A stretch of DNA of 64,000 nt. It comes from Polyangia bacterium. GTDB taxonomy: Bacteria > Myxococcota_A > Polyangia > Polyangiales > JAUICN01. The position numbers and the translations under genes are program-made. The notes beneath the pieces are model-generated. The model made no database searches, was not told where the DNA came from, and worked only from the letters and a program-made list of their open reading frames with translations. Location of the stretch: positions 62,001 to 126,000 of the forward strand of contig JAUICN010000005.1 of the NCBI GenBank assembly GCA_030427835.1. The letters run 5' to 3'. Below, in pieces: positions 1 to 64,000 of the stretch. Numbering within the stretch: position 1 is the stretch's first letter; every line of letters starts with the position of its first letter.

Positions 1-1681
1 TCAGGGCAGAATCAGCCACAAAGGCGTAGGAAATCGCCTCGTGGAATCCCAGGGAAACCATCGCGGTACGCACCCGGCGAGCGAAACCAAATGTGCGAGG
101 CGTGGTCTGGCCCAACTTGCCAGGTTGGGCATCGTGGGCTGGCAACGAAACCGCCGGCATGGGAGCAGGAAGAACGCCTTGAAAGTGATCGTAGCCCACC
201 ACGCGCATCCACTCTTCCACAACATCTTCCTGTCGGCGGAGGTCCGGCCTCCAGGACGGCGGCCTCACATGCCACACATCTCCCGCGGAGGGAGTTTCCC
301 CCGCAATGGGATTTTCAATGGTGCAACCCAGTGCACGAAGCACCTGCTCCATGGTGTTCCGATCAAGGGGTTTGCCCATGCGTTCGAATGCCCGAGGGAT
401 GCTGACCTGGATGGAGGTTGGCTCGGCTTGGGTCTCGGCTTGGGCAAAAGTTGCGGCCTGGAGTTCACCCCCTGCGAGGCGAGTGATCCATTGCAGGCCT
501 GCGCTGACAGCGTGGTGGGGCCCCAGGGGATCGACCCCCCGTTCAAAGCGATGGCTCGCTTCGGTGTGTAGCCCCAACCGCTTGGAGGTTCGTCGGATCC
601 CCTGGGGTGTAAAGTAGGCCGCCTCCAGAATCACCCGCGTGGTGGAAGCGGTGACTTCACTTGCCTTGCCACCCATGACCCCCGCAAGGGCAATGGGGCT
701 GTGGCTGTCTGCAATGAGGAGATCCTGTGATTCCAGGATTCGAACTTGGTCGTCCAGGGTGGCGAGGGTCTCGCCTTCAGTGGCGTACCGCACACAGATT
801 TCGCCCTGCACCTTGTCCGCATCGAATGCGTGAACGGGAAGCCCCCACTGCAACCATACGAGGTTGGTGGCATCCACCACGTTGGAGATGGGGCGCACCC
901 CCAAGGAATGGAGTCGTCGACGGACCGGCGAAGAAGAGGGCCCGACAGCAACCCCCTCCAGGGTGGCCGCCCAATAGCGTGGGCACGCATCAGGGGCACG
1001 CAAACGTACGGGGATTCCCTTTTCCGTTTTCGCGAACGCTTCCAGGGACTGGGAGTCGTAGTGCGGGATCTGAAACGGGGTATTGAACCGAATGCAGAGT
1101 TCGCGGGCAATGCCCACATGGCCAAGGGCGTCGGGCCGATTGGGTGTGAGGCCGATTTCCAGAATGTGATCCTGGGTCCGGGCGGCTTCCTGGATGGGCG
1201 TACCGTGGACGGGATTGGGGTTGTGCTTATCACCGCCAGGGTGGCCCCCGTTCAGGCGCCAGAGCTCCGTGGACTCGGTCAGGCCGAGCATGGATTCGCT
1301 ACACAACATTCCAGGGGACGGCACTCCTGAAAACTCGCGGGTCTGCACGACCTGGGGTTTGCTCGCGTCCACGTCCTGAATATGTGCTCCCGGGGGCGCC
1401 CATACCAATTGGTCGCCCACCGACAACTGCTGGGGCACGCGGCTTACGAGGGTCACCGAATCCTGCCCGGTCACCACACGCACCAGGCCAAGTTTGGGGT
1501 CGCTCGGGTGGGGCTCAATGGATTGCACCTCCACCACGACCACCTTGGGATCGATGCGCCCCACGGCCTGCACCGCTTCCACCTCGAGGCCGAGCCCCGT
1601 CAGTGCTTGGGACACTTCCTCCACGGTGGGGTCGGTGTCCAGTTGGGCGAGCTCACGCAGCCATTGGAGAGAAGCTTTCAC
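1..1681 (-). CDS. pheT: Phenylalanine--tRNA ligase beta subunit (3' part cut by window edge)
   Basis: Beta subunit of the (alpha-beta)2 phenylalanyl-tRNA synthetase; it carries the tRNA-contacting and editing domains. An open frame of 560 codons runs off the left edge without a stop, so about 240 C-terminal residues are missing compared with the usual ~800. I place the start at GTG 1681, giving MKASLQWLRELAQLD, 11 bases after the pheS stop. The EMAP-like tRNA-binding domain (VVVVEVQSIEPHPSDPKLG) falls near residues 45-75 and the B3/B4 editing region follows (RPISNVVDATNLVW, LPVHAFDADKV). It is the last visible gene of the thrS-infC-rpmI-rplT-pheS-pheT operon. Identification is firm; only the exact start is inferred. 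Confidence 0.95.
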   Translation of the reverse strand, partial: MKASLQWLRELAQLDTDPTVEEVSQALTGLGLEVEAVQAVGRIDPKVVVVEVQSIEPHPSDPKLGLVRVVTGQDSVTLVSRVPQQLSVGDQLVWAPPGAHIQDVDASKPQVVQTREFSGVPSPGMLCSESMLGLTESTELWRLNGGHPGGDKHNPNPVHGTPIQEAARTQDHILEIGLTPNRPDALGHVGIARELCIRFNTPFQIPHYDSQSLEAFAKTEKGIPVRLRAPDACPRYWAATLEGVAVGPSSSPVRRRLHSLGVRPISNVVDATNLVWLQWGLPVHAFDADKVQGEICVRYATEGETLATLDDQVRILESQDLLIADSHSPIALAGVMGGKASEVTASTTRVILEAAYFTPQGIRRTSKRLGLHTEASHRFERGVDPLGPHHAVSAGLQWITRLAGGELQAATFAQAETQAEPTSIQVSIPRAFERMGKPLDRNTMEQVLRALGCTIENPIAGETPSAGDVWHVRPPSWRPDLRRQEDVVEEWMRVVGYDHFQGVLPAPMPAVSLPAHDAQPGKLGQTTPRTFGFARRVRTAMVSLGFHEAISYAFVADSAL

Positions 1682-1692
1682 GGTTGCTCCAT

Positions 1693-2778
1693 CTAGAACT
1701 GCTCCAGGAACCGAACATCGTTTTCGTAGAGCAGTCGAATGTCGGTGATTTGGTAACGCAACATGGCGATGCGATCGATACCGAGGCCAAAGGCGAACCC
1801 GCTGTATTGTTCTGGATCGTACCCCACGTGTTCGAACACCTCGGGGTGCACCATTCCACAGCCAAGAATTTCAAGCCAACCTGAGCCCTTGCAAATCCGG
1901 CACTGGGCCGTGCGCTTGGCGTTTCTCTCCCAGGGCTTGCAAAAGATGCAGGCAATATCCACCTCCGCACCGGGTTCCACAAACGGGAAATAGCTGGGTC
2001 GCAACCGTACCCCCACTTCGGGCCCAAAGAAGGATTGGGCAAAGGCGTCCAACACCCCACGCAGGTGGGTAAACGACACCTTTTTGTCCACCCACAACCC
2101 TTCCAGCTGCATGAACATGGGCGAATGGGTCACGTCATCGTCCCGCCGGTACACGGCTCCCGGGGACACGATGGCAAGCGGTGGTTTACGGCTCAGCATT
2201 TCTCGCACCTGGATGGTGGAGGTGTGCGTTCGCAGCAGGGTCTTGGGCGCATCGGTGCGCACAAAGAAACTATCCTGCATGTCGGTGGCGGGGTGGTCAG
2301 GGGGGAAGGCGAGCTTGTCGAAGTTGTATTCGTACAGATCCACCTGTGGGCCTTCGGCCACGTCAAACCCCAACGTGGAAAACACGTCGACCAACTCCTG
2401 GGTGACCTGGGTGAGCGGGTGAAGCGCCCCAGTGGCTGGGGTTCGCCCGGGCCATGTGATGTCCACGGAAGCCCCAAGCGCCTGTTCCAAACGGGCGTGG
2501 TGCAGGGCTGCAAGTGCCGTATCAAACTGCTGCTCCACCCACTGTTTGAGCGCATTGATGGACCGCCCCATTTCCTTGCGCCGCTCTTTTTCAACGGAGG
2601 GGATCTGCTTCATCAGATCCTTGATGGAACCCTTGCCCCCCAGGAACGTGGCGCGCACGCGACGCAGCTCCGCTTCATCCTGAATGCCCTGGAAAACCGT
2701 AACTGCTCGCTCCCTTTCGGATGCGAGAGTGGCCTCCAATGGTCCGCTCGCCCCAGGCGTATCGGCGGACGAGTTCAC
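1693..2778 (-). CDS. pheS: Phenylalanine--tRNA ligase alpha subunit
   Basis: Catalytic subunit of PheRS: it activates phenylalanine and charges tRNA-Phe. The 361 residues match the family length. Class II motifs are visible: HTSTIQVREM near 185-194, the motif 2 region with YRRDD near 210, and the motif 3 stretch GFAFGLGIDRIAMLRY near 327-342. Four cysteines (277, 280, 293, 296) form a CxxC...CxxC pair just before GWLEILGCGMVHP, a zinc-knuckle insertion seen in many bacterial PheS. The gene lies 2 bases after the rplT stop and 11 bases before pheT, so the three are co-transcribed. Confidence 0.97.
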   Translation of the reverse strand: MNSSADTPGASGPLEATLASERERAVTVFQGIQDEAELRRVRATFLGGKGSIKDLMKQIPSVEKERRKEMGRSINALKQWVEQQFDTALAALHHARLEQALGASVDITWPGRTPATGALHPLTQVTQELVDVFSTLGFDVAEGPQVDLYEYNFDKLAFPPDHPATDMQDSFFVRTDAPKTLLRTHTSTIQVREMLSRKPPLAIVSPGAVYRRDDDVTHSPMFMQLEGLWVDKKVSFTHLRGVLDAFAQSFFGPEVGVRLRPSYFPFVEPGAEVDIACIFCKPWERNAKRTAQCRICKGSGWLEILGCGMVHPEVFEHVGYDPEQYSGFAFGLGIDRIAMLRYQITDIRLLYENDVRFLEQF

Positions 2779-2780
2779 TC

Positions 2781-3134
2781 CTACTTCGAGGATTGGGTGG
2801 CGTTGACCACGGCCTGAAACCCCTCAGGGTCGTTGAGCGCCAGGTCGGCCAGTATCTTACGATCCAACTCGATGGAAGAGTTCTTTAGGCCGTGAATAAA
2901 CCGGCCATAAACACCACCCACCTGTCGAACGGCTGCATTAATGCGGGTGATCCAGAGCCTGCGAAAGTTGCGCTTGCGAAGCTTTCGGCCCACGTAGGCG
3001 TCTTTCCACGCGTGGTGCACTTGCTCCACAGCGGCGGCATAGGTGTTGTTACGAGCTCCGTAGAATCCCTTGGAATGCTTTAAAATCCGGTTCCTTCTAC
3101 GGCGGGCCTTAAATCCTCGTTTTGCGCGGGGCAT
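2781..3134 (-). CDS. rplT: 50S ribosomal protein L20 (bL20)
   Basis: Assembly-initiating 23S rRNA-binding protein. The 117 residues have the typical Arg/Lys-rich N-terminus (MPRAKRGFKARRRRNRILK) and the conserved core YVGRKLRKRNFRRLWITRIN. In other bacteria L20 also represses its own infC-rpmI-rplT transcript; the same gene order here makes such control plausible, but I did not identify a specific leader structure. It is downstream of rpmI by 68 bases and 2 bases upstream of pheS. Confidence 0.98.
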   Translation of the reverse strand: MPRAKRGFKARRRRNRILKHSKGFYGARNNTYAAAVEQVHHAWKDAYVGRKLRKRNFRRLWITRINAAVRQVGGVYGRFIHGLKNSSIELDRKILADLALNDPEGFQAVVNATQSSK

Positions 3135-3202
3135 CTTCTTGTCCTTCTCTCTTTACGAAATCTCTTGGGATGGTTGTTCTGGGTGACCCCATATGGGGCA
3201 GC

Positions 3203-3403
3203 CTAAAGGAGATTGGTGAGCAACTTCTCAATCTTGGGCGCGTTGCTCTTTCCGACCAGGGTTCGTTTACGGAGGTGGCGCAGGCGGCTCTGGGATTTCC
3301 CGCGCATGAGGTGCCGTTTTCCGGCCCGACCACGCTTGATCTTGCCGCCGCCCGTGACGCGGAAACGCTTCTTTGCCGAACTTTTTGTCTTCATTTTTGC
3401 CAT
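3203..3403 (-). CDS. rpmI: 50S ribosomal protein L35 (bL35)
   Basis: Small large-subunit protein of 66 residues, the normal length. [20 protein letters not shown], the [16 protein letters not shown] segment and the terminal [10 protein letters not shown] are family hallmarks. It sits between infC and rplT in the conserved translation operon. Confidence 0.98.
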
Positions 3404-3496
3404 GATTGCTTCTCTATCTGCCTGAAATGCTTCTCTGTAAAAAACCAGACGCCAGCACCCGCAGGGGCCGAGGTCTAGGCGGGGAACCGCGCCCCG

Positions 3497-4249
3497 TCAA
3501 GAGGATGCCTGGGGCTCCCCAGCTCTGGGCTGGGCAGCTTGCGGCTGGGCAGCTTGCGGCTGGGCAGCTTTTGGATCCGCTGCCCGTGGTTCTGGATTCT
3601 GGGGCGCCGCTGCCTGGGGCGAACGGGGGGCTGATTCAGGGGCCGATTGGACCCGGCGAGTCACGGTGGGCCCCTCCTCTGAGGGATCTCGGGTGGCCAC
3701 GCGGGAACCCTTGGGGGCCACAATGGCGGTCATGGTACGGCCTTCCATGCGGTGCCCCTGCTCAATCATGGCGATGTCGGCCACGCCTTCCACAATCGCG
3801 TTGATCTGGCGCTCGGCGGTTTCTGGATGGGTAATTTCACGCCCCCGGAAGCGCACGGTGATCTTCACCTTGTTGCCCTCCTCCAAAAAGCGGCGGGCGT
3901 GCTTGGTCTTGAAGTCAATATCGTGGTCATCCGTTTTGGGACGGAGTTTAAGCTCCTTGAGCTCAATTTTGGTCTGGCGACGTTTGGTTTCGGCCTGCTT
4001 TTTCTTCTCTTCGTATTTGAAGCGGCCGTAGTCCATGATCTTGCACACGGGGGGATTGGTCTTGGGGTTCACCTCCACCAGGTCCATGTCCTTTTCCCGG
4101 GCCATGCGGCGGGCTTCATCCGTGCGCAGAACACCCAGCATCTCGCCTGCGTGATCGATGACCCTCACCTCAGGGATACGAATACGTTCGTTGATGCGGG
4201 GCCCAGACGGGCGTGGTCGACTGCGATCAAAACGGGAACCTCTAGCGAT
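3497..4249 (-). CDS. infC: Translation initiation factor IF-3 with predicted AUC start codon and repeat-rich tail
   Basis: IF-3 binds the 30S subunit, prevents early 50S joining and rejects non-canonical start codons. The first ATG/GTG in frame (GTG 4168) would delete the conserved N-terminal block GPRINERIRIPEVRVID, which is fully encoded upstream. Reading back, a TGA stop comes two codons before an ATC codon at 4249, and AGGAGG sits exactly 8 bases before that ATC. IF-3 genes are known to use AUU/AUC/AUA starts for autoregulation, so I choose AUC 4249 (250 residues). The NTD, linker helix (YEEKKKQAETKRRQTKIELK) and CTD (RFLEEGNKVKITVRFRGRE) are intact. The C-terminus adds about 60 Pro/Ala/Gln-rich residues with a fivefold-residue repeat. 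Confidence 0.95.
   Translation of the reverse strand: MARGSRFDRSRPRPSGPRINERIRIPEVRVIDHAGEMLGVLRTDEARRMAREKDMDLVEVNPKTNPPVCKIMDYGRFKYEEKKKQAETKRRQTKIELKELKLRPKTDDHDIDFKTKHARRFLEEGNKVKITVRFRGREITHPETAERQINAIVEGVADIAMIEQGHRMEGRTMTAIVAPKGSRVATRDPSEEGPTVTRRVQSAPESAPRSPQAAAPQNPEPRAADPKAAQPQAAQPQAAQPRAGEPQASS
3526..3570 (-). repeat. 15-bp tandem repeat, 3 copies, in the infC tail
   Basis: Three adjacent 15-base units (plus-strand form gcggctgggcagctt, the first copy differing in its first bases) encode the repeated pentapeptide AAQPQ in the IF-3 C-terminal extension. The repeat keeps frame and lies outside the conserved fold. Confidence 0.9.
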
Positions 4250-4257
4250 AACTCAAT

Positions 4258-4263
4258 CCTCCT
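4258..4263 (-). promoter_or_regulatory. Shine-Dalgarno AGGAGG defining the AUC start of infC
   Basis: Perfect AGGAGG on the minus strand, 8 bases upstream of the predicted ATC start at 4249. No ATG, GTG or TTG occurs in frame at a suitable distance, so the site decides the start codon. Confidence 0.75.
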
Positions 4264-4349
4264 GCTGGGAGGGCAGCGCCCTCCATGGTCATTTCCTCTA
4301 GGGGGCGTGTTGGCCCCAACATCCTGTTCATGGTTCCCATGGGCATGGA

Positions 4350-6296
4350 CTACAAGGCGTCTTTGCCGTGGGATGGGGAAGCGGACGCGACCTCCTGGGA
4401 GGCCACCTGTTGCGATGGGGGGAGGGATTCGGCGGCGAGCCGCGCCGCCAGGTCTCCTACGGTCATCCAGCCCAGATCTTCGTTGCTAGCCCGGAGGCGT
4501 AGGGATACCCCGCCTTCCGTGGCTTCCTTCTCGCCGATGACACCCCACATGGGAATGCGCTTGAGGCGCGCGGATCGGATTTTGGCACCGAGCTTGTCTG
4601 CGGTTCCATCTACCTTGACACGAAAGCCCTGGGCCCTGAGCTGACGGGCCACCGCTTCGGCGTGATCGTTGAATCTTTGGGCGACGGTAAGCAACGTGAT
4701 CTGTTCAGGGGCAAGCCAGGTGGGAAAGGCCCCGCCGACGTGCTCGATCAGGATACCAAGAAACCGCTCGATGGACCCGAGAATCGCCCGATGGAGCATG
4801 ACCGGGCGGTGCGTAGCGTTGTCTGCGCCCACGTACTGCAGGTCAAAACGCTCGGGTAGATTAAAATCCGCCTGAATCGTCCCCAGCTGCCAGGGGCGCC
4901 CCAGGGCGTCTCGCAGATGAAACTCGACCTTGGGGCCGTAGAAGGCGCCCTCCCCTTGGGCCACCTCAAACTGCAGGCCCTTGGCGCGAAGGCCCGCGTC
5001 CAGGGCGGCTTCGGCGCGATCCCAAACCTCGTCACTTCCAAGGCGCTTGTCGGGCCGGGTGGCGAGTACGGTCTGCACGTCCAGAAACCCAAAATCCTCG
5101 TAGACCCGGTGTACGAGATCCACGAAGGACTCAATCTCGGACTGGACCTGATCCATGGTGCAAAAGATATGGGCGTCGTCCTGGGCGAAGGTACGCACAC
5201 GGGTAAGCCCCTGGAGCACGCCGCTGCGTTCGTTGCGATGGAGGCGGCCAAAGTCCGCCATGCGGAAGGGCAAATCCCGGTAGCTCCAGCGTTGCATGCT
5301 GAACATAAGGGCGTGGCCCGGACAATTCATGGGTTTGACACCCATGCGCACTTCCTCAGGATGCTCTGAGGACATCTCCTCTGCGGTGGTGGCAAAGAAC
5401 ATGGCTTCTTCATAGGCCGGAAGGTGACCGGAGGTTTCGAAGAGTTTTTTGTCGAAAAGCTGGGGTGTGACCACCTCGTCATACCCCTCCATTTCGTACA
5501 GTGAGCGCACGTATTGGACCAGGCGGGTGTAGATGGCGGCACCACGGGGAAGAAAGAATGGGGAGGCGGGTGCCCAGGGGTGGAACACCATGAGTTCCAA
5601 TTCCTTGCCCAGCTTGCGATGGTCCCGTTTTTTGGCTTCTTCCAGGGCGTGAAGGTGCTTTTTCAGCTCCTTGGGGGAGGAAAACGCAGTGCCGTAGATG
5701 CGCTGCAACATGGGGTTGCGCTCGTCCCCACGCCAATAGGCCCCTGCCACGGAGGTGAGTTTGAAGGCCTTGAGAAATCGTGTGCTGGGGACGTGGGGGC
5801 CGCTGCACAGGTCCACCCAGGGGCCGTGTTGATAGACGCTGATGGGATCTTCAATCCGATCCAGGTGCTCGATTTTGTAGGTTTCACCCAACCCCTCAAG
5901 CAGGGTTCGCGCCTCGCCCTTGGTGACGACACGGCGCTCAAACGGATGATCCTGCTCGATGATTTCGAGCATCTTGGCTTCGATATCACGAAGCTCCCCG
6001 TCGGTGAACTGCCCCTGGGGGCGATCGAAGTCGTAGTAGAACCCACCCTCGATGGCCGGGCCAAAGGTGACCTTGGTGCCGGGGTACAGCCGTTGCACGG
6101 CGTCGGCCAACACGTGGGCACTGGAGTGCCGCAGTATGGAGAGGGCCTCAGGATCCGTCACACGGATGGCGCGCAGATCACCTGGAGGCTCCGCTGGGGC
6201 GTCCGCATGCAAGTCCAGGAGGGCGCCGTCCAGTTGAGCTGCGACGACCTGGGGCGTGAGCAGGCCTGCGTTTTCGAGAAGGTCCCGAACGCTCAT
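4350..6296 (-). CDS. thrS: Threonine--tRNA ligase
   Basis: Class II synthetase of 648 residues that charges tRNA-Thr and edits Ser-tRNA-Thr. The N-terminal TGS-like region is short. The editing domain shows HSSAH (H57, H61) and LCSGPH; the catalytic core shows MNCPGHALMF, RLHRNERSGVLQGLTRVR and QDDAHIFC, which supply the zinc Cys/His ligands and the motif 2 arginine; the anticodon-binding domain ends the protein (VKVDGTADKLGAKIRSA). First gene of the translation operon, 100 bases before infC. I see no strong ribosome-binding site before ATG 6296, but the start agrees with the family N-terminus. Confidence 0.97.
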   Translation of the reverse strand: MSVRDLLENAGLLTPQVVAAQLDGALLDLHADAPAEPPGDLRAIRVTDPEALSILRHSSAHVLADAVQRLYPGTKVTFGPAIEGGFYYDFDRPQGQFTDGELRDIEAKMLEIIEQDHPFERRVVTKGEARTLLEGLGETYKIEHLDRIEDPISVYQHGPWVDLCSGPHVPSTRFLKAFKLTSVAGAYWRGDERNPMLQRIYGTAFSSPKELKKHLHALEEAKKRDHRKLGKELELMVFHPWAPASPFFLPRGAAIYTRLVQYVRSLYEMEGYDEVVTPQLFDKKLFETSGHLPAYEEAMFFATTAEEMSSEHPEEVRMGVKPMNCPGHALMFSMQRWSYRDLPFRMADFGRLHRNERSGVLQGLTRVRTFAQDDAHIFCTMDQVQSEIESFVDLVHRVYEDFGFLDVQTVLATRPDKRLGSDEVWDRAEAALDAGLRAKGLQFEVAQGEGAFYGPKVEFHLRDALGRPWQLGTIQADFNLPERFDLQYVGADNATHRPVMLHRAILGSIERFLGILIEHVGGAFPTWLAPEQITLLTVAQRFNDHAEAVARQLRAQGFRVKVDGTADKLGAKIRSARLKRIPMWGVIGEKEATEGGVSLRLRASNEDLGWMTVGDLAARLAAESLPPSQQVASQEVASASPSHGKDAL

Positions 6297-6333
6297 GAAA
6301 AGGTGTTCTGTCGAAGGTCGTGACGCATAATTT

Positions 6334-6408
<75 letters not shown>

Positions 6409-6531
6409 AAGGACGGCGGCATTTAGCGCTGTGTTCCGGTCTGTCAAGCGTGGAGGGGGATGTGGAGGCACGCGTGTTCCAAGGGAGGTGCCCGTGTGAC
6501 ACCGGCCTGAGGTTGGGATATCCCCCGCTCC

Positions 6532-8199
6532 GTGGTGAACGAGCCACATAGTGAGATGGGCCCCACGCCGCCATCCAAAGGGGATCCCTTGAAGCCCCTG
6601 CCGTTGGTGCGCATTCCCATGCTGAAGGAGCAGGTTCGGGGCCGATTGATTCGCCAATGGTCCCTTGCGGCCGGGGGCCTGGTGATCGGTGTGGGCTTGG
6701 CCGGGGCCCTTGTGATGCTCGGTGGGGAGACGTCTGGCACCCAGGAGGGCGACGGTGACATGGCTGCCCACGGCCAGGCCGGCGGATCCGATGGCGACGA
6801 CACAGAAACCTCCCTGGAAGAAAGCCGCGACGCCGAACCACCGCTGGAGGAGACGCCAAGGAAGGAGACGCCAGGGGAGGAACCGCAGGAGACGGATCGG
6901 CTAGCCGCGGGCCTTTCCGACGGCGACCCTTCAGGCGGCGGCGACTCGGATCCCCAGGGCAGACGCATCATGTACAGGACTACGCTGGCGTGGACGGGAG
7001 CGCCGGGCCAACGGGGGGCGCCCCCGACCCGAGTGCCGCCAGGAGAGGATTGGACACCACAGCCGGCAAGTGCACCCCCAGGAGGAGAAACACGTATTCG
7101 CTTTGGGGAAGCGCGCAGTTTTCGGGAAGCCCTTACCCGTGCGGGGTTGTCCAAAAAAGAACGTCGCGGCGTGGAGCAGGCACTGGGAACCATCATGGAT
7201 TTTCGACGGTGCCATGGGGAGGATATGCTGGAAAGCCGTCGAACCGAGGACGGCACCCTGGTTCGCTTTGCCTATCTCAGCGGTCCCCTAGAACAATATG
7301 AGGCCCTGTATTCAACACGGGCCAATCGGTGGACTGCACGGCGGGTGGAGGTTCCGGTTCACCGCCAACGGATCCGGTCGGGGGGCGTTGTGACGACTTC
7401 CCTGGGAGATGCATTTACCCAACGCAAGCTTGGGCGCTCCCTGGTAAGCGCGTTTGTGTCGGCGTTCGAACGGCACGCCAACTTTGTGCAGGATGCCCGA
7501 TCGGGTGACCAGTTTCGGATCGTGGTGGATGAAAAACGGGTGGACGGGGAGTTTGTGGGATACGACCCCATTTCTGCCATGGAGTACGTGGGACAACGCA
7601 CGGGGCACCTCAAAGCTTACTGGTTTGTACGCAAGGGGCGCGAAGGGGACTACTACGACGGGCAAGGCCAATCCCTGAGTGGTGGATGGTTGCGAACCCC
7701 CTGTCGCTTCGACCAAATCAGCTCGCCGTTCGATCCCAAACGTAGGCATCCCGTCTTGCGGCGGGTCATGCCCCACAATGGGGTGGACTACGCCGCGGCG
7801 ACGGGGACTCCGGTGTGGGCGGCGGCGGCGGGAACCCTCACCTGGGTGGGCCCCAAGGGACCCAACGGCAATCTTGTGGGGTTGTCCCACCAGGATGGCT
7901 ACGAGTCGTTCTACGCCCACCTGCACCGGTTCGCCCGGGGGCTTCGGGTGGGAGATCGGGTGGAACAACGACAGGTGATCGGTTTTGTGGGAACCACGGG
8001 GCGATCCACCGGGCCCCATTTGCACTTCGGCCTGAAGAAACGGGGGCGGTTTGTGGACCCCCTACCCATTATTCGTGGGCCTGGCGAACGTTTGCCACGG
8101 CGTGAGTTGGCGCGGTTTCGTAACGTGGTGCGCCGCATGGACCGGGAACTGGCACAGGTGCCCCTGGGCCCTGACGGCGCACGCGTTCCCGAGCCCTAG
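6532..8199 (+). CDS. Membrane-anchored M23 (LytM-type) peptidase
   Basis: Likely envelope protein of 555 residues that cuts, or regulates cutting of, peptidoglycan peptide bridges. One transmembrane segment lies near residues 44-63, followed by a long acidic, Pro/Gly/Glu-rich linker (to ~190), a middle OapA/NlpD-like domain, and a C-terminal LytM domain with the zinc ligands in PHNGVDY (His ~414, Asp ~418) and GPHLHFG (~496-498). Since HxxxD and HxH are both present, it may be catalytic rather than a degenerate activator. The GTG start at 6532 has no clear ribosome-binding site; ATG 6556 is an alternative. The linker includes a two-copy 15-base repeat (6846-6875). Confidence 0.9.
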   Translation: MVNEPHSEMGPTPPSKGDPLKPLPLVRIPMLKEQVRGRLIRQWSLAAGGLVIGVGLAGALVMLGGETSGTQEGDGDMAAHGQAGGSDGDDTETSLEESRDAEPPLEETPRKETPGEEPQETDRLAAGLSDGDPSGGGDSDPQGRRIMYRTTLAWTGAPGQRGAPPTRVPPGEDWTPQPASAPPGGETRIRFGEARSFREALTRAGLSKKERRGVEQALGTIMDFRRCHGEDMLESRRTEDGTLVRFAYLSGPLEQYEALYSTRANRWTARRVEVPVHRQRIRSGGVVTTSLGDAFTQRKLGRSLVSAFVSAFERHANFVQDARSGDQFRIVVDEKRVDGEFVGYDPISAMEYVGQRTGHLKAYWFVRKGREGDYYDGQGQSLSGGWLRTPCRFDQISSPFDPKRRHPVLRRVMPHNGVDYAAATGTPVWAAAAGTLTWVGPKGPNGNLVGLSHQDGYESFYAHLHRFARGLRVGDRVEQRQVIGFVGTTGRSTGPHLHFGLKKRGRFVDPLPIIRGPGERLPRRELARFRNVVRRMDRELAQVPLGPDGARVPEP

Positions 8200-8295
8200 C
8201 GAGTTACTGGTGCATTGTTTGGGGGCCACGACCCTGGGCCATCACATCGAAGCATGGGTGCACAGCCCACACCCAACCTGCTACCGTGCCCTGCG

Positions 8296-10839
8296 ATGGT
8301 GGACCTCACGAAACGGGCCTGGTGGGCACCGGCTTGGATTGCAGTTTGTGGCCTCCCGATATTGTGGCTCACAGCCACAACCGGTTTTTGGGAACCCTGG
8401 GAGTTTCAGCGCCTATTGGATGCCCTGAACGGTGAGACGACGGGGTGGCAGTCCTTGCGCCCCTCGGATCAGGTGACCCGTTGGATGATGCCCCTGGGAA
8501 GCAAGCTTGCGGCGCGCCTTCCCTTCGTACTCGGTGCGCTCACCATGGGAACGGTGGCGTTTGTGGCATTGCGCCGCAACCAGGGAGTACTGGCTGCGAG
8601 TGGGGCAGCACTGGTGGCCCTGACCGCACCCGTGTCGCTTTTGTTGGGAAGCAGTGGCATGCACACCATCGCGGGCATGGGCCTGGGCGCCTTGCTTGCG
8701 GTTTGTACGCTTGCCCTTGTGGATCCCAAGCTGTTCATACCTTCTGCTAAGATGGACGCAGAGCCGAATGCTGGGTCCACCGGGGCCAACCCTCGTTCAG
8801 TGGCCATTCGTTGGGCCGTATGGGCCCTGCTGTTGCTGCTTTCCACGTTGGAGTCGGGCGCCCTGCTTGGTGCCTTGGTGCCGCTTGCCCCCGGGGCAGT
8901 GTTGGGTGTAGTGGCCACTGCGGGTGTGGCCAGTGCAGGTGTGGCCAGCACGGCTTCCAATGGTGGGGCGCGCGGGCCTGGTCTCCCTGCCCTGGGAGTG
9001 CTGGTGGCGACGTTGATTTTGGGTACCCGGGTGGCCCTTGCCGTTGTGCAGGATCCGGCGGAGGGCAGCCTCTGGCTGGGTGGCATTCCCACGGGAGGCG
9101 TACCTCCGACTTTTGACAAGATGATCCGCGCGCTCTTTCACGGGTTTGGCCCCTGGGCCGGGGTGTTGCTGGTGGCGTGGATGTCCGCTGCGTCCCCTGC
9201 AGACTCTTCCGCATCCACGGAAAGAAGAAGCGAACCATCCGCCCGGCAGCGTTGGGGCCTATGGGCGGCCCTGTGGTTTGTGTCCGGCGCCGTGGGCCAG
9301 TTGTTGTTTTGGGCGCGGTATGGCGACGGGGTATTCATGTTGCCGATCGTTCCCGGTGCCATCCTGGTTGGGCTGTGGGTGGCCCATGTGCAGCGCCAGG
9401 ATCACGCGCTGTGGTTTGAGGGTGTGGTGGGCGCACTTCTGGTGGCGCTGGTGGTGAGGGACTACCGCCTGTACCCCAACGCGACCCTCACGGGCTTGCC
9501 CACACACAGCCTGCCGGAGGGGCTTTCCACTTCTCTTTGGCCGGTGGCTGCGGGCCTGTTTGTGATGATTTTTGTGGTGGCGATGGCCGCCGGAAAGCGC
9601 AGCCCGTCCCGTTCGGAACGGGGGGACTCCACCGGGACTGCACAGCGGTTTCCACTTACACAGCGATTCCCGGTGGTGGCTCTGTTGCAACATCAGTGGT
9701 CCCTGGGCCGTGGTACCCGGGTATGGGTGGTGGCGCTGGGTGCGCTGGTGGGCCTCATGTTTTTGTACTGGCCTGCGCTCTGGATGCTTTCCGGAGTTCA
9801 ACTGGACGGGGTGTCCTTGCTGGAACAACTGGGCGTGAGCACCCTTGTGGTACGTACGGCCTGGTGGATGCCCGCGGCCGCAGCAGCCCTGGTTGGCGCC
9901 GCGCTGCTGGGGCCCTGGGTGTGGAAATGGATGGGCGCCCTTCGGCCCGTGAGAGGTGCGCTGTTGCTCCTGGGCGGTCTATTGTGCGCTTTCGTGGTGG
10001 GGTTTACTCACTTGCCCCAGGTGAACGCGCGGTTTTCTAGCCAGGGGGCCTACCGACTGTGGTCGAAACTTTCCGAAGGCAAGGGAACGCTCACGGCCTA
10101 CCGCGCGCGGGCGGATATGGCCTCCCACTACGCGGGGCGGCCCGTGGCTGCAGTGACGTCCCCGGAGGACGCGGCCCGGGCCCTGCTCACCCTGGATAGT
10201 TCCGGGGAACGCCCCACATCGAGTGCTTGGCTTGTGACCCCCTCCGACGAGATTGCGGCGGTGGACCGTGCCTTTCGTACGCTTGGACAACCTGATCAGT
10301 TTCTGTTTGTGGCGGGCCCCGAGGGCATGGGTGTTCAATTGGCTACCCGCACACCGGTGGAACACATGCCCAACCTCAACCCCTTGTTGGGGCACGTCTT
10401 TCGGGAACTGCCGCGAACGCCCCAGGTCGCCACGGACATTTCTTTTGACAATCGAATCACCATGTTGGGGTACGACGTGATGGATTTGGATTCCAGCCCC
10501 GTGGATTCCGTGGGGCCCGGGGAGACCTTTCGGGTCCGGTGGTATTTTCGATGCGAAAAGCCTGTCGATGGGGCCTACCAACTATTCCTCCACATCGATG
10601 GTCGGGGTCAACGTATTCACGGGGACCACCACCCTGTGGAAGGCCTGTTTCCAGCCAACCTTTGGCTTGTGGGCGACGTCATCGTCGATGAGCAGGAGCT
10701 GAAGGTACCGTTCAACTACAGGCCGGGCAGCTACATGATTCATATTGGTTTTTACAAGGGCTCCAACCGCATGTCCGTGATCCGGGGCGCCCAGGATGGG
10801 GACAACCGTGCCCGTGCGGGAAGTTTGTTAATTCGTTAG
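8296..10839 (+). CDS. GT-C type membrane glycosyltransferase (PMT/ArnT-like) with C-terminal beta domain
   Basis: Polytopic inner-membrane protein of about 847 residues that probably transfers a sugar from a polyprenyl-phosphate donor on the periplasmic side. Many hydrophobic segments fill residues 1-590. After the first segment the loop GFWEPWEFQRLLDA resembles the acidic first loop that is catalytic in the PMT/ArnT fold. From about residue 696 a soluble domain follows, with FRVRWYFRCEKPVDGAY, GDHHPVEGLFPA and WLVGDVIVDEQ, a C-terminal module I associate with GT39-like proteins of myxobacterial relatives. I use ATG 8296; earlier TTG 8215 or ATG 8254 are possible. Substrate is unknown. A 15-base triple repeat (8911-8955) encodes VATAGVASAGVASTA in a loop. 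Confidence 0.72.
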   Translation: MVDLTKRAWWAPAWIAVCGLPILWLTATTGFWEPWEFQRLLDALNGETTGWQSLRPSDQVTRWMMPLGSKLAARLPFVLGALTMGTVAFVALRRNQGVLAASGAALVALTAPVSLLLGSSGMHTIAGMGLGALLAVCTLALVDPKLFIPSAKMDAEPNAGSTGANPRSVAIRWAVWALLLLLSTLESGALLGALVPLAPGAVLGVVATAGVASAGVASTASNGGARGPGLPALGVLVATLILGTRVALAVVQDPAEGSLWLGGIPTGGVPPTFDKMIRALFHGFGPWAGVLLVAWMSAASPADSSASTERRSEPSARQRWGLWAALWFVSGAVGQLLFWARYGDGVFMLPIVPGAILVGLWVAHVQRQDHALWFEGVVGALLVALVVRDYRLYPNATLTGLPTHSLPEGLSTSLWPVAAGLFVMIFVVAMAAGKRSPSRSERGDSTGTAQRFPLTQRFPVVALLQHQWSLGRGTRVWVVALGALVGLMFLYWPALWMLSGVQLDGVSLLEQLGVSTLVVRTAWWMPAAAAALVGAALLGPWVWKWMGALRPVRGALLLLGGLLCAFVVGFTHLPQVNARFSSQGAYRLWSKLSEGKGTLTAYRARADMASHYAGRPVAAVTSPEDAARALLTLDSSGERPTSSAWLVTPSDEIAAVDRAFRTLGQPDQFLFVAGPEGMGVQLATRTPVEHMPNLNPLLGHVFRELPRTPQVATDISFDNRITMLGYDVMDLDSSPVDSVGPGETFRVRWYFRCEKPVDGAYQLFLHIDGRGQRIHGDHHPVEGLFPANLWLVGDVIVDEQELKVPFNYRPGSYMIHIGFYKGSNRMSVIRGAQDGDNRARAGSLLIR

Positions 10840-10872
10840 AAACCGCGTACGTACTGTAGCCGTAGGAACACC

Positions 10873-11259
10873 ATGGTAGATGACCGCGAATCAGGGGCCC
10901 CCAAGACTGGAGCCGAACGGCGAGTACACGCACGCTTTGACACCCAAATTCATGTGGACTGTCGCAACGGGGAAAACTTTCTTTTCGCCTACATCACCAA
11001 CATCAGCGAAATGGGGATCTTCATTCGTACCGATCAACCCAGTGAGATCGGTACCGAGCTCGATTTGCAGTTCAGCCACGACGGGATTGAACTGGACATT
11101 CGGGGTGAGGTGGTTTGGGTGAACCCGATTCGGCCCGGTGGTGAAAACCTGAACCCAGGAATGGGCGTACGGTTTTTGGACCTGACACCGGAACTTCGGG
11201 AGAGCGTGGTCTCCATCGTTCGCACGGTCGCCTACTTGCAGGACGACAAGACCAACTGA
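10873..11259 (+). CDS. PilZ-domain protein (TIGR02266-like), c-di-GMP-binding residues present
   Basis: Small cytoplasmic protein of 128 residues made of little more than one PilZ domain. The c-di-GMP motifs are both intact: RVHAR (RxxxR, near residue 15) and NISEMG ([D/N]xSxxG, near 46). The end of the domain reads NPGMGVRFLDLTPELRE, typical of the myxobacterial TIGR02266 group. It lies 33 bases after the GT-C gene, so it could be in the same transcript, and faces a second PilZ gene 28 bases away. Output partner unknown. Confidence 0.88.
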   Translation: MVDDRESGAPKTGAERRVHARFDTQIHVDCRNGENFLFAYITNISEMGIFIRTDQPSEIGTELDLQFSHDGIELDIRGEVVWVNPIRPGGENLNPGMGVRFLDLTPELRESVVSIVRTVAYLQDDKTN

Positions 11260-11287
11260 TTCGGGTTTGCCAACCGATGGGGTGTGC

Positions 11288-11770
11288 TCAGGCGGCGGTG
11301 ACGTGGGCGAAGATTTTCCCCGTGCTCTTGCCCGCGCGTGGGGCGTGCAGGGAGGGGGGCCAACCCTGCAACGCGTGGTGCAGTTCCTCGGCCACACGAT
11401 CGTTGAGGTTTTCAAAGGCAATGCCCATTCCTGGTTTCCCAGGTGTGATTCGATGGTGACCCGAACGGGGATGGCGACGCTCCACGTGACAGACGCGGGC
11501 ACGCACCACAACGCGACGGCCCTTGCCCCAGCAGGGGGGAGTAAACGCCACTTCCAGGCGTTCACCGGTCTTGAGTGGGTATGGGGTTTCGATCCACATG
11601 CCCCGGGCAGAAAGTTCTGTGGCCGTATGGGAAACCGCTTCGTCCCAATACTCACTCACCAGATCGCAACGCAACCGCACGGCGTGCCGGGTGTTTTGGC
11701 GGGTCTCAGGCTCAATCTCGGCCACGTCATCCATGGGGTCACGGTACGGGATGAACGGCGCGGGTCGCAA
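11288..11770 (-). CDS. PilZ-domain protein
   Basis: 160-residue protein with a PilZ fold: NTRHAVRLRCDLVSEYWDEA, then ATELSARGMWIETPYPLKTG, then GKPGMGIAFENLNDRVAEEL. The RxxxR motif is present (RHAVR), but the second motif begins with Glu instead of Asp or Asn (ELSARG), so its nucleotide binding may be weaker. Convergent with the PilZ gene at 10873-11259. ATG 11734 (MDDVAEIEPE) is an alternative start. Confidence 0.82.
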   Translation of the reverse strand: MRPAPFIPYRDPMDDVAEIEPETRQNTRHAVRLRCDLVSEYWDEAVSHTATELSARGMWIETPYPLKTGERLEVAFTPPCWGKGRRVVVRARVCHVERRHPRSGHHRITPGKPGMGIAFENLNDRVAEELHHALQGWPPSLHAPRAGKSTGKIFAHVTAA

Positions 11771-11820
11771 AAAACCAACAACCCCACCATATCGCTGGAC
11801 CCGTGCCCCTTAAGTTAGGG

Positions 11821-11885
11821 CACGAACTGGCGCCACGAACTGGCGCCACGAACTAGGGCCCCGATTTAGGGCCCCGATTTAAGGC
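11821..11885. repeat. 13-bp degenerate tandem repeat, 5 copies, reaching the argC stop codon
   Basis: Five consecutive 13-base units: two identical cacgaactggcgc copies, one cacgaactagggc, then cccgatttagggc and cccgatttaaggc. The last unit contains the argC stop codon (TAA on the minus strand). It fills the gap between argC and the upstream PilZ gene start at 11770. Confidence 0.85.
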
Positions 11886-13033
11886 CACAGCGGAGCGCGG
11901 TCCAGGCCCGTGTATTGTGGCCACCCAAAGCGCAGGTTCAGGCATTGCACGGCCTGGCCGGAGGCGCCCTTCACCAGGTTGTCGATGGCTGACTGGGCCA
12001 GCACAATCCCCGTGGCATTGCCGGCTTGTGCCTTTTCAACCGCGTAGCTGATATGGATTTGATTGGATCCCTGGACCCACAGGGTGTCTGGGCACGGGGG
12101 AGCTTTTCCAACCACGGAGGGGTGCACGGCGACCTGCCCGAAGTCCTTGTAGAACTCCTGTGCCGCAGCGACGCACTTGCCCACGGGATCCCCAGGCAGG
12201 TCCGAACCCGTCTGGGAAATCAGTTGGGCGTAAACCGACGAGAGAATGCCGCGGGTCATGGGCACCAGGTGGGGGGTGAAGACCAGCGGCAGCCGGTCGA
12301 CGCCTGCCGTTTTGCCTCCCACCTGGGCATGCTTGGCAATGCGCCCCAGTTCCTGGCCCATTTCGGCGGTGTGCCGGTGGCGATCCAGGGGGTTGTAGGC
12401 GCGAATGCCCCCATCCGATTCGGGGAAATGGATGGCCGTGCGTGCCTTACGGCCCGCGCCGGAAAGCCCCGTCTTGGAATCCACGATGATCGGTGCCTGT
12501 AGGTTGATGAGGCCCGCGGAGACCAGCGGGGCCAGGGCAAGGATGGCACCGGTTGGAAAACAGCCAGGGACCGCGATGAGATCGCTTTGGGCAATGGCCT
12601 TGGAATGCAACTCCGGCAGACCGTAAACGGCCTGCTCCAGGTATTCCGGATGGGGGTGCGCGCCGTACCAGCTCTCGTAGGTGTGTTGCTCCCGAAGCCG
12701 GAAATCGGCGGAGAGATCCAGCACCACAAGGCCCTGTTTTCTCAGCTCAACGACGTGGGCCGCGCTCGCTCCATGGGGCAACGCGCAAAAGGCCACATCT
12801 GCCTTTTTGGCAATGGCATGGGGGTCAAAGGGCTCCACCTCCATGTCGATCCAGCCGCGAAGGGAGGGCAACAACTCGGAGATGGGCTGACCTGTGGAAC
12901 TGTGGCCCACCAAGCCCGTGATTTGGACCTGGGGATGCCCCAGCAGCAGCCGGATGAGCTCGGCGCCCGTGTAGCCAGTGGCCCCCACCACAGCCACACG
13001 GGTCCGCGCGGTTGGGTTGGAAGGCCTCTGCAT
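11879..13033 (-). CDS. argC: N-acetyl-gamma-glutamyl-phosphate reductase
   Basis: Third step of arginine synthesis: NADPH-dependent reduction of N-acetylglutamyl phosphate. The Rossmann N-terminus VAVVGATGYTGAELIRLL, the catalytic-cysteine signature VPGCFPTGAILAL and the GLSGAGRKA and FTPHLVPMTRG blocks identify it. About 384 residues, slightly longer than most type 1 ArgC. I prefer ATG 13033; a TTG lies 6 bases upstream at 13039, directly after the rpsI stop. Order rplM-rpsI-argC is a known delta-proteobacterial arrangement. Confidence 0.96.
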   Translation of the reverse strand: MQRPSNPTARTRVAVVGATGYTGAELIRLLLGHPQVQITGLVGHSSTGQPISELLPSLRGWIDMEVEPFDPHAIAKKADVAFCALPHGASAAHVVELRKQGLVVLDLSADFRLREQHTYESWYGAHPHPEYLEQAVYGLPELHSKAIAQSDLIAVPGCFPTGAILALAPLVSAGLINLQAPIIVDSKTGLSGAGRKARTAIHFPESDGGIRAYNPLDRHRHTAEMGQELGRIAKHAQVGGKTAGVDRLPLVFTPHLVPMTRGILSSVYAQLISQTGSDLPGDPVGKCVAAAQEFYKDFGQVAVHPSVVGKAPPCPDTLWVQGSNQIHISYAVEKAQAGNATGIVLAQSAIDNLVKGASGQAVQCLNLRFGWPQYTGLDRAPLWP

Positions 13034-13039
13034 ATCCAA

Positions 13040-13444
13040 CTACCGCTTGGAGTACTGGAACTTCTTGCGCGCGCCGGGCTGACCAGGCTTTTTGCGCTCT
13101 TTTTCACGGGAGTCGCGGGTAAGCAACCCTGCTTTTTTGAGATCGGGCCGGAATCCGGCATCCACTGTCAACAGGGCCCGCGCGATTCCGTGACGAATGG
13201 CCTCTGCCTGGGCGGCGCTACCACCACCACGCACGGTGGCAAACACGTCGTAGGTGTCATCTCCCTGGATGGTCTCAAAGGCCTGCTGAAGCAGGATCCT
13301 GGAGTTGGGACGTGGAAAGTAGTCTTCCGGAGTGCGGCCGTTGATGGTGACAACACCCTGCCCTTTTTTAAGGAAGACCCGGGCAACGGCGCGCTTACGC
13401 TTGCCTGTTCCGTAGTTTTTTCCGTGGATGATGGGTCTTGGCAT
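13040..13444 (-). CDS. rpsI: 30S ribosomal protein S9 (uS9)
   Basis: 134-residue small-subunit protein. The core YGTGKRKRAVARVFLKKG, the central RGGGSAAQAEAIRHGIARAL and the invariant C-terminal KKFQYSKR, whose last arginine reaches the P-site tRNA, are all present. Follows rplM by 46 bases and is almost contiguous with argC. Confidence 0.98.
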   Translation of the reverse strand: MPRPIIHGKNYGTGKRKRAVARVFLKKGQGVVTINGRTPEDYFPRPNSRILLQQAFETIQGDDTYDVFATVRGGGSAAQAEAIRHGIARALLTVDAGFRPDLKKAGLLTRDSREKERKKPGQPGARKKFQYSKR

Positions 13445-13490
13445 GACTGTTTTTTCGCTTTTCTAAATGACGGTGGAGTGGGGGTTAAAT

Positions 13491-13940
13491 TTAGGGGGTT
13501 TGACCCATGGGAACAGGTTTCTGGGCCTGGTGGGGATGCTCGTTTCCGGCGTACACTTTGAGCTTCTTGAGGGTGTTTCGCCCCAGGGAGCTCTTGGGTA
13601 GCATGCCCTTGACGGCCTTTTCAATGACCCATTCAGGCCTGCGGGCGATGAGATCCTCGTAGGAGGTGGACTTCAGACCACCGGGGCTTCCAGAGTGACG
13701 GTGCCACTTCTTTTGCTGCATTTTGTTGCCCGTGAGGTGGATCTTGCTGGCGTTGATGACCACCACGAAATCCCCCTGATCCGTATTGGGTGTGAACGAG
13801 GGCTTGTGTTTGCCACGTAGGACATTTGCCACACGGGTTGCCAAACGGCCGAGGGTTTGATCGGCCGCGTCCACAACCAGCCATTGTCGGGTGGCCTGAT
13901 CGCTAGAAACACTGTCTGTGTGGTGAGTTAAGCTTGGCAT
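13491..13940 (-). CDS. rplM: 50S ribosomal protein L13 (uL13)
   Basis: 149-residue early-assembly large-subunit protein. Signature elements: [56 protein letters not shown] and [20 protein letters not shown]. First gene of rplM-rpsI-argC. The 200-base gap upstream (13941-14140) holds a short CCTATT-g-AATAGG inverted repeat near 14087-14099 but no clear promoter. Confidence 0.98.
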
Positions 13941-14140
13941 TCGTACTCCAGATCCGCAAAACCCGGCTGATCCGGGCCTCGGTGTTTACCCCGCAGTGGC
14001 TGATTGTCAAGGTTCAGGTGGACGGGTAGGCGGGTGACGAACCGCCCCGGGCAGGGAACCCGCCGGGAGACCCATGGCACCTAACCTATTGAATAGGCGT
14101 GGCAAACGGATCACGATACCGCACCTGAGACGCTCGGCCC

Positions 14141-16780
14141 ATGGGCGAGCCCGGAATGAGGAGATCTGTGAGCAAGAAGGATACGGAAGGATTGCGGGAA
14201 TACCGCCCCAATTTCCTGCTGCGCTGGATGTACCGGAAGTTCTTTTCCCATACGGATCTGGAGGAGCGTTCGCGTTCCATGGTTCGGGGGGCGGCCGAGC
14301 GGGGCACCGTGGTGTACGTGATGCGCTCCCTTTCGTTTTTGGATTTCTTTTCGTTGGACTCCCTGGTGCGGAGGTATTCGCTCCCGCTGATTCGGTTTGT
14401 GAACGATCTGGGCCTGTGGATCCTGGAACCCTTTGGTCGGGGGGGCCGGCGGCTGCGGCTGCGGCGGCAGGTGCCGGAACAGCAGGCCCTGCGGCAAACC
14501 ATCCAGGACCGGTTCAGCGCGCTATTGTTTTTGCGTCGCCCTCCCCGGCTGGGACAACGGACCGACCGCGGGCGCAAGCTGGACGTGGATCTGTTGCGCA
14601 CACTGGTTGAGCTTCAACGGGAACAGCAGCGCCCGATTTTTCTCATTCCGCAAACCATCGTGTGGGGCAAGCTCGCAAGTCGACGGCGGTTTGGCGGTGT
14701 CATCGACCTGTTGTTGGGGCCCAGCGAATGGCCAGGCAAGGTGCGATCGGTGCTGCAATTCCTGTTGAACTACAAACGGGCGGTGTTGCGGTCGGCGGAT
14801 CCGTTCGACCTATCCGAGTTTCTTAGGGAGCACCCGGATTTGCCTGACAACGAGGTGGCAGATCGGGTTCGCTACGTTCTGCTTCGTATCATGGAACGGG
14901 AGCGGCAGATCGTGTTGGGCCCCACCAAAAAATCACCGGCACGTATTCGTGAGGAGTTGATGCGTAGCCCACGGTTGCAGGCGTTGATCTCTGAGGAAGC
15001 ACAACGTTCAGGGCGACCGCTTGCGAAGGTGCAGCGGGAAGCCGTTCGGGAGCTACGTCGGATGGCTGCCAACCAGGACCCGGCCGCCATGGTGTTGCTG
15101 GACGGAATGCTCGACCGGCTTTGGAACCGCATCTACGACGGAATCGAAGTGGACGAGGAGGGCATGCAACGGGTGCGGGAGGTGGCGCGGGACGCGGCCC
15201 TGGTGTTTTTGCCCTGCCACAAAAGCCATATCGACTACCTGGTGTTGAATCATACCCTGTACCGGAACTCGTTTTCTCCACCGCTGAGTGCCGCGGGCGA
15301 CAACATGAACTTCTGGCCGGTGGGCACTATGTTGCGGCGGGGTGGCGGTTTTTTTATTCGTCGAAGCTTTCGGCAAAAGCCCCTGTACCGGGCCCTGGTG
15401 GATGCCTACATGCGTAAGATCCTGGTGGAGGGGTTTCACATGGAGTTCTTTGTGGAGGGTGGGCGCTCCCGGACAGGCAAGTTGCTTAGCCCCAAGTACG
15501 GTATGTTGTCCATGGTGGTGGATGCGGCACTTAAGCTGACCTCCAAGCCCATTGTGATTGTACCGGTGGCGTTGGGGTACGAGCGCATCATCGAGTCCAA
15601 GTCCTACGCCCGGGAAGCCGAGGGCGAGGAGAAACCACGGGAAAACATTGGGCAGCTGCTTCGCACGCCACGGATCCTGCGCTCGAAGTACGGCAGGCTT
15701 TATGTAAACTTTGGGGAGTTCATTTCCTTCGACGACATTTTGGCAACCACCCGGCAACGTCGTGGACTTCCTGCTCCCCAACAACGGCCCGAGGAACTTT
15801 CCGACCAGGAGCACCGCTACCTTGTGCAGAGGTTGGCTCACACCACGTTGCATCGGATCAATCAGGTGTCTGTGGTGGCACCGGTAGCCCTCGTTGCATT
15901 GGTGATCCTAGGGCATCGAAGGCGGGGCATGGAACATGGAGCACTGATCGCCCAGGCGGAACAGCTGCTTGAGCAGTTGCGCGCCAAGCGTGCACGGTTT
16001 GCCAATTCGCTGGAGGGAAAATCGCCGTTGATGCGGCGTGAGGCCTATGATGCTGCCATCGATCTGTTGGTGGACAGCAAGTTGCTGGTGGAACACGGCG
16101 GGGACGGCAAGGGGATCTACATGGCACCGCCGGAGCGTAGGGTGGCGCTTGAGTACTACAAGAACGGGCTCATCCATTTCTTTGTACAGGAATCGTTGGT
16201 GATGACGGCGCTGTTCTCTTTGGACGGAACCGCCTCAGTGGAAGAACTGCAGGGGCGGGTGCGGGATCTTTCACGCTTGTTCAAATACGAGTTTGTGTTT
16301 CCCGTGCAGGCCACGTTTACGGAGACCTTCGAAGCGGCCTGCGCACAATTGGTAAAACAGGGAGCCGTGGTGCAACAGGAAGGCCAGTTGCTGTTTGCCT
16401 CACCGGAAGGGTCGCTCGGCGGCGCGAGCCCGGGAATGGCGGGATTCTATTTAGAGATCCTCCGCACCTACATGGAAAGCTATCGGTTGGCCCATGGTGG
16501 GTTGGCCTTGCTACGTGGGCAAGCCATGGCGAAAAAGGACTGGGTTCGACGGGTGCTGGCCCAGGGCAACAAGGACTACCTGTCGGGGGAGATTCAACTC
16601 AAGGAATCCATTTCTAAGATTCGTCTGGACACCGCCCTGCGCGCCTTTGAGGATTTGGGGATGGTGCGCGCCACGCCCAAGGGGGACCTTGTGTTGGGCG
16701 ACGCTCCCACGACAGAACAGATGTCCGCTGCGATGTTGCTCAACTGGTCTGGCTGGGCGGTCGAAGCGACCGCACACTGA
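14141..16780 (+). CDS. plsB: Glycerol-3-phosphate acyltransferase, PlsB type
   Basis: Membrane-associated enzyme of up to 879 residues that places the first acyl chain on sn-glycerol-3-phosphate for phospholipid synthesis. The acyltransferase motifs run in order: HKSHIDYL (HX4D, ~365), GGFFIRRSF (~405), EFFVEGGRSRTGK (~432) and IVIVPVALGYERI (~472). Long N- and C-terminal regions match PlsB rather than PlsC. ATG 14141 is the longest start; GTG 14168 is preceded by GAGGAG four bases away and may be the real one. Monocistronic, convergent with rapZ. Confidence 0.92.
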   Translation: MGEPGMRRSVSKKDTEGLREYRPNFLLRWMYRKFFSHTDLEERSRSMVRGAAERGTVVYVMRSLSFLDFFSLDSLVRRYSLPLIRFVNDLGLWILEPFGRGGRRLRLRRQVPEQQALRQTIQDRFSALLFLRRPPRLGQRTDRGRKLDVDLLRTLVELQREQQRPIFLIPQTIVWGKLASRRRFGGVIDLLLGPSEWPGKVRSVLQFLLNYKRAVLRSADPFDLSEFLREHPDLPDNEVADRVRYVLLRIMERERQIVLGPTKKSPARIREELMRSPRLQALISEEAQRSGRPLAKVQREAVRELRRMAANQDPAAMVLLDGMLDRLWNRIYDGIEVDEEGMQRVREVARDAALVFLPCHKSHIDYLVLNHTLYRNSFSPPLSAAGDNMNFWPVGTMLRRGGGFFIRRSFRQKPLYRALVDAYMRKILVEGFHMEFFVEGGRSRTGKLLSPKYGMLSMVVDAALKLTSKPIVIVPVALGYERIIESKSYAREAEGEEKPRENIGQLLRTPRILRSKYGRLYVNFGEFISFDDILATTRQRRGLPAPQQRPEELSDQEHRYLVQRLAHTTLHRINQVSVVAPVALVALVILGHRRRGMEHGALIAQAEQLLEQLRAKRARFANSLEGKSPLMRREAYDAAIDLLVDSKLLVEHGGDGKGIYMAPPERRVALEYYKNGLIHFFVQESLVMTALFSLDGTASVEELQGRVRDLSRLFKYEFVFPVQATFTETFEAACAQLVKQGAVVQQEGQLLFASPEGSLGGASPGMAGFYLEILRTYMESYRLAHGGLALLRGQAMAKKDWVRRVLAQGNKDYLSGEIQLKESISKIRLDTALRAFEDLGMVRATPKGDLVLGDAPTTEQMSAAMLLNWSGWAVEATAH

Positions 16781-16807
16781 CGTACCAACTTGCTGCTTTC
16801 GAGTGGA

Positions 16808-17701
16808 CTAACGCGCTAGATCCCGGTGGGTGACGGTGAGATTGGGAGGGGCCTGTTGCAGTTGGGTGCGGAGGTGTTTGGCCAGGTGCTCGATGAGGGT
16901 GACGGATCGGTGGCGGCCGCCGGTGCAGCCCACGGCAATGGTGAGATAGGACTTTCCCTCCCGCTCGTACCTGGGGAGCAGGTGTTCGACCAGGGGGTGC
17001 CAGTGCTGGATGAGCGCTTGGGTGTCCTCGGCGGCGAGCACGTACTGGGAGACCGGGGCGTCGAGGCCACTCTGGGACTTGAGTTCGGGTTCAAAATGGG
17101 GATTGGGTAAATGGCGCACATCGAGCACGACATCGGCGTCGGCGGGGGTTCCGTATTTGAACCCGAAGGACAACAGGCGCACGATCATGGAGGGCGTGGA
17201 GGCGCTTTGGGAAAGGTGGTCCAGTAGGCTGCGCCGCAGATCGTGCACGCTGAGCTTGGTGGTGTCGATGACGCGGGTGGCTTCCTTGCGAATGAAGCCA
17301 AGGCGCTCCCGTTCTGACTGCACGGCGCTCAACACGTCTCCGTCTTCGGACAGGGGGTGGGGCCTGCGCGATTCACTGTACCTATGGAGGAGCGTTGCGT
17401 CGGCTGCGTCCAGGAAGAGCACTTGCACGTCGTGGCCTCGGTTGCGCAGCACCGAAAACATGGTTTCCGCCCCTTCAAGAAAACCCACGGTGCGTACGTC
17501 CACACCCAGGGCCACCCGCGAGATGATGCCGTCCCCTTCCAACATGTGCACGAGGTCCAGCGCGAGCTTCGGGGGCAAGTTGTCCACACAGAAATAGCCG
17601 ACGTCGTCCATGACGCGTAGGGCGGTACTTCGACCGGCACCGGACATGCCGGTCACCACCACGAGGCGAAGGGTCGGGGTGTTTTGGTTTCGATCACTCA
17701 T
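16808..17701 (-). CDS. rapZ: RapZ/YvcJ family nucleotide-binding RNase adapter
   Basis: P-loop protein of about 297 residues. In enterobacteria RapZ guides RNase E to the sRNA GlmZ and tunes amino-sugar synthesis; elsewhere its targets are unclear. The Walker A reads GMSGAGRST, followed by DDVGYFCVDNLPP, and the C-terminal signature GCTGGRHRSVTLIEHL is intact. I use ATG 17701 (MSDRNQNT); ATG 17722 or farther starts are possible, none with a strong ribosome-binding site. Last gene of the rpoN-hpf-rapZ series. Confidence 0.92.
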   Translation of the reverse strand: MSDRNQNTPTLRLVVVTGMSGAGRSTALRVMDDVGYFCVDNLPPKLALDLVHMLEGDGIISRVALGVDVRTVGFLEGAETMFSVLRNRGHDVQVLFLDAADATLLHRYSESRRPHPLSEDGDVLSAVQSERERLGFIRKEATRVIDTTKLSVHDLRRSLLDHLSQSASTPSMIVRLLSFGFKYGTPADADVVLDVRHLPNPHFEPELKSQSGLDAPVSQYVLAAEDTQALIQHWHPLVEHLLPRYEREGKSYLTIAVGCTGGRHRSVTLIEHLAKHLRTQLQQAPPNLTVTHRDLAR

Positions 17702-17904
17702 CTGGGTTGGGCCTGGGCCCATGTTCGAACCCAGGCCGGTAGCTTGCAATGGAAACTTTGCCAGCGGACCATTCCGCAATGTGTAAACTATTTTTCTGCC
17801 GCGCAGATAAAATGCAGAATCTGACGTAGCAAGACCATGGATGGAGAGTTTTCCACCCCATGGCTTGCAATGGGTTCGTTGCCCTGCGCGGGCGATGCGG
17901 GTGG

Positions 17905-18225
17905 CTAACCGGCGTGTTTAATGGATTCACCGTGACGCAAACGGCGGGTCTGCGTCTCCTTGGCGTCGCGGACCTGTCGCGCGATTTTATCCACGGCGAG
18001 ATCGATGGAGGCGTACATGTCCTCGGAGGTTTCGCGGCCTTCGATGCGGTGGCCGTCGGCAATGACGTGTAGGTCCACCCGGCGCAGGTGCTTTTCTGAC
18101 GAGAGCGTCACCTCAGCTTCGAGCGGTGCGTGCACGTACTTGTTGATCTTTCCCAGTTTCTCACTGGCATAGCTCTTTAGAGCTTCGGACGAGTCCATGT
18201 TGCGAAATGTGACAGCTACCCTCAT
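17905..18225 (-). CDS. hpf: Ribosome hibernation-promoting factor (short HPF/RaiA type)
   Basis: 106-residue factor that binds the 30S decoding region of idle ribosomes. The N-terminus MRVAVTFRNMDSSEALKSYA, the conserved YASIDLAVDKIARQVRDAK helix and the lack of the C-terminal dimerisation domain define the short form. A strong AGGAGG lies 7 bases before the ATG. It sits 245 bases downstream of rpoN; a sigma-54 link is common in this cluster, but I could not find a clear -24/-12 promoter. Confidence 0.93.
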   Translation of the reverse strand: MRVAVTFRNMDSSEALKSYASEKLGKINKYVHAPLEAEVTLSSEKHLRRVDLHVIADGHRIEGRETSEDMYASIDLAVDKIARQVRDAKETQTRRLRHGESIKHAG

Positions 18226-18470
18226 CGCGTACCCTCCTTTGCGGTCCCCCGCATGTGTGTTCCCTCATTACGCTCCTACTGCAGCGTGGATTCTCCGCAA
18301 GTCCTTTCGAGAAACCTGCCCCGTCGTCGGCGTAGCAAACGGGCCTGGGCCCCCTATTTGCGCACTCTCCATATGGGTAAAACGGCGGGCCGGGGTTTCT
18401 ATTCCATTGGCGTTTTGGAAGAAACCGGCACTGCCCCCAATAGGGAGGGTCCCAACGGTGACGGATCCCC

Positions 18471-20081
18471 TCAAAAGTAGCGCTTCCGTTTTCCTGAGCT
18501 GAGAATGCCGAGCATCTCCCGGTACTTTGCCACCGTGCGCCGTGCAATCTTCACATTGTCCTGGGCCAACAGCTCCACCAGGTTTTGATCACTGAGGGGC
18601 TGCTTGGTGTCCTCCGCGCTGATAAGCCGCTTGATGGACTGTTTGACGGATTCGGAGGCGATGTCGCTTTGGTTGTCGCGGCGAATCGCACTGTTGAAGA
18701 AGTACTTGAGCTCGAAGATACCCCGGTGGGTGTGCACGTACTTGTTGCTGGTGACACGCGAGATGGTGCTTTCGTGCATGCTGACTTCCTCGGCCACGTC
18801 ACGCAGGATCATGGGCTTGAGGTGGGAGACGCCCTTGTCAAAGAAGTCTTTTTGCTTTTCAACGATGCATTCGGTCACGCGCACAATGGTTTTGCGGCGT
18901 TGGTCGATGCTGCGAATGAGCCACTGGGCGCTGCGGAGTTTGTTTTGGATGTATTCCCGTGCCTGCGCGTCTTCTCCCATGGCAGCACGATAAAAACCGC
19001 TGATACGAAGCTTTGGAAGCCCATCGTCATTGGACACCACAAAGTATCGATCCCCCACCTTGTGTACGTACACGTCTGGTGTGATGTACCGTGGCTCTTC
19101 GGTCACAAAGTTACGCGCGGGGCGGGGCTCCAGTTCTGCAATGACCTGGGCGCAGTCGTAGACCTCTTCCACCTCCACGTTCAGGTCCCGTGCAATGGCC
19201 GTGTAGTTGTGCTTTTCCAGGGCACCGATGTGGTCGGTAACGATGTCGAGCACCAGCTGGTCGTACCCGCGGTGCTTGGCTTGGATCTGCAAACACTCGG
19301 AAAGGGATCGGCTGGCGACTCCCACCGGATCCAGCTGCTGAATCAGGTGGAGGACTTCTTCTGCATCTTCCGCGTCCAGATCGGCCTGATCGGCCAATCG
19401 GAGGACCACCTCATCCTCGGGGACCTGGTCCAGCTTGAGATAACCGTCGTCGTCCAGGTTGCCGATCACCAGGGCTGCAAACCGGGTTTCGTCCTCCAGA
19501 AGCTCCATGACCCGTAGCTGGGTCACGAGGTGCTCGGTGAGTCCCATACTCCTGCTGTAGGTGGCCTCAATCCCTGGAAGCTCCTCGTCTGCCGGCGGCC
19601 GGTAGGCCGGGGCCGCGGATTCCAGGGAGTGGTTTTCAAGGTACTTTTCCCAATCGATATCGTCCGTGGCAGACGCCGCTGCGGACTCTTCACCGCCGTC
19701 GGTGCGCTCCATTGGGTCGCCCGATTGGAGGGCTTCCACGGCCTGTTCCTGGAGGCTCACCTCGGACGGCTCCGCACCCCGGGCCTCCGAAGTGCCGGAG
19801 TCCACCGTTGCGGACTCCCCTGGGCTGGAGTTGCCACCTTCTGCGATCTCCGCCCGTGCCTCGGCGGAGGCCCCCTCCTGGGCTTCGCTGGATTCCTCAC
19901 CGTCACGGTTGCCGTCGTCGTCCCCATCCGCGTTCTCTTCCAGGATGGGGTTCTCCAGCATTTCCTCGCGGACCATGTCCACCAGTTCCATGCGAGACAT
20001 CTGCAGCAACTTGATCGCCTGTTGCAACTGGGGCGTCATGACCAGCTGCTGAGATAGGCGGAGTTGCTGCTTAATTTCCAT
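18471..20081 (-). CDS. rpoN: RNA polymerase sigma-54 factor
   Basis: 536-residue sigma factor. Region I is the Gln/Leu-rich block LRLSQQLVMTPQLQQAIKLL; region II is a very long acidic spacer (about residues 48-165); the core-binding domain follows (ELEPRPARNF); the HTH reads MHESTISRVTSNKYVHTHRG; and the RpoN box ARRTVAKYRE is near the C-terminus. An FHA-type sigma-54 activator is encoded at 51109-52848 in this window. The acidic spacer is longer than in enterobacterial RpoN. Confidence 0.97.
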   Translation of the reverse strand: MEIKQQLRLSQQLVMTPQLQQAIKLLQMSRMELVDMVREEMLENPILEENADGDDDGNRDGEESSEAQEGASAEARAEIAEGGNSSPGESATVDSGTSEARGAEPSEVSLQEQAVEALQSGDPMERTDGGEESAAASATDDIDWEKYLENHSLESAAPAYRPPADEELPGIEATYSRSMGLTEHLVTQLRVMELLEDETRFAALVIGNLDDDGYLKLDQVPEDEVVLRLADQADLDAEDAEEVLHLIQQLDPVGVASRSLSECLQIQAKHRGYDQLVLDIVTDHIGALEKHNYTAIARDLNVEVEEVYDCAQVIAELEPRPARNFVTEEPRYITPDVYVHKVGDRYFVVSNDDGLPKLRISGFYRAAMGEDAQAREYIQNKLRSAQWLIRSIDQRRKTIVRVTECIVEKQKDFFDKGVSHLKPMILRDVAEEVSMHESTISRVTSNKYVHTHRGIFELKYFFNSAIRRDNQSDIASESVKQSIKRLISAEDTKQPLSDQNLVELLAQDNVKIARRTVAKYREMLGILSSGKRKRYF

Positions 20082-20242
20082 TGGCCTCTTTTTTGCTTAG
20101 CACAGATCGGGCAATGGTGGCCCAAATCTTGCTCACCTATAGTTGGTAACGGTACCGGAAGAATAAATCAATATTGAATTTTTCTAAAACTCCCCTACCG
20201 ACCCTGGGATTTCCCGAAACTCAGGCAATTCGAGGCATAAAA

Positions 20243-20917
20243 TTAGGCGGATGCCTGTTGTACGCGGGTGGCGACTCTTCGAGGCGGAACACGCCCCACC
20301 CGCCAGGCCGATAGGATGGCCACCCCAATACCGAGGGCCACGACCCCGACTCCCACGGAGGGTTGTGCGGCAACATCCTGGCCAAGCTGACCGGTCAGGA
20401 GTTCGGTGCCCCGGCTGATTCGCACCCAGGTCAACCCCAGGGAGGCCGCGGCCATCGCCCCAAGCACGGGGGGCACGGCCCTGGCCGAACGTAGGGCCTT
20501 GCGGGTTCGGCGGCGCATGGCGAGTGAGAATAGGCCAAAGGTCACCATGGGCAATATCCACAGGTTGGGTGCTACCTGCAGCGCCACCTGGATGCCGTTG
20601 TGGGACGCCGTAACCGTGGGACCGTACATCCGCTCGGGCCGTACGGTGGTCAGCAGGGGCATGAGAAAACCGATGAGGATCAATAGCCCCGAGACCCACA
20701 GCCAGGCACGCCCGTAGCGAAGGTTCCAGGGGTGGACCGGGGCGTCTTCATCGTGATGGGGTGTTTCTGGTGCAAGCTTATCAAAGGCCACGAGTTGGAG
20801 ATCGTGATCCGGGCATTCCTTCACATCCTCAAAACACTCCCGGCAAAAGGGGCAAAACCCGATTTGAGGTGCTTTTCTCTGGCGGTCGCTGTGGGCGGCG
20901 GAGGCTGAGGACGTCAT
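20243..20917 (-). CDS. Zinc-ribbon-like membrane protein of unknown function
   Basis: 224-residue protein. The N-terminal ~45 residues carry a Cys/His cluster, FCPFCRECFEDVKECPDH (C-x2-C-x2-C-x6-C-x2-H), likely to bind zinc; four hydrophobic segments follow near residues 70-88, 118-133, 147-165 and 190-206. The start ATG 20917 overlaps the stop of the MFS gene as ATGA, so the two are translationally coupled. I do not recognise a characterised family. A role together with the transporter is inference from coupling only. Confidence 0.75.
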   Translation of the reverse strand: MTSSASAAHSDRQRKAPQIGFCPFCRECFEDVKECPDHDLQLVAFDKLAPETPHHDEDAPVHPWNLRYGRAWLWVSGLLILIGFLMPLLTTVRPERMYGPTVTASHNGIQVALQVAPNLWILPMVTFGLFSLAMRRRTRKALRSARAVPPVLGAMAAASLGLTWVRISRGTELLTGQLGQDVAAQPSVGVGVVALGIGVAILSAWRVGRVPPRRVATRVQQASA

Positions 20918-22206
20918 GGTTGCGGCGGGTTGTCGGGATGCACGTGTTCGGGTGGGAGGGTTTTGGGCAAAGAAGGCTCGCGAGTATTCGGGGCGGCTGA
21001 ACGTGTCAGCGTACCCCAAACGGCCACGGCTGCCATGACGATGGCCCCACACAGAAACGGCATGGAGTCGTTCCCATATTGAATCAACAGGCCACCGGTG
21101 ACCGGGCCGAGCACGCGGCCCAGGGCGCCCATGGATTGCTGGACACCAAACACGGCGCCCCGGTGTTTTGGCAGGGTTGCGTGGGACAACAGTGCGGACA
21201 CGGTGGGGATGGCAAGCCCGTTGCCCAGGGAAAGCCAGACGGTGGCCACCAGCACCATGGGTACGTTTGGCGCCCATGCGAGCCACAGTAGGCCCAGGGC
21301 CATGGTCCACAGCCCCGCCACGAATAGGGTTCGATCCCCAAACTTTTTGGCCAGGGGCCCCACCAGCAACCCCTGGGTTGTGGCCGCCACGAATCCCACA
21401 AGGACAAACACGTAGCTGTTGAGGGAAACGCCTCCGGATTCTTCGCTCCACCCCAACCTGTCCATGGTCATGAGGGAAAAGGTGGATTCCATGTTGGCAA
21501 AGGCAAACACGAGACCGAAGTAGCTCAAAAACAAAATGGGCAATACGGCAGCGGTGCGGTCCAGCGCCCACCGCCGCCATTGCCCCAGCTTGAAACGGCC
21601 TAGCCCTAGGGATCCGGGAACCGAGGGTGCGCTGGCCCCTGTGGGAATCCGGATTTCCGGCAAACGCCGAAAAACCCAAACAAAGTTGATGAGCGACAGT
21701 GCGGCAGACCCGTACCCCACCAGGCTGTAGGACCACCCCAGGGCCTGCCCCCATTGGGCGAGCTGGCCACCAAGGGCCGGCCCTAGGATAAACCCCAACC
21801 CAAACGCTACCCCCACCACACCCATGGCCTGGGTTCGCCGTTCGGGCGTGGTGGCATCTGCAATGTAGGCCTGGGCCGCGGCAATGTTGCCCGTCATGGC
21901 GCCGTGCATGGCCCGGGCAGCAAACAACATGGGAAGGGAGGTGGCTGCTCCAAACACCCCCATGGCCATCGCAGAACCCAGGGTTCCCACCAGTAGAACT
22001 GGCCTACGTCCCCACCGATCTGCGGCACGGCCCCACAGGGGCACACATAGGAACTGGGCCAGGGAGTACACCGCGTTGAGCCACGCCACCTGGCTCTGGG
22101 AGGCCTCAAACGCCGTCGCCAGGTAGGGAGTCACGGGAATGATGATCCCAAAACCCAACAGATCGAGGAAGATGGTGAGGAACACTGGAAAAAGGGAATA
22201 ACGCAT
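20914..22206 (-). CDS. MFS transporter, TetA-like drug/proton antiporter group
   Basis: 430-residue inner-membrane protein with 12 predicted spans. It opens with MRYSLFPVFLTIFLDLLGFG; loop 2-3 has motif A (GRAADRWGRRPVLLVG); span 5 has the antiporter motif C (GLGFILGPALGG). These place it with the TetA-type exporters, but substrate specificity cannot be read from sequence. First gene of a two-gene unit with the zinc-ribbon protein; divergent from the gene at 22347. Confidence 0.9.
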   Translation of the reverse strand: MRYSLFPVFLTIFLDLLGFGIIIPVTPYLATAFEASQSQVAWLNAVYSLAQFLCVPLWGRAADRWGRRPVLLVGTLGSAMAMGVFGAATSLPMLFAARAMHGAMTGNIAAAQAYIADATTPERRTQAMGVVGVAFGLGFILGPALGGQLAQWGQALGWSYSLVGYGSAALSLINFVWVFRRLPEIRIPTGASAPSVPGSLGLGRFKLGQWRRWALDRTAAVLPILFLSYFGLVFAFANMESTFSLMTMDRLGWSEESGGVSLNSYVFVLVGFVAATTQGLLVGPLAKKFGDRTLFVAGLWTMALGLLWLAWAPNVPMVLVATVWLSLGNGLAIPTVSALLSHATLPKHRGAVFGVQQSMGALGRVLGPVTGGLLIQYGNDSMPFLCGAIVMAAVAVWGTLTRSAAPNTREPSLPKTLPPEHVHPDNPPQP

Positions 22207-22346
22207 GGGCCGGGGGCCCTAGCGATGCGTCATTGGATGGATTTTGCAAATGGCTTTGAATACGGAGCCGTCACCGGTATCATCGTCTTCGTACATGCAA
22301 GCATGGAAGAGTTCGTGTTTGACGGGTAGGAAGGGAACGTAGAGGA

Positions 22347-23144
22347 ATGAGCTACTCGGGGTCCGACAAGGCCAAGGAGGCCAGGGAAAAACTAGGTGAG
22401 GCACTGCAGGCACTTCAGGAAGACGATCTTCCGAAGGACGTGCTGGCGGTGACTGAAAATATCGCCCAATCGGTGGCTGCTCTTTTTGAGGCGGAACGGG
22501 CCTCCACAGAACCGGATGGAAAGTCCTGTGTCAAGAGTGCCCTGGGCTCGCTGAGCCAAACCCTGGCATTGCTCCAGGATGTGCAGGGTGACCACGAAAG
22601 CATTCGTGTGGCCTCCGAGGTGATGGCCAAGGCCATGAGCTTACTGTACCCACTGACCACACTATCTTCGGTTTCGGCAGGCCGCACTTCGGCGCCGCCT
22701 GCGGACAGTATTCCTAAGTCAGCCGCGGTGCCCGAGGAAGCCAAGTCCTTTGCGGAGAAGGATGCTGCGGACGCCGGTTCTGGCGACAAAAAGACACCCT
22801 CGTCGAAGCCACCTACGGTTTCCGGGATTTTGGAAGCCAACATTGGTGCGACGACCGAATCCAACTTCTACGTGGGATTCTCAGGTGAGGTTGCGGATGG
22901 GGGTGTCTTTCTGGCGTCCTACGACACCCTTCCCGTGGGCTCGATCACCGAGATTCTGGTGACCCTCCCCGGTGGCTTTGAAATGAAGGTCAAGGGCGAG
23001 GTTCGGTTTGTACGCGACCCGTTCGATCTCAACTCGGACTCGGAGCCCGGCATGGGGATCCAGTTCGGGGATCTGAAGGGCAAGGATCGGGAGTTGATCT
23101 TGCGGTTCATCCGCAAACGCCCCCCCATGTTCTACGACGACTGA
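22347..23144 (+). CDS. TIGR02266/PilZ-like protein lacking c-di-GMP motifs
   Basis: 265-residue cytoplasmic protein. Residues 1-110 are helical with regular charged spacing; 110-155 are Pro/Ala/Lys-rich linker; 160-265 form a PilZ-like domain (SNFYVGFSGEVADGGVFLAS, VKGEVRFVRDPFDLNSDSEP, GMGIQFGDLKGKDRELILRF). The RxxxR and [D/N]xSxxG residues needed for c-di-GMP are missing, so it probably acts as a protein-interaction module. Monocistronic, followed by three hairpins. Confidence 0.75.
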   Translation: MSYSGSDKAKEAREKLGEALQALQEDDLPKDVLAVTENIAQSVAALFEAERASTEPDGKSCVKSALGSLSQTLALLQDVQGDHESIRVASEVMAKAMSLLYPLTTLSSVSAGRTSAPPADSIPKSAAVPEEAKSFAEKDAADAGSGDKKTPSSKPPTVSGILEANIGATTESNFYVGFSGEVADGGVFLASYDTLPVGSITEILVTLPGGFEMKVKGEVRFVRDPFDLNSDSEPGMGIQFGDLKGKDRELILRFIRKRPPMFYDD

Positions 23145-23156
23145 GGCTGTGTTTCT

Positions 23157-23257
23157 GGGAAACCTTCCGGGGTTTCCCTGGTCGCTGGTTTCTCTAGTTG
23201 CTGGGGCCAAGCCCCAGACTCCTCCCCTTCACCGTGAGGGCCCTTCCGGGCCCGGTG
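23157..23257. terminator. Three consecutive GC-rich hairpins between convergent genes
   Basis: Hairpin 1: GGGAAACC/GGTTTCCC at 23157-23178. Hairpin 2: CTGGGGC/GCCCCAG at 23201-23217. Hairpin 3: GGGCCC-TTCC-GGGCCC at 23238-23253, with CACC/GGTG pairing outside it (23230-23257). No long T run follows, so intrinsic termination is uncertain, but the position between convergent genes fits a bidirectional terminator. Confidence 0.5.
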
Positions 23258-23268
23258 GAGCTGCCGCC

Positions 23269-23682
23269 TTATTCAGTGGGGGTGTTTTCGCCCAGTAGTT
23301 GGGCCATGGACGCTTCGTCGGCTGGGGTGAAGGGGTACTTGTCGAACTCCTCGGAGGTGACCCAGCGGTAGTCGTTCACGGCCTTGCAGCGTAGATCGGG
23401 GTTCTGGAGCTCGCAGGCGTAGAGGTAGAGGTCCACGGTGTACTTTTCGTAGGGGTAGCTCACAAACGAGATGAGCGCGCCCACGGATACGTCGGCGTCC
23501 AGGCGCTCTGCCATCTCCCGCTGCACGGCGTCGGCGTCGGTTTCGTCCTCTTCCCGACGGCCCCCTGGAAACTCCCACATGAGTGGAAGCACGGCGGAGG
23601 GGCGGCGTTGGGTAATTAGGTATCGGCCCTCGTATTCAACGACGGCCGCGACAACACGGATGGTCTTCACCGGGGCGTTCAT
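23269..23682 (-). CDS. Nudix hydrolase, MutT-like
   Basis: 137-residue Nudix protein (from ATG 23682). The Nudix helix reads FPGGRREEDETDADAVQREM then AERL. Against GX5EX7REUXEEXGU, the RE pair and the first Glu of EE are kept, but the second Glu is Arg and the Gly is Asp. The N-terminal strand YLITQRRPSAVLPLMWEFPG resembles 8-oxo-dGTP/CTP diphosphatases. Substrate uncertain. A TTG 42 bases upstream could lengthen the N-terminus. Confidence 0.82.
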   Translation of the reverse strand: MNAPVKTIRVVAAVVEYEGRYLITQRRPSAVLPLMWEFPGGRREEDETDADAVQREMAERLDADVSVGALISFVSYPYEKYTVDLYLYACELQNPDLRCKAVNDYRWVTSEEFDKYPFTPADEASMAQLLGENTPTE

Positions 23683-23738
23683 CGGGCAGCGGTCTTGGTG
23701 GATTTCAGGGGGGATGTCCAGCAAACAGGTAAAATTCC

Positions 23739-24071
23739 CTAGGCGGCGTAATTTTCCACCGTCCCCCGTTGGGGCCGTTCCACGGAAAGGACAGAGCTTG
23801 TCAGCAGGTCTCGCCCGGCCGCTTGCATAAATAGGGAATCGCCTATTCCCGGTTCACCCTTCGCAGGAAGCACGCCACCCTCCGAGGTGAAACGCAGGGC
23901 ACCGGCGATTCGGCTGCGAAGTGCCATGTGGGCTTGCAACCACTGGCCGCTTTTGCGGTCCCGTACGGCCACACAGTACCGATTTCGGATATGATACTCC
24001 GTGTTTCGGGTGACAAAAACCTTGTGAACGCGACGCTCCACTCCTACATATGACGCTTGCATGTTGTTCAT
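23739..24071 (-). CDS. Conserved protein of unknown function
   Basis: 110-residue soluble protein without signal or membrane segment. Features include GVERRVHKVFVTRNTEYH, RDRKSGQWLQAHMALRSRI and a C-terminal GDSLFMQAAGRDLLTSSV. The opening ERRVHK resembles the first motif of PilZ domains but the second motif is absent. I have the impression of similar proteins in myxobacterial relatives, but cannot name a family. Two starts are close together (24071 and 24062); GAGGAA precedes them. 56 bases upstream of the Nudix gene, same strand. Confidence 0.6.
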   Translation of the reverse strand: MNNMQASYVGVERRVHKVFVTRNTEYHIRNRYCVAVRDRKSGQWLQAHMALRSRIAGALRFTSEGGVLPAKGEPGIGDSLFMQAAGRDLLTSSVLSVERPQRGTVENYAA

Positions 24072-24141
24072 TTCCTCAACGACCTTGGTTTAAGGGCCTG
24101 CTGCTCCGCGACCTCGTCTGGGGACGATATCTCTAGGTTCC

Positions 24142-25320
24142 ATGGACACCAAGAAAACCGCAGATCCTGATCTTGCACGGCCCCTGCGCATGGGTGCAGC
24201 CAACTTTACCCCGCAGCAACGCACACCCTGGGGTGGCACTCGCATTGTGAGCGAGCTGAAGAGCGGCCTCGTATCCGCCATGTCGCGTTCGGCCCTGTTG
24301 GGTTCGGCCCTGTTGGGTTCCACCCCCGGGGGGAAAACCCGTGTGGGCGAGTCCTGGGAAATCTCGTCCGGGCCTGAATTCCCTTCGGACGTGGTTGGCT
24401 TTGGCCCACTGAGTCGTCTTGTGGAAACCGCGGGTCATGCCCTGCTGGGGCAAGACCGGGGGCGCGGATTTCAGCTGTTGATGAAACTGTTGGACGCGGA
24501 GCAGCCCCTTTCGTTGCAGATCCATCCCGGGGATCAGGATCCGGCATTGGCACCGGGAGAATGCGGCAAATGGGAGGCTTGGTACGTGATTGACGCGGAT
24601 CCCGGGGCCGCGCTCTACCTGGGCTTTCGGCATGGTGTTTCCCGTACCGACGTGGAAACCGTGCTGGCCCAGGGAGGCGACCTGAGTCCACTGATGCATC
24701 GGATGGAGGTTGCGGGCGGCGAGTTCGTATTGGTCCGGCCGGGCACACCCCACGCGGTGGGCGCGGGGGTCCTGCTGGCAGAACCCCAACGGGTACAACC
24801 GGGGAAGCGTGGGGTCACCTACCGCTATTGGGATTGGAACCGCACCTACAATGATGCGGGTGATCTCGCACCCGATGGGAAGGGGCGTACATTGCACGTG
24901 AAACGGGCACTGGACGTGACCGACTGGAACCGTGCCAGGGAAGAGGCTCTTGAGGAGCAGACGGTGCGCCGAATCTCCCTGCCCGTGGATGCTCCGCTTC
25001 AACTTCGTTGCCTGGCGAGCAACCTTGGAATGGGAGACGTCGGTCGGCCCAACCCTCAACGTTCCGGCCAGGAGGTTCCGGGCGGGCCCGTCCACAATGG
25101 GGCCCTGTGGGTATCGGTGGTCGCAGGTACGGGCAACATGTCTTTTGATGGGCAGAAGCGATTGGTGGGCGGCACGCTGCTGTCAGGAACCCTGGAGGTA
25201 CACGGGCCCTTTGGGGTGGAGCACTTTCAGGCTGGAGAGTCTTTTCTGCTTCCTGCAGTCCTGGGACCTGTGGATCTCGTTGGGACCCGGGCACACCTCC
25301 TTTTGTCGCGCCCGCTGTAG
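24142..25320 (+). CDS. manA: Mannose-6-phosphate isomerase, class I
   Basis: Zinc enzyme of 392 residues interconverting fructose-6-phosphate and mannose-6-phosphate, feeding GDP-mannose synthesis. It shows the zinc-site pattern [23 protein letters not shown], and [18 protein letters not shown], plus [14 protein letters not shown]. The N-terminal loop contains a 15-base tandem repeat ([11 protein letters not shown]). A glycosyltransferase and a deacetylase follow on the same strand, 40 bases later. Confidence 0.93.
24287..24320 (+). repeat. 15-bp tandem repeat in manA
   Basis: Two exact copies of gttcggccctgttgg followed by a third partial gttc; encodes [11 protein letters not shown] in a surface loop upstream of the zinc site. 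Confidence 0.85.
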
Positions 25321-25360
25321 TGCCCTTCCCTTGGGGCCGGGTGCCCGCGGGAGGATCCCT

Positions 25361-26131
25361 GTGATAGGGTCTCGGGCCATGGACCATGCCGACTCCCATT
25401 CTTCCAATGGAAACCACACCCCATCCAGGCCGCACGTGTCCATCGTCATTCCGATCTACAACGAAGAGGCCATCCTCCATTCTGCGGTGGTGGATCTCAT
25501 CGATCGACTGGCAGGTTTTGGCTGGAACTACGAGCTCTTGCTTGCAGAAAACGGCTCCAAGGACCAAACGGTAGCGATTGGGCGTGAACTGGAAAACCGG
25601 TTTGAACAGGTGCGCTTGATCCAGGCCGGGGAGCCCAACTACGGCAAGGCGCTTCGCAAGGGAATCCTTGAGGCCAGGGGCACTTACGTGCTGTGCGACG
25701 AGATTGATTTGTGTGACGTGGATTTCCACAGGCGAGCCATGGAACTTTTGGAGAGCGATGGGGCCGATATGGTGATCGGATCCAAGCTCATGGGTGGCGC
25801 GAAGGATGAACGGCCACTTCTGAGGCATGTGGGGAGCATGGTCATCAACGGGATGTTGCGCGCAGCCCTTGGCTTCCGTGGGACCGACACCCACGGGCTG
25901 AAGGCCTTTCGCCGGGATCGGTTGCTCCCCGTGGCCCAGCAGTGCCTGGTGGACAAGGATCTTTTTGCCTCTGAGTTTGTGATTCGTGCGGAACGCGCAG
26001 GGCTTCGCAATGTGGAGGTGCCCATTCGGGTGCTGGAGAAACGTGCTCCCTCGATCGGTTTGATGCGCCGGGTACCGCGGGTGCTGACCGATCTCAGCAA
26101 ACTTGTGGTGGCCATTCGGTTCCGTGGATAG
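25361..26131 (+). CDS. Family 2 glycosyltransferase (polyprenyl-phosphate sugar transferase-like)
   Basis: 256-residue cytoplasmic GT-A enzyme, no membrane span. [32 protein letters not shown] and the acidic metal site [11 protein letters not shown] are the GT2 elements; [16 protein letters not shown] resembles dolichyl-phosphate mannose synthase-like enzymes. GGGAGG at 25349-25354 lies six bases before GTG 25361, so I prefer that start to ATG 25379. The gene overlaps the next one by 8 bases. With manA upstream, a mannosyl donor is plausible but unproven. Confidence 0.85.
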
Positions 26132-27029
26132 AACGTTTAGCGTATCGGTGGATCTGGACGAGATCCGTTGTTATCTCTCGATTCACGGGTTGGGCAACGA
26201 CCTTGCGGCAGGTGCTGCGGATGCGGTCTACGATCGATGTATTTCCCGTTTTCTGGATCTGTTTTCAGAGTTGGGTGTTTCGGCGACGTTTTTTGTCATC
26301 GGCTCCGACCTTGAACGGCCGGAAAACCGTGCGTGGGTACAGGCGATTCACAACGCTGGCCATGAGGTGGCCAACCACTCCTACGGCCACGCATACGACC
26401 TATCCCAGTGGGATGAGGACCGAATCCTTGGAGATCTACAAAGGGCTCAGGATGCGATCCACAGGTGCGTGGGTGAAGCTCCGGTGGGTTTTCGGGCACC
26501 GGGGTACACCCTTTCGCCCACGCTGAAGTCTGCCATCGCTGAAGTGGGGTTTGCCTACAGCTCAAGCGCATTCCCGTCCCCTGCCTACTACGGTGCCAAG
26601 GCCCTGGCCCTGGCATGGATCCGCGCCCGGGGGCGTCAAAGTCACAGCGTGCTTGGCACACCTAGGGTGCTCGCGAGCCCCGCCGAGCCCCACAGGCACG
26701 GATCGGTAGTGGAAATCCCCATGACGGTGGGGCCACGGTGGTTGGGCGGTGTGCCGTTGATCGGGACGACCGTGGTGCTCGGTAACAAACACAGCAATCG
26801 CCTGCTTTGCCGCTCTGTGATGGGGCGCAGCCATGTGCACCTGGAGTGCCACGGGATCGACCTTGCGGACGCCAAACAGGACGGTCTACAGGCCCTGGCC
26901 AAGCACCAGCCGGATCTTCGGCGGACACTGGATCACAAACGGCAACAGCTTGATCGGAGCATTCGTTTCTTCCTAGGTCAGGGTTATCGGCCCGCCACAC
27001 TCGCCTCAGTGGCTCAGCTCGTGGGATAA
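26124..27029 (+). CDS. Polysaccharide deacetylase (NodB-like)
   Basis: 301-residue carbohydrate esterase 4 family enzyme that removes acetyl groups from N-acetylated sugars. Motif 1 is VSVDLDEI (Asp10/Asp12), motif 2 is [10 protein letters not shown] with metal ligands His85 and His89, motif 3 is [11 protein letters not shown] (Arg124). There is no signal peptide, suggesting a cytoplasmic substrate such as a lipid-linked sugar. GTG 26124 overlaps the glycosyltransferase stop by 8 bases, indicating coupled translation and a joint glycolipid pathway. Confidence 0.87.
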
Positions 27030-27041
27030 ACTGTCGGCGCG

Positions 27042-27205
27042 CTAGACCGCTTCGGGATTTATCTGATCGACCCTCGGCACCCAGCAAAACCACCATGACA
27101 CTCCAACCTCCTCAACAATGTTCTACATTGCTTCGTCGCTTGTCGTGCCCTGGAGGCTCCGCTGGGCACCGATCATTCACTCATCTAAATCCCGAAGCGG
27201 TCTAG
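27042..27205. repeat. 164-bp element with 20-bp perfect terminal inverted repeats
   Basis: Left arm ctagaccgcttcgggattta (27042-27061) is the exact reverse complement of the right arm (27186-27205). The 124-base centre contains smaller hairpins (caatgt-tct-acattg and gtgccc...gggcac) and no ORF. The element sits between convergent genes, starting 12 bases after the deacetylase stop, and its right arm supplies the TAG stop of rnhA. It could be a miniature transposable element, a bidirectional terminator or a structured RNA; no target-site duplication is obvious. Confidence 0.8.
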
Positions 27206-27657
27206 TCGATAGGTGACCAGGTTTCGGTGCTTCTGCGGGCGACCGCATCGGTGGCGAGCACGTCCGCGCGTTCGTTCCACTCAATGCCGGCATGACCACG
27301 CACGTGCACGAGCTTCCACTTGGACCAACGCTCTAGGCTCTGTTTGACGCGACCGATCAGTTCCCGATTGGCCTTTGCTTTCCATCCCAGGGAAAGCACT
27401 CCCACCGAGTACTTGGAGTCGGTGTAAACCACAAGTTCGTCCCGGGATTCAATCGGGTATTCGGCCGCCAGTTGAATGGCGGTCAGTTCGGCGATGTTGT
27501 TGGTACCATCCCCTAGGTAGTGGGAGGCTTCGTGACGTTTTCCTGGAGTGAACACCACCATACCTGAACCTGCGGGGCCTGGGTTTCCACTGCATGCGCC
27601 GTCCACGAAGGCCACAAGATGACCGGGGTGCTGGGGGGTCTCATAGGTTGTCGACAT
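27202..27657 (-). CDS. rnhA: Ribonuclease HI
   Basis: 151-residue endonuclease that degrades the RNA strand of RNA-DNA hybrids. All catalytic acids are present: Asp19 (AFVDGACSGNPG), Glu57 (NNIAELTA), Asp80 (VYTDSKYS) and Asp132 (NERADVLA), with the catalytic-loop His in RGHAG. AGGAAG sits 7 bases before ATG 27657. The stop codon lies inside the right arm of the adjacent inverted-repeat element. Confidence 0.96.
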   Translation of the reverse strand: MSTTYETPQHPGHLVAFVDGACSGNPGPAGSGMVVFTPGKRHEASHYLGDGTNNIAELTAIQLAAEYPIESRDELVVYTDSKYSVGVLSLGWKAKANRELIGRVKQSLERWSKWKLVHVRGHAGIEWNERADVLATDAVARRSTETWSPID

Positions 27658-27732
27658 CGACTTTCTTCCTGTCACCCCTTGTGGGCCTTGTCCACGCCTT
27701 CCTGGGAGGTGCGTAGCTCCAGGTTGTGTGGG

Positions 27733-28053
27733 TTAGGGTTTCCCAGGATCCAAACCAAGCAACCCATCCAACCGACCTTGCTGATCGAGTTGCGCGATGT
27801 CGGTGTATCCTCCGTAGGGCTTGTCATCGATGAAAACCTGGGGCACCGTTCGTTGTCCCGTGGTTTCCACTAGCCACATACGAGCCGAGGCATCCCCTGA
27901 GACGTCCAGCTCTTCGAATTCCACCCCCTTGGAGCGAAGCAAGCGCTTTGCCAGGGTGCAGTAGGCACAGATCCGGGTGACGTACACTTTCACAGCGGGC
28001 CGCGCGTTCGTGACCGATGTTGGGGAGTGGTTTTCGGGATCAACGTGCGTCAT
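27733..28053 (-). CDS. Glutaredoxin (dithiol, GrxC-like)
   Basis: 106-residue thioredoxin-fold oxidoreductase with active site CAYC (Cys29, Cys32), the cis-proline segment TVPQVFID, and the glutathione-binding GGYTDI. Dithiol glutaredoxins reduce protein disulfides with glutathione. The chosen ATG 28053 overlaps the ATG of the divergent GH113 gene within one CATG; in-frame upstream ATG 28107 is possible. Confidence 0.88.
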   Translation of the reverse strand: MTHVDPENHSPTSVTNARPAVKVYVTRICAYCTLAKRLLRSKGVEFEELDVSGDASARMWLVETTGQRTVPQVFIDDKPYGGYTDIAQLDQQGRLDGLLGLDPGKP

Positions 28054-29209
28054 GGGTATGGCAATGCTCTGTGGCGCGCCTTTCGGCCTGTCCTGTGGTG
28101 AATCCATCGCTTGCAACAATCAACAGGAGTACGCCGAGCCTACCGTATCGGTTTCAGAACTGCCATCTGTGAGGTTGCTCGATCCCTTGCCGTTCAAGAG
28201 AGGCATCACGGTGGGACCTGTGGAATCCATGTTGCGTGTGGATCAGGACTACGGGTCCCGGGCGTCTCTCGAAAGCCTTGCGGAGGTCCAACGCCTTGGG
28301 GCCAACTGGATCGCTGTAACCCCCTTTGGTCGACTCTGGAGCCTCAAGGACACCCAGGTGGATCTGGACTTTGAAATCCCGTTCGAACGCAAGAGAGATA
28401 ACATTGTCAGCGTGGTGGCCCAGGCCCGGGCGCTGGGCCTCAGGGTGTTGATGGTTCCCCACCTGTGGGTGGAAACCGGGGGCTGGCGTGGCGAAGTGGA
28501 TCCCGGCAGCGCCGACGGCTGGGCGGAGTACCTGACGTCTTACCAACGCTTTGTACTTACCTGGGCGACAATCGCGCAACAGGCCGGGGTGGATGCGTTT
28601 TCCATCGGCGTGGAATGCGGCTCCTGGTCAGGCAGGTTCGGTGCCGTTTGGGAGCGACTGATTTCCGATGTCCGTGGGGTGTTTCAGGGGGAGCTTACCT
28701 ACAACGCCAACTGGGACGAAGTGGGCCATGTGTTGTTTTGGGATCTTCTTGACTGGATCGGTGTAAACGCGTTCTTTCCCCTGGTGCAATCCCCAGATGC
28801 CCTTACAGGGGATTCGCTAGCGACCCAATATCGACACTCCACAGGCCGGTATGTGGCCCGTTTGAATCGGCTGAGGCGACAGATACGGCGCCCCGTGGTG
28901 TTCACGGAGTTGGGCTACGCCTCGCGGGAAAACCCAGGGCAGGAGCCCTGGGCATGGCCTGAACATGTGGGAGCAGATGGGGTCCGACCGGCCGCCCAGG
29001 CGACCGCACTGGATGTGGTGCTCTCCGAACTGCAAACCATCCCATGGCTTCGGGGCTTGTTTCTTTGGAGGTACTACGCGGATTTGGACGATGTTTCCCA
29101 GGAGCCCGTGTGGGGTTTTTCTCCCCATGGCAAACCTGCCAGCCAAGTGTTGACTCGACGGTTTGGGCAACCCTGGGCTGGAGATGAGCCTTTTGGGGAT
29201 ATGCACTAA
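28052..29209 (+). CDS. Glycoside hydrolase, GH113-like (beta-mannanase type)
   Basis: About 385 residues forming a TIM-barrel. AFSIGVECGSW carries the presumed acid/base Glu188 and PVVFTELGYAS the nucleophile Glu286, matching GH113 (endo-beta-1,4-mannanases); LRGLFLWRYYAD closes the barrel. The first 21 residues are weakly hydrophobic with a Cys but not a convincing lipobox, so export is uncertain. Earlier starts exist in frame. Followed after 9 bases by an enoyl-CoA hydratase gene. Confidence 0.75.
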   Translation: MGMAMLCGAPFGLSCGESIACNNQQEYAEPTVSVSELPSVRLLDPLPFKRGITVGPVESMLRVDQDYGSRASLESLAEVQRLGANWIAVTPFGRLWSLKDTQVDLDFEIPFERKRDNIVSVVAQARALGLRVLMVPHLWVETGGWRGEVDPGSADGWAEYLTSYQRFVLTWATIAQQAGVDAFSIGVECGSWSGRFGAVWERLISDVRGVFQGELTYNANWDEVGHVLFWDLLDWIGVNAFFPLVQSPDALTGDSLATQYRHSTGRYVARLNRLRRQIRRPVVFTELGYASRENPGQEPWAWPEHVGADGVRPAAQATALDVVLSELQTIPWLRGLFLWRYYADLDDVSQEPVWGFSPHGKPASQVLTRRFGQPWAGDEPFGDMH

Positions 29210-29218
29210 GGTACGGCC

Positions 29219-30100
29219 ATGGCCCAGGACTCAGCAACCCCACCGCGATCAGCAACCCCACCCCACTCTGAAGAAGGTAAGCCCGCAAAAGGTAAATCTC
29301 ACACGGGCAAGAACGCCGATCCGGTGACCCTTGAGGTGAATGATGGCGTGGCCGTGATCACCCTCAACCGCCCCGACAACCGAAACAGCATGACGCCGGA
29401 ACTGCTGTGTGCCTACGGGCAAATCGCACAACAGGCGCGCAGGGATGGGTCCGTCCGTTGCGTGGTGGTTACCGGGTCCGGATCCTGCTTTTCAGCAGGC
29501 GCAGACTTTCGCTCCCAGATCCAGGCGGCGGTGGAGGGCAAGGCACTGCAACCGGATGAACAGTCCTTTGAAATGTACCGGTCGTTTTTACAAACGTTGG
29601 AGTTCGAAGTGCCGGTGATCGGTGCGCTCAACGGGCATGCGGTGGGCGGTGGCTTTGGCCTGGCCCTGCTGTGCGACATGCGGGTGGCCCACGAGGGCGC
29701 CAAGTACGGCGCCAATTTCGCACGACTCGGCCTGCACTCGGGCCTCGGGATAAGCTACCTGTTGCCGCGGCTCGTGGGGCTTGCGCGTGCGAACGAACTA
29801 CTGTTCACCGGGCGCCTCGTGCGGGGTCATGAAGCGGCAACCATGGGGCTTGTGAACCAGGCTGTGGCCGCCGATCAGGTGTTGAGTACCGCCATGGAAA
29901 TGGCAACCACGGTAGCAAGCAATGGCCCCTACGCGGTTCGCACCATGAAGCAAAGCATTCGCCAGGGCCTCGGGTGGGATGTTGTGGGTGCCGCACGCCA
30001 GGAGGCCTACGCCCAGTCCGCGTCGGTACAGACCGCGGACGCAAAGGAAGGAATGACTGCCTTGCTGGAAAAGCGTACTCCTGTGTTTTCCGACGCCTAA
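29219..30100 (+). CDS. Enoyl-CoA hydratase/isomerase family protein
   Basis: 293-residue crotonase-fold enzyme acting on acyl-CoA thioesters. VAVITLNRPDNRNSMTPELL, SGSCFSAGADFRSQIQ (oxyanion hole) and ALNGHAVGGGFGLALLCDMR are diagnostic. The acid residue pair expected for hydratases is not obvious: the second region reads KYGANFARLGLHSGLG, so isomerase or another crotonase activity is possible. The first 35 residues are a low-complexity leader including an 18-base repeat (SATPPRSATPP), and catalysis starts after it. Confidence 0.85.
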   Translation: MAQDSATPPRSATPPHSEEGKPAKGKSHTGKNADPVTLEVNDGVAVITLNRPDNRNSMTPELLCAYGQIAQQARRDGSVRCVVVTGSGSCFSAGADFRSQIQAAVEGKALQPDEQSFEMYRSFLQTLEFEVPVIGALNGHAVGGGFGLALLCDMRVAHEGAKYGANFARLGLHSGLGISYLLPRLVGLARANELLFTGRLVRGHEAATMGLVNQAVAADQVLSTAMEMATTVASNGPYAVRTMKQSIRQGLGWDVVGAARQEAYAQSASVQTADAKEGMTALLEKRTPVFSDA

Positions 30101-30156
30101 GACCGGTTCGATGTTTCGCTCCAGTTTCGCCTTCATTCGGTCGAAGCAACGTACGG

Positions 30157-30186
30157 TTGCGATCATGGGGTTCCAGGGTCTATATT
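30157..30186 (+). promoter_or_regulatory. Candidate sigma-70-type promoter for panBC
   Basis: TTGCGA (30157-30162) and TATATT (30181-30186) are separated by 18 bases, 46 bases before the panB start. Matches the housekeeping consensus at most positions; untested. Confidence 0.4.
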
Positions 30187-30231
30187 GTTTGAAGGCATGG
30201 ACCTTTTTTTGGCCGTGACCCAGGAGTTCCC

Positions 30232-31221
30232 ATGAGTACCTTGCGCGAATCCACACCCGACGGTGGCAGAGTGGGCGGGCCTGCCCTCTCTGTCCGCGAT
30301 CTTCAGAAAAAGCGAAATGGCGGCAAACCCATTGTCATGTCCACCGCCTATGACGCCCTGTTTGCGCGCATGTTGGATGAGGCGGACGTGGACGTGCTTT
30401 TGGTGGGCGACTCCCTAGGTATGGTGGTGCAGGGCCGTGAGGACACGGTGGGCGTTACCCTTGAGGATGTGATTTACCATTGCCGTTGCGTGGCTCGGGG
30501 TCGAAAGCGCGCACACCTGGTAGCCGATATGCCGTTCATGAGTTACCAGGTTTCGGAAGCGCAAGCGTTGCAGAATGCGGCACGCCTCGTTCAGGAAGGA
30601 CACGCCCAATCCGTGAAGCTCGAGGGTGGCCGGGAGATGGCTCCCACCGTTTCACGGTTGGTGAACGCTGGGATTGCAGTGATGGGGCACGTGGGCCTTC
30701 ATCCTCAGAAAGTGCACCAACTGGGTGGTTTTCGTGTTCAGGGAAAAACAGAAGAAAGCGCTCGAGCCGTTGTGCAAGATGCGGTGGCCTTGGAGCAGGC
30801 GGGTGCCTACGCACTGGTGATTGAAGCGGTTCCCCAGGACGTGGCGCAAGCGGTGCATCGCGCCGTGCAGATTCCAGTGATCGGAATTGGTGCGGGCCCC
30901 CATTGCGATGGGCAAGTGTTGGTGTGTTACGACCTTCTAGGTCTTAATCCTAGCCGTGCACCAAAATTTGTGCGGGCGTTTGGGGAACTCTTCACTAGCG
31001 GCGTCAATGCCGCACGCCAGTACGCCCAGGCCGTTCGCACGAGGGCATTTCCAGAAGCCGTTCACTGCTACGGCAAGGGCGAGGGCAAGGACGCCTCCGC
31101 GCAGGATGCCGCTACAAAGGGAGCGAACGTGGTCACGCTGGAGCCACCAACGATCCACTCTCGGCACCGTGACGTTCCATCCGAAGGAGAGGTTAAGCGA
31201 CGCGATCAGGTATTTGGATAG
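30232..31221 (+). CDS. panB: 3-methyl-2-oxobutanoate hydroxymethyltransferase
   Basis: First committed enzyme of pantothenate synthesis; adds a hydroxymethyl group from methylene-THF to ketoisovalerate. MSTAYDALFARMLDEADVDV, LLVGDSLGMVVQG, LVADMPFMSY, VKLEGG and GHVGLHPQ are the metal- and substrate-binding blocks; IGIGAGPHCDGQVLV follows. About 329 residues; the ~45-residue C-terminal extension beyond the barrel is Lys/Ala-rich and not conserved. Forms an operon with panC 21 bases downstream. Confidence 0.96.
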   Translation: MSTLRESTPDGGRVGGPALSVRDLQKKRNGGKPIVMSTAYDALFARMLDEADVDVLLVGDSLGMVVQGREDTVGVTLEDVIYHCRCVARGRKRAHLVADMPFMSYQVSEAQALQNAARLVQEGHAQSVKLEGGREMAPTVSRLVNAGIAVMGHVGLHPQKVHQLGGFRVQGKTEESARAVVQDAVALEQAGAYALVIEAVPQDVAQAVHRAVQIPVIGIGAGPHCDGQVLVCYDLLGLNPSRAPKFVRAFGELFTSGVNAARQYAQAVRTRAFPEAVHCYGKGEGKDASAQDAATKGANVVTLEPPTIHSRHRDVPSEGEVKRRDQVFG

Positions 31222-31242
31222 GCAAAACCTCCACTACCGGCC

Positions 31243-32121
31243 ATGCATATTCTTCATCACCCGGTTGAGTTTGCCCAACACTGCAACTCCATACGTGCCC
31301 TGGCACAGGCTGTTACTTTCGTGCCTACCATGGGCGCGTTGCACAGGGGGCACGCGGAACTCATTGGGCAAGCCTGTGCCCGTGGACGTTGCATGGTGTC
31401 GATTTTTGTAAACCCCACCCAGTTCAATTCCATCCAGGACCTGCAACGCTACCCAACCACATTGGATGCGGATCGGTCACTATGCGAACGTCTTGGCGTG
31501 GACGCGATTTTTACTCCGGATGCAGAGGCCCTCTACCCCTTCCCGTCGCCTGGTCATGTGAGCGTCACCGGGTTGGATAGCCTGTGGGAGGGTGCGCATC
31601 GCCCCGGGCATTTCCAGGGGGTGACCACGGTGCTTGCAAAGCTTTTTCACCTTGTGGGCCCTTGTACTGCCTTTTTTGGCCGCAAGGATTTTCAGCAGTG
31701 GCGCGTGGTTCAGCGCATGGTGGACGAATTCTTTTTCCCGGTCGCTCTTGAGGCCGTTCCCTGCGTGCGGGACCTGGATGGGCTGGCCCTTTCTTCCAGG
31801 AACCATCGCCTGACGGAACGGAATCGGCAACAGGCGCAAGCGATTCCACGGGCCCTGGGAGCTGTGGCCCAGGCCTACACCCTGGGAGAAAGGCGAGCAG
31901 ATGAACTGCGACGTACCCTGAGTTCAACATTGGAAGGCTCAGGGCTATCGGTGGAGTACGCGGCCCTGGTGGATCCGGCAACGTTGGTGCCAGCGCAATC
32001 CCAGGTCGATCAACCTGTGGCGTTGGTGGCCGCCACCGCCGGCTCGGTTCGGCTCATCGACAATTGTTGGCTTGGCGTGGACGATGCTTCAGGGTTGGTG
32101 ACCCTGGCGACGGGGCACTAA
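31243..32121 (+). CDS. panC: Pantothenate synthetase
   Basis: ATP-dependent ligase joining pantoate and beta-alanine. FVPTMGALHRGHAELI has the HxGH nucleotide-binding motif; SIFVNPTQFN, FFGRKDFQQW and GLALSSRNHRL complete the active site. 292 residues, normal. Its 3' end overlaps the 3' end of the convergent kinase gene by 33 bases. Completes the pantothenate pair panBC. Confidence 0.96.
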   Translation: MHILHHPVEFAQHCNSIRALAQAVTFVPTMGALHRGHAELIGQACARGRCMVSIFVNPTQFNSIQDLQRYPTTLDADRSLCERLGVDAIFTPDAEALYPFPSPGHVSVTGLDSLWEGAHRPGHFQGVTTVLAKLFHLVGPCTAFFGRKDFQQWRVVQRMVDEFFFPVALEAVPCVRDLDGLALSSRNHRLTERNRQQAQAIPRALGAVAQAYTLGERRADELRRTLSSTLEGSGLSVEYAALVDPATLVPAQSQVDQPVALVAATAGSVRLIDNCWLGVDDASGLVTLATGH

Positions 32122-33957
32122 CACGGCCAACTGTTCCACCTGGCCATCCATTGGAGTAAGCTTTGTGGTCCAGGTTTCGTAGCCTGCCAGCGTGACCTCC
32201 ACCTCGTGTACCCGGCCGTCGGGCTCCACATCAATACGTACCGGGGTCACTCCAGGCTGCCACGCCCCATCCCAACGCACACGTGCACCTGGTGGGGATG
32301 AAACGATCTTGATCTGCGGGTCCAGGGATCCGGAGGAGGACACTTTGGCCCCTATCCAAGCGGTCGCCGCCGCCACCAGAACCCCCACCGCGAGGGGAAG
32401 GGCCAGACCCCTGCGTTGGACTGCCGCCGCGCCCAGAATGGGCGTGTCGCGGGGAATCGAGCCGGTACTGGTAGGAGAAACTGGGGTGGATGTGCTTTCG
32501 GATATTCCAGTACTACTTGGAGGCAACTCACCAACATCTGCCCCCATGGCTGTACCAATGCCCGCACGTCGTGCGTAGAGCAGGGAACGCTCCTCCTCCA
32601 CGTCGGTGGAGTCCTCCCATTCAGACTCTGTTCCTGTTGCAGTGACTTGGGAAGTCTGCTGGGCCGGCAAATCTTGCGCGGCCAAATTTTGCGCGGGGGG
32701 CGGAACCGAGGGCAAGGCCGGGGGTGCCATGCTGGGGGGCGGACCCAAGGGTGATGCTGTACTGGGTGGCGGGGCTGACGGTCGCACGCGCAGTACCGCC
32801 GTGGATCCATCTTCCCCCCGGGCTGGGTGGGGATCCGCACCCAATCCTTTGTCGATCTCACCTACTTGCGCCTGGGGGCCGGACCCCAAACGATCGGGTT
32901 CAAACAGGAGGCTTCGATGGGCATCGCGATGAAAATCATCACGGGACATGATGGCCAAGGTGTCGGTGGCTTCCTCGACTTCAATCTCCGGATCGGGCGT
33001 GATGCGCCCCAACTCTTCCTGAAACAACGTGCCAAGAAACTGCACCAGCCGCTGGGGGGTAAACGATGGCGATCGCTGACGAATACACGCTACCAAGTCG
33101 TGGCCCATCTCATGGGCGGAGCTGTATCTTTGATCCGGATCCAAACTGCAGGCCCGCGCCACAATGCGATCCAGGTCTTCCGGTATTTCGGGGCGCTGGA
33201 TGGATGGCCTGGGTACCGCAGCAGCACGGACCTGTTCGATCAAGCGATCCAGGTTTTCTGCCTGGTATGGGCTACGGCCAACCAACAACTCGTAGAGCAC
33301 AACCCCCGCGGAATAGATGTCGCTGCGCTGGTCGATGGCCTGGCCACTGGCCTGCTCGGGCGACATGTAAAAGTACTTTCCTTTGACCACACCTGCTTCG
33401 GTCTCCGCGGCACGAAACGCAGCCTTTGCGATTCCAAAGTCCACGAGCTTTACGTCGCCGCCGTAGCTGATCAAAATGTTCTGGGGGGAGATATCCCGAT
33501 GGATGATGCGTAGGGGGCGGCCACGGGCATCCCGTTTACGGTGAGCAAAATCCAAGCCCTGACATACCTGGGAGACCACGTGGGCAGCCACATCCAGGGG
33601 CACAGGTTTTTTTTGTGCTTTTGAGCGTTTGAGGATCCGATACGTATCGGGCCCCTCAATATACTCCATGACGATGAAGTGGTGATCCTGGATGCGACCC
33701 AGATCAAAGACCTGGCCGATGTTGGCATGGTGGAGCAGCACACTGATTTTGGCTTCTTGCACCAACATTTGGATGAACTCTTCCCGTTCGGAGTAGCCGG
33801 GAGAAATCACCTTGATGGCAACCAGCTTTTCAAACCCACCCACGCCCCTGGCCTTGGCCACGTACACCTGCGCCATTCCACCGGACGCGATGGGTTTGAG
33901 TAGGGTGTAGCTACCAAAGGTCTGGGGAATGTGGGGTCCTTTTCCCGGGTTGTTCAC
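32089..33957 (-). CDS. Hanks-type Ser/Thr protein kinase with membrane segment and PEGA-like domain
   Basis: About 622 residues from GTG 33957. The N-terminal kinase domain (15-280) has the glycine loop IASGGMAQVYVAK, Lys49 (VAIK), catalytic HRDISPQN (Asp155), DFG (Asp173) and YMSPEQASG, so it should be active. A Pro/Ala/Ser-rich linker of ~230 residues follows, then one membrane span (LALPLAVGVLVAAATAWIGA) and a periplasmic PEGA-like domain (SSPPGARVRWDG, GYETWTTKL). This layout is common in Myxococcota, where such kinases form signalling networks. Its substrate is unknown; the FHA activator at 51109 is a conceivable phosphothreonine reader. The start is not supported by a clear ribosome-binding site. 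Confidence 0.88.
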   Translation of the reverse strand: MNNPGKGPHIPQTFGSYTLLKPIASGGMAQVYVAKARGVGGFEKLVAIKVISPGYSEREEFIQMLVQEAKISVLLHHANIGQVFDLGRIQDHHFIVMEYIEGPDTYRILKRSKAQKKPVPLDVAAHVVSQVCQGLDFAHRKRDARGRPLRIIHRDISPQNILISYGGDVKLVDFGIAKAAFRAAETEAGVVKGKYFYMSPEQASGQAIDQRSDIYSAGVVLYELLVGRSPYQAENLDRLIEQVRAAAVPRPSIQRPEIPEDLDRIVARACSLDPDQRYSSAHEMGHDLVACIRQRSPSFTPQRLVQFLGTLFQEELGRITPDPEIEVEEATDTLAIMSRDDFHRDAHRSLLFEPDRLGSGPQAQVGEIDKGLGADPHPARGEDGSTAVLRVRPSAPPPSTASPLGPPPSMAPPALPSVPPPAQNLAAQDLPAQQTSQVTATGTESEWEDSTDVEEERSLLYARRAGIGTAMGADVGELPPSSTGISESTSTPVSPTSTGSIPRDTPILGAAAVQRRGLALPLAVGVLVAAATAWIGAKVSSSGSLDPQIKIVSSPPGARVRWDGAWQPGVTPVRIDVEPDGRVHEVEVTLAGYETWTTKLTPMDGQVEQLAVLVPRRQGHQP

Positions 33958-34078
33958 GGGTGGAGCATAGCCGCGGCGCTGGCAGAATCCACGCCGAAGG
34001 GTCAATAAGCCGATGGGGGCTTCCGGGAGGCACCAACTCCCTTGATGTGCCGTGCATATGGTGTGAGGATAGGGTTGA

Positions 34079-34603
34079 ATGAGTGCAAGTTCCCACGCGT
34101 CGCCCCGACCCCGGCTCCAACAGTTGGCGGGTTTGGTTCTCTTTGAGGGCCTCGGCGAAGGCACGTTGCGCCGTCTGGTGGAGAAACTCCCCACCGACAC
34201 CAGGCAATCGGGAGAGTGGGTGGTGCGCGAGGGCGACGAAGCCGAGAGCATGTACGTGGTGCTGGGCGGAGAGCTGGAGGTCCTCAAGCAGGTCAAGGAC
34301 CGATCCGAGACGCGGGTTGCCCTGCTTGGCCCGGGGGACTGGTTTGGGGAGTCCGGTCTGTTGCAAGTGGGGCAGCGCCTTGCCTCCGTGCGCTCGCTTG
34401 CCCCTACCCTTCTGCTGCGCATTGAGCCCGAAAGCGTGGAGCGCCTGCTGGCAGAACATGATCCGAAAGACTACGGCCGTTTCATGCGCAATGTGGCCCG
34501 GGCCCTGTGCCAGCGGCTACGCACCACCAACGGGGTACTTTCCCAAGTGCTCACAACGCTGCACCAGTCCTACTCCGTAGGAAACCAGCTGGCGTCTGGA
34601 TAG
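34079..34603 (+). CDS. Cyclic-nucleotide-binding domain protein
   Basis: 174-residue single-domain regulator. Residues 20-140 form a CRP-like beta-roll: VVREGDEAESMYVVLGGELE, then the phosphate-binding cassette DWFGESGLLQVGQRLASVRS, which keeps the Glu and Arg that hold the nucleotide phosphate. No DNA-binding HTH follows; the C-terminal helix (FMRNVARALCQRLRTTN) may dimerise. Divergent from the Ser/Thr kinase gene (121-base shared upstream region), so the two may act in one signalling pathway. Confidence 0.85.
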   Translation: MSASSHASPRPRLQQLAGLVLFEGLGEGTLRRLVEKLPTDTRQSGEWVVREGDEAESMYVVLGGELEVLKQVKDRSETRVALLGPGDWFGESGLLQVGQRLASVRSLAPTLLLRIEPESVERLLAEHDPKDYGRFMRNVARALCQRLRTTNGVLSQVLTTLHQSYSVGNQLASG

Positions 34604-34611
34604 TACGTTCC

Positions 34612-35466
34612 TTACAGGACGTGCGGTGGGGGATGGGTGTGGGAGCTCCCCTTGCGTTCTTCCCGGTCCTTGTAGAGCTCAAGCACGATGGTGGCGGTTT
34701 CTTCAATGGCTCGACCGCTGACATCGATGGTGGCCCACCCCTGGCGCTTGTAGAGCTCTTCTGCGTATTCAAGTTCTTCGACCACGTGTTGACGAATCCC
34801 GTAGTTGCTGTCCTCGGGCATGCCCAATTGGGCCAATCGCTGCCGTCGGATTTCCAATAGTTTGTCCACATCCAGGGTCAGACCCACGACCCGTTCCGGG
34901 TTAATATCAAACAATTCCGGTGGTGGTTCCACACCGAGCACCAGGGGAATATTGGCCACACGCAACCCGCGGCCCGCAAGGTAGGTGGAAAGGGGAGTTT
35001 TGCTGGTACGGCTTACGCCCACCAGCACGAGGTCGGCCCGTTTGAAATTCCGGGGTTCCTTTCCGTCATCGCTCTTGACGGCAAACTCAATGGCCTCGAC
35101 GCGACGAAAATACTCCTCGGACAGGGGCATGACGTTGGAAGGAACGTTGATGGGTTGATCCTCCAGGAAGGTGCCCACCTTGTGAATCAGGGAGCCGATC
35201 ACATCCACCGCCTCCAGATTTCGCTCGGAGGCCAGCTGGTGCATCATCGCGCGTAGGTCCGTGGCAACCACGGTGAACACCACCAGGGCCTCCGACGTGA
35301 CCGCGCGGTCCAGGATGGTCACCACGGCCGCTTCGTCGCGAACCCGGGGAAAGACCCGAACCCGCACCCGCTGCTCAGGAAACTGGAGAAGTGCCGCCCG
35401 TACGACCCTTTCGGCGGTTTCACCGGTGGAGTCGCTAACGACAAAGATGGATTTGTGCCCTTCCAT
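34612..35466 (-). CDS. ppsR: Pyruvate,water dikinase regulatory protein (PSRP, DUF299)
   Basis: 284-residue bifunctional kinase/phosphorylase that switches PEP synthase or PPDK off and on by ADP-dependent phosphorylation. The N-terminus KSIFVVSDSTGETAERVVRA and the ADP-binding motif GVSRTSKTPLSTYLA are diagnostic. The target dikinase gene is not in this window. Convergent with the cyclic-nucleotide-binding gene, 8 bases apart. Confidence 0.93.
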   Translation of the reverse strand: MEGHKSIFVVSDSTGETAERVVRAALLQFPEQRVRVRVFPRVRDEAAVVTILDRAVTSEALVVFTVVATDLRAMMHQLASERNLEAVDVIGSLIHKVGTFLEDQPINVPSNVMPLSEEYFRRVEAIEFAVKSDDGKEPRNFKRADLVLVGVSRTSKTPLSTYLAGRGLRVANIPLVLGVEPPPELFDINPERVVGLTLDVDKLLEIRRQRLAQLGMPEDSNYGIRQHVVEELEYAEELYKRQGWATIDVSGRAIEETATIVLELYKDREERKGSSHTHPPPHVL

Positions 35467-35525
35467 GGAGTGAGGGTACCAGGAACGCAGCTCAACAAAC
35501 CAGGAAACGGAGGCTCTAAACGCTC

Positions 35526-35660
35526 TTACTTACCGAGCTTGCGCCCAAGGGACCGCTTGTGCATGCGGTTGACGCGACGACGATTCTTCGCCTTGAGCTT
35601 GGCCTTCAAACGGCGGCCCTTGCCCCGGCTCTTCGTACGGCTTCCAATGTTCAGATACAT
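35526..35660 (-). CDS. Small very basic protein, 44 residues
   Basis: MYLNIGSRTKSRGKGRRLKA followed by KLKAKNRRRVNRMHKRSLGR: about 45% Lys plus Arg, no acidic residues. It resembles small ribosome-associated or nucleic-acid-binding proteins but I cannot assign a family. Length and composition argue for a real gene because the frame ends exactly in a basic tail, and an upstream in-frame extension (to 35777) reads as non-coding. Lies between ppsR and tRNA-Arg. Confidence is moderate. Confidence 0.5.
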   Translation of the reverse strand: MYLNIGSRTKSRGKGRRLKAKLKAKNRRRVNRMHKRSLGRKLGK

Positions 35661-35795
35661 AGTCGGCCAGGTTTGTACCGGTTTGGCCCCAAACGCAAGT
35701 GCTAGACCAGAAAACCGGAGGTGAACCCTTTCTCCAGCACGCGCCCAGCAATCGCCCCAGCAGCCGTCCGGCAACAAAAACCATGCACTCTGACG

Positions 35796-35872
35796 TGGCG
35801 GACGCTAGAGGATTCGAACCTCTGACCTTCGGCTTCGGAGGCCGACGCTCTATCCAGCTGAGCTAAGCATCC
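35796..35872 (-). tRNA. tRNA-Arg (anticodon CCG)
   Basis: Cloverleaf on the minus strand: acceptor GGATGCT/AGCGTCC (one T-G wobble), D arm GCTC...GAGC, anticodon stem TCGGC/GCCGA with loop CTCCGAA (anticodon CCG, reads CGG), T arm AGAGG-TTCGAAT-CCTCT, discriminator G, encoded CCA. Sits immediately downstream of the fdx stop. Confidence 0.96.
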
Positions 35873-35889
35873 AATGGATGGGGCTTGGC

Positions 35890-36225
35890 TTAGCCGGCGT
35901 CGGGATGTTCGTCCAGGTAGGCTTGGATGCTTTCGGCGGCGATTTCCACTTCCACTTCCCCGTTTTTCTCCAGCGTGGCCTGGCAACCGAGCCGTGAATT
36001 GTGGCGGGGGTCGAAGGCTTTCTCTAGAATATCCAGCTCCTCGTCTTCGGCTTCCGCTAGAAGCGATTCGCCCTGCCGCACATACACGTGGCAGGTGGAA
36101 CAGGCACATACGCCACCGCAGCGATCCCCCTCGGGAGCGCCCACCTTTTTTGCGGCATCCAGGATGGAAGCTCCGATGGGAATCTCCACTTCTTGATCGG
36201 TGTTGGTAAATCGTACGGTGGGCAT
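35890..36225 (-). CDS. fdx: ISC-type [2Fe-2S] ferredoxin
   Basis: 111-residue adrenodoxin-like ferredoxin that delivers electrons for cluster assembly. Ligands Cys36, Cys42, Cys45 and Cys81 fit C-x5-C-x2-C-x35-C (RCGGVCACSTC ... RLGCQATL). Last gene of the isc operon; its ribosome-binding site AAGGAG overlaps the final codons of hscA, 5 bases before the ATG. Confidence 0.95.
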   Translation of the reverse strand: MPTVRFTNTDQEVEIPIGASILDAAKKVGAPEGDRCGGVCACSTCHVYVRQGESLLAEAEDEELDILEKAFDPRHNSRLGCQATLEKNGEVEVEIAAESIQAYLDEHPDAG

Positions 36226-36227
36226 GG

Positions 36228-38189
36228 CTACTCCTTTGAACTCAATTTCTCCGGGTTCGTATTTGGCGGGGGTGGCAGGTGGGAATCGATTCCGCGGGCG
36301 TCGGCGGTCTGCTCTTCCACATGGCCGACGGACTCTCCCCGTAGGGCACCCGCAATGGCGGCTTCCATGCGGCGACCCGCAAAGGGTTTGCTCACGGCAT
36401 CCAGTTCTTCCAAACGTTGGCGCATGGCCTCCGGATCTTGCCCCTTGAGCGAGACCAGTAGTGCTTGCTTTGCGGTCTGTATGGCGGGTTGCTCGTCGTC
36501 GGTGAGGAGGTGGCCATCAGACCCTAGCGCGCTGTCCAGGGCCGATAGTACGCGCTGTGCCTCCACCCGACGTTGGGCAACAAGGCGCTTTTTCACATCC
36601 TCGTCGCCCCGTTCAAAGGCCTCGGTAAGCATACGTTCCATATCGGTTTCACTTAACCCGTGGCTGGGTTCCACATCCACCTGTTGTGATACCCCCGTGC
36701 GTTGCTCGCTGGCCTGCACGGAAAGCATGCCGCTGCCATCCACCTCGAACACCACCTCCAACCGGGCCATACCCGCCGGCATGGGGGGGATACCGCGAAG
36801 TGTAAATCGAGAGAGGGATCGACAATCTGCCGCAAGCTCTCGCTCGCCCTGGAGCACGTGGAGCTCAAACCCGGTTTGGTTGTCGGCATAGGTGGTAAAC
36901 ACCTGGGCACGGCGGGCTGGAATGGGAGTATTCCGTGGCAAGATATTTTCCACAACTCCACCCATGGTCTCAATGCCCAGGGAAAGTGGCAGCACATCGA
37001 GCAACAATGCGTCGTTGCTTGCCCGGTGGGAATCGCCTGCGCGGTCCGCGAGCATATCGGCCTGTAACGCAGCCCCCATGGCCACCACCAAATCGGGATC
37101 CACGGCGTGCATGGGCGCCTGCCCAAGCTGTTTTTCCAAGCGCGTACGCACGAGCGGGGTTCGGGTGGCACCGCCCACTAGAATCACCCCATCCAGACTT
37201 GGGGCGGCCACGCCCGCATCTTTTAGTGCGGCGTCGCAACTGTTTAGGGTTTGCTCCACAAGCGGCAGGATGGTCGATTCGAACATCTCTCGGGTGATCG
37301 ACGTGGTGTGACTCTCGCTACCCTGGGCACCACTCCGGTCCCAGGTGATCGTTACCTCACCACGATCGGTGAGCTGATGTTTGGCCTCGCGACACTGGGT
37401 ATGGAGCCGCACCTGTTCTTGAGGCGTAAGCTCGCTGAGAGCCGTGTCCTGCTGCTGGAGAACCATGGACACAAGGGCCCGGTCCATGTCATCTCCGCCC
37501 AGCTGGGAATCGCCGCCGGTGGATTTCACCTGGAACACCCCATCGTCCAGAATGAGTACGGTGACGTCAAAGGTGCCACCACCTAGATCGTAGACGAGAA
37601 AGGTACCGTCCTTTTTTTCTGCCAGCCCGTAGGCCAGGGCCGCAGCGGTGGGTTCGTTGAGAAGGCTGAGCACTTCCAAACCTGCGAGCTGGGCTGCATC
37701 CCGGGTGGCCTGGCGTTGTGCATCATCAAAGTAGGCGGGCACGGTGATCACGGCAGGCCCCACCCCGCCCAACTCATCCAGCGCCCGGTTCTTCATTTCC
37801 CGAAGAATGTCGGCGCTGACTTCCACCGGCGTGATTTGACGGCCATCCCCTAGGACAACCTTTACGAATCTCGTCTCCGTCCCATCCAGTCGGTAGGATC
37901 CTGTCAGGTGTTGTACCTCAGCGGCGCTTTTCCCCATCCAGCGTTTCACGCTGCGCAGGGTCTCCTGGGGAGCCTCATCGCTTTTTAGGAGTGCAGGCTC
38001 ACCGACCAAAACGTTTCCGTCTGGGGCATAGTGCACGACCGACGGTACAAGGGTTTTCCCATCACAATCGGCAATGGCTACAGGCTGGCCAACGGGAGGC
38101 ACCCAGGAGACCACGCTATGTGTGGTGCCCAGATCAATGCCGATGGGAGAAGGGGCGGCAGCGGGATCGTGAATGTGGAGAAGGGCCAT
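36228..38189 (-). CDS. hscA: Fe-S assembly Hsp70 chaperone HscA
   Basis: 653-residue specialised Hsp70 that releases the cluster from IscU. The ATPase domain is complete: [60 protein letters not shown] and [13 protein letters not shown]. The substrate-binding part contains [12 protein letters not shown]. Its IscU docking motif LPPVK is kept in the neighbouring iscU gene. hscB ends 4 bases upstream; that J-protein lacks HPD (see findings), which raises the question of how this ATPase is stimulated. Confidence 0.95.
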
Positions 38190-38193
38190 GGGT

Positions 38194-38748
38194 CTAGGGG
38201 GATCCGGGGGTTGAAGAGGGGGTGGTTGGGGGCGCCATGGCGCGCTTGGCTTCTTCCGCGAGACGACGCAGGTACTTCCAATGGGCGTGCCGTTGTAGCA
38301 GACCCGGGTCGACGCTTGTTGCTGACTCTCTCGCGCCCTGTGGAACGGAAAGAGACGCGTTCAATTCCTGGGCAAGTTGTTGTTCCATCTCCAGGGCTTT
38401 CCCGCTCAACCGGGTGGACAACTGTTCAAGGGGGGCCTTGTCTTCCGTGGCAGACAGGGACTCCAGCTCTTCCTTGATTTCCATCATTTCAAAGAGAAAA
38501 TCCTGATCGGGGGGCGTTTCCATTTCGGTGCCTCCACCCAATAGGGATTCCAACGCCCAGTGGTACCGCGCAGGAATATCCTTAAGCGTTCGATAGGCAT
38601 GGTTGAGTCGCGCCTGCTCCTGGTCGCGATTTCTTGTGTCGGAACTCCGGTGTAGGGATCGCTGGGCTGCGCGGTAGGCGCGGTCCAGGTCCGCGATGGC
38701 AATGGTTAGGTCTGGACGAATGCCCAGTTGCTCAAAGGGGTTGTTCAT
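38194..38748 (-). CDS. hscB: HscB-like co-chaperone with degenerate J domain (HPD lost)
   Basis: 184-residue J-domain protein. The N-terminal J-like region ([20 protein letters not shown]) and the C-terminal IscU-binding helices ([20 protein letters not shown], and [16 protein letters not shown]) align with HscB in length and order. Where HscB has the invariant HPD loop, the DNA reads L-H-R-S-S-D (His33-Arg34-Ser35), so Pro and Asp of HPD are both replaced. HPD is required in known J proteins to trigger Hsp70 ATP hydrolysis. Operon position iscA-hscB-hscA is normal. The C-tail is Pro/Thr/Ser-rich. Confidence 0.85.
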
Positions 38749-38768
38749 GGTTCGTCAGGACAGCTGCG

Positions 38769-39185
38769 TCAGACGATGAAGGATTCACCACAACCGCAAC
38801 CGCCCTTTTCATTGGGGTTCACAAACTTAAAGCCATGACCCATGAGTTTCACTTCGTAGTCCAGGGTGGATCCTCGTAGGAAAACCAGGCTCTTGGGATC
38901 CACAAGCACACGCAGATCCCCAAACTCGAAGACAAGGTCTCTGGTGCGTAACTTGTCTGAGAACTCGATGGCATAGGCCAAACCCGAGCAACCTCCCCCT
39001 CGCACGCCCAACCGCAGGTACGCTTCTGGGGTACCCCTGCGCACGAGTGCCTTTTTTGCCATCTCCACCGCCTTGGGTGTGAGCTGGATCTCGGGTGTAC
39101 CCTCCTCCACTGGAGGTGCCGGGGATAGGCCTTCAGGCTTGTTGGAGCCCGTGGCATCGCTGGGGTGTTCTGAGGCGGTTTGCAT
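38769..39185 (-). CDS. iscA: A-type Fe-S carrier (IscA family)
   Basis: 138 residues: an unusual ~28-residue Ser/Pro/Glu-rich leader, then the A-type carrier fold. The three conserved cysteines are present: Cys66 (GGGCSGLAY) and Cys130/Cys132 (GGCGCGESF). It accepts clusters from IscU and passes them to targets. Lies between iscU and hscB as in the classical isc operon; 20 bases before hscB. Confidence 0.93.
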   Translation of the reverse strand: MQTASEHPSDATGSNKPEGLSPAPPVEEGTPEIQLTPKAVEMAKKALVRRGTPEAYLRLGVRGGGCSGLAYAIEFSDKLRTRDLVFEFGDLRVLVDPKSLVFLRGSTLDYEVKLMGHGFKFVNPNEKGGCGCGESFIV

Positions 39186-39254
39186 GGGTATGGTTGGCTA
39201 GGTTGTGTGGAGGGCGCGTCCCGTCTGTTCTGGGTCCTCTTGTTCTGACTCTTT

Positions 39255-39647
39255 TTACTCTGGGGCGTTCTGCTTTTTTCGGTAGTCGGCAATGGCGCTT
39301 TTTATGGCATCCTCTGCCAGTACGGAACAGTGAATCTTCACCGGTGGGAGATTCAACTCCTCCACGATGGCTGTGTTTTTCAGGGCGCCGGCCTCTTCGA
39401 TGGTTTTTCCGCGAATCCATTCCGTCGCCAGGGACGAGGATGCGATGGCGCTTCCACATCCAAAGGTCTTGAACTTGGCATCTTCGATCACCTGGGTCTC
39501 GGGATTGACCTTGATCTGCAACCGCATGACGTCACCACAGGCCGGGGCGCCCACCAGGCCGGTGCCCACTTCGGCGCTTGCCTTGTCCAGGGTGCCCACG
39601 TTGCGTGGCTTTTCGTAATGTTCGATGAGTTTTTCAGAGTAGGCCAT
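39255..39647 (-). CDS. iscU: Fe-S cluster scaffold IscU
   Basis: 130-residue scaffold on which [2Fe-2S] clusters form. Ligands Cys37, Asp39, Cys64, His106 and Cys107 are all present (APACGDVM, FGCGSAIASSS, KIHCSVLAEDA). The HscA recognition motif LPPVK is intact at 100-104. It follows iscS by 12 bases. Confidence 0.97.
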   Translation of the reverse strand: MAYSEKLIEHYEKPRNVGTLDKASAEVGTGLVGAPACGDVMRLQIKVNPETQVIEDAKFKTFGCGSAIASSSLATEWIRGKTIEEAGALKNTAIVEELNLPPVKIHCSVLAEDAIKSAIADYRKKQNAPE

Positions 39648-39659
39648 GATGTTTTCTTT

Positions 39660-40886
39660 CTAGTGCGCTTCCCATTGGATGGATTTGAGGTCGATGCCTT
39701 CTTTGTGCATTTCGTACAAGGGCGACAATTCCCGGAGTCGGTGAACCTGCTCGATGACCAGATCCGCCACGTAGTCTACTTCCTCTTCCGTGTTGAACCT
39801 TCCCAGGCCAAAACGGATGGAGGTGTGGGCAAGCTCCTCGTCCACACCGAGGGAACGAAGGACGTAGCTGGGCTCAAGGCTTGCACTGGTGCAGGCGCTT
39901 CCAGAGGAGACGGCTACCTCCTTGATAGCCATCATCATGGCTTCCCCTTCCACGAAGGCGAAGGAGACGTTGAGGTTTCCTGGGTGGCGCCAGGGATCGT
40001 CGCTTCCGTTCAGAAAGATCTCATCCAGGTTGTCCCACAGCTTCTTGCGAAGTCGATCCCGCAGGCTACGGGTGTGCTGGATATCTTTTTCGCCCTCGTC
40101 GATAAAAATTTGAGCCGCTGCACCCATGCCGACAATGCCGGTGACGTTGAGGGTGCCGGAACGCATGCCCCGCTCGTGGCCGCCGCCGTCCATTTCTGCA
40201 GCGAGGCGAACGCGTGGCTTGGAGCGACGCACGTACAGGGCACCCACACCCTTGGGGCCGTACATCTTGTGACCGCTCATGCTCGCAAGGTCGATATTCA
40301 TGCGCTCCACATCAAAGTCCATGCGGCCCACGCCTTGCACCGCGTCGCAGTGGAGAAATACACCCCTGTCTCGGGTGATGGCTCCGATTTCTTCCATGCG
40401 TTGCACGGTACCCACCTCATTGTTGGCGAGCATGATGCTTACCAGGATGGTTTTGTCCGTGATGGCCCGCTTGAGATCCTCCGGATCCACCTGGCCCTCG
40501 TTGTTGGTGGGCAAATAGGTGACCTCAAAGCCCTCTTTTTCGAGGCGCTTGCAGGGATCAAGTACCGCCTTGTGTTCCGTGAGGCACGTGATGATGTGGT
40601 TGCCCTTGGTCTTAAGGAAGCGCGCCACGCCCTTGATGGCCAAGTTGTCGCTCTCCGTGGCACCCGAGGTGAAAATGATTTCCTTGGGGCTGTTGGCACC
40701 GATCAGGGTGGCGATTTGCCCCCGTGCTTTTTCAACCGCCTCTTCGCCCTTCCACCCGAAGGCATGGTTGCGGCTTGCAGCGTTTCCAAAATTTTCTGTG
40801 AAGTAGGGCAACATGGCCTGCACCACCCTGGGGTCACAGGGGGTGGTTGCGTTGTTGTCCATGTAGATGGGTGTGCGGATAGTCAT
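39660..40886 (-). CDS. iscS: Cysteine desulfurase IscS
   Basis: 408-residue PLP enzyme that takes sulfur from cysteine for Fe-S clusters and tRNA thiolation. PLP Lys207 lies in [16 protein letters not shown]; the mobile persulfide loop [20 protein letters not shown] carries Cys332; [11 protein letters not shown] precedes. The long active-site loop and terminal region are group I (IscS) rather than SufS. 56 bases after the MerR-type gene that heads the operon. Confidence 0.97.
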
Positions 40887-40942
40887 GATCGTTGTTGGCG
40901 TGGGGTAGTAAGGAATCTAAGGGATGTTGTGGGCGACCCTAT

Positions 40943-41572
40943 TTAGGTATTGTGTAGACCGGCCACAAGGGAAGGTGTATGCCCGTTCTTCTGGGAAGGA
41001 TCTCGACGTTCACAGGAATGGCAGGCATCCAGGGGCGTGTGACGGCTTTCGCACTGACCACAGAGCTCCAGGTACCGGAGGCTCTCTTCCAACTCCCCTT
41101 CTAGCGTCGCCAATGCAGTTCTTTGTTTGCGGGTTTCTGCAAGCTTGGTTTGAAATCGCTCACGGACCTTTGCCATGGCCTCGGGCCCGGTCGCACTCTG
41201 GTTCCATTCGCCGAGGATCTCCCGGATCTCAGGCAGGGAACAGCCCAGGGCCTGGAGTTTTGCGATCCAACGAACCCGGTGGATCGCCTCCTCGTTGTAC
41301 AGGCGATAGCCTGCGGCCGATCGGCTCACGGGTGACAACAGCTGCATTTCCTCGTACAGTCGCAGGGCCCGCACGGAACGACCGGTGCGCTTGGCCAGGG
41401 CCCCCACGCGAATGGGTCCCACGCGAACCGGTGTGGAGCCCCCCTGAACCACCGCACCGCCCTTGAAGGATGTACAGGTGACAGGCCGATCCGTTGCTGG
41501 CCGATCCGCTGCTGGCCGATCGGTTGAGGGATGGCAAGACGGGCTGATTTTTAGTTTGGCAGAGGAGTGCAT
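40943..41572 (-). CDS. MerR-family regulator heading the isc operon
   Basis: 209-residue regulator from ATG 41572. The winged HTH (about 54-120) reads RVGALAKRTGRSVRALRLYE, then GYRLYNEEAIHRVRWIAKLQ; a coiled-coil helix follows (125-170), then CGQCESRHTPLDACHSC, a C-x2-C-x9-C-x2-C cluster (Cys171, 174, 184, 187) suited to binding a metal or Fe-S cluster. It occupies the position of iscR. The first ~50 residues, including a 15-base triple repeat (DRPAADRPATDRP), precede the HTH and may be untranslated if GTG 41422 is the start. Regulation of isc is inference from position. Confidence 0.85.
   Translation of the reverse strand: MHSSAKLKISPSCHPSTDRPAADRPATDRPVTCTSFKGGAVVQGGSTPVRVGPIRVGALAKRTGRSVRALRLYEEMQLLSPVSRSAAGYRLYNEEAIHRVRWIAKLQALGCSLPEIREILGEWNQSATGPEAMAKVRERFQTKLAETRKQRTALATLEGELEESLRYLELCGQCESRHTPLDACHSCERRDPSQKNGHTPSLVAGLHNT
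41484..41528 (-). repeat. 15-bp tandem repeat, 3 copies, at the 5' end of the MerR gene
   Basis: Units ggccgatccgttgct, ggccgatccgctgct and ggccgatcggttgag are consecutive and would encode DRPATDRP-type repeats if the long start is used. Confidence 0.85.
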
Positions 41573-41578
41573 AACCCT

Positions 41579-41634
41579 AACCCTTACGTAAGGGTTGATG
41601 TCGCGTTTCTAGCGATGTGATCGCGACCTGTCAA
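41579..41634 (-). promoter_or_regulatory. Candidate promoter and operators of the MerR-isc operon
   Basis: On the minus strand TTGACA (41634-41629) and TAGAAA (41611-41606) are 17 bases apart, a good sigma-70 promoter. The spacer contains GCGAT-cac-ATCGC, an inverted repeat where MerR proteins normally bind. Just downstream is an 18-base perfect palindrome, aacccttacgtaagggtt (41579-41596), ending 6 bases before ATG 41572; it may be a second operator or a 5' UTR hairpin. comEC lies divergently. Confidence 0.6.
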
Positions 41635-41756
41635 CCGTTGTGAGGCCCCAGGGGGGCTGTTTGTGTAGGGGGCGCCCATTCGCCAGCTGACGAAGATGTA
41701 AACCGCTGAATTTATTGGCACGCCCCCCGGACCGTGGATTGCACGACTGGGTGCCC

Positions 41757-44183
41757 ATGGGATCACGTATTGCAGGGGCGGTCCTGGGCCCCCTGCCCTG
41801 GATTGCGGGGTTCTGGATCATGTGCTTGGTGCTGTTTTCGCAGGCTCCTGAGACCTGGCGATGCCCGGAGCCCTACAAGGGCCCCGTTCTATGCCTATCT
41901 ATTCTTTGGGGGATGTCTTGCGTTTGGCTGGCGACCCGGGTGCCCTGGTTTCGGGGGTCCCTTGCCCTGGGCACCGCGGGGGCGACCCTTGCGGCAGCAG
42001 TGGCGGTTTTGGCGTGGGTGGCGGCTCCCTCCGCCGTTCAACGACCGTTTGTGGGTGGCACCTACGGGATCCAGGGAGTTGCCGTACACACGTGGGGTCA
42101 CGGTGCGGATGTGGGGTGCCAACTTCGGGTGTTTCAAGCACACCCTGTGGGTCAAGTGCCGCTGTGCCACCGGCCGGTACAACACCTTACACCAGGGACC
42201 CGGATTCGCCTGCGGGGGTGCGATGTGCCTCTTGGTTCCCGGGTCCGCCTTTTGGCGCGGATGTCTGAGCGACCCCAGTACGAAAATCCCATCGAAGGAC
42301 TTTCGTGGCCATGCTCCCAGGAGCCGAGGGGAATGGTGCTCGATTCAGGTTCGGTGGACGTGCTCGATTCTCCCTGGGCTCCCCGTATGTTGGACCGTGC
42401 GAGGCACCATGTGCGCCAGCTGTTGGGCCGCACGCTCTCCCCGGAAACTGCCGCCCTGGGCCAGGCCATGTTGCTCGGGGACCGCAGTTCGCTGGATTGG
42501 GACATGCGCCAACATTGGTCAGACGCGGGGGTCGCCCATGTACTTGCCGTGTCGGGACTGCACGTGGGCCTGGTCGTGTGGATGGCGGTTGCCCTATTGG
42601 GAACCATCATGGCCGGGTTGCTTCGATGGTGGCCGTTGGTGGGCGTGGCGCTGCTTTCACGCTGGACCTGGCCGAACCTCAGGTGGGCCGCGGCCGGAAT
42701 ACTGGCGGTGGGTTTCATGGTGTTTACCGGCGGCTCCCCCAGTGTGTGCCGTGCCGGTTGGATGGTACTGATCTATGCGGGACTGCAGTGGATGGGGCGT
42801 GTACCCGCTCCGAGCGCGGTGTTGGCTACGGTGGGCCTGGTACTTTCAACCGTTCGACCCGAATGGGTACTGGATCCCGGGTTCTTTCTTTCCCTGGGTG
42901 CAACCGCTGCCCTCATACATCTGCCAACGTCGCCGTTCGGACTCGGTTCTGAAAAGGCCTCCGTTTCTCCACTTGCTGCGGGTCTTGAGGCCCTTGAGCA
43001 CGTGGGGACCGTACCCACATTTCGGATCCTGGTCGCCTGCTCGCCGGTGCTGTGGTTGTGCTTTGGCCAGCTCCCGCTTGGGGCGTTGATTGCCAATGTG
43101 GTAGCTGTTCCGTGGACGGCACTTGTGGTGCTTCCGTTGGTGTTGGTTCACGTGGTGAGCTTTGGAGCAGTGCCTGCCTCCTCGTTCGCTGTGGAACTGA
43201 GTTGCGCGGTGCTTTCATCCTGGGCCATGCAGGTCGGCCATTGGATTCCCCCGCTCGCGCTTCCGTCTCCCCTGGGCTGGCAGCTGGCGCTGCTTGTCCC
43301 CTGGTCTGTCTTCACGGCCATGGGTGGTTCAGGCCTACGATGGTGGACCGTGACGGTGGGGACGGTTGTTGTACTCGCCGGTGGTGCCCATTGGACACCT
43401 CGAGAACCCATCGGGAGTACCTCGGATCTGTCCCTACTGGAGGTCACGTTCCTGGACGTGGGCCAGGGGGACGCCGCCTGGGTGAGATTTCCGAATGGTC
43501 AGTCCATGGTGATCGATGCGGGGGGACATACCCAGCCTTTTTGGGATCCGGGTAGACGGGTTGTGGTGCCCTTTTTGTTGGGGGCTGGCGTGCGTCACCT
43601 GGATGCACTTGTGGTGAGCCATGGGCACCCGGACCACTATGGTGGTGTTAGGGCAATTCTTGAACAGCTCGAGGTGGATCAAATTTGGTCCGAAACATCG
43701 AAAGGAATACCGGAAGGGTTCCATACCAAGATCGTCTCTCCAGGGATTCTGTGTCACGCTCCCAGGAGTTTTGGCGATGTGCGCGTGGAGGTTCTGTGGC
43801 CCTGCGGAGAGGTGACCCTGCAGGATGCCAACAACCGGTCGATCACCATGAGGATCACCTACGGCACACAACGCGTCCTATTCACGGGTGACCTGGAAGC
43901 CCCTGCAGAAGCCCAGTTGTTGCAGCGCAATGCCACTCTCGACGCCTCCCTTGTGAAGGTTCCCCACCACGGCTCAAGGACATCCTCATCGTCTGGGTTT
44001 GTGGAAGCTGTGGGGCCGCAATGGGCGGTGGTGAGTTCTGGGGTCTGCAGTCGGTACGGACACCCCCATCCCGACGTCAGGCAGCGGTGGGCCAAACAGG
44101 GTGCAGACGTTCTTTCCACAGCGCAAACCGGTGCGATTCAGTGGGTCTCGGACGGCCGCCGAGGCTGGATCAGGGAGCGCTGA
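41757..44183 (+). CDS. comEC: ComEC/Rec2 DNA uptake channel
   Basis: About 808-residue inner-membrane protein that carries single-stranded DNA into the cytosol during natural transformation. N-terminal spans and OB-fold region lead to the Competence domain with WSDAGVAHVLAVSGLHVGLV (~258-278); the C-terminal beta-lactamase-like domain has FLDVGQGDAAWVRF and VVSHGHPDHYGGVR. I choose ATG 41757; TTG 41715 or GTG 41751 are alternatives. No other com genes are present. Its 3' end overlaps the convergent secreted-protein gene by 14 bases. Confidence 0.92.
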   Translation: MGSRIAGAVLGPLPWIAGFWIMCLVLFSQAPETWRCPEPYKGPVLCLSILWGMSCVWLATRVPWFRGSLALGTAGATLAAAVAVLAWVAAPSAVQRPFVGGTYGIQGVAVHTWGHGADVGCQLRVFQAHPVGQVPLCHRPVQHLTPGTRIRLRGCDVPLGSRVRLLARMSERPQYENPIEGLSWPCSQEPRGMVLDSGSVDVLDSPWAPRMLDRARHHVRQLLGRTLSPETAALGQAMLLGDRSSLDWDMRQHWSDAGVAHVLAVSGLHVGLVVWMAVALLGTIMAGLLRWWPLVGVALLSRWTWPNLRWAAAGILAVGFMVFTGGSPSVCRAGWMVLIYAGLQWMGRVPAPSAVLATVGLVLSTVRPEWVLDPGFFLSLGATAALIHLPTSPFGLGSEKASVSPLAAGLEALEHVGTVPTFRILVACSPVLWLCFGQLPLGALIANVVAVPWTALVVLPLVLVHVVSFGAVPASSFAVELSCAVLSSWAMQVGHWIPPLALPSPLGWQLALLVPWSVFTAMGGSGLRWWTVTVGTVVVLAGGAHWTPREPIGSTSDLSLLEVTFLDVGQGDAAWVRFPNGQSMVIDAGGHTQPFWDPGRRVVVPFLLGAGVRHLDALVVSHGHPDHYGGVRAILEQLEVDQIWSETSKGIPEGFHTKIVSPGILCHAPRSFGDVRVEVLWPCGEVTLQDANNRSITMRITYGTQRVLFTGDLEAPAEAQLLQRNATLDASLVKVPHHGSRTSSSSGFVEAVGPQWAVVSSGVCSRYGHPHPDVRQRWAKQGADVLSTAQTGAIQWVSDGRRGWIRER

Positions 44184-45048
44184 TCGCCAGGGCCACCGAG
44201 GCGGCGTAGTTGCCCATATGGCAGAGATCCTTGAGGAACGTTCCCTGGGCCCGAACGCCTCGCGCGAGATGCGCTTGCAAGCCGAGCCGGGGCCCCGCTA
44301 CGGGCACAAGCTGGAACCCCTGCACCGGCCGTAGGGCATCCTGACTAAAGCTGTCGTAGAAGCCCGCTCTGGCACCTGCAAACGCGGAGAAGTGACTTCC
44401 CATCCGTTGCACCACCCCGGACTCCATGTATCCGGAAGAAAACCGAAACACTGCGGGGATGGATCCTGTCAGCGCCTGCCCGGCGTTAAACTGGCCCGTG
44501 CCCTCTGCGCCCACGGTACTGTACACATCGGTGCCCTCCCGCAGGGGCGTGGCGTTCACGAAGGATGCGTCCACCACGGCCCTTGCCCCCCGGGCGCGCA
44601 CACGTCGGAGCTGAAACTGGGTCTGGCTATGTAGATGCCCCTCGTCCACATGGGAAACCTGATCGGGAATGGTTTGCAAACTGAGGCCGTCCAATGTGCC
44701 CATGCCCATGAGCTTGGGCAGCTGCCGTTTCTTGTACTTGAGCGCCTTGAGCTCGTGCTGCATCTGAAGTGCCAACCCATCCCTCGCCGGGGTGTCGTCA
44801 CGCTCTTGGCCGTGGACGGTTTGCTGCTCGGTAATGGCGCAGACCTCCACGTGGTGGGCCATGGATACCATGCCACCCACGGCCACCGCAGGCTGTAGGC
44901 GAAGGGGTGCCATGGGTACGGCGGCAACCCAGTTTGGAAGCCAAAGGGCAGCACCGTGCGCCACCTGGGCGGTACACTTGGCCCCGGGGCACAGTCCCCA
45001 AACAAGGGTGGCCATCACCAGAGGCAGGACGACCCTACGCGCCATCAT
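44170..45048 (-). CDS. Secreted protein of unknown function
   Basis: 292 residues starting MMARRVVLPLVMATLVWGLC, a cleavable Sec signal. The mature part has FKxK-like helices near 95-115 (MQHELKALKYKKRQLPKL) and alternating beta-rich segments (GSIPAVFRFSSGYMESGVVQ, FSAFAGARAGFYDSF, GPRLGLQAHLARGVRAQGTF), compatible with an outer-membrane or surface beta-barrel, but no family motif. ATG 45048 is used; the region upstream is AT-rich. Function unknown. Confidence 0.6.
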   Translation of the reverse strand: MMARRVVLPLVMATLVWGLCPGAKCTAQVAHGAALWLPNWVAAVPMAPLRLQPAVAVGGMVSMAHHVEVCAITEQQTVHGQERDDTPARDGLALQMQHELKALKYKKRQLPKLMGMGTLDGLSLQTIPDQVSHVDEGHLHSQTQFQLRRVRARGARAVVDASFVNATPLREGTDVYSTVGAEGTGQFNAGQALTGSIPAVFRFSSGYMESGVVQRMGSHFSAFAGARAGFYDSFSQDALRPVQGFQLVPVAGPRLGLQAHLARGVRAQGTFLKDLCHMGNYAASVALAISAP

Positions 45049-45144
45049 GGGACATAGCAAAACGATAAGCTTAGATTATCACAGTAACGGCGGAATGCAG
45101 GTCAAAATTTTGACATACGCCAAAAATTCCTTTGTTACGGGATT

Positions 45145-45543
45145 CTACATGAGATTTCTTCCCAATTGGAGCGCCAACAGGGTGAGCAGCGCCAATAGGG
45201 TGAAGATCGATGCCCAGGGTGCGGATTTCAGGGTGCCCTTGCGAAGGCGGCCCGAAACCATGCCGTGCAGGCCAGAAAGGAGGACTACCAGGGTGAGCTT
45301 GGGGTGGAGCCAGCCGGGTATGGAGTGAAACTGCTGCCAGTGATTCCACACCATGACGAGCCCCGTTACCCAGGCCAGGGCCATGGCCGGGTGGGTCCAC
45401 CGGTGCAGCACTGCGTAGTACATTTTGTGATCGGAAGGCTTACGTTGAAATAACGCCAGGGCCCCCACCGTCGCGCCTATCCATAGAATCACCGAAAGAA
45501 CGTGGAACGTTAACAACAGGGATTCAAAAACTATGGTTTCCAC
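45145..45543 (-). CDS. HemJ/CopD-like integral membrane protein
   Basis: 132 residues with four membrane helices. TFHVLSVILWIGATVGALAL, HRWTHPAMALAWVTGLVMV and GWLHPKLTLVVLLSGLHGM parallel the histidine and lysine spacing of the HemJ protoporphyrinogen oxidase family (UPF0093/CopD). GTG 45543 overlaps the upstream SDR stop (TAGTG) and follows GGGTGG at a good distance. A heme role is plausible, but the protein could be a divergent CopD-like protein. Confidence 0.65.
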   Translation of the reverse strand: METIVFESLLLTFHVLSVILWIGATVGALALFQRKPSDHKMYYAVLHRWTHPAMALAWVTGLVMVWNHWQQFHSIPGWLHPKLTLVVLLSGLHGMVSGRLRKGTLKSAPWASIFTLLALLTLLALQLGRNLM

Positions 45544-46529
45544 TACAACCACCCTTCTGCTCGATACCATTGTGCCGCGCGGCGCGCGCCTTCTGCCAGA
45601 TCCACTGTGGGTGACCAACCCAGTTCTTCGCGCGCGGGGCTCCCGTCGCACACCGCATGGGGTTGGGTCAGTTCGTTCAGTTTGTCCCGGGTGAGCATGA
45701 CGGCACGGTTCGTGACCTTTCCGTACAGCTCAGATGCGCGCGCAGCAATCCTCACCAGTCGTATTGGAACATCCAGGGGGAGGTTCAGCCCGCCCACGCC
45801 CAGCGCTTCTGCAATACGAAACCCAAGGTCTGCCTGGGTATACACGTGACCATCTTCTAGGGAGTACACCCGACCGGACGGATGAGCCATCTGGAGTGTC
45901 TTACAAACGGCGTCGGCGGCGTCCGGCCCATAGACCATGGACATACGGTTGTTGCGACTCCCCAGGAAGGGAAGCACCCTGTTGCGAATGGTTTTGAAAA
46001 TGAGCAGAGTTTCCTGATCTCGCGGGCCGTACACAGTGGAGGGGCGTACTACGGTGACCGGGATTTCGGACACGTACTTCAACACGGCGCGCTCCGCCTC
46101 AAGCTTGCTGCGACCGTACTGGGTGACGGGTTCTGAGGGCTCCTCCAGGCCGCGGGGCTTGCCATCACGGCGAAAACCGTGGGCCGCAAGGGACGAAATC
46201 AGCACGAACCGATGTAGACCCGGATTGACCTTTCGCGTGGCTTCAATAAGCCGGGACGTGCCGCCCACGTTGACCTGGGTAAACTCTTCCGGTCGGCGTG
46301 CCTTCACCACAGCCGCACTATGAATCACGGCATCCACGCCTTGCACCGCCTGCTCCAACCCGTGCCCGGTCTCGAGACTGGCGTGAACCAGCTCAGCTCC
46401 AATGCTTTGGAGATGGCGTGAATCGCTTGTGGGCCGGACCAGGGCTCGGACCTCGTGGCCCTGCTCCACCAGTTTGTCGGCGATATGGGAACCTAGGAAT
46501 CCGCTGCCGCCTGTGAGGAAGACTTTCAT
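45543..46529 (-). CDS. Extended SDR: NAD(P)-dependent epimerase/dehydratase-like oxidoreductase
   Basis: 328 residues. Nucleotide motif TGGSGFLGS (7-15), VIHSAAVVKARRP, ISSLAAHG, catalytic YGRSK (Tyr138, Lys142) and STVYGPRD show an active extended SDR. Downstream partner of the GNAT-like gene (81-base gap) and coupled to the HemJ-like gene. Its pairing with that acyltransferase resembles the 3-ketoceramide reductase CerR next to bacterial ceramide synthase; no serine palmitoyltransferase gene is visible here, so this is a hypothesis. Other roles in isoprenoid or sugar metabolism are possible. Confidence 0.8.
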   Translation of the reverse strand: MKVFLTGGSGFLGSHIADKLVEQGHEVRALVRPTSDSRHLQSIGAELVHASLETGHGLEQAVQGVDAVIHSAAVVKARRPEEFTQVNVGGTSRLIEATRKVNPGLHRFVLISSLAAHGFRRDGKPRGLEEPSEPVTQYGRSKLEAERAVLKYVSEIPVTVVRPSTVYGPRDQETLLIFKTIRNRVLPFLGSRNNRMSMVYGPDAADAVCKTLQMAHPSGRVYSLEDGHVYTQADLGFRIAEALGVGGLNLPLDVPIRLVRIAARASELYGKVTNRAVMLTRDKLNELTQPHAVCDGSPAREELGWSPTVDLAEGARRAAQWYRAEGWL

Positions 46530-46610
46530 TTGTAGTGCTCCATATTCTTATTGCTGTTGGGGGTCGTTGCCGCGGGTACTCGAATACTCGCTGAAGGGTA
46601 CGGAGACTCC

Positions 46611-47741
46611 CTAGAGGGCTTTCTCGTAGACCCGATATTTTTTGTAGACGTGTCCGCCCATTCCTTGGATGGCGTGGTTGATGGCGTGGTTGTCTTCCAG
46701 TGTCCAGGAGAGCTCTCCCCATTGGTAACCACGGGCCGCGCCCCGCTTGGCCATTTCACCGTAGACGGCAACGGAGAGCGGCGCGTACCGGCGCACACGG
46801 CGCAACTCTTTTCGAATCCCCAGCAGCATGAGACGGGCCGTCTTGGGCCGCTGTACCTTCGTGCGCCAGAGCAGTTTGGCCAACCCGGTGGGGAATAGCT
46901 TTCCGTTCAGGTCATGGATGGCTTCGTTGATGTTGGGTAGCCCCACGCAAATGGCGACAGGCCGCCCGTCTTTTTCCACCACGAAGGCCAGTTGCTCGTC
47001 CACAATCAACTTTAGATCGTTTGCGGTCTTCTCCAGTTCCGCCTCGGTAATGGGAACAAACCCCCAGTTTTCTGACCAGGCGTCGTTGAAGACGTCCATG
47101 ATAACCCGCAACTCTCCTAGCATGTTGGCCTTGCGAATGGTGCGGAAGCGCAGCTCCGGCATGGCTTGAACGGTCTCCCAGGCGCGCTGCACCCTGGAGC
47201 TCATCTCCCCGAGCTCGTATCGCCAGGCCAGGAGATCCTTGACGGGTGGGTAGCCCGACTGCTCGATCAATTTTCCCTGGTGAGGAAGGGAGTGGGGCAT
47301 GAGGATCATGGGCGGAGTGTCGAACCCTTCCACGAGGGTACCCACTTCCTCGTTGATGCTGAGCGAGTAGGGCCCGCGAACGTGTTTCATTCCCCGGGCG
47401 CGCAGCCAGGACTCTGCCCTTCGCAGCAGGGCGTCGACCACCTCCTGGGAATCGATGGTGTCCAGGAATCCGAAGAAACCGGTTTCATCCCGGTGCAAAC
47501 GGAGGTGTTCATAGTCCACCTGCGCGGAACACCTCCCCACCAAACGGTCTCCCTGGTGCGCCGTAAAAAGAGTGGCGTCCGCATGCTGAAAAAAAGGATT
47601 CTTTGCGGGGGTAAGCCTGTCGCGCAGCTCCATGTGCAGCGGCGGAACCCATACCGGGTCTTCCCTAAAAAGCGTGTGCCCCACCTGAATAAATGGGGCC
47701 AGGTTCGCACCGGGGAGGTGCTGTTGGATTCGAATGCCCAT
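46611..47741 (-). CDS. GNAT-like N-acyltransferase, candidate bacterial ceramide synthase
   Basis: 376-residue cytoplasmic protein. N-terminal region VGHTLFREDPVWVPPLHMEL, then NPFFQHADATLFTAHQGDRL; central GPYSLSINEEVGTLVEGF; C-terminal SWTLEDNHAINHAIQGMGG and HVYKKYRVYEKAL. This is the large family often annotated as GNAT or dATP pyrophosphohydrolase. From memory, the Caulobacter bacterial ceramide synthase belongs to it, which I could not verify here. ATG 47741 overlaps the fumC stop (TGATG). Family assignment is good; substrate is uncertain. Confidence 0.78.
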   Translation of the reverse strand: MGIRIQQHLPGANLAPFIQVGHTLFREDPVWVPPLHMELRDRLTPAKNPFFQHADATLFTAHQGDRLVGRCSAQVDYEHLRLHRDETGFFGFLDTIDSQEVVDALLRRAESWLRARGMKHVRGPYSLSINEEVGTLVEGFDTPPMILMPHSLPHQGKLIEQSGYPPVKDLLAWRYELGEMSSRVQRAWETVQAMPELRFRTIRKANMLGELRVIMDVFNDAWSENWGFVPITEAELEKTANDLKLIVDEQLAFVVEKDGRPVAICVGLPNINEAIHDLNGKLFPTGLAKLLWRTKVQRPKTARLMLLGIRKELRRVRRYAPLSVAVYGEMAKRGAARGYQWGELSWTLEDNHAINHAIQGMGGHVYKKYRVYEKAL

Positions 47742-49135
47742 CAGGATTTCAGGGGGCCTATCATCTCACCGGGCTTCACGGCAGCATCAAACTCTTCCCC
47801 ACTTAGGATCCCAAGTTCCACGGCGGCCTCCCTCAGGGTGCTGCCCTGTTTGTGGGCATGCTTGGCAATCTTGGCCGCGTTGTCGTACCCGCACACGGGG
47901 TTGAGCGCGGTGACCAACATCAGCGACCGGTTGAGGTTCTGTTCGATTTGTTCCGCGTTGGGTGCAATGCCCTGGGCACACCGAAGATCAAAGCTTTCAC
48001 AGGCATCGCCCAGCAATTGGATGGACTGCAACACGTTGTGGGCGATGACAGGCTTGAACACGTTGAGCTCAAAGTTGCCCTGGCTTGCGGCGGTGGCCAC
48101 GGCCACGTCGTTGCCCATGACCTGACAGCACACCATGGTGAGTGCCTCGCACTGGGTGGGGTTGACCTTGCCCGGCATGATGGAGCTTCCTGGCTCGTTT
48201 TCTGGGATGCGAATCTCACCGATACCGCACCGGGGGCCGGAGGCGAGCCAGCGCACGTCATTGGCGATCTTCATGGCGGCGACTGCGACTTGTTTTAACG
48301 CGCCGCTCAATCCAACAAACGCGTCGTGAGCGGCCATGAGCGCAAACTTGTTGGCGCCCGTGATAAAGGACTTTCCAGAGATTTCGCTGATTTTCTCAGC
48401 CACCAGGGAGGCGTATTGGGGGTGGGTATTGAGGCCTGTGCCCACGGCCGAGCCGCCCAGCGCAAGCTCGGTCAGCGGGGCGAGAGACGCTTCCACCGCG
48501 GCCTTGGCGTGGGCAAGCTGTGTGGCCCACCCGCTAATCTCCTGGCCCAGGGTAAGTGGAGTCGCATCCTGGAGGTGGGTGCGCCCGATTTTCACCACGT
48601 CCGCGTAGTCACGGGCCTTGGCATCCAGGGTGGCCTGCAGGGCGGAAAGCCTGGGCAGCAGTTGATCTTCCACGGCGACCTTTGCGGCGATGTGCATGGC
48701 CGTGGGAAAGGTGTCGTTGGAGGACTGGGATTTGTTGACGTGGTCGTTGGGGTGCACCGGTTCTTTGGATCCGATGGTCCCTCCGGCAATCTCAATGGCA
48801 CGATTGGAGATGACCTCGTTGACGTTCATGTTGGATTGGGTACCGGATCCGGTTTGCCAGACCACAAGGGGAAAGTGGTCGTCGAGCTTGCCCGTGCGCA
48901 CTTCCTCGGCAGCCTGTGCAATCCAACCCGCCCGCTCTGCGTCCATCATGCCCAGTTGCTGATTGGCCAGGGCAGCCGCTTTTTTCAGGGTGCCAAAGGC
49001 ATGCACGATCTCCCTGGGCATGCGTTCGTTGCCAATGGGAAAGTTCATTTTCGAGCGGGCGGTTTGCGCACCGTAGTAGGCGCTGGAAGGTACCTCCATG
49101 GTGCCCATGGAATCGGTTTCAGTACGTGTGGACAT
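47741..49135 (-). CDS. fumC: Fumarate hydratase class II
   Basis: TCA-cycle enzyme interconverting fumarate and malate, about 464 residues. Conserved blocks: [68 protein letters not shown] and the signature [25 protein letters not shown] precedes ATG 49135 by 8 bases. Its stop overlaps the start of the GNAT-like gene, so expression of that gene is tied to a housekeeping transcript. Confidence 0.97.
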
Positions 49136-49223
49136 GTGTTTCTCCTTGGAGCTCCCCTGCGCTTGGCGAGACGTTTGCGCTGCAGAGGGTGGGCTTACAC
49201 TAGGGGAGTACCGGTTACAACCC

Positions 49224-51080
49224 CTACAAGGAGGGGTGGGCCACTGCTGGGAGGGGTCGAATCTCAGGCGCTGGGCCTGGTCGTGATGCACCCATGGGAA
49301 CGGGCACGCCCGCAATGGCGGCGAGACTTGCGGCAAGGCAACCGTGATCGACGGGTGTATCGGACTGGTGCGCCTGGACGCCCTGCCCCCAAAGTAGGAT
49401 AGGAACCTGCGAGTCGTAGGACCAGGGGGTTCCATGGGTCGTACCGGTTTGGTTGTTGGCCTCCGGCAAGAACCCTGAGGTTGGAATAACAAAGAGATCG
49501 CTGCGGTCCACCCGGTGGATACTCTGGGCGGCACGACGTACGGCCTCATCGGGGTCGTTTGCCCACCCATCCCGTGTCCAGCTGTCCAGGACCCGGTGCA
49601 CGGAGGCTTGGGCTTCCAGAATCTGAACCACTGTGGCGACCACCGTGTCCCGGACCGCAGGGTCCCGGCCACGATCGGTAAGATGGATAAACGGTTTGGC
49701 ATGGGCCGCGATCCACGGGCCGTCCCCCAGGTTTGACACCAGGGTCTGTTCCGCTTGCTGCAATGCTGCGTTGACGTCGGCGCGTCCCGCGACCTCACCC
49801 TGGGCGACCTGGGGCTCAGGAATGGGGGCGACGCCGTGGTCCGACGTGAGCGCGAAGGTCACGGGGACCTGTGTGGACAACTCCCTGGCAAATGCGCCGA
49901 GCTCCGCATCTACCCGAATCAATGTGTCCAGGTACTCCCAGGACAGGGGACCAAACGCGTGGCCGACGTAGTCGGTGGCCGAGATGGATAGGGTGAGAAG
50001 GTCCGTGGCGCGATCCTTCCCCAGATCCATGGCTCGAATGGTTTCCTTGGCCAGGGCAATGAGCGCGGTGCTTGCCTGGGGAAAGATCCGAGCGGTGGAA
50101 GCCGGGTTGGAAACAGAGGATAGCGCGTAGGGAAACGTGTTTCCGAGGCCGTCAAAGTTCGATTCCCCCTCACGGGCATCGGGCCCAAGGGCTTCGAGCA
50201 GTAGGGCAGCGTTTTGGGGCTCCCAGGTCCAGCTCGACAGGTTCAATGGATGTTGGGCATGCCATTGCGTCAGGAAGTCGGGAAGCTGTTGGGCATAGTA
50301 GGTGGAGGTGGTGAACTCTCCGAGGGCGCTTGAAAACCACAGGGCCAAATCCCCATCACGGCCGGCGGAGTAGGCGGCGGCACGGTCCTTCCAGGAGAGT
50401 GCCACGGCCACGGCCTGACCGGGGTCTTGCTGCTCCTGGGCGTGCTGTTTCAATACGGTGGAGAGCGTGGGCGCCTGCAATGCCGTGGGGCTTACATGGT
50501 TTTGTGGTTCTCCGAAGACACCGTGGACACCGTCGTTGACGATGGTGTGAGAACCGCGCACCGGATCCCACAGCCAGTTCGACACAATGCCATGCACGGC
50601 AGGTGTGGTACCGGTCTGAATGGAGGCATGACCCGCTGCAGTGTAGGTACCGGCGTAGTCGTATTGCCCATGGGAGTAGTACCCCCCTTCCCTTGCAGCC
50701 ATGGCAATAAAGCCATCCTCAGAAAGGTGGGGGCGGTGTCGTTGTAGGGTCCAGGAACCGAGCTGATCCAACACGAGCACGACCAGAAGTTGTGGTGCCG
50801 CCGTTGTGTCGTCTGAACCGGGCGTGTCCACCAGGACTTCACCCCCGGGATTGCAATCATGGGCCACCTTGGAAGCACTTGCCTTGCCCTTTCGTTGGCA
50901 CCCGCTCCCGGGAACAAGCAGGGCCACCGTGATGAGAGTCATCGCGGCGGGACCCACTGCAGAGAAAAAAGCCAACCTACGCCGAACGACAGGGGAGCAT
51001 TTCTGGAATCGATCTGGGGTTTGGGGGTTGTACACCGGCCTGGGATACGGCGGGTTGCCCCCCGGTGCAATCACTTGCAC
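49224..51080 (-). CDS. Alkaline-phosphatase superfamily lipoprotein (type I phosphodiesterase/PafA-like)
   Basis: 618 residues from GTG 51080, with a membrane-like stretch ([20 protein letters not shown]) and lipobox PGSGC at Cys61. Catalytic elements of the superfamily: VLVLDQLG (metal Asp), [20 protein letters not shown] (nucleophile Thr), [14 protein letters not shown] and [12 protein letters not shown]. It probably releases phosphate from extracellular organic esters; PafA enzymes are close in layout. Start uncertain because 30 residues precede the basic signal. 88 bases separate it from fumC. Confidence 0.85.
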
Positions 51081-51108
51081 GTGCGCACGATACCTTTGGT
51101 AGACACAC

Positions 51109-52848
51109 CTAAGGTGCAGGCTTGTTCGCTTCGCCGGATGGGGCTTTGCCCGATCGATAGTCTTCCGCGTTGAGCTTGTGTCGTTGGATCCAGCGGTGGA
51201 CTTGCATGCGGCTTCGACCGACGGCGCGGGCCAACTGGGAGACGTTGCCGCGGTGTTCGGAGAGCAGTCTTACGATTTCCTCACGATCCGGGATCTGGCC
51301 ACGGGCTCCCACCCCGGCTACGCCATCTTCCGCATCCTCCATCAGGGGATCGTCCAGGGGATCGCCGTCGGCCCGGGAATCCTGGCCTGTGGCTTCGCCC
51401 CCGGCGGCATCTAGGGATCGCGCATGTCGAATGTTCTCGGGTAGGTGGCGGCGCTCCAACCGATCCTTGGTGCTCACGACGACGGCATAACGAATGGCGT
51501 TTTCCAGCTCCCTCACATTGTAGGGCCAATCGTAATGGGCCAGTGCCCCCATCAGGCCGGCGGATACCTCTCCCGCGTAGGCTTCCCGGACCAGGAAGTA
51601 CTGCACCAGACGGAACAGATCCTCCCGGCGATCCCTTAGGGGCGGAATGCGGACCACGGCCTGGCGCAGGCGGGCGAGCAGGTCGCCGCGGAAGGTTTCT
51701 TTCTTCACGGATTGCTCCAGGTCCCGGTGGGTGGCGGTAACCACGCGGACGTCCACGGCCACGGGCCGGCTGGCACCCACGGGCACCACTTCCCGCTCCT
51801 GGATCACGCGAAGGATTTTTGCCTGGGCCTCCACGGGCATCTCGCCAATCTCGTCGAGGAAAAGCGTGCCCCCCTGGGCCGCTTGAATGACGCCTTCCCT
51901 GTCCCTATCAGCGCCTGTAAAGGCACCCTTTTTTGATCCAAAGAGTTCGCTTTCGATGAGGTTGCCAGGAATGGCCGCACAGTTGACGGCCTGGAAGGCG
52001 CCGGTACGACCACTGACCTGATGGAGCCGCCGGGCCACCAGTTCTTTGCCTGTACCGCTTTGCCCCAAGACCAGAACGCTCAGGGGACTGCTGGCAAGAC
52101 GATCCACCATGGAAAGCATGCGCTGGATTTGGTATCCGCCCACAAGGGTTGGGGGGCTCTGCGCCGACCCCGGGGAGGACGGGGGCGCCGCTTCTTCGCT
52201 GGTGGAATCCAAGGTGTGGGTCGGGCTGATATGGGAGCCATCGGGTGAGGTGACGCCCAGGGGGTAGGCTGCGTAGTGGAGTACGGCCCTGTCCGTGTAG
52301 CGCAACAGCACATCGCCGATGCGGAGTACATCCTGGGCGCGCAACCGATGGGATTGGATACGCCGACCGTTGATGAAGCAGCCGTTGGTGGAACCGTTGT
52401 CGTGTACCCACCACCGTCCATTCTCCAGGGTAAACCGAACGTGCCTTCGTGAAACCGAAGCCTCGGGGAGATGCACATCGCAATCCTCGGCACGGCCGGC
52501 GGTCGCTTCGCGGCCACAGAGGGGAAAGGCGCCGGGAAGCCCTTCATGGGAACGGGCGTAAATGAGGACCATGCCCGCCTGGTCGTCAAAGGAGCTGGAC
52601 GCGTCCGCGGTGCGCTCCACGCTCAATGTTGTGTTGGAGGACGTGGGGGGCACGGCGCCACGCGTTGATGAGCGCCCGCTGGGCGGAGAGTCGGGTGGAT
52701 AGGATGGTGGGATGGTGGGCACGTGTTGGACCGGTGGCTTGGGGGGGCCCGGTGGGTTGACCTTAGACTGAACCGACGGGAGGTGACAATGTTGCAGCGT
52801 CTCCCTATCCCGTGGCCGCTGGATTCGGGGCGGTTTTGGGGAGTTCAC
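51109..52848 (-). CDS. FHA-domain sigma-54-dependent transcriptional activator
   Basis: 579 residues (long start). N-terminal Pro/Ser-rich tail; FHA domain at about 95-200 (GREATAGRAEDCDVHLPEAS, SVSRRHVRFTLENGRWWVHD, NGSTNGCFINGRRI); AAA+ domain with Walker A GQSGTGKE (262-269), the sigma-54 contact loop GAFTGA (308-313), Walker B LFLDEIGE (329-336); Fis-type HTH near the C-terminus (GNVSQLARAVGRSRMQVHRW). The first 44 bases overlap the upstream histidine-kinase gene; a later start is possible. It lacks a receiver domain, so phosphothreonine binding by FHA is the likely input. Works with rpoN. Confidence 0.92.
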   Translation of the reverse strand: MNSPKPPRIQRPRDRETLQHCHLPSVQSKVNPPGPPKPPVQHVPTIPPSYPPDSPPSGRSSTRGAVPPTSSNTTLSVERTADASSSFDDQAGMVLIYARSHEGLPGAFPLCGREATAGRAEDCDVHLPEASVSRRHVRFTLENGRWWVHDNGSTNGCFINGRRIQSHRLRAQDVLRIGDVLLRYTDRAVLHYAAYPLGVTSPDGSHISPTHTLDSTSEEAAPPSSPGSAQSPPTLVGGYQIQRMLSMVDRLASSPLSVLVLGQSGTGKELVARRLHQVSGRTGAFQAVNCAAIPGNLIESELFGSKKGAFTGADRDREGVIQAAQGGTLFLDEIGEMPVEAQAKILRVIQEREVVPVGASRPVAVDVRVVTATHRDLEQSVKKETFRGDLLARLRQAVVRIPPLRDRREDLFRLVQYFLVREAYAGEVSAGLMGALAHYDWPYNVRELENAIRYAVVVSTKDRLERRHLPENIRHARSLDAAGGEATGQDSRADGDPLDDPLMEDAEDGVAGVGARGQIPDREEIVRLLSEHRGNVSQLARAVGRSRMQVHRWIQRHKLNAEDYRSGKAPSGEANKPAP

Positions 52849-54355
52849 GGGCGCAAATATCCGCTACTTCGGCCACGAGTTCGTCCAGATCAAAGGGCTT
52901 TCGAATCCAGCGATCCGGGGCACCGCCTTCCACGAAACCTTCGAAGGAGGCAGACCCGGTGACGAGAATCGCATGGTTGACCGCCTGTTTGGCGCGAAGC
53001 GCGGCGATGACTTCGTCTCCCCTGTCCTCGGCAAGGGTCAGGTCCACCAGGGCCACATCGTAGGGGGCGACGTCAAAAGGAGCTCCCCCAGGAGAAGGCA
53101 GGTCTGCGAGGCCCGTGGATAGAAACACGTGGGCACCACGGAGCTCCAATGTGGTGGCGAGCAGTTCGCGCATGGAAGGGTCGTCGTCCACCACGATGAG
53201 TCGTAGGCCCGCAAGGGGTTGCAGCGAGGTCGCCTGGGGGCGGTTGTTGCCCCTATTGGCTGGGGCTGTCACAGAGGGGTCTGGCTTGGTCGTGGCCACC
53301 CCATCCACGGTGGGCAGGGTGAACTGAAAGTGGGCACCGCTCTTGGACGGCAGGAGCGCCACGTCGCCATCCAGGGCCCGGGCCGTTTTTCGAACCAATG
53401 CGAGACCGAGGCCAGTGCCTTTGTCCTTGGTCGTGAAGTAGGGCGCAAAAATCTGCTCGCGTAGATCCTGGGCAACCCCCGGTCCCCCATCCGTCACTGA
53501 GACCTGGGCGGTGTGGTTGGGCCCTTCTGAAGTACGTACGGTGACCGAACCGCCAGTGGGGGTGGCCTCAAGTGCGTTTTGCACCAGGTTCCAAATCACG
53601 GTGGACAGTTGGGGCTTGCGTGCTTGCACTCGTGCCGATTCGCCGTCAGCAGATTGGCCTGACGTACTACGGTCCCGTTGAACGATGACCTCCACTCCTT
53701 TGTGGTCGAAGAGCGGCTGCATGAGATCGACCAGGTCTTCCACAAAGGCGGTGAGCTCGATGTGCTCGGGGCCGTCCACGGCTTGCCCCCTGGAGGAATC
53801 TAGAATGAAGCGCGCCGTCGCATGGGCGCTTCGGGTTCCGGCCCGAATGCGTGTGAGTGCCTGGTCCAGTAGCTCCGGGTCCTGGCGCCGTTGCAGTGCA
53901 AGATCGGTCCAACCCACCACCGCACCCAGCGCGTTGGCCAGCTCATGGGCGAGGCTTGCGGAGGCATCGGCCTTGGCTGCGGGCAATTGAATGCCCGAGG
54001 TGAAACGAATGGAATCCAGTAGGAACCACCAATGCTCCTTGAACGAACCGTCCTGGGTTTCCAGCATGGCCACCACGCGTCCGTGGGTTGTGCTGGCGCT
54101 CAGGTGGCCCTGGTCGCGCAACTGTTTTTGGAATGCCTCCGCCCGCTCTGGATTGCAGTCCAGCAAGCGCGCGAGTACCAGTGCCGGGTCCATGGCTTCG
54201 GTGACGGCGGGTCCAGCGGCGGCGGCGTACATGGACCGGGCGTGGGAATTGAGCTGGGGCGGGCCCCCACCTTTCGCTTCTGCGGAGGCCGAAGCTAGGC
54301 ATAAGTAAGGCAATCCAAGCGCCTCGAAAACCCATTCCATGTCATGAAGTCCCAT
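52805..54355 (-). CDS. Hybrid histidine kinase with C-terminal receiver domain
   Basis: 516-residue cytoplasmic sensor kinase, no membrane segment. H box SLAHELANALGAVVGWTDLA (His137), N box NLVQNALEA, G1/G2 boxes DGGPGV and GTGLGLALVRKT, then a receiver with acidic pocket VVDDDPSMRE, phospho-acceptor VALVDLTLAED (Asp438) and Lys486. The N-terminal ~120 residues may sense a signal but show no clear PAS motif. Overlaps the FHA activator gene by 44 bases, so the two form one signalling unit; the phosphorelay from its receiver to an FHA protein is not explained. Confidence 0.9.
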   Translation of the reverse strand: MGLHDMEWVFEALGLPYLCLASASAEAKGGGPPQLNSHARSMYAAAAGPAVTEAMDPALVLARLLDCNPERAEAFQKQLRDQGHLSASTTHGRVVAMLETQDGSFKEHWWFLLDSIRFTSGIQLPAAKADASASLAHELANALGAVVGWTDLALQRRQDPELLDQALTRIRAGTRSAHATARFILDSSRGQAVDGPEHIELTAFVEDLVDLMQPLFDHKGVEVIVQRDRSTSGQSADGESARVQARKPQLSTVIWNLVQNALEATPTGGSVTVRTSEGPNHTAQVSVTDGGPGVAQDLREQIFAPYFTTKDKGTGLGLALVRKTARALDGDVALLPSKSGAHFQFTLPTVDGVATTKPDPSVTAPANRGNNRPQATSLQPLAGLRLIVVDDDPSMRELLATTLELRGAHVFLSTGLADLPSPGGAPFDVAPYDVALVDLTLAEDRGDEVIAALRAKQAVNHAILVTGSASFEGFVEGGAPDRWIRKPFDLDELVAEVADICARELPKTAPNPAATG

Positions 54356-54613
54356 TTAATTTCTACGCTATTAATGTAAATCTACGTTGCGACTGCAACA
54401 AAAGCAAGCATGGCGGGTCCTGAAGGGGGATTTTGTCCCATTTTGGCGTGTCCCTTTTTACGGTTGTCCTCATTGATTGTGGCTGGGTTGCTTGTGTCAA
54501 AGGTGCCCTGGTATTGGGGGAGTTTGGTGCCTTCCGGGGGGCCTTGTGGGTGAGCAACCCCATGGGGCATGTTGACCCGAAGAAGGATCTGCTACGTTCG
54601 GCCACCATTTACC

Positions 54614-54910
54614 ATGTCTGACGCAATTTCCGTGGAAGAAGTAGAGCGCGTGGCACGCCTTGCGCGGCTGGCGCTCACCGAAGAGCAAACCCGATCCCAG
54701 CAGCAGCAGCTGTGTGGGATTCTGGATCACATGAAGGAACTGGCTTCCCTGGATGTGAGTGGGGTGGAGCCATTTCACGAGCGCGCCACGGGAATGACCT
54801 TGGCCGATGACGTTCCCGCCAAGGGCCTCAGCATTCAAGAAGCCCTGCGATCTGCCCCGAGCAGCGAGCAGCGCGCCTTTGTGGTTCCCAAGGTATTGGA
54901 AGGTAGCTAA
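54614..54910 (+). CDS. gatC: Asp/Glu-tRNA amidotransferase subunit C
   Basis: 98 residues that stabilise the GatAB core. ISVEEVERVARLARLALTEE, LGILDHM-like QQLCGILDHMKEL and the C-terminal conserved Phe/Val end fit the family. Its stop shares a base with the gatA start (TAATG). First of gatCAB; indicates tRNA-dependent transamidation for Asn and/or Gln. Confidence 0.95.
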   Translation: MSDAISVEEVERVARLARLALTEEQTRSQQQQLCGILDHMKELASLDVSGVEPFHERATGMTLADDVPAKGLSIQEALRSAPSSEQRAFVVPKVLEGS

Positions 54911-56481
54911 TGGACACCGCCGCACTTGAAACACAACTTGGGGATGTGGACGTATCACGCTGGTGGAACGCGGAGCGTTGCCACAGGGCGTTGGTGGATG
55001 GAGAGATTACGGCAGAACAATGGACCCGCCTTGCACTGACCTGGGCCCAGGAGGACGAACTGGGCACGTTTCTCTTTTTGGACGCGGAGGGTGCCCTTGC
55101 CCAGGCAACCCAGTTGGACCGACAGCGCGCGGGTGGCGAGACCCTGGGCCCCCTGGCGGGAATGACGCTCGCACTCAAGGACAACATTTGCACCCTTGGG
55201 GCGACCACGTCCTGCGGATCCCGTATTCTGGAGGGGTACCTTCCCCCCTTTGATGCCACGGTGGTGGAACGCCTTCGAAGGGCAGGAGCCGTGATCGTTG
55301 GCAAAACAAACATGGATGAGTTTGCCATGGGGTCCTCAAACGAAAACTCGGCCTACGGTAACGTGCACAACCCCTGGAACCGGGATAGGGCACCGGGCGG
55401 ATCTTCTGGAGGATCGGCTGTGGCCACCGCCGCAGGGATGGTGAGCTGTTCCCTGGGCAGCGACACCGGTGGTTCGGTGCGGCAGCCGGGTGCGTTTTGT
55501 GGTGTGACAGCGGTGAAGCCTACCTACGGGCGGGTATCGAGGTACGGGCTGGTGGCCTTTGCTTCTTCGCTGGATCAAATCGGCCCGTTTGCACGTAGCG
55601 CCCGGGACGCGGCGAATGTTCTGCAAGTTATTGCGGGAGATGACCCACGGGATGCCACTTGTTCATCCCGGCCGGTGGACGACTACGTGGGTGCCTGCGG
55701 TCAACCGGTGAAGGGCATGCGTGTGGGCCTGTTGCGCACAGGGGACGGGGACGAACCCGGTGTGAAGGTGGCCATGGGCAACGCGGTGGCCGCACTCAAG
55801 GAATTGGGATGTGACGTGGTGGATGTGGAGCTGCCCCATGCCAAATACGGCGTGTCGGTGTACTACCTGGTGGCCACCGCGGAGGCCTCGAGCAACCTGG
55901 CCCGCTTTGATGGTATGCGGTACGGCCTGCGTGTGACCGGGGAGGATCTTACGGACACCTACAACAGCACGCGTGCACGGGGCTTTGGCCCGGAGGTGCA
56001 ACGGAGGATTATGCTGGGCACCTACGCCCTGTCCGCAGGTTACTACGACGCCTACTACATGAAGGCCCAGAAGGTACGCACGTTGATGGCCCAGGATTTT
56101 GAAAAGGCCTTTGTGGACTGCGACGTGGTTCTTTCGCCCACCTCACCCACCACCGCGTTTAAGTTGGGAGAGCGCACCCGGGACCCGCTTTCCATGTACC
56201 TGGCGGACGTGTACACCTTGCCGGCGAGCCTGGCGGGGTTGCCTGCGGTGAGTGTTCCCTGCGGCTTTGACGACGAGGGACTCCCGGTGGGCATGCAGAT
56301 GGTGGCGCCCGCATTTGAGGAATCCCGTTTGTTCACGCTTGCCCATGCCTACGAGCAGGTCACCGAGTGGAACCAACGCCACCCGGACGTGGCCAGCGCT
56401 GGAAAGACCACTGCTGGGAAGGCCAGCGCTGGGAAAGCCACCGCTGGGAAGGCCACTGCTGGCAAGGGAGGTGCCGCATGA
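54910..56481 (+). CDS. gatA: Asp/Glu-tRNA amidotransferase subunit A with repeat tail
   Basis: 523-residue amidase that makes ammonia from glutamine for transamidation. Catalytic triad by homology: Lys90 (LALKDNI), cis-Ser165 and Ser189 ([29 protein letters not shown]). The last ~30 residues carry five copies of a 15-base repeat encoding TAGK/SAGK pentads, a lysine-alanine tail outside the amidase fold. TGA overlaps gatB's ATG. Confidence 0.95.
56395..56469 (+). repeat. 15-bp tandem repeat, 5 copies, in the gatA tail
   Basis: Five in-frame units, e.g. actgctgggaaggcc and agcgctgggaaagcc, differing at three or four sites; encodes [24 protein letters not shown]-like sequence at the GatA C-terminus. 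Confidence 0.9.
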
Positions 56482-57941
56482 GCATTGCCTACGAACCCAC
56501 CATTGGGCTTGAGGTGCACGCCCAGTTGAACACGTGCACCAAGCTGTTCTGCCGGTGCTCCACAGACTACGGGGCGCCCCCGAACGACAACATCTGCCCT
56601 ACGTGCCTGGGGCTGCCTGGCGCCCTTCCCTCGCCCAACCGGCAGGCGGTGGAGCTTGCCATTCGTGCCGGCAGGGCCCTGCACTGCACGATTCGTGGCA
56701 AGAGCGTATTTGCACGCAAGAACTACTTTTACCCGGACCTGCCCAAGGGCTACCAGATCTCCCAGTTCGAGTTGCCGCTCTGCGAGGATGGTCACGTGGA
56801 CATTGAAGTGGGTGGCGAAACGCGGCGCATTCGTATTCAACGCATTCACATGGAGGAGGACGCCGCAAAGAACATCCATGGTGCAGGCCAAACCGGCACC
56901 ACCTGGGTGGACTACAACCGTGCATGCACACCGTTGATCGAGATCGTGACGCACCCGGACCTGCGCAATGCCGACGAGACGGAAGCCTACCTGAAGAAGC
57001 TGCGGGAAATCCTGATGTTTACCCAGGTGAACGACGGCAACCTAGAAGAAGGTTCCTTTCGTTGTGATGCGAACGTTTCCATCAAGCCGGTGGGCCGCGA
57101 GGAGCTGGGAACGCGCGCGGAGTTGAAAAACATCAACTCCTTTAAGTTTGTGAAGAAGGCCATCGATTTTGAGATCGTACGGCAGGAGGCCCTGATCTCC
57201 GGTGGCGGGACCGTCGTGCAGGAGACCCGTGGCTGGAGCGAGGGAGACGGCAAAACCTTTTCCATGCGCACCAAGGAAGAGGCCCATGACTACCGGTACT
57301 TCCCTGACCCGGACCTGCCTCCCCTGGTGGTCACCGAGGATCAGGTGGCGCGGGTGGAAAGCGAATTGCCGGAGCTTCCGGAGGCAAAGCGGGCGCGGTG
57401 GCAAACGGAGCTTGGGCTCACCGAGTACGATGCGGTGGTGCTCACGGGCCACCCCGTGCTGGCGACCTACCTGGAGGACACGGTGGCTGCCTTGCAGGCC
57501 GAGTTGAACGGAGATCTCAAGAAAGTTGGCAAGAAGGTTGCGAACTTCTTACAGGGTGAGGTGCTGCAGCATGTGAAAACCGATGGGCTTCACGGTGAAG
57601 TTCCAGTGCCCCCCGGGGGATTGGCAGAGCTGTTGGTGCTGGTGGAGAACGCCACCATCAACGGTAAGATTGCCAAGGACGTGGTGGTCGAGATGATCGA
57701 GACCGGCCGCGGTGCGAAAGCTATTGTAGAGAAACGCGGTTTGGCCCAGGTGACGGACACCGGCGCGATTCAATCCGAGATCGACGCCATTGTCGCAGCC
57801 CACCCCAAGGAAGTGGAAGCCTACCGCTGCGGCAAGGAAAACCTCATCGGCTTCTTTGTGGGCCAGGTCATGAAAGCCACCAAGGGCAAAGCGAATCCGA
57901 AGGTGGTGAATGAGTTGCTGCGTGCATCACTGAAGGGTTGA
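56478..57941 (+). CDS. gatB: Asp/Glu-tRNA amidotransferase subunit B
   Basis: 487-residue kinase/transferase subunit that activates and amidates the mischarged aminoacyl-t[23 protein letters not shown] with the following CRCS and NDNICPTC form the zinc site; [28 protein letters not shown] and the YqeY-like tail ([20 protein letters not shown]) are typical. GGGAGG precedes ATG 56478, which overlaps the gatA stop. Confidence 0.96.
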
Positions 57942-57958
57942 TGGGCAATTGCTCAATG

Positions 57959-57976
57959 TTCTAACGAATGTTAGAA
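57959..57976 (+). promoter_or_regulatory. Inverted repeat operator of the toxin-antitoxin operon
   Basis: TTCTAAC-gaat-GTTAGAA, a perfect 7-base palindrome with 4-base spacer, ends 7 bases before the antitoxin ATG. AbrB-type antitoxins autoregulate at such sites. Confidence 0.65.
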
Positions 57977-57983
57977 TACTGGG

Positions 57984-58208
57984 ATGTTGAAAGTGAAGCT
58001 GACGTCGGTGGGGAACTCGGTGGGGGTCGTGCTTCCGAAGGAAGCGCTTGGGCACATGCAGGCCCAAAAGGGTGACGTGTTGTACCTGGTGGAGACTCCA
58101 GAGGGCTACACCTTAACGCCGTACGACCCGGAGTTCGAAGCCCAAATGGAGGCGAGTGAGGATCTCATGCATCGCTACAAGAACGCCCTGCACGAACTAG
58201 CGAAGTAG
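57984..58208 (+). CDS. AbrB/MazE-type antitoxin
   Basis: 74-residue protein with a swapped-hairpin AbrB fold: VKLTSVGNSVGVVLPKEALG is the typical DNA-binding strand pair; the acidic tail (EGYTLTPYDPEFEAQMEASE) would cover the toxin. Paired with a Doc gene 9 bases downstream. A palindrome in front suggests autorepression. Confidence 0.88.
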   Translation: MLKVKLTSVGNSVGVVLPKEALGHMQAQKGDVLYLVETPEGYTLTPYDPEFEAQMEASEDLMHRYKNALHELAK

Positions 58209-58217
58209 GGTCTACGC

Positions 58218-58637
58218 ATGATTAAGCTCGCACAGGCTCCCGTTTGGTTGGTGCCCAACGTGGTTCTCGCATTCCATGGAAAGCTGATTTCTACCCATGG
58301 TGGCTTGCCTGGAGTTCGTGACCGAAACCTTTTGGCCTCTGCATTGGACAGGCTGCAAAACGCGTTTCACTACGAAGACCCCAAACCCACACTGTTTCAA
58401 TTGGCGGCGTTGTATGCCCACTGCATTGCAAGAAATCACCCCTTTGTGGACGGGAACAAACGGACGGCTTTCCTGGCTGCCGCTGTTTTTCTGGAACGCA
58501 ATGGCCAAGGCCTTGGAGCGAGCGAAGGGGAAACCGTGACGGTGTTTCAAGGCCTGGCCGCGGGGACGGTGGACGAGGAGGATTTGGCCGTTTGGCTTGA
58601 GGGAAATTGTGAAATGCGACAGGGGCTCCCAGGATGA
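58218..58637 (+). CDS. doc: Doc-family (Fic fold) toxin
   Basis: 139 residues. The motif [20 protein letters not shown] matches the Doc signature (H74 to R82), and the N-terminus [20 protein letters not shown] is the death-on-curing start. Known Doc toxins phosphorylate EF-Tu. The ATGA at the end overlaps the mtnA start, so the toxin is coupled to a metabolic gene. Confidence 0.9.
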
Positions 58638-59683
58638 ATGATTGGTTTGTGGTGCGGTTTGAGGTGGACTCGGGTGAGGTGGTGCTGTTGGATCAGCGTC
58701 GGTTGCCTGGGGAAGTGCACTACCTGAGGTGCGGGACGCTCGACCAGGTGGCGGATGGGATTCGGGATATGGTGGTGCGGGGGGCGCCGGCCATTGGGCT
58801 GACGGCGGCCTACGGCATGGTGATGCACGCCAGGCAGGAGCTGGATTCTGGGGAGCGCTCCGACGCTTCGACATTTTTGGTGACCCTGGGTGCGGTGGGC
58901 AAGGCCTTGAACGCCACGCGACCTACGGCGGTGAATCTGAGTTGGGCTGTGGCGCGCATGGCGCGCAAGGCAAGCGAGGTGGCTTCGCTGGATCCCAAAT
59001 CGCGGTACCAGGCCATGCTTGGCGAAGCGCGCGCCATGCACCAAGAGGACGCACAGGCCTGCCACACCATGGGAAAACTCGGCGCGGAGGATGTTCCGGA
59101 AGGCGCCACGGTGCTCACCCACTGCAATGCGGGTGCGCTCGCGACGGGAGGATACGGGACCGCACTTGGGGTGATTCGCGCGGCACACGAAGCTGGGAAG
59201 AACATCCGGGTCTTGGCCTGCGAAACGCGGCCCTACCTGCAGGGGGCACGATTGACGGCCTGGGAGCTGCACCAGGATGGGATCCCGGTGGAGGTGATCT
59301 GCGACAACATGGCTGGTCACTTGATGTCCCGCGGTGAGGTGCAGTTTGTGGTGGTGGGCGCGGACCGCGTGGCCGCCAACGGGGATGTGGCCAATAAAGT
59401 CGGCACCTATTCACACGCGGTGTTGGCCAACCACCACGGTATTCCGTTCACGGTAGCGGCCCCCTGGAGCACGGTGGACGTGCGCACGGCCACCGGATCC
59501 GACATTGAAATCGAACAACGCCCCCCAGACGAGGTGGCACGTTGTGGCGACAGGATTGTGGTGCCCCAAGGGGTCCCGTGCCGTCATCCGGCATTTGACG
59601 TCACCCCCGCCAATTTCATCGACGCGCTCTACACCGACCGGGGCAGGTTTGAACCGAAGGGTGGGTGGGTGCTTCCAGGTTGA
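58634..59683 (+). CDS. mtnA: S-methyl-5-thioribose-1-phosphate isomerase
   Basis: 349-residue enzyme of the methionine salvage pathway, isomerising methylthioribose-1-phosphate to methylthioribulose-1-phosphate. Catalytic Cys164 ([20 protein letters not shown]) and Asp244 ([20 protein letters not shown]) are present, as is [16 protein letters not shown] overlaps the Doc stop. No other mtn gene lies in the window. Confidence 0.95.
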
Positions 59684-59723
59684 GCCATGGCAACTCACAA
59701 CCTTGGCGGCAACGCCTGGAATG

Positions 59724-61238
59724 TCAGTCCTGATCTGGGCAGTCGCAGCCATCTTTCGTGGGCGGGCTACAAGCGAGGGTGCTGTGTAGCGCGACTTCGT
59801 GGTCAAGGCCGCTCACCACACCTTCAAGGTAGGTTGTGGGATCTTCGGTGTAGGTGTTGAAACCATCCAGCAAGGAGGCCTCAAACCGGTTGAGGTGGGG
59901 GAGGTTGCGCAGGAGGTATTCAGCATCGACAAGGCGAACACGAAACGGGGCGTCACGTTTCAGATCTCGGACTCGGTTGCACCCCAAGGTAAGGACCTCC
60001 AGGCTTTTCACCACAGCCAGCCCTCGAATGCCGTAGGTATCGGGTGTATCTGAGGGTGCGCCTGCGACGGAACTCATGATGTGAAGCTCCGTGATACCTG
60101 TGCCCACCAACCACTGCCCCAAAATCGACGGCAGGCAACGATCGCCCTTGCACTTGATGACTAGCTCCTTGGCGCCGGTGTTTTTCAACACCGTCTGGAA
60201 CTCAGACCTGCGCTGCTTGTCGCCGTCGACTTCCACATCTTCACTAGAGATTCGTTGCACGTGCAAACGGTGGGAGATGTTTGCGATGGGAAGCCAAACG
60301 TCCCCCGTGGTTCGTAGGGATTCGAGCCGAAGTTCTTTGGACAGGGAAAGCCCGGCCACGTTGCTCACCCGCAGCTCCGATAGGTCCGGCACGTCGGAAA
60401 GTGGCGTTAAATCGTAGGTTTGTCGCAGGTTGTTCAACGCAAGGATGCCAAGACCGGGCGTCATGCGAAGCGGTGCCAAGTCACCAAACTCCGTGGTCTC
60501 GCAGCAGTTGTCTAGAAGTATCCCGATGATTCCCACATATCGGGCGGCTCTCTGTAGGTGATCGACTTCTGTCGAAGCGAACTTCCCGTGGCTGACCCCG
60601 TGCAGGGACGCCACGCCTGCGACCGAATGCCAAAGTTGGTCCTGCCTATCTTCATGTCTCTTGGTGAGGCCCGTGGGAACGATTCCATTCTTCGAACGAT
60701 CCTCGCTACAGGCGTGGATGTTGCCCTCGTCGTTGATGAAGAAATAGCGTTCTGTGGGCACCAGCGTTGGATGTTCACCGTGGCGGTCAACCCAGAAATT
60801 GATGTGAACGGTGGGAGTTTTCCGTGTGTTTTTTGAGGACACGACCACCAGTTCCACCGCGACCACCGGTCCGCCTTCTCCCTCGGTGCGCACATTCCAT
60901 TGGATGGTTTGGATGTCAGAGTGCTCCCACTGCTGGGTAAGCCTGGTCTTCAGCCGATCAACCGTTGTGGTCATTTTTGAACCCGCGCCCTTGATCAACC
61001 CCACAAGGTCGTCGCCGTCGTCCGCAAGTACGGCGCCCAGGTTGCCTTGCAATTCCTTCGCCATGCTGGAAAAAGGTGGTTGGCTCAGGGGCGTACACAG
61101 GCGGTGGGTGCCCGGTGCTTTCGGTGCGGCGAACTCGTGAATCGGCTCGGCGGTACATCCCGCAAGGAATAGGTTTGCCAGTATGGTGGCCATCGTGATG
61201 GACCGCCAAACGTCTTTTAAAATGAGCATTGTTCGCAT
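59724..61238 (-). CDS. Lipoprotein of unknown function, paralogue A
   Basis: About 504 residues. Signal MRTMLILKDVWRSITMATIL with lipobox LAGC at Cys28 marks a lipoprotein. After a start like CTPLSQPPFSSMAKEL, it shows conserved blocks PTVHINFWVDRHGEHPTLVP, TERYFFIND, LDNCCETTEFGDLAPLRM and an LRR-like middle (DLTPLSDVPDLSEL, ITELHIMSSVAG, LEVLTLGCNRVRD), ending in CDC. Aligns over its full length with the downstream-coded neighbour at 61339. Family unrecognised; cysteines are conserved between the copies. The start ATG 61238 is a choice, 61229 also possible. Confidence 0.75.
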   Translation of the reverse strand: MRTMLILKDVWRSITMATILANLFLAGCTAEPIHEFAAPKAPGTHRLCTPLSQPPFSSMAKELQGNLGAVLADDGDDLVGLIKGAGSKMTTTVDRLKTRLTQQWEHSDIQTIQWNVRTEGEGGPVVAVELVVVSSKNTRKTPTVHINFWVDRHGEHPTLVPTERYFFINDEGNIHACSEDRSKNGIVPTGLTKRHEDRQDQLWHSVAGVASLHGVSHGKFASTEVDHLQRAARYVGIIGILLDNCCETTEFGDLAPLRMTPGLGILALNNLRQTYDLTPLSDVPDLSELRVSNVAGLSLSKELRLESLRTTGDVWLPIANISHRLHVQRISSEDVEVDGDKQRRSEFQTVLKNTGAKELVIKCKGDRCLPSILGQWLVGTGITELHIMSSVAGAPSDTPDTYGIRGLAVVKSLEVLTLGCNRVRDLKRDAPFRVRLVDAEYLLRNLPHLNRFEASLLDGFNTYTEDPTTYLEGVVSGLDHEVALHSTLACSPPTKDGCDCPDQD

Positions 61239-61338
61239 TTCCAACCAAAACCTTCCACGTTCCAGATACCGCAATACGTGTGCCAACCCACTTCAAGGCG
61301 AAACAAACCCCACAAGGGGGTCTGGGGTCGTTGGGTTG

Positions 61339-62856
61339 TCAGTTCTTACCGGCGCAGTCGCAATCGTCTCCGGTCGGGATGGGGCATGCAAGGGCGTCAC
61401 CCAATCGAATGTCTCTGTCGAGCTCTTGGATCACCTTGCCAAGGTACTCTGTTGGATCCTCTGAGATCACGTTGAACCCGTCGGACAGGGAGCCCGCAAA
61501 CGTGGTTAGGCTGGGGAGGTTTCGCAACAGGTATTCTGCGTCCACCAGGCGGACATGAAACGGCATGTCTTCGTCGCGGTCACGTACTCGGTTGCAGCCC
61601 AGGTCGAGGACCTGCAATGTTTTCACCTCAGCGAATGCCCGGATACCGTAGTTCACCTCGGTATCGGACGGAGCCCCGGCCACCGAACTTCCGATGTGGA
61701 GTTCCGTGATTCCAGTGCCCTCAAGCCAGGAGCTGAGGATGGAGGGTAGGCAGTGGTGGCCTTTGCACTTGATCCCTAGTGTTAGGGTGCTTGTGTTTTT
61801 GAGCAAGGTTTGAAAGGCAATCTTGCTATCGTTGTCCTCGATGACATCGATACCTTCAACATGGATTTCTTGCAATCGCAGGTTCTGGGAGATTGCAGCC
61901 GCGGGACGCCAGGACGCTTCCCTGAGTCGAACGGACCGAATGGCGAGTTGTTCAGATAGTGTGAATGCCGCGACCTGTATTGCTCGGATCTCCATGAGTC
62001 GTGGAACATTTGACAGGGGTGTGAGGTCGTAGGTGTACAGCGGGTTGTTCAGCTCGAGTATCCCGAGGTGGGGTGCCATGCGAAGGGGTGCCAGGTCGTT
62101 GAAATCGGTGGTTTCACAGCAGTTGTCCAAACCGATCATTGTGATTCCAAGCCCCGTTGTTTTTCGCTGCAGATGATCGATACCCGTGGATTCGAACATC
62201 CCTTGGCTGATCCCGTGCAATGAGGACACGCCCGCGCTTGAATGCCAAAGTTGCCAATCCCTATCTCCAAAATCCGTCGCGAGCTTTCCGGGGATGATCT
62301 CTACTCGCCCACGGTTTTCACTGCAGGCATGAATGCTCCCCCCGTCATCAACAAAGAAGTACCGCTCCGTGGGTATCAGTTTGGGTGTCTCCCCGCTGCG
62401 ATCCACCCAGAAGTTCAAGTGCACCGTGGGCGTCTCCAAGGTGTCTTTAGAAGAAGAAACGACGAGCTCCACCGCAAACGCGGGACCTTCATCTTCAAGA
62501 ACGCGCACGTTCCATTGGATGGACTCGATGGCAGGGTGCCCCCATTTTGAGGCAAGCTTGGTTTTGAACCCCTGGACCGCAGTATTCATTTTTGCGTCCA
62601 CGTCACCGATCCATACGGGGAGCTTCTCACCGGAATCCGCTAGTACGGACCCAAGGATTTCTTCCAGCTCTGTGGCCAGGGTCGAATAGGGGGACTGTTC
62701 TAGGGGGGTGCAAAATGGGTTTGTGCCGGGGGATTTGTGCGTCCCCAGCCCAGGTGGCCCAACGGCACATCCAGCGAGCGCCAGGCCCACCCCCATGGTC
62801 AGGGTGGCGACCGCCCGAAGGCTCTCCACTTTCTGAAACCTCGGCGTATGAAACAT
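61339..62856 (-). CDS. Lipoprotein of unknown function, paralogue B
   Basis: About 505 residues. MFHTPRFQKVESLRAVATLT then MGVGLALAGC gives a lipobox at Cys30; AAGGAG is 7 bases before ATG 62856. Blocks: CTPLEQSPYSTLATELEEI, VHLNFWVDRSGETPKLIPTE, LDNCCETTDFNDLAPLRM, KCKGHHCLPSILSSWL, GIRAFAEVKTLQVLDLGCNR. Same order as paralogue A, with strong similarity in the second half. A tandem duplication is clear. No function can be given; an envelope or surface role is inferred from the lipobox. Confidence 0.78.
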   Translation of the reverse strand: MFHTPRFQKVESLRAVATLTMGVGLALAGCAVGPPGLGTHKSPGTNPFCTPLEQSPYSTLATELEEILGSVLADSGEKLPVWIGDVDAKMNTAVQGFKTKLASKWGHPAIESIQWNVRVLEDEGPAFAVELVVSSSKDTLETPTVHLNFWVDRSGETPKLIPTERYFFVDDGGSIHACSENRGRVEIIPGKLATDFGDRDWQLWHSSAGVSSLHGISQGMFESTGIDHLQRKTTGLGITMIGLDNCCETTDFNDLAPLRMAPHLGILELNNPLYTYDLTPLSNVPRLMEIRAIQVAAFTLSEQLAIRSVRLREASWRPAAAISQNLRLQEIHVEGIDVIEDNDSKIAFQTLLKNTSTLTLGIKCKGHHCLPSILSSWLEGTGITELHIGSSVAGAPSDTEVNYGIRAFAEVKTLQVLDLGCNRVRDRDEDMPFHVRLVDAEYLLRNLPSLTTFAGSLSDGFNVISEDPTEYLGKVIQELDRDIRLGDALACPIPTGDDCDCAGKN

Positions 62857-63025
62857 GCCCATGCTCCTTTTTCTACGCAAAGCACGTGCCATCCTTTTTC
62901 GCCGTCAAAACAAACCAACTGGGGACCGCAAACCCCAGGAAGCGCTACACCCATGCCAACTGGAACAAAGGCGAGCTTGTGAACAGCGTGTACTGCCCCC
63001 GGTCACCCAGGTTGAGGAGATTCAC

Positions 63026-64000
63026 TTAGCTTTCGGTGAGCCAGAGGTCTTCGAAGGTTTCCCGGCGGCGGAGGGGGGTGGAAACGTTGCCGTCGATGAG
63101 GATTTCTGGGGGGCGCAGGCGGGCGTTGTATTGGCTGGCCATGCTCATGGCGTAGGCGCCGGCGCAGTCCAGGGCCAAAAGATCGCCACGTTGGGTGGGG
63201 GGAAGTTGGATGCCCTTGGCGAGGAAGTCCCCGCTTTCACATACCGGGCCCACCACATCTGCGGTGGTGGCTTCACCGTCACGCGGCTGCAGCACGACCA
63301 CGGGATGTTTGGCATCGTAGAGAGAGGGCCGAAGGAGCTCGGTCATGGCCCCGTCGACCACCACAAAGCGGTGGGACTTCTTGCCCTGGGGGCTCTGTTG
63401 CTTTTCAAACAGGACCTCGGTGAGCAGAATGCCGGCGTTACCCACAATGCATCGGCCGGGTTCAATGGCCACGTCCGTGTCGTCCGGTGTGAGGCCTGAG
63501 GCCCACAGGCCCTGCAGCACGGCAGCTCCGAAATCTGCCAGGGGTGGATAGGTTTCACCGTCGTAGGAGATGGGCCAGCCGCCGCCAGCATCCACCGTGG
63601 TGATGGGAGCACCCAGGCCCCGGCATTCCAGTGCAAAGCGGCCGGCAATCTCCACGGCTTCCCGAAGGGCCAAGGGTGTGCCGATTTGGGATCCAATGTG
63701 GCACGCGATCCCCTCGAGCTTGAGATGGGGCGACGCGATGGCCCTGCTTGCTGCCTGGCGAGCCACTTCGATTTCCATGCCGAATTTGGAGTTGTGCAAC
63801 CCCGTGGCGATGTAGGGGTGGGTTTGTGCATCCACGTTTGGGTTGACGCGCAGGGCGATGGGGGCCACCAGGTTTAGTTCCTGTGCCACCCGGGCGATGA
63901 CATCGATCTCAGGCAAGCTTTCGGCGTGGATGGCCCGTACGCCGACGCATAGGGCGTGGCGGAGTTCCTCTACCGTTTTGCCCACACCGCTGAAGATAAT
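63026..64000 (-). CDS. lysA: Diaminopimelate decarboxylase (5' part cut by window edge)
   Basis: PLP enzyme making L-lysine from meso-diaminopimelate. The frame enters from the right edge (IIFSGVGKTVEELRHAL) with no stop, so about 90 N-terminal residues including the PLP lysine are outside. Visible: LRVNPNVDAQTHPYIATG, NSKFGMEI, GIACHIGSQI, DAGGGWPISY, EPGRCIVGNAGILLT, VDGAMTELLRPSLYDA, GPVCESGDFLAK and CAGAYAMSMASQYNARLRPP. All catalytic landmarks fit. Orientation: the gene runs leftward. Confidence 0.96.
   Translation of the reverse strand: MIFSGVGKTVEELRHALCVGVRAIHAESLPEIDVIARVAQELNLVAPIALRVNPNVDAQTHPYIATGLHNSKFGMEIEVARQAASRAIASPHLKLEGIACHIGSQIGTPLALREAVEIAGRFALECRGLGAPITTVDAGGGWPISYDGETYPPLADFGAAVLQGLWASGLTPDDTDVAIEPGRCIVGNAGILLTEVLFEKQQSPQGKKSHRFVVVDGAMTELLRPSLYDAKHPVVVLQPRDGEATTADVVGPVCESGDFLAKGIQLPPTQRGDLLALDCAGAYAMSMASQYNARLRPPEILIDGNVSTPLRRRETFEDLWLTES

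Follow-up and report, generated by a model that had tools for sequence, protein, structure and literature searches.

An HscB without the HPD motif beside an HscA without the matching arginine in the isc operon of a Polyangia bacterium

The HPD motif is generally regarded as necessary for every J protein. In the isc operon of a Polyangia bacterium (GenBank assembly GCA_030427835.1) the J protein HscB lacks this motif, which raises the question of whether HscB is simply broken or whether its Hsp70 partner HscA has changed with it. The locus was analysed within a stretch of 64,000 nucleotides (contig JAUICN010000005.1, positions 62,001 to 126,000), hereafter called the window.

The hscB gene and its operon

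The operon is transcribed in the order MerR-type regulator, iscS, iscU, iscA, hscB, hscA and fdx (Table 1). As the initial annotation had claimed, it is otherwise complete, with all six isc-type genes from iscS to fdx present and with LPPVK retained in IscU. Many bacterial isc operons carry IscR upstream of iscS, where the MerR-family gene stands here. The genome, a draft of 30 contigs (3.3 Mb; 98% complete, 0% contamination), is smaller than those of most relatives in the order. SufB and SufD were not found in it by a search that succeeded in all 14 control genomes. With no SUF system detected, Fe-S clusters are apparently assembled mainly by ISC, and loss of ISC function should therefore be costly.

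Table 1. Features of the isc locus, with positions in the window
Feature	Position	Strand	Evidence or remark
MerR-family regulator, directly upstream of iscS	40943..41572	minus	profile matches
iscS, cysteine desulfurase	39660..40886	minus	profile matches
iscU	39255..39647	minus	TIGR01999 over cut-off
LPPVK of IscU, kept	39336..39350	minus	
iscA-type A-carrier	38769..39185	minus	profile matches
hscB	38194..38748	minus	184 aa; J-domain without HPD and HSCB_C domain
L32-H33-R34-S35-S36-D37 of HscB, replacing LHPD	38638..38655	minus	codon reading
HscB residues 82-99, IscU-binding segment, largely conserved	38452..38505	minus	alignments
hscA, Hsp70	36228..38189	minus	653 aa; NCBIfam HscA TIGR01991, 743.7 bits (cut-off 708.55)
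HscA Ser175 (codon AGC), E. coli DnaK Arg167 position	37665..37667	minus	alignment
HscA Asp398, DnaK D393 position (linker), kept	36996..36998	minus	alignment
HscA Ser486, DnaK Asp481 position (second R167 partner)	36732..36734	minus	alignment; weak evidence
fdx, ISC-type [2Fe-2S] ferredoxin	35890..36225	minus	profile matches

The open reading frame of hscB is real but lies on the minus strand, and the absence of HPD from its product was confirmed. Codons 32–37 read CTA CAC CGG AGT TCC GAC (window positions 38655 down to 38638), as had been noted before, so that His33 is kept while Pro and Asp are gone. In an ungapped alignment Pro34 is replaced by Arg and position 35 is Ser; in a MAFFT alignment a gap of seven residues directly follows the His, and HPD is absent under either. 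The C-terminal domain is recognised by Pfam HSCB_C (PF07743; 31.1 bits, cut-off 22.1). The Pfam DnaJ match to residues 4–61 stays under its cut-off (13.6 bits against 27.8), as does the full-length match to the hscB equivalog model TIGR00714 (34.8 bits against 46.75). By its sequence HscB is thus a divergent member of its family with a divergent J-domain; its orthology is clear from context (the gene sits between iscA and hscA), C-terminal domain and predicted fold. Where canonical class C J-domain proteins have HPD, it reads H33-R34-S35, and with a recognisable J-domain and a non-conservative replacement of the motif it falls under the definition of type IV (HPD-altered) J-domains (PMC13254874).

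The basic helix-II residues R23, R26 and R30 are kept, and so, largely, are residues 82-99, whose IscU-binding role we assume from E. coli HscB. An AlphaFold2 model (pLDDT 93; helix II 18–33, helix III 38–56) has the J hairpin and the three-helix C-terminal bundle of HscB, although the prediction was guided by 18 HPD-bearing relatives, would tend towards this fold and shows compatibility, not activity. Its best Foldseek matches are the HscB structures of Vibrio cholerae and E. coli (4it5 and 1fpo). The base composition of hscB by codon position resembles that of the neighbouring isc genes. Since the frame is open, the predicted J fold intact and the IscU-binding segment kept, hscB is not a plain pseudogene.

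For comparison, 118 hscB loci were fetched from 107 genomes of other families of the same order. HPD is present in all 118 loci and all 107 genomes, mostly as HPDR or HPDK. Of the refuting case named in the initial annotation, relatives with an intact motif and a pseudogene in this strain, the first half is therefore borne out, but the second is not, as far as simple decay goes, given the state of the gene described above. Two of these relatives (L015, L016) share the shortened loop of the window HscB (His to conserved Asn, 17 residues) yet keep HPD; the motif can therefore persist in a shortened loop. A scan of genome contigs with the window HscB for close relatives returned only two distant Bacteroidota matches. 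In the class of the phylum to which G184 belongs, 91 genomes gave one weak match and no convincing HscB, so that this class added nothing to the comparison.

The partner HscA and its missing arginine

In the DnaK–DnaJ complex the Asp of HPD pairs with Arg167 of DnaK; when not engaged in this way, Arg167 holds the NBD to the SBD through Asp481 and to the linker through Asp393 (PMC7289447). This arginine is 100% conserved in 1560 DnaK, 404 mitochondrial, 586 cytosolic and 334 ER Hsp70 sequences (PMC7289447, its Table 1). In the window HscA the R-NBD residue is Ser175, while the linker LLLD and T199 are kept. Apart from scoring above the cut-off of the curated HscA model, the protein lies inside the HscA clade of a maximum-likelihood tree (support 100/100). 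By sequence and context it is HscA, though one that differs at a residue otherwise invariant among Hsp70s.

Arg was found at the R167-equivalent in all 116 readable same-order HscA loci (about 105 genomes), as well as in E. coli HscA, E. coli DnaK and the DnaK of the same genome. A DNA pattern for Ser coded AGY in an HscA-like context matched this genome only. At 191 columns conserved to at least 95% in 104 distinct relatives, the window HscA departs nine times (median of the relatives, two), and most of its departures at conserved columns are conservative. When the columns are restricted to the 87 that E. coli HscA and E. coli DnaK share with the relatives, two departures are left, A28S and R175S. 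The chance that random departures include the HPD partner is about 2/87 to 9/191, or 2–5%, which is suggestive and not proof by itself.

The position of DnaK Asp481 was also considered. The idea that its loss completes that of a full R167 triad was dropped as support: the window HscA has Ser486, but this column varies among relatives (D 59, N 13, S 1), the DnaK of the same genome has Asn here, and the HPX-paired paralogues described below mostly keep Asp.

These changes could reflect relaxed selection or early decay, with the HscB–HscA step becoming dispensable in a small genome and both genes drifting. The modest genome size and the nine departures speak for this, and so does the branch of the window HscA (0.78), the longest among the HscAs compared, whose fit to general relaxation counts to that extent against co-adaptation of the two proteins. 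We nevertheless consider decay improbable: both frames are open, HscA exceeds its curated cut-off, the coding composition is like that of the adjoining isc genes, the departures of HscA are mostly conservative, and no SUF back-up was found.

An assembly or sequencing error, to which a draft genome is open, is even harder to credit and can be given very little weight. A frameshift does not bring the motif back, as HPD was found in neither of the two other frames of hscB; one added C yields HPE, after which the translation departs from the conserved frame. In addition, the differences lie in two separate genes and concern two residues that are known contact partners.

Another J protein of the cell might serve HscA instead. 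The search for such proteins proposed in the initial annotation was run and returned three with HPD encoded in the genome (L001–L003). However, HscA is without the Arg on which HPD acts, so that an ordinary J protein with HPD is unlikely to rescue it; HscA of E. coli has the Arg and is still functionally insulated from DnaJ (PMC9596805). We regard such help as highly improbable.

Three further proteins of the genome have J-like or Hsp70-like domains. One is a ParA/MinD-like ATPase with an HTH_25 domain and a J-domain that has APD for HPD (L004, C27:34593-34793). The second, a 562-residue open reading frame with a weak response-regulator match, ends in a C-terminal J-like domain without HPD (L185:5851-7536, C12). 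The third, an NBD-only Hsp70-like protein (L184:5491-6744, C15), is 418 aa long, and in it position 167 is Gly and position 199 Ser; no J gene was found within about 5 kb of it.

Matched J/Hsp70 pairs elsewhere in the phylum

Of 379 genomes of the phylum, 83 matched a DNA pattern for Hsp70s with a non-Arg codon 167. Among 30 such loci that were fetched, no HscA beside HscB was seen. Neighbouring genes were read at 38 non-Arg167 Hsp70 loci, and the following combinations were found in adjoining genes for a J protein and a DnaK paralogue: (i) A167 with HPN (G088, G441); (ii) A167 with HPA (G435, G424, G251, G490); (iii) S167 with HPS (G218); (iv) H167 with HPH (G015, G008); (v) K167 with HPD (G191, G186). 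Hence, where the positive residue was lost, Asp was lost in nine of nine adjacent pairs, and where Lys was kept, Asp was kept in two of two. In a maximum-likelihood tree the nine Asp-less pairs group together (98/99), apart from the clade of the Lys pairs, so that they stand for a single original loss followed by later changes. The loss in the window HscB and HscA, judged by the place of HscA in this tree, happened independently in another Hsp70 family.

The pairs with HPN, HPA, HPS or HPH (L163–L167, L170–L172, L187) resemble the window pair in matching a non-Arg167 with an altered motif; they differ in that their Hsp70s are DnaK paralogues outside ISC, in some cases next to J proteins with PilZ or TPR domains, and in that Pro34 is kept. 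The PilZ and TPR domains are weak matches, and the PilZ-bearing pairs recall the PilZ-DnaK chaperones CsdK1/2 of Myxococcus xanthus (PMC10313047). In E. coli, DjlB/DjlC–HscC (HPE) is likewise a divergent, dedicated pair with an altered HPD; unlike in the window pair, however, an acid is retained in DjlC and Arg in HscC.

A group of tandem divergent Hsp70-like genes was also seen (L177-L181, L192-L194, L196-L201, L203), mostly with Lys or Ser167 and an altered linker. Several of these tandem pairs precede a large protein with a J-like domain, mostly without HPD. They were rejected as support, since some have Lys beside an HPD-less J-like domain and the assignment of partners is ambiguous. Three members break the matching in this way (L197, L198, L203), and L190, with Gln167 and a PPD J-like gene nearby, is a possible exception; both count against co-adaptation of HscB and HscA.

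How the window pair may work

The initial annotation had offered three options, namely an HscA independent of J stimulation, help from another J protein, or an HscB that serves only as IscU escort. This interpretation is borne out in part: the first and third are possible and the second is unlikely. It missed the loss of Arg from HscA. With this a fourth option arises, and it is the best supported one: motif and partner have changed in concert.

Both partners of the Arg–Asp contact are replaced, and sequence comparison indicates that the remaining docking and client surfaces are largely kept. This looks like a joint change in HscB and HscA rather than plain damage to one of them. We think it slightly better than an even bet that the two proteins are a co-adapted chaperone pair whose Arg(Hsp70)–Asp(HPD) switch has given way to a neutral contact. 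This reading is favoured because, among the same-order HscBs and HscAs compared, the two losses occur only here (HPD lost in 0 of 107 related genomes, Arg in 0 of 116 loci), because R175S is one of just two departures at the 87 columns, and because precedents exist in the matched 167/HPX pairs and in E. coli suppressor pairs. HscB would still bring IscU to HscA-ATP, docking via helix II. Without Arg the NBD–SBD latch of HscA would be weaker, and with no Arg locking NBD to SBD, no Asp would be needed to pull it off. A neutral S/S contact, together with a His33–linker or steric contact, might then trigger hydrolysis by HscA. As a side effect, HscA would be insulated from the HPD-bearing J proteins of the cell. 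Against co-adaptation stand, besides the points already given, that it is seen in one draft genome compared with other families of the order, that Pro34 of HscB is lost as well, unlike in the HPX paralogues, and that the nine precedent pairs form one clade with one ancestral loss.

Alternatively, IscU with its LPPVK alone could drive the ATPase cycle of a J-independent HscA, which loss of Arg would unlatch, raising its basal ATPase; HscB would then just bind, order and protect IscU, its J hairpin being a structural remnant. Retention of the IscU-binding segment while HPD including Pro34 is gone fits such a role, as does the Ser at the D481-equivalent of HscA. DnaK R167D combines somewhat raised basal ATPase with poor stimulation by DnaJ (PMC7289447), and IscU is stabilised by HscB/Hsc20 without Hsp70 (PMC9596805). 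However, HscB retains His33, its basic residues in helix II and the J hairpin, and the paralogue pairs still show a recognisable matched contact, suggesting that the contact still matters. A pure escort role is accordingly a serious possibility that we nonetheless consider rather doubtful.

Laboratory work shows that the contact can be altered on both sides. HPN in a J protein abolishes stimulation in E. coli (PMC13254874), while DnaK R167H suppresses DnaJ D35N (PMC5519331) and DnaK R167A with DnaJ D35N is functional in vivo and in vitro (PMC13012618). As in the window, Arg and Asp give way in these pairs to uncharged or weakly charged residues, there with function kept (PMC13012618, PMC5519331); yet they are laboratory mutants of DnaK and DnaJ with Pro34 kept, whereas the window holds a natural HscA and HscB with Pro34 lost. 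Moreover, a J-domain with HPD changed to AAA is not fully inactive in some systems (PMC13012618), and Hsc70 is stimulated by a designed J-domain analogue without HPD (PMC13254874).

With the HscB/Hsc20 (Jac1)–HscA (Ssq1) system of ISC the window pair shares operon, domain order, fold, IscU-binding segment and the LPPVK of IscU; it differs in an HscB without HPD and an HscA without the R167-equivalent. The type IV ('pseudo') J proteins Pam16 and DNAJB13 likewise combine a recognisable J fold with a non-conservative replacement of HPD (PMC13254874), but in the window the adjacent Hsp70 has lost the matching Arg, which is not mentioned for them in PMC13254874. HPD-altered type IV J proteins and a laboratory suppressor pair are thus already known; no report was found in the open-access literature of a natural system in which the Asp of HPD and the Arg of its Hsp70 are lost together. 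That the Arg–Asp switch was jointly replaced in nature with the cycle still working, at least twice in the phylum (once in HscB/HscA and once in the clade of J/DnaK-paralogue pairs), yielding orthogonal, insulated pairs, is a tentative proposal to which we give somewhat less than even credence.

The Arg–Asp contact is invisible to covariation methods where both sides are invariant. Matched natural losses would place some HPD-less J proteins in altered pairs instead of among the dead, and open the matter to direct test. They also suggest a rule for predicting partners, to be read from residue 167 of the neighbouring Hsp70.

Follow-up and report, generated by a model that had tools for sequence, protein, structure and literature searches.

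Dedicated control of iron-sulfur (Fe-S) cluster assembly is known chiefly through proteins of the Rrf2 family (IscR, RisR) and through SufR. We asked which protein takes on this control at the isc operon of a Polyangia bacterium, and by what signal. An earlier note on the window (the whole stretch of DNA that was analysed, 64,000 nucleotides) had claimed that a MerR-type gene opens this operon in the same orientation and replaces IscR, sensing Fe-S status as SoxR senses redox.

The MerR gene and its operon

The MerR-type gene was found at 40943-41572 on the minus strand, giving the gene order merR-iscSUA-hscBA-fdx with the regulator at its head. The following features were assigned:

40943..41572, minus strand: MerR-family regulator gene, 209 aa, first in the isc operon; start codon uncertain
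41213..41413, minus strand: MerR winged-helix DNA-binding domain, residues 54-120 (Pfam)
41012..41062, minus strand: four-cysteine motif C171-x2-C174-x9-C184-x2-C187, presumed sensor site (alignment conservation)
39660..40886, minus strand: iscS, cysteine desulfurase (NF010611 above cut-off)
39255..39647, minus strand: iscU scaffold (TIGR01999 above cut-off)
38769..39185, minus strand: iscA-type carrier (TIGR00049 above cut-off; IscA equivalog below its cut-off)
38194..38748, minus strand: hscB co-chaperone (Pfam HSCB_C above cut-off; NCBIfam hscB models below theirs)
36228..38189, minus strand: hscA chaperone (TIGR01991 above cut-off)
35890..36225, minus strand: fdx, [2Fe-2S] ferredoxin (Pfam Fer2 above cut-off; best NCBIfam model fdx_isc, below cut-off)

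The span originally assigned to the regulator, 40886-41640, starts at the start codon of iscS. Elsewhere in the host genome a second cysteine desulfurase gene adjoins an mnmA-type tRNA-modification gene, and presumably serves in tRNA thiolation.

For the 209-aa protein the Pfam models MerR_1 (PF13411), MerR-DNA-bind (PF09278) and MerR (PF00376) were all above cut-off, and no Rrf2 domain was among its Pfam matches. AlphaFold2 block means were at least 95 across residues 51-160, and a long helix (residues 129-172) followed the winged helix of the predicted model. The Pfam matches, this helix and the fold matches given below together show the N-terminal winged helix and long dimerisation helix of the MerR superfamily. 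The C-terminal C-x2-C-x9-C-x2-C that had been described was present as C171, C174, C184 and C187, and both an alignment of proteins from the order and a wider alignment (A2) placed the four cysteines behind the coiled coil, together with a conserved PxLVAG tail. Confidence of the model was low at the cysteines (block means 62-68), and ligand geometry drawn from it was dropped for that reason.

The best-scoring relatives of the protein were metal sensors: CueR among the NCBIfam models, and 4ua1, 5gpe (PbrR691) and CadR by sequence. Its scores lay below the equivalog cut-offs for CueR (65.6 against 147.4 bits), ZntR (58.7 against 167.95), CadR-PbrR (56.6 against 151.45), MerR (54.9 against 150.85) and SoxR (43.5 against 116.9). 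By fold, CadR (6jgx; Z 12.3, rmsd 3.2, 125 aligned) and SoxR (2zhg; Z 11.3, rmsd 4.5, 116 aligned) matched about equally well. These relatives favor a reading in which the protein is a dedicated isc/suf regulator, but one whose cysteines bind zinc, in a structural or sensory role, or react with persulfide, thiol or metal stress, with Fe-S status sensed indirectly or not at all. C-x2-C ... C-x2-C is a common zinc arrangement, which also favors it. The surroundings of the gene in the window speak against it, as no metal-efflux or metal-resistance gene adjoins merR, isc lies downstream and the divergent neighbor is a ComEC-like competence gene.

Linkage to Fe-S assembly operons and to Rrf2 proteins

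We searched an order sample of 56 genomes, host included. The MerR gene was directly before iscS, on the same strand, in 39/56 (match-to-match distance 9-134 nt), and these comprise all 39 ISC genomes of the order (38 of the 56 with IscU above cut-off, plus G002, in which IscU is cut by the contig end). The four cysteines were invariant in all 36 aligned proteins, which come from every one of these genomes but G014, G031 and G047. Their spacing in relatives is C-x2-3-C, mostly x8, then C-x2-C.

A single-protein scan of the contigs of named genomes returned no relative; an alignment-based scan gave 204 stretches encoding one, and the best 80 were kept. Among these best 80 of 204 the next gene was iscS in 72 and a SUF operon in seven, with the contig edge reached in one (L118), and the four-cysteine motif was present in 80/80. 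Taxon labels of single named records may be in error; one iscS-linked locus (L114) is labelled Bifidobacterium. In alignment A2 the cysteines were invariant in 66/66 rows; it was built without 12 near-duplicate loci (85% identity) and without L118, L122 and L126, the last from Paraliomyxa miuraensis, a cultured species, which makes 15 of the 80 left aside. The earlier note had set conservation of the cysteines in orthologues beforehand as one of two points on which its claim could fail, and had suggested looking for MerR-iscS adjacency in relatives; both the adjacency and the cysteines held across the order and the named loci.

In a wider phylum sample, 67 of 235 genomes had a MerR match at E ≤ 1e-41. 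All 30 loci fetched from this sample had iscS next, several of them already counted as order genomes; for the other phylum-sample genomes adjacency was checked in 17 stretches. One family (f46) carries a MerR gene before an IscS-like protein of 36-38% identity, and the dyad described below is absent there (L193-L195).

The seven SUF-linked loci (five Candidatus Eisenbacteria, two Kofleriaceae) all kept the four cysteines, and the dyad scored 23-32 in six of them and 16 in L142. Of the five Eisenbacteria genomes in which MerR is linked to SUF (completeness not stated), G264, G265 and G267 gave no Rrf2 match, G266 gave two and G268 one. A protein tree was constructed from 44 of the 80 named loci and 19 other rows and rooted at the midpoint. 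In it the two SUF-linked groups fall separately within the ISC-linked proteins; its starred branches require two changes, and no starred set contains the row of the window. The regulator appears to have stayed linked to the assembly operon through two changes, in either direction, between ISC and SUF.

The four-cysteine motif was also found in paralogues, which lie across the main fork of the tree (support 94/81). One, on host contig C17, adjoins a GTP cyclohydrolase I gene. Others are second MerR copies (family f35), directly before a sigma-70-type (ECF-like) gene in six of seven cases, with the seventh (L192) at a contig edge; they were considered as SUF partners and rejected, having no SUF gene beside them. 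Because these paralogues carry the same cysteines beside other genes, the cysteines could hold zinc or sense something else. The constant pairing of the regulator itself, with iscS downstream in 39/39 ISC genomes and SUF genes in two other lineages, tells against a signal other than Fe-S, and we judge the zinc or stress reading unlikely, if the best placed of the alternatives.

The linkage also bears on whether merR is no more than a conserved neighbor, with a dyad that serves its own expression and iscS transcribed from another promoter. The gap between merR and iscS, 56 nt in the window and larger in some relatives, speaks for this. However, the promoter and terminator scans list no candidate site on the minus strand of this gap (the promoter scan demands T at the last -10 position, and hence also misses the TAGAAA of the merR promoter). 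In addition, stop and start codons overlap (gap -3) in 14 of the 80 named loci, and the linkage follows the assembly operon through both ISC/SUF changes. We give this explanation almost no credence.

Within the order, SufB/SufD matches were found in 18/56 genomes: all 17 that lack the MerR gene, and one MerR genome (G027) with a single divergent SufBD match (61 bits, above cut-off). The distribution, 1/39 MerR genomes versus 17/17 others, gives p = 1.8e-13 by Fisher's exact test, which ignores kinship. SUF is absent from the host genome.

The earlier note had proposed a search for iscR elsewhere in the genome, a functional iscR in control of isc being the other point on which its claim could fail. 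By the IscR model, the Pfam Rrf2 model and a check of cysteines, no IscR/RisR-like Rrf2 protein was found in the host, so that neither point went against the claim. The sole match to the IscR model TIGR02010 there (C22:27534, L251) scored 81.6 bits against a cut-off of 207.6, lies beside a cysteine-synthase-like (PALP) gene and lacks the cysteine triad; a second Rrf2 match was weak and partial (20.9 bits), in an unrelated-looking frame. The IscR model was above cut-off in 0/56 genomes, which says little alone, since just 1 of 14 control genomes clears this strict threshold. A better test was to read the cysteines in 54 stretches around IscR-model matches, which took in every such match listed for the MerR genomes, together with 19 stretches from the 17 genomes lacking MerR; the Pfam Rrf2 search covered the host and the five Eisenbacteria genomes.

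In every one of the 17 MerR-less genomes an IscR-model match carried three spaced cysteines; a SufB/SufD match lay no more than 1 kb away from it in 15, and on another contig in two (G010 and G022). No IscR-model match was found in 11 of the 39 MerR genomes, and the best one lacked the triad in most of the remaining 28. A three-spaced-cysteine Rrf2 protein did occur in ten (G004, G006, G019, G021, G032, G033, G038, G042, G050 and G051), of which only that of G021 (L210) resembled, by eye, the RisR-like, SUF-side type. These genome comparisons give good support to a MerR protein occupying the position of IscR/RisR. The split of the order, ISC with MerR versus SUF mostly with a triad-bearing Rrf2 protein beside it, offers a natural experiment on joint swaps of regulator and machinery.

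The promoter and its conserved dyad

Upstream of the regulator gene we assigned three further features:

41629..41634, minus strand: -35 box TTGACA, followed by a 17-bp spacer (read by eye and by promoter-layout script)
41606..41611, minus strand: -10 box TAGAAA (read by eye; layout common to relatives)
41573..41596, minus strand: 24-bp predicted operator AACCCTTACGTAAGGGTTAGGGTT, abutting the start codon (matrix score 32.3)

The promoter claimed earlier, TTGACA-17-TAGAAA, is thus present, reading 41634-41629, 17 nt and 41611-41606 on the minus strand. So is the 18-base palindrome claimed with it. This perfect palindrome, AACCCTTACGTAAGGGTT at 41579-41596, lies inside the 24-bp dyad, between the -10 box and the ATG; at up to three mismatches it was the sole match in the window, and any match was found in 0/100 shuffles. 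A shift of the right half-site in the window yields a perfect 18-bp palindrome within an imperfect 24-bp dyad. The start codon of the regulator is uncertain because the ATG directly follows the dyad and so lacks a good ribosome-binding site. An inverted repeat had also been described in the promoter spacer; it exists as letters (GCGAT-3-ATCGC, 41612-41624), but relatives' spacers, read by eye, have no such repeat, and we rejected it as an operator and treat it as chance.

Alignment of the regions upstream of the 36 order genes yielded AACCCTYACGCATACGTAAGGGTT, a dyad of 24 bp whose 7-bp core arms flank a 4-bp center, and the palindrome of the window proved to be the local form of this conserved dyad, AACCCTYACGNNNNCGTRAGGGTT. 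Most sites are not perfectly symmetric, the mean being 8.0 of 12 pairs. A matrix was trained without the window; because its training sites were chosen as the best matches within 300 nt in 35 relatives, it looks sharper than it is. The named loci are a fairer test, although 16 of the 80 repeat a training site: the score was at least 10 in 77/80, and in 61/64 without those repeats, the exceptions being L128, L108 and L093. No control within a gene reached 0, and across 30 shuffles per locus the top score was 7.6.

A pattern search with three mismatches located the dyad at isc in 34 MerR genomes out of 39 (all but G004, G013, G025, G031 and G046), and AACCCTTACGTAAGGGTTAGGGTT was the only such site in the host genome. 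Stray sites occurred in 5/56 genomes (G003, G004, G010, G014 and G028), compared with matches to a reversed control in 9/56. We considered a larger regulon and rejected it: the 18-bp core at one mismatch gave 168 sites in the 56 genomes versus 182 for the reversed control, and the 24-bp form at three mismatches returned the isc site almost exclusively. Within the sensitivity of this search, isc looks like the sole target of the dyad.

Promoter layout was surveyed at 101 sites, after removal of duplicates and of scores below 12 (the control stretches kept duplicates). In 82/101 sites TTGAC occurred no more than 70 nt ahead of the dyad, compared with 5/115 control stretches. The -35 box matched at five or six of six positions in 66/101 sites; in 55 of these 66 the spacer was 17, and in 55 of the 66 the dyad started 5-16 nt behind the -10 box. 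The general layout is therefore a dyad mostly 5-16 nt behind a TTGACN-17-TAnnnn promoter. The first in-frame ATG followed within 30 nt of the dyad in 67/101 sites, and ten sites had none.

From its position behind the -10 box, the dyad would overlap the transcription start, which makes repression more likely than classical MerR or SoxR-like activation. SoxR and other MerR activators bind within a long promoter spacer of 19-20 bp, whereas MerR-family repressors need not have their operator there. SoxR carries a [2Fe-2S] cluster bound by C-x2-C-x-C-x5-C, and its box is CCTCAAG-N4-CTTGAGG. A SoxR-like redox activator, turning on isc in oxidative stress by remodelling a long spacer, would agree with the fold, with the four cysteines per chain and with the 7-4-7 dyad that resembles the SoxR box. 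Yet the spacer is 17 bp and the dyad is behind the -10 box, and no good -10 was found just behind the dyad at any offset tried (mean TATAAT match at most 2.2 of 6, background 1.1). The regulator also lacks the SoxR cluster motif, its cysteine spacing being different, and falls far below the SoxR model. Activation of this kind seems very improbable to us; the proposal that MerR replaces IscR in the manner of SoxR stands as to position but probably not as to mode of action.

Proposed mechanism and comparison with known systems

We consider it probable that the gene encodes a dedicated, autoregulating MerR repressor of the Fe-S assembly operon, which does the job of IscR/RisR and responds to a cysteine-bound signal, most likely an Fe-S cluster. 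A homodimer of the regulator would bind the 24-bp dyad, which would span the start of transcription from the regulator's own promoter, and block transcription of merR-iscSUA-hscBA-fdx, repression being suggested by the place of the dyad. The four C-terminal cysteines would hold the signal, most likely an Fe-S cluster made by the ISC machinery itself. When clusters are ample the holo-protein would repress; when they are scarce or damaged the apo-protein would release the DNA and the operon would be induced. Co-transcription, direct DNA binding, repression and the Fe-S ligand are all steps that we infer from sequence, and sensing through a bound cluster is the weakest of them. A cluster is suggested by the target operon, by the four cysteines in one chain and by the precedent of RisR, which in its holo-form represses isc and suf (PMC9973013). 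It would also be the simplest signal because iscS lies downstream in the 39 ISC genomes and SUF genes in two other lineages.

Beyond this locus, the gene heads isc or suf operons in 39/39 ISC genomes of the order and in 72 (iscS) plus seven (suf) of the best 80 named loci, and a conserved operator-like site is found at the operon promoter, as we would expect of dedicated regulators of Fe-S assembly. We are evenly divided on whether these proteins form a class of MerR-fold regulators of Fe-S biogenesis apart from Rrf2 and SufR, which binds a cluster through C-x2-C-x8-9-C-x2-C, represses at the start site, has kept its dyad through at least two ISC/SUF changes and takes the part of RisR in genomes that retain ISC alone. 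A MerR protein in the regulator's place in 39/56 order genomes, and before SUF in two lineages, would amount to convergent wiring and, if it does the same job as IscR, to an independently evolved answer to a shared problem of control. SoxR is, to our knowledge, the one Fe-S-sensing member of the MerR family, and Fe-S sensing in the family would, if our reading is true, extend beyond it.

IscR of Escherichia coli is an Rrf2 protein with three cluster cysteines, encoded by the first gene of the isc operon and governing a large regulon. The MerR regulator is like IscR in this first-gene position and in its presumed negative feedback by Fe-S status, but it differs in its unrelated fold and site and in an apparent regulon of one operon. 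With SoxR it shares the MerR fold, four C-terminal cysteines per chain and a 7-4-7 dyad, but not the spacing of the cysteines (here C-x2-C-x9-C-x2-C), the targets or an operator within the spacer. CadR/PbrR, CueR, ZntR and MerR are nearest to it by sequence score and fold; it differs from these metal sensors in having no metal-resistance neighbor in the window, and in its cysteines behind the coiled coil and its PxLVAG tail. SufR, a suf repressor of cyanobacteria and actinobacteria with a cysteine-liganded cluster, is likewise a non-Rrf2 regulator of an Fe-S assembly operon, but it belongs to another family and is bound to SUF, whereas the MerR regulator is mostly bound to ISC.

RisR of Myxococcus xanthus is an Rrf2 protein encoded by the first gene of risR-sufBCDSUT, whose holo-form represses both isc and suf, and which has three cysteines and a palindromic promoter site with the core GAC-N7-GTC (PMC9973013). 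That account describes the isc transcriptional unit without a regulator gene and makes no mention of MerR (PMC9973013). Like RisR, the MerR regulator is encoded at the head of an Fe-S assembly operon whose promoter carries a palindromic site; it differs from RisR in protein family (Rrf2 with three cysteines versus MerR with four) and in the core of the site. No description of a MerR regulator of isc or suf was found in the literature searched, which included few subscription journals and excluded preprints. Taken with these comparisons, the locus appears to hold a MerR-family answer to a task for which Rrf2 and SufR proteins are known.

Surroundings and predicted start of the isc-linked MerR gene

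In the window, the MerR gene that heads iscSUA-hscBA-fdx is placed as follows:

35796-35872 (-), tRNA-Arg(CCG) gene, immediately behind fdx
40943-41572 (-), MerR gene, with iscS next
41546-41572 (-), MHSSAKLKI, predicted start of the MerR protein
41715-44183 (+), ComEC-like competence gene, in divergent orientation to the MerR gene

For the M. xanthus isc operon, a published account reports a tRNA-Leu gene as its end (PMC9973013).

Alignment of the MerR proteins from order relatives (A1) showed a short box common to their N-termini, M..RLPI or QLPV. It lies behind the dyad, the conserved operator-like site, and the window protein has MHSSAKLKI at this place. Two tandem copies of the dyad were seen upstream of the MerR gene in some relatives (loci L020, L023, L007 and L025). 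The dyad was absent in family f46 (L193, L194 and L195), where a related MerR gene precedes one for an IscS-like protein (36-38% identity).

Other four-cysteine MerR proteins

A second MerR protein, with C-x2-C-x8-C-x2-C, is encoded in the same genome (G000:C17; L150:3130-3777, -), with a GTP cyclohydrolase I gene downstream. Another four-cysteine MerR protein was found in genomes of family f35 (L182, L184, L186, L188, L190, L192 and L196), its gene being directly followed by a sigma-70-type (ECF-like) gene in six of the seven loci, while the seventh locus stops at the edge of its contig. Dyads were also present near these additional f35 genes, and these differed.

An Rrf2 protein without the cysteine triad

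The Rrf2 protein encoded at G000:C22:27534 (L001 / L251) lacks the three spaced cysteines of IscR/RisR-type proteins, and its gene adjoins two others, one cysteine-synthase-like (PALP) and one of the ThiS family. Similar proteins are carried by many of the genomes with a MerR gene before iscS. Together with its neighbors, this triad-less protein is reminiscent of CymR.
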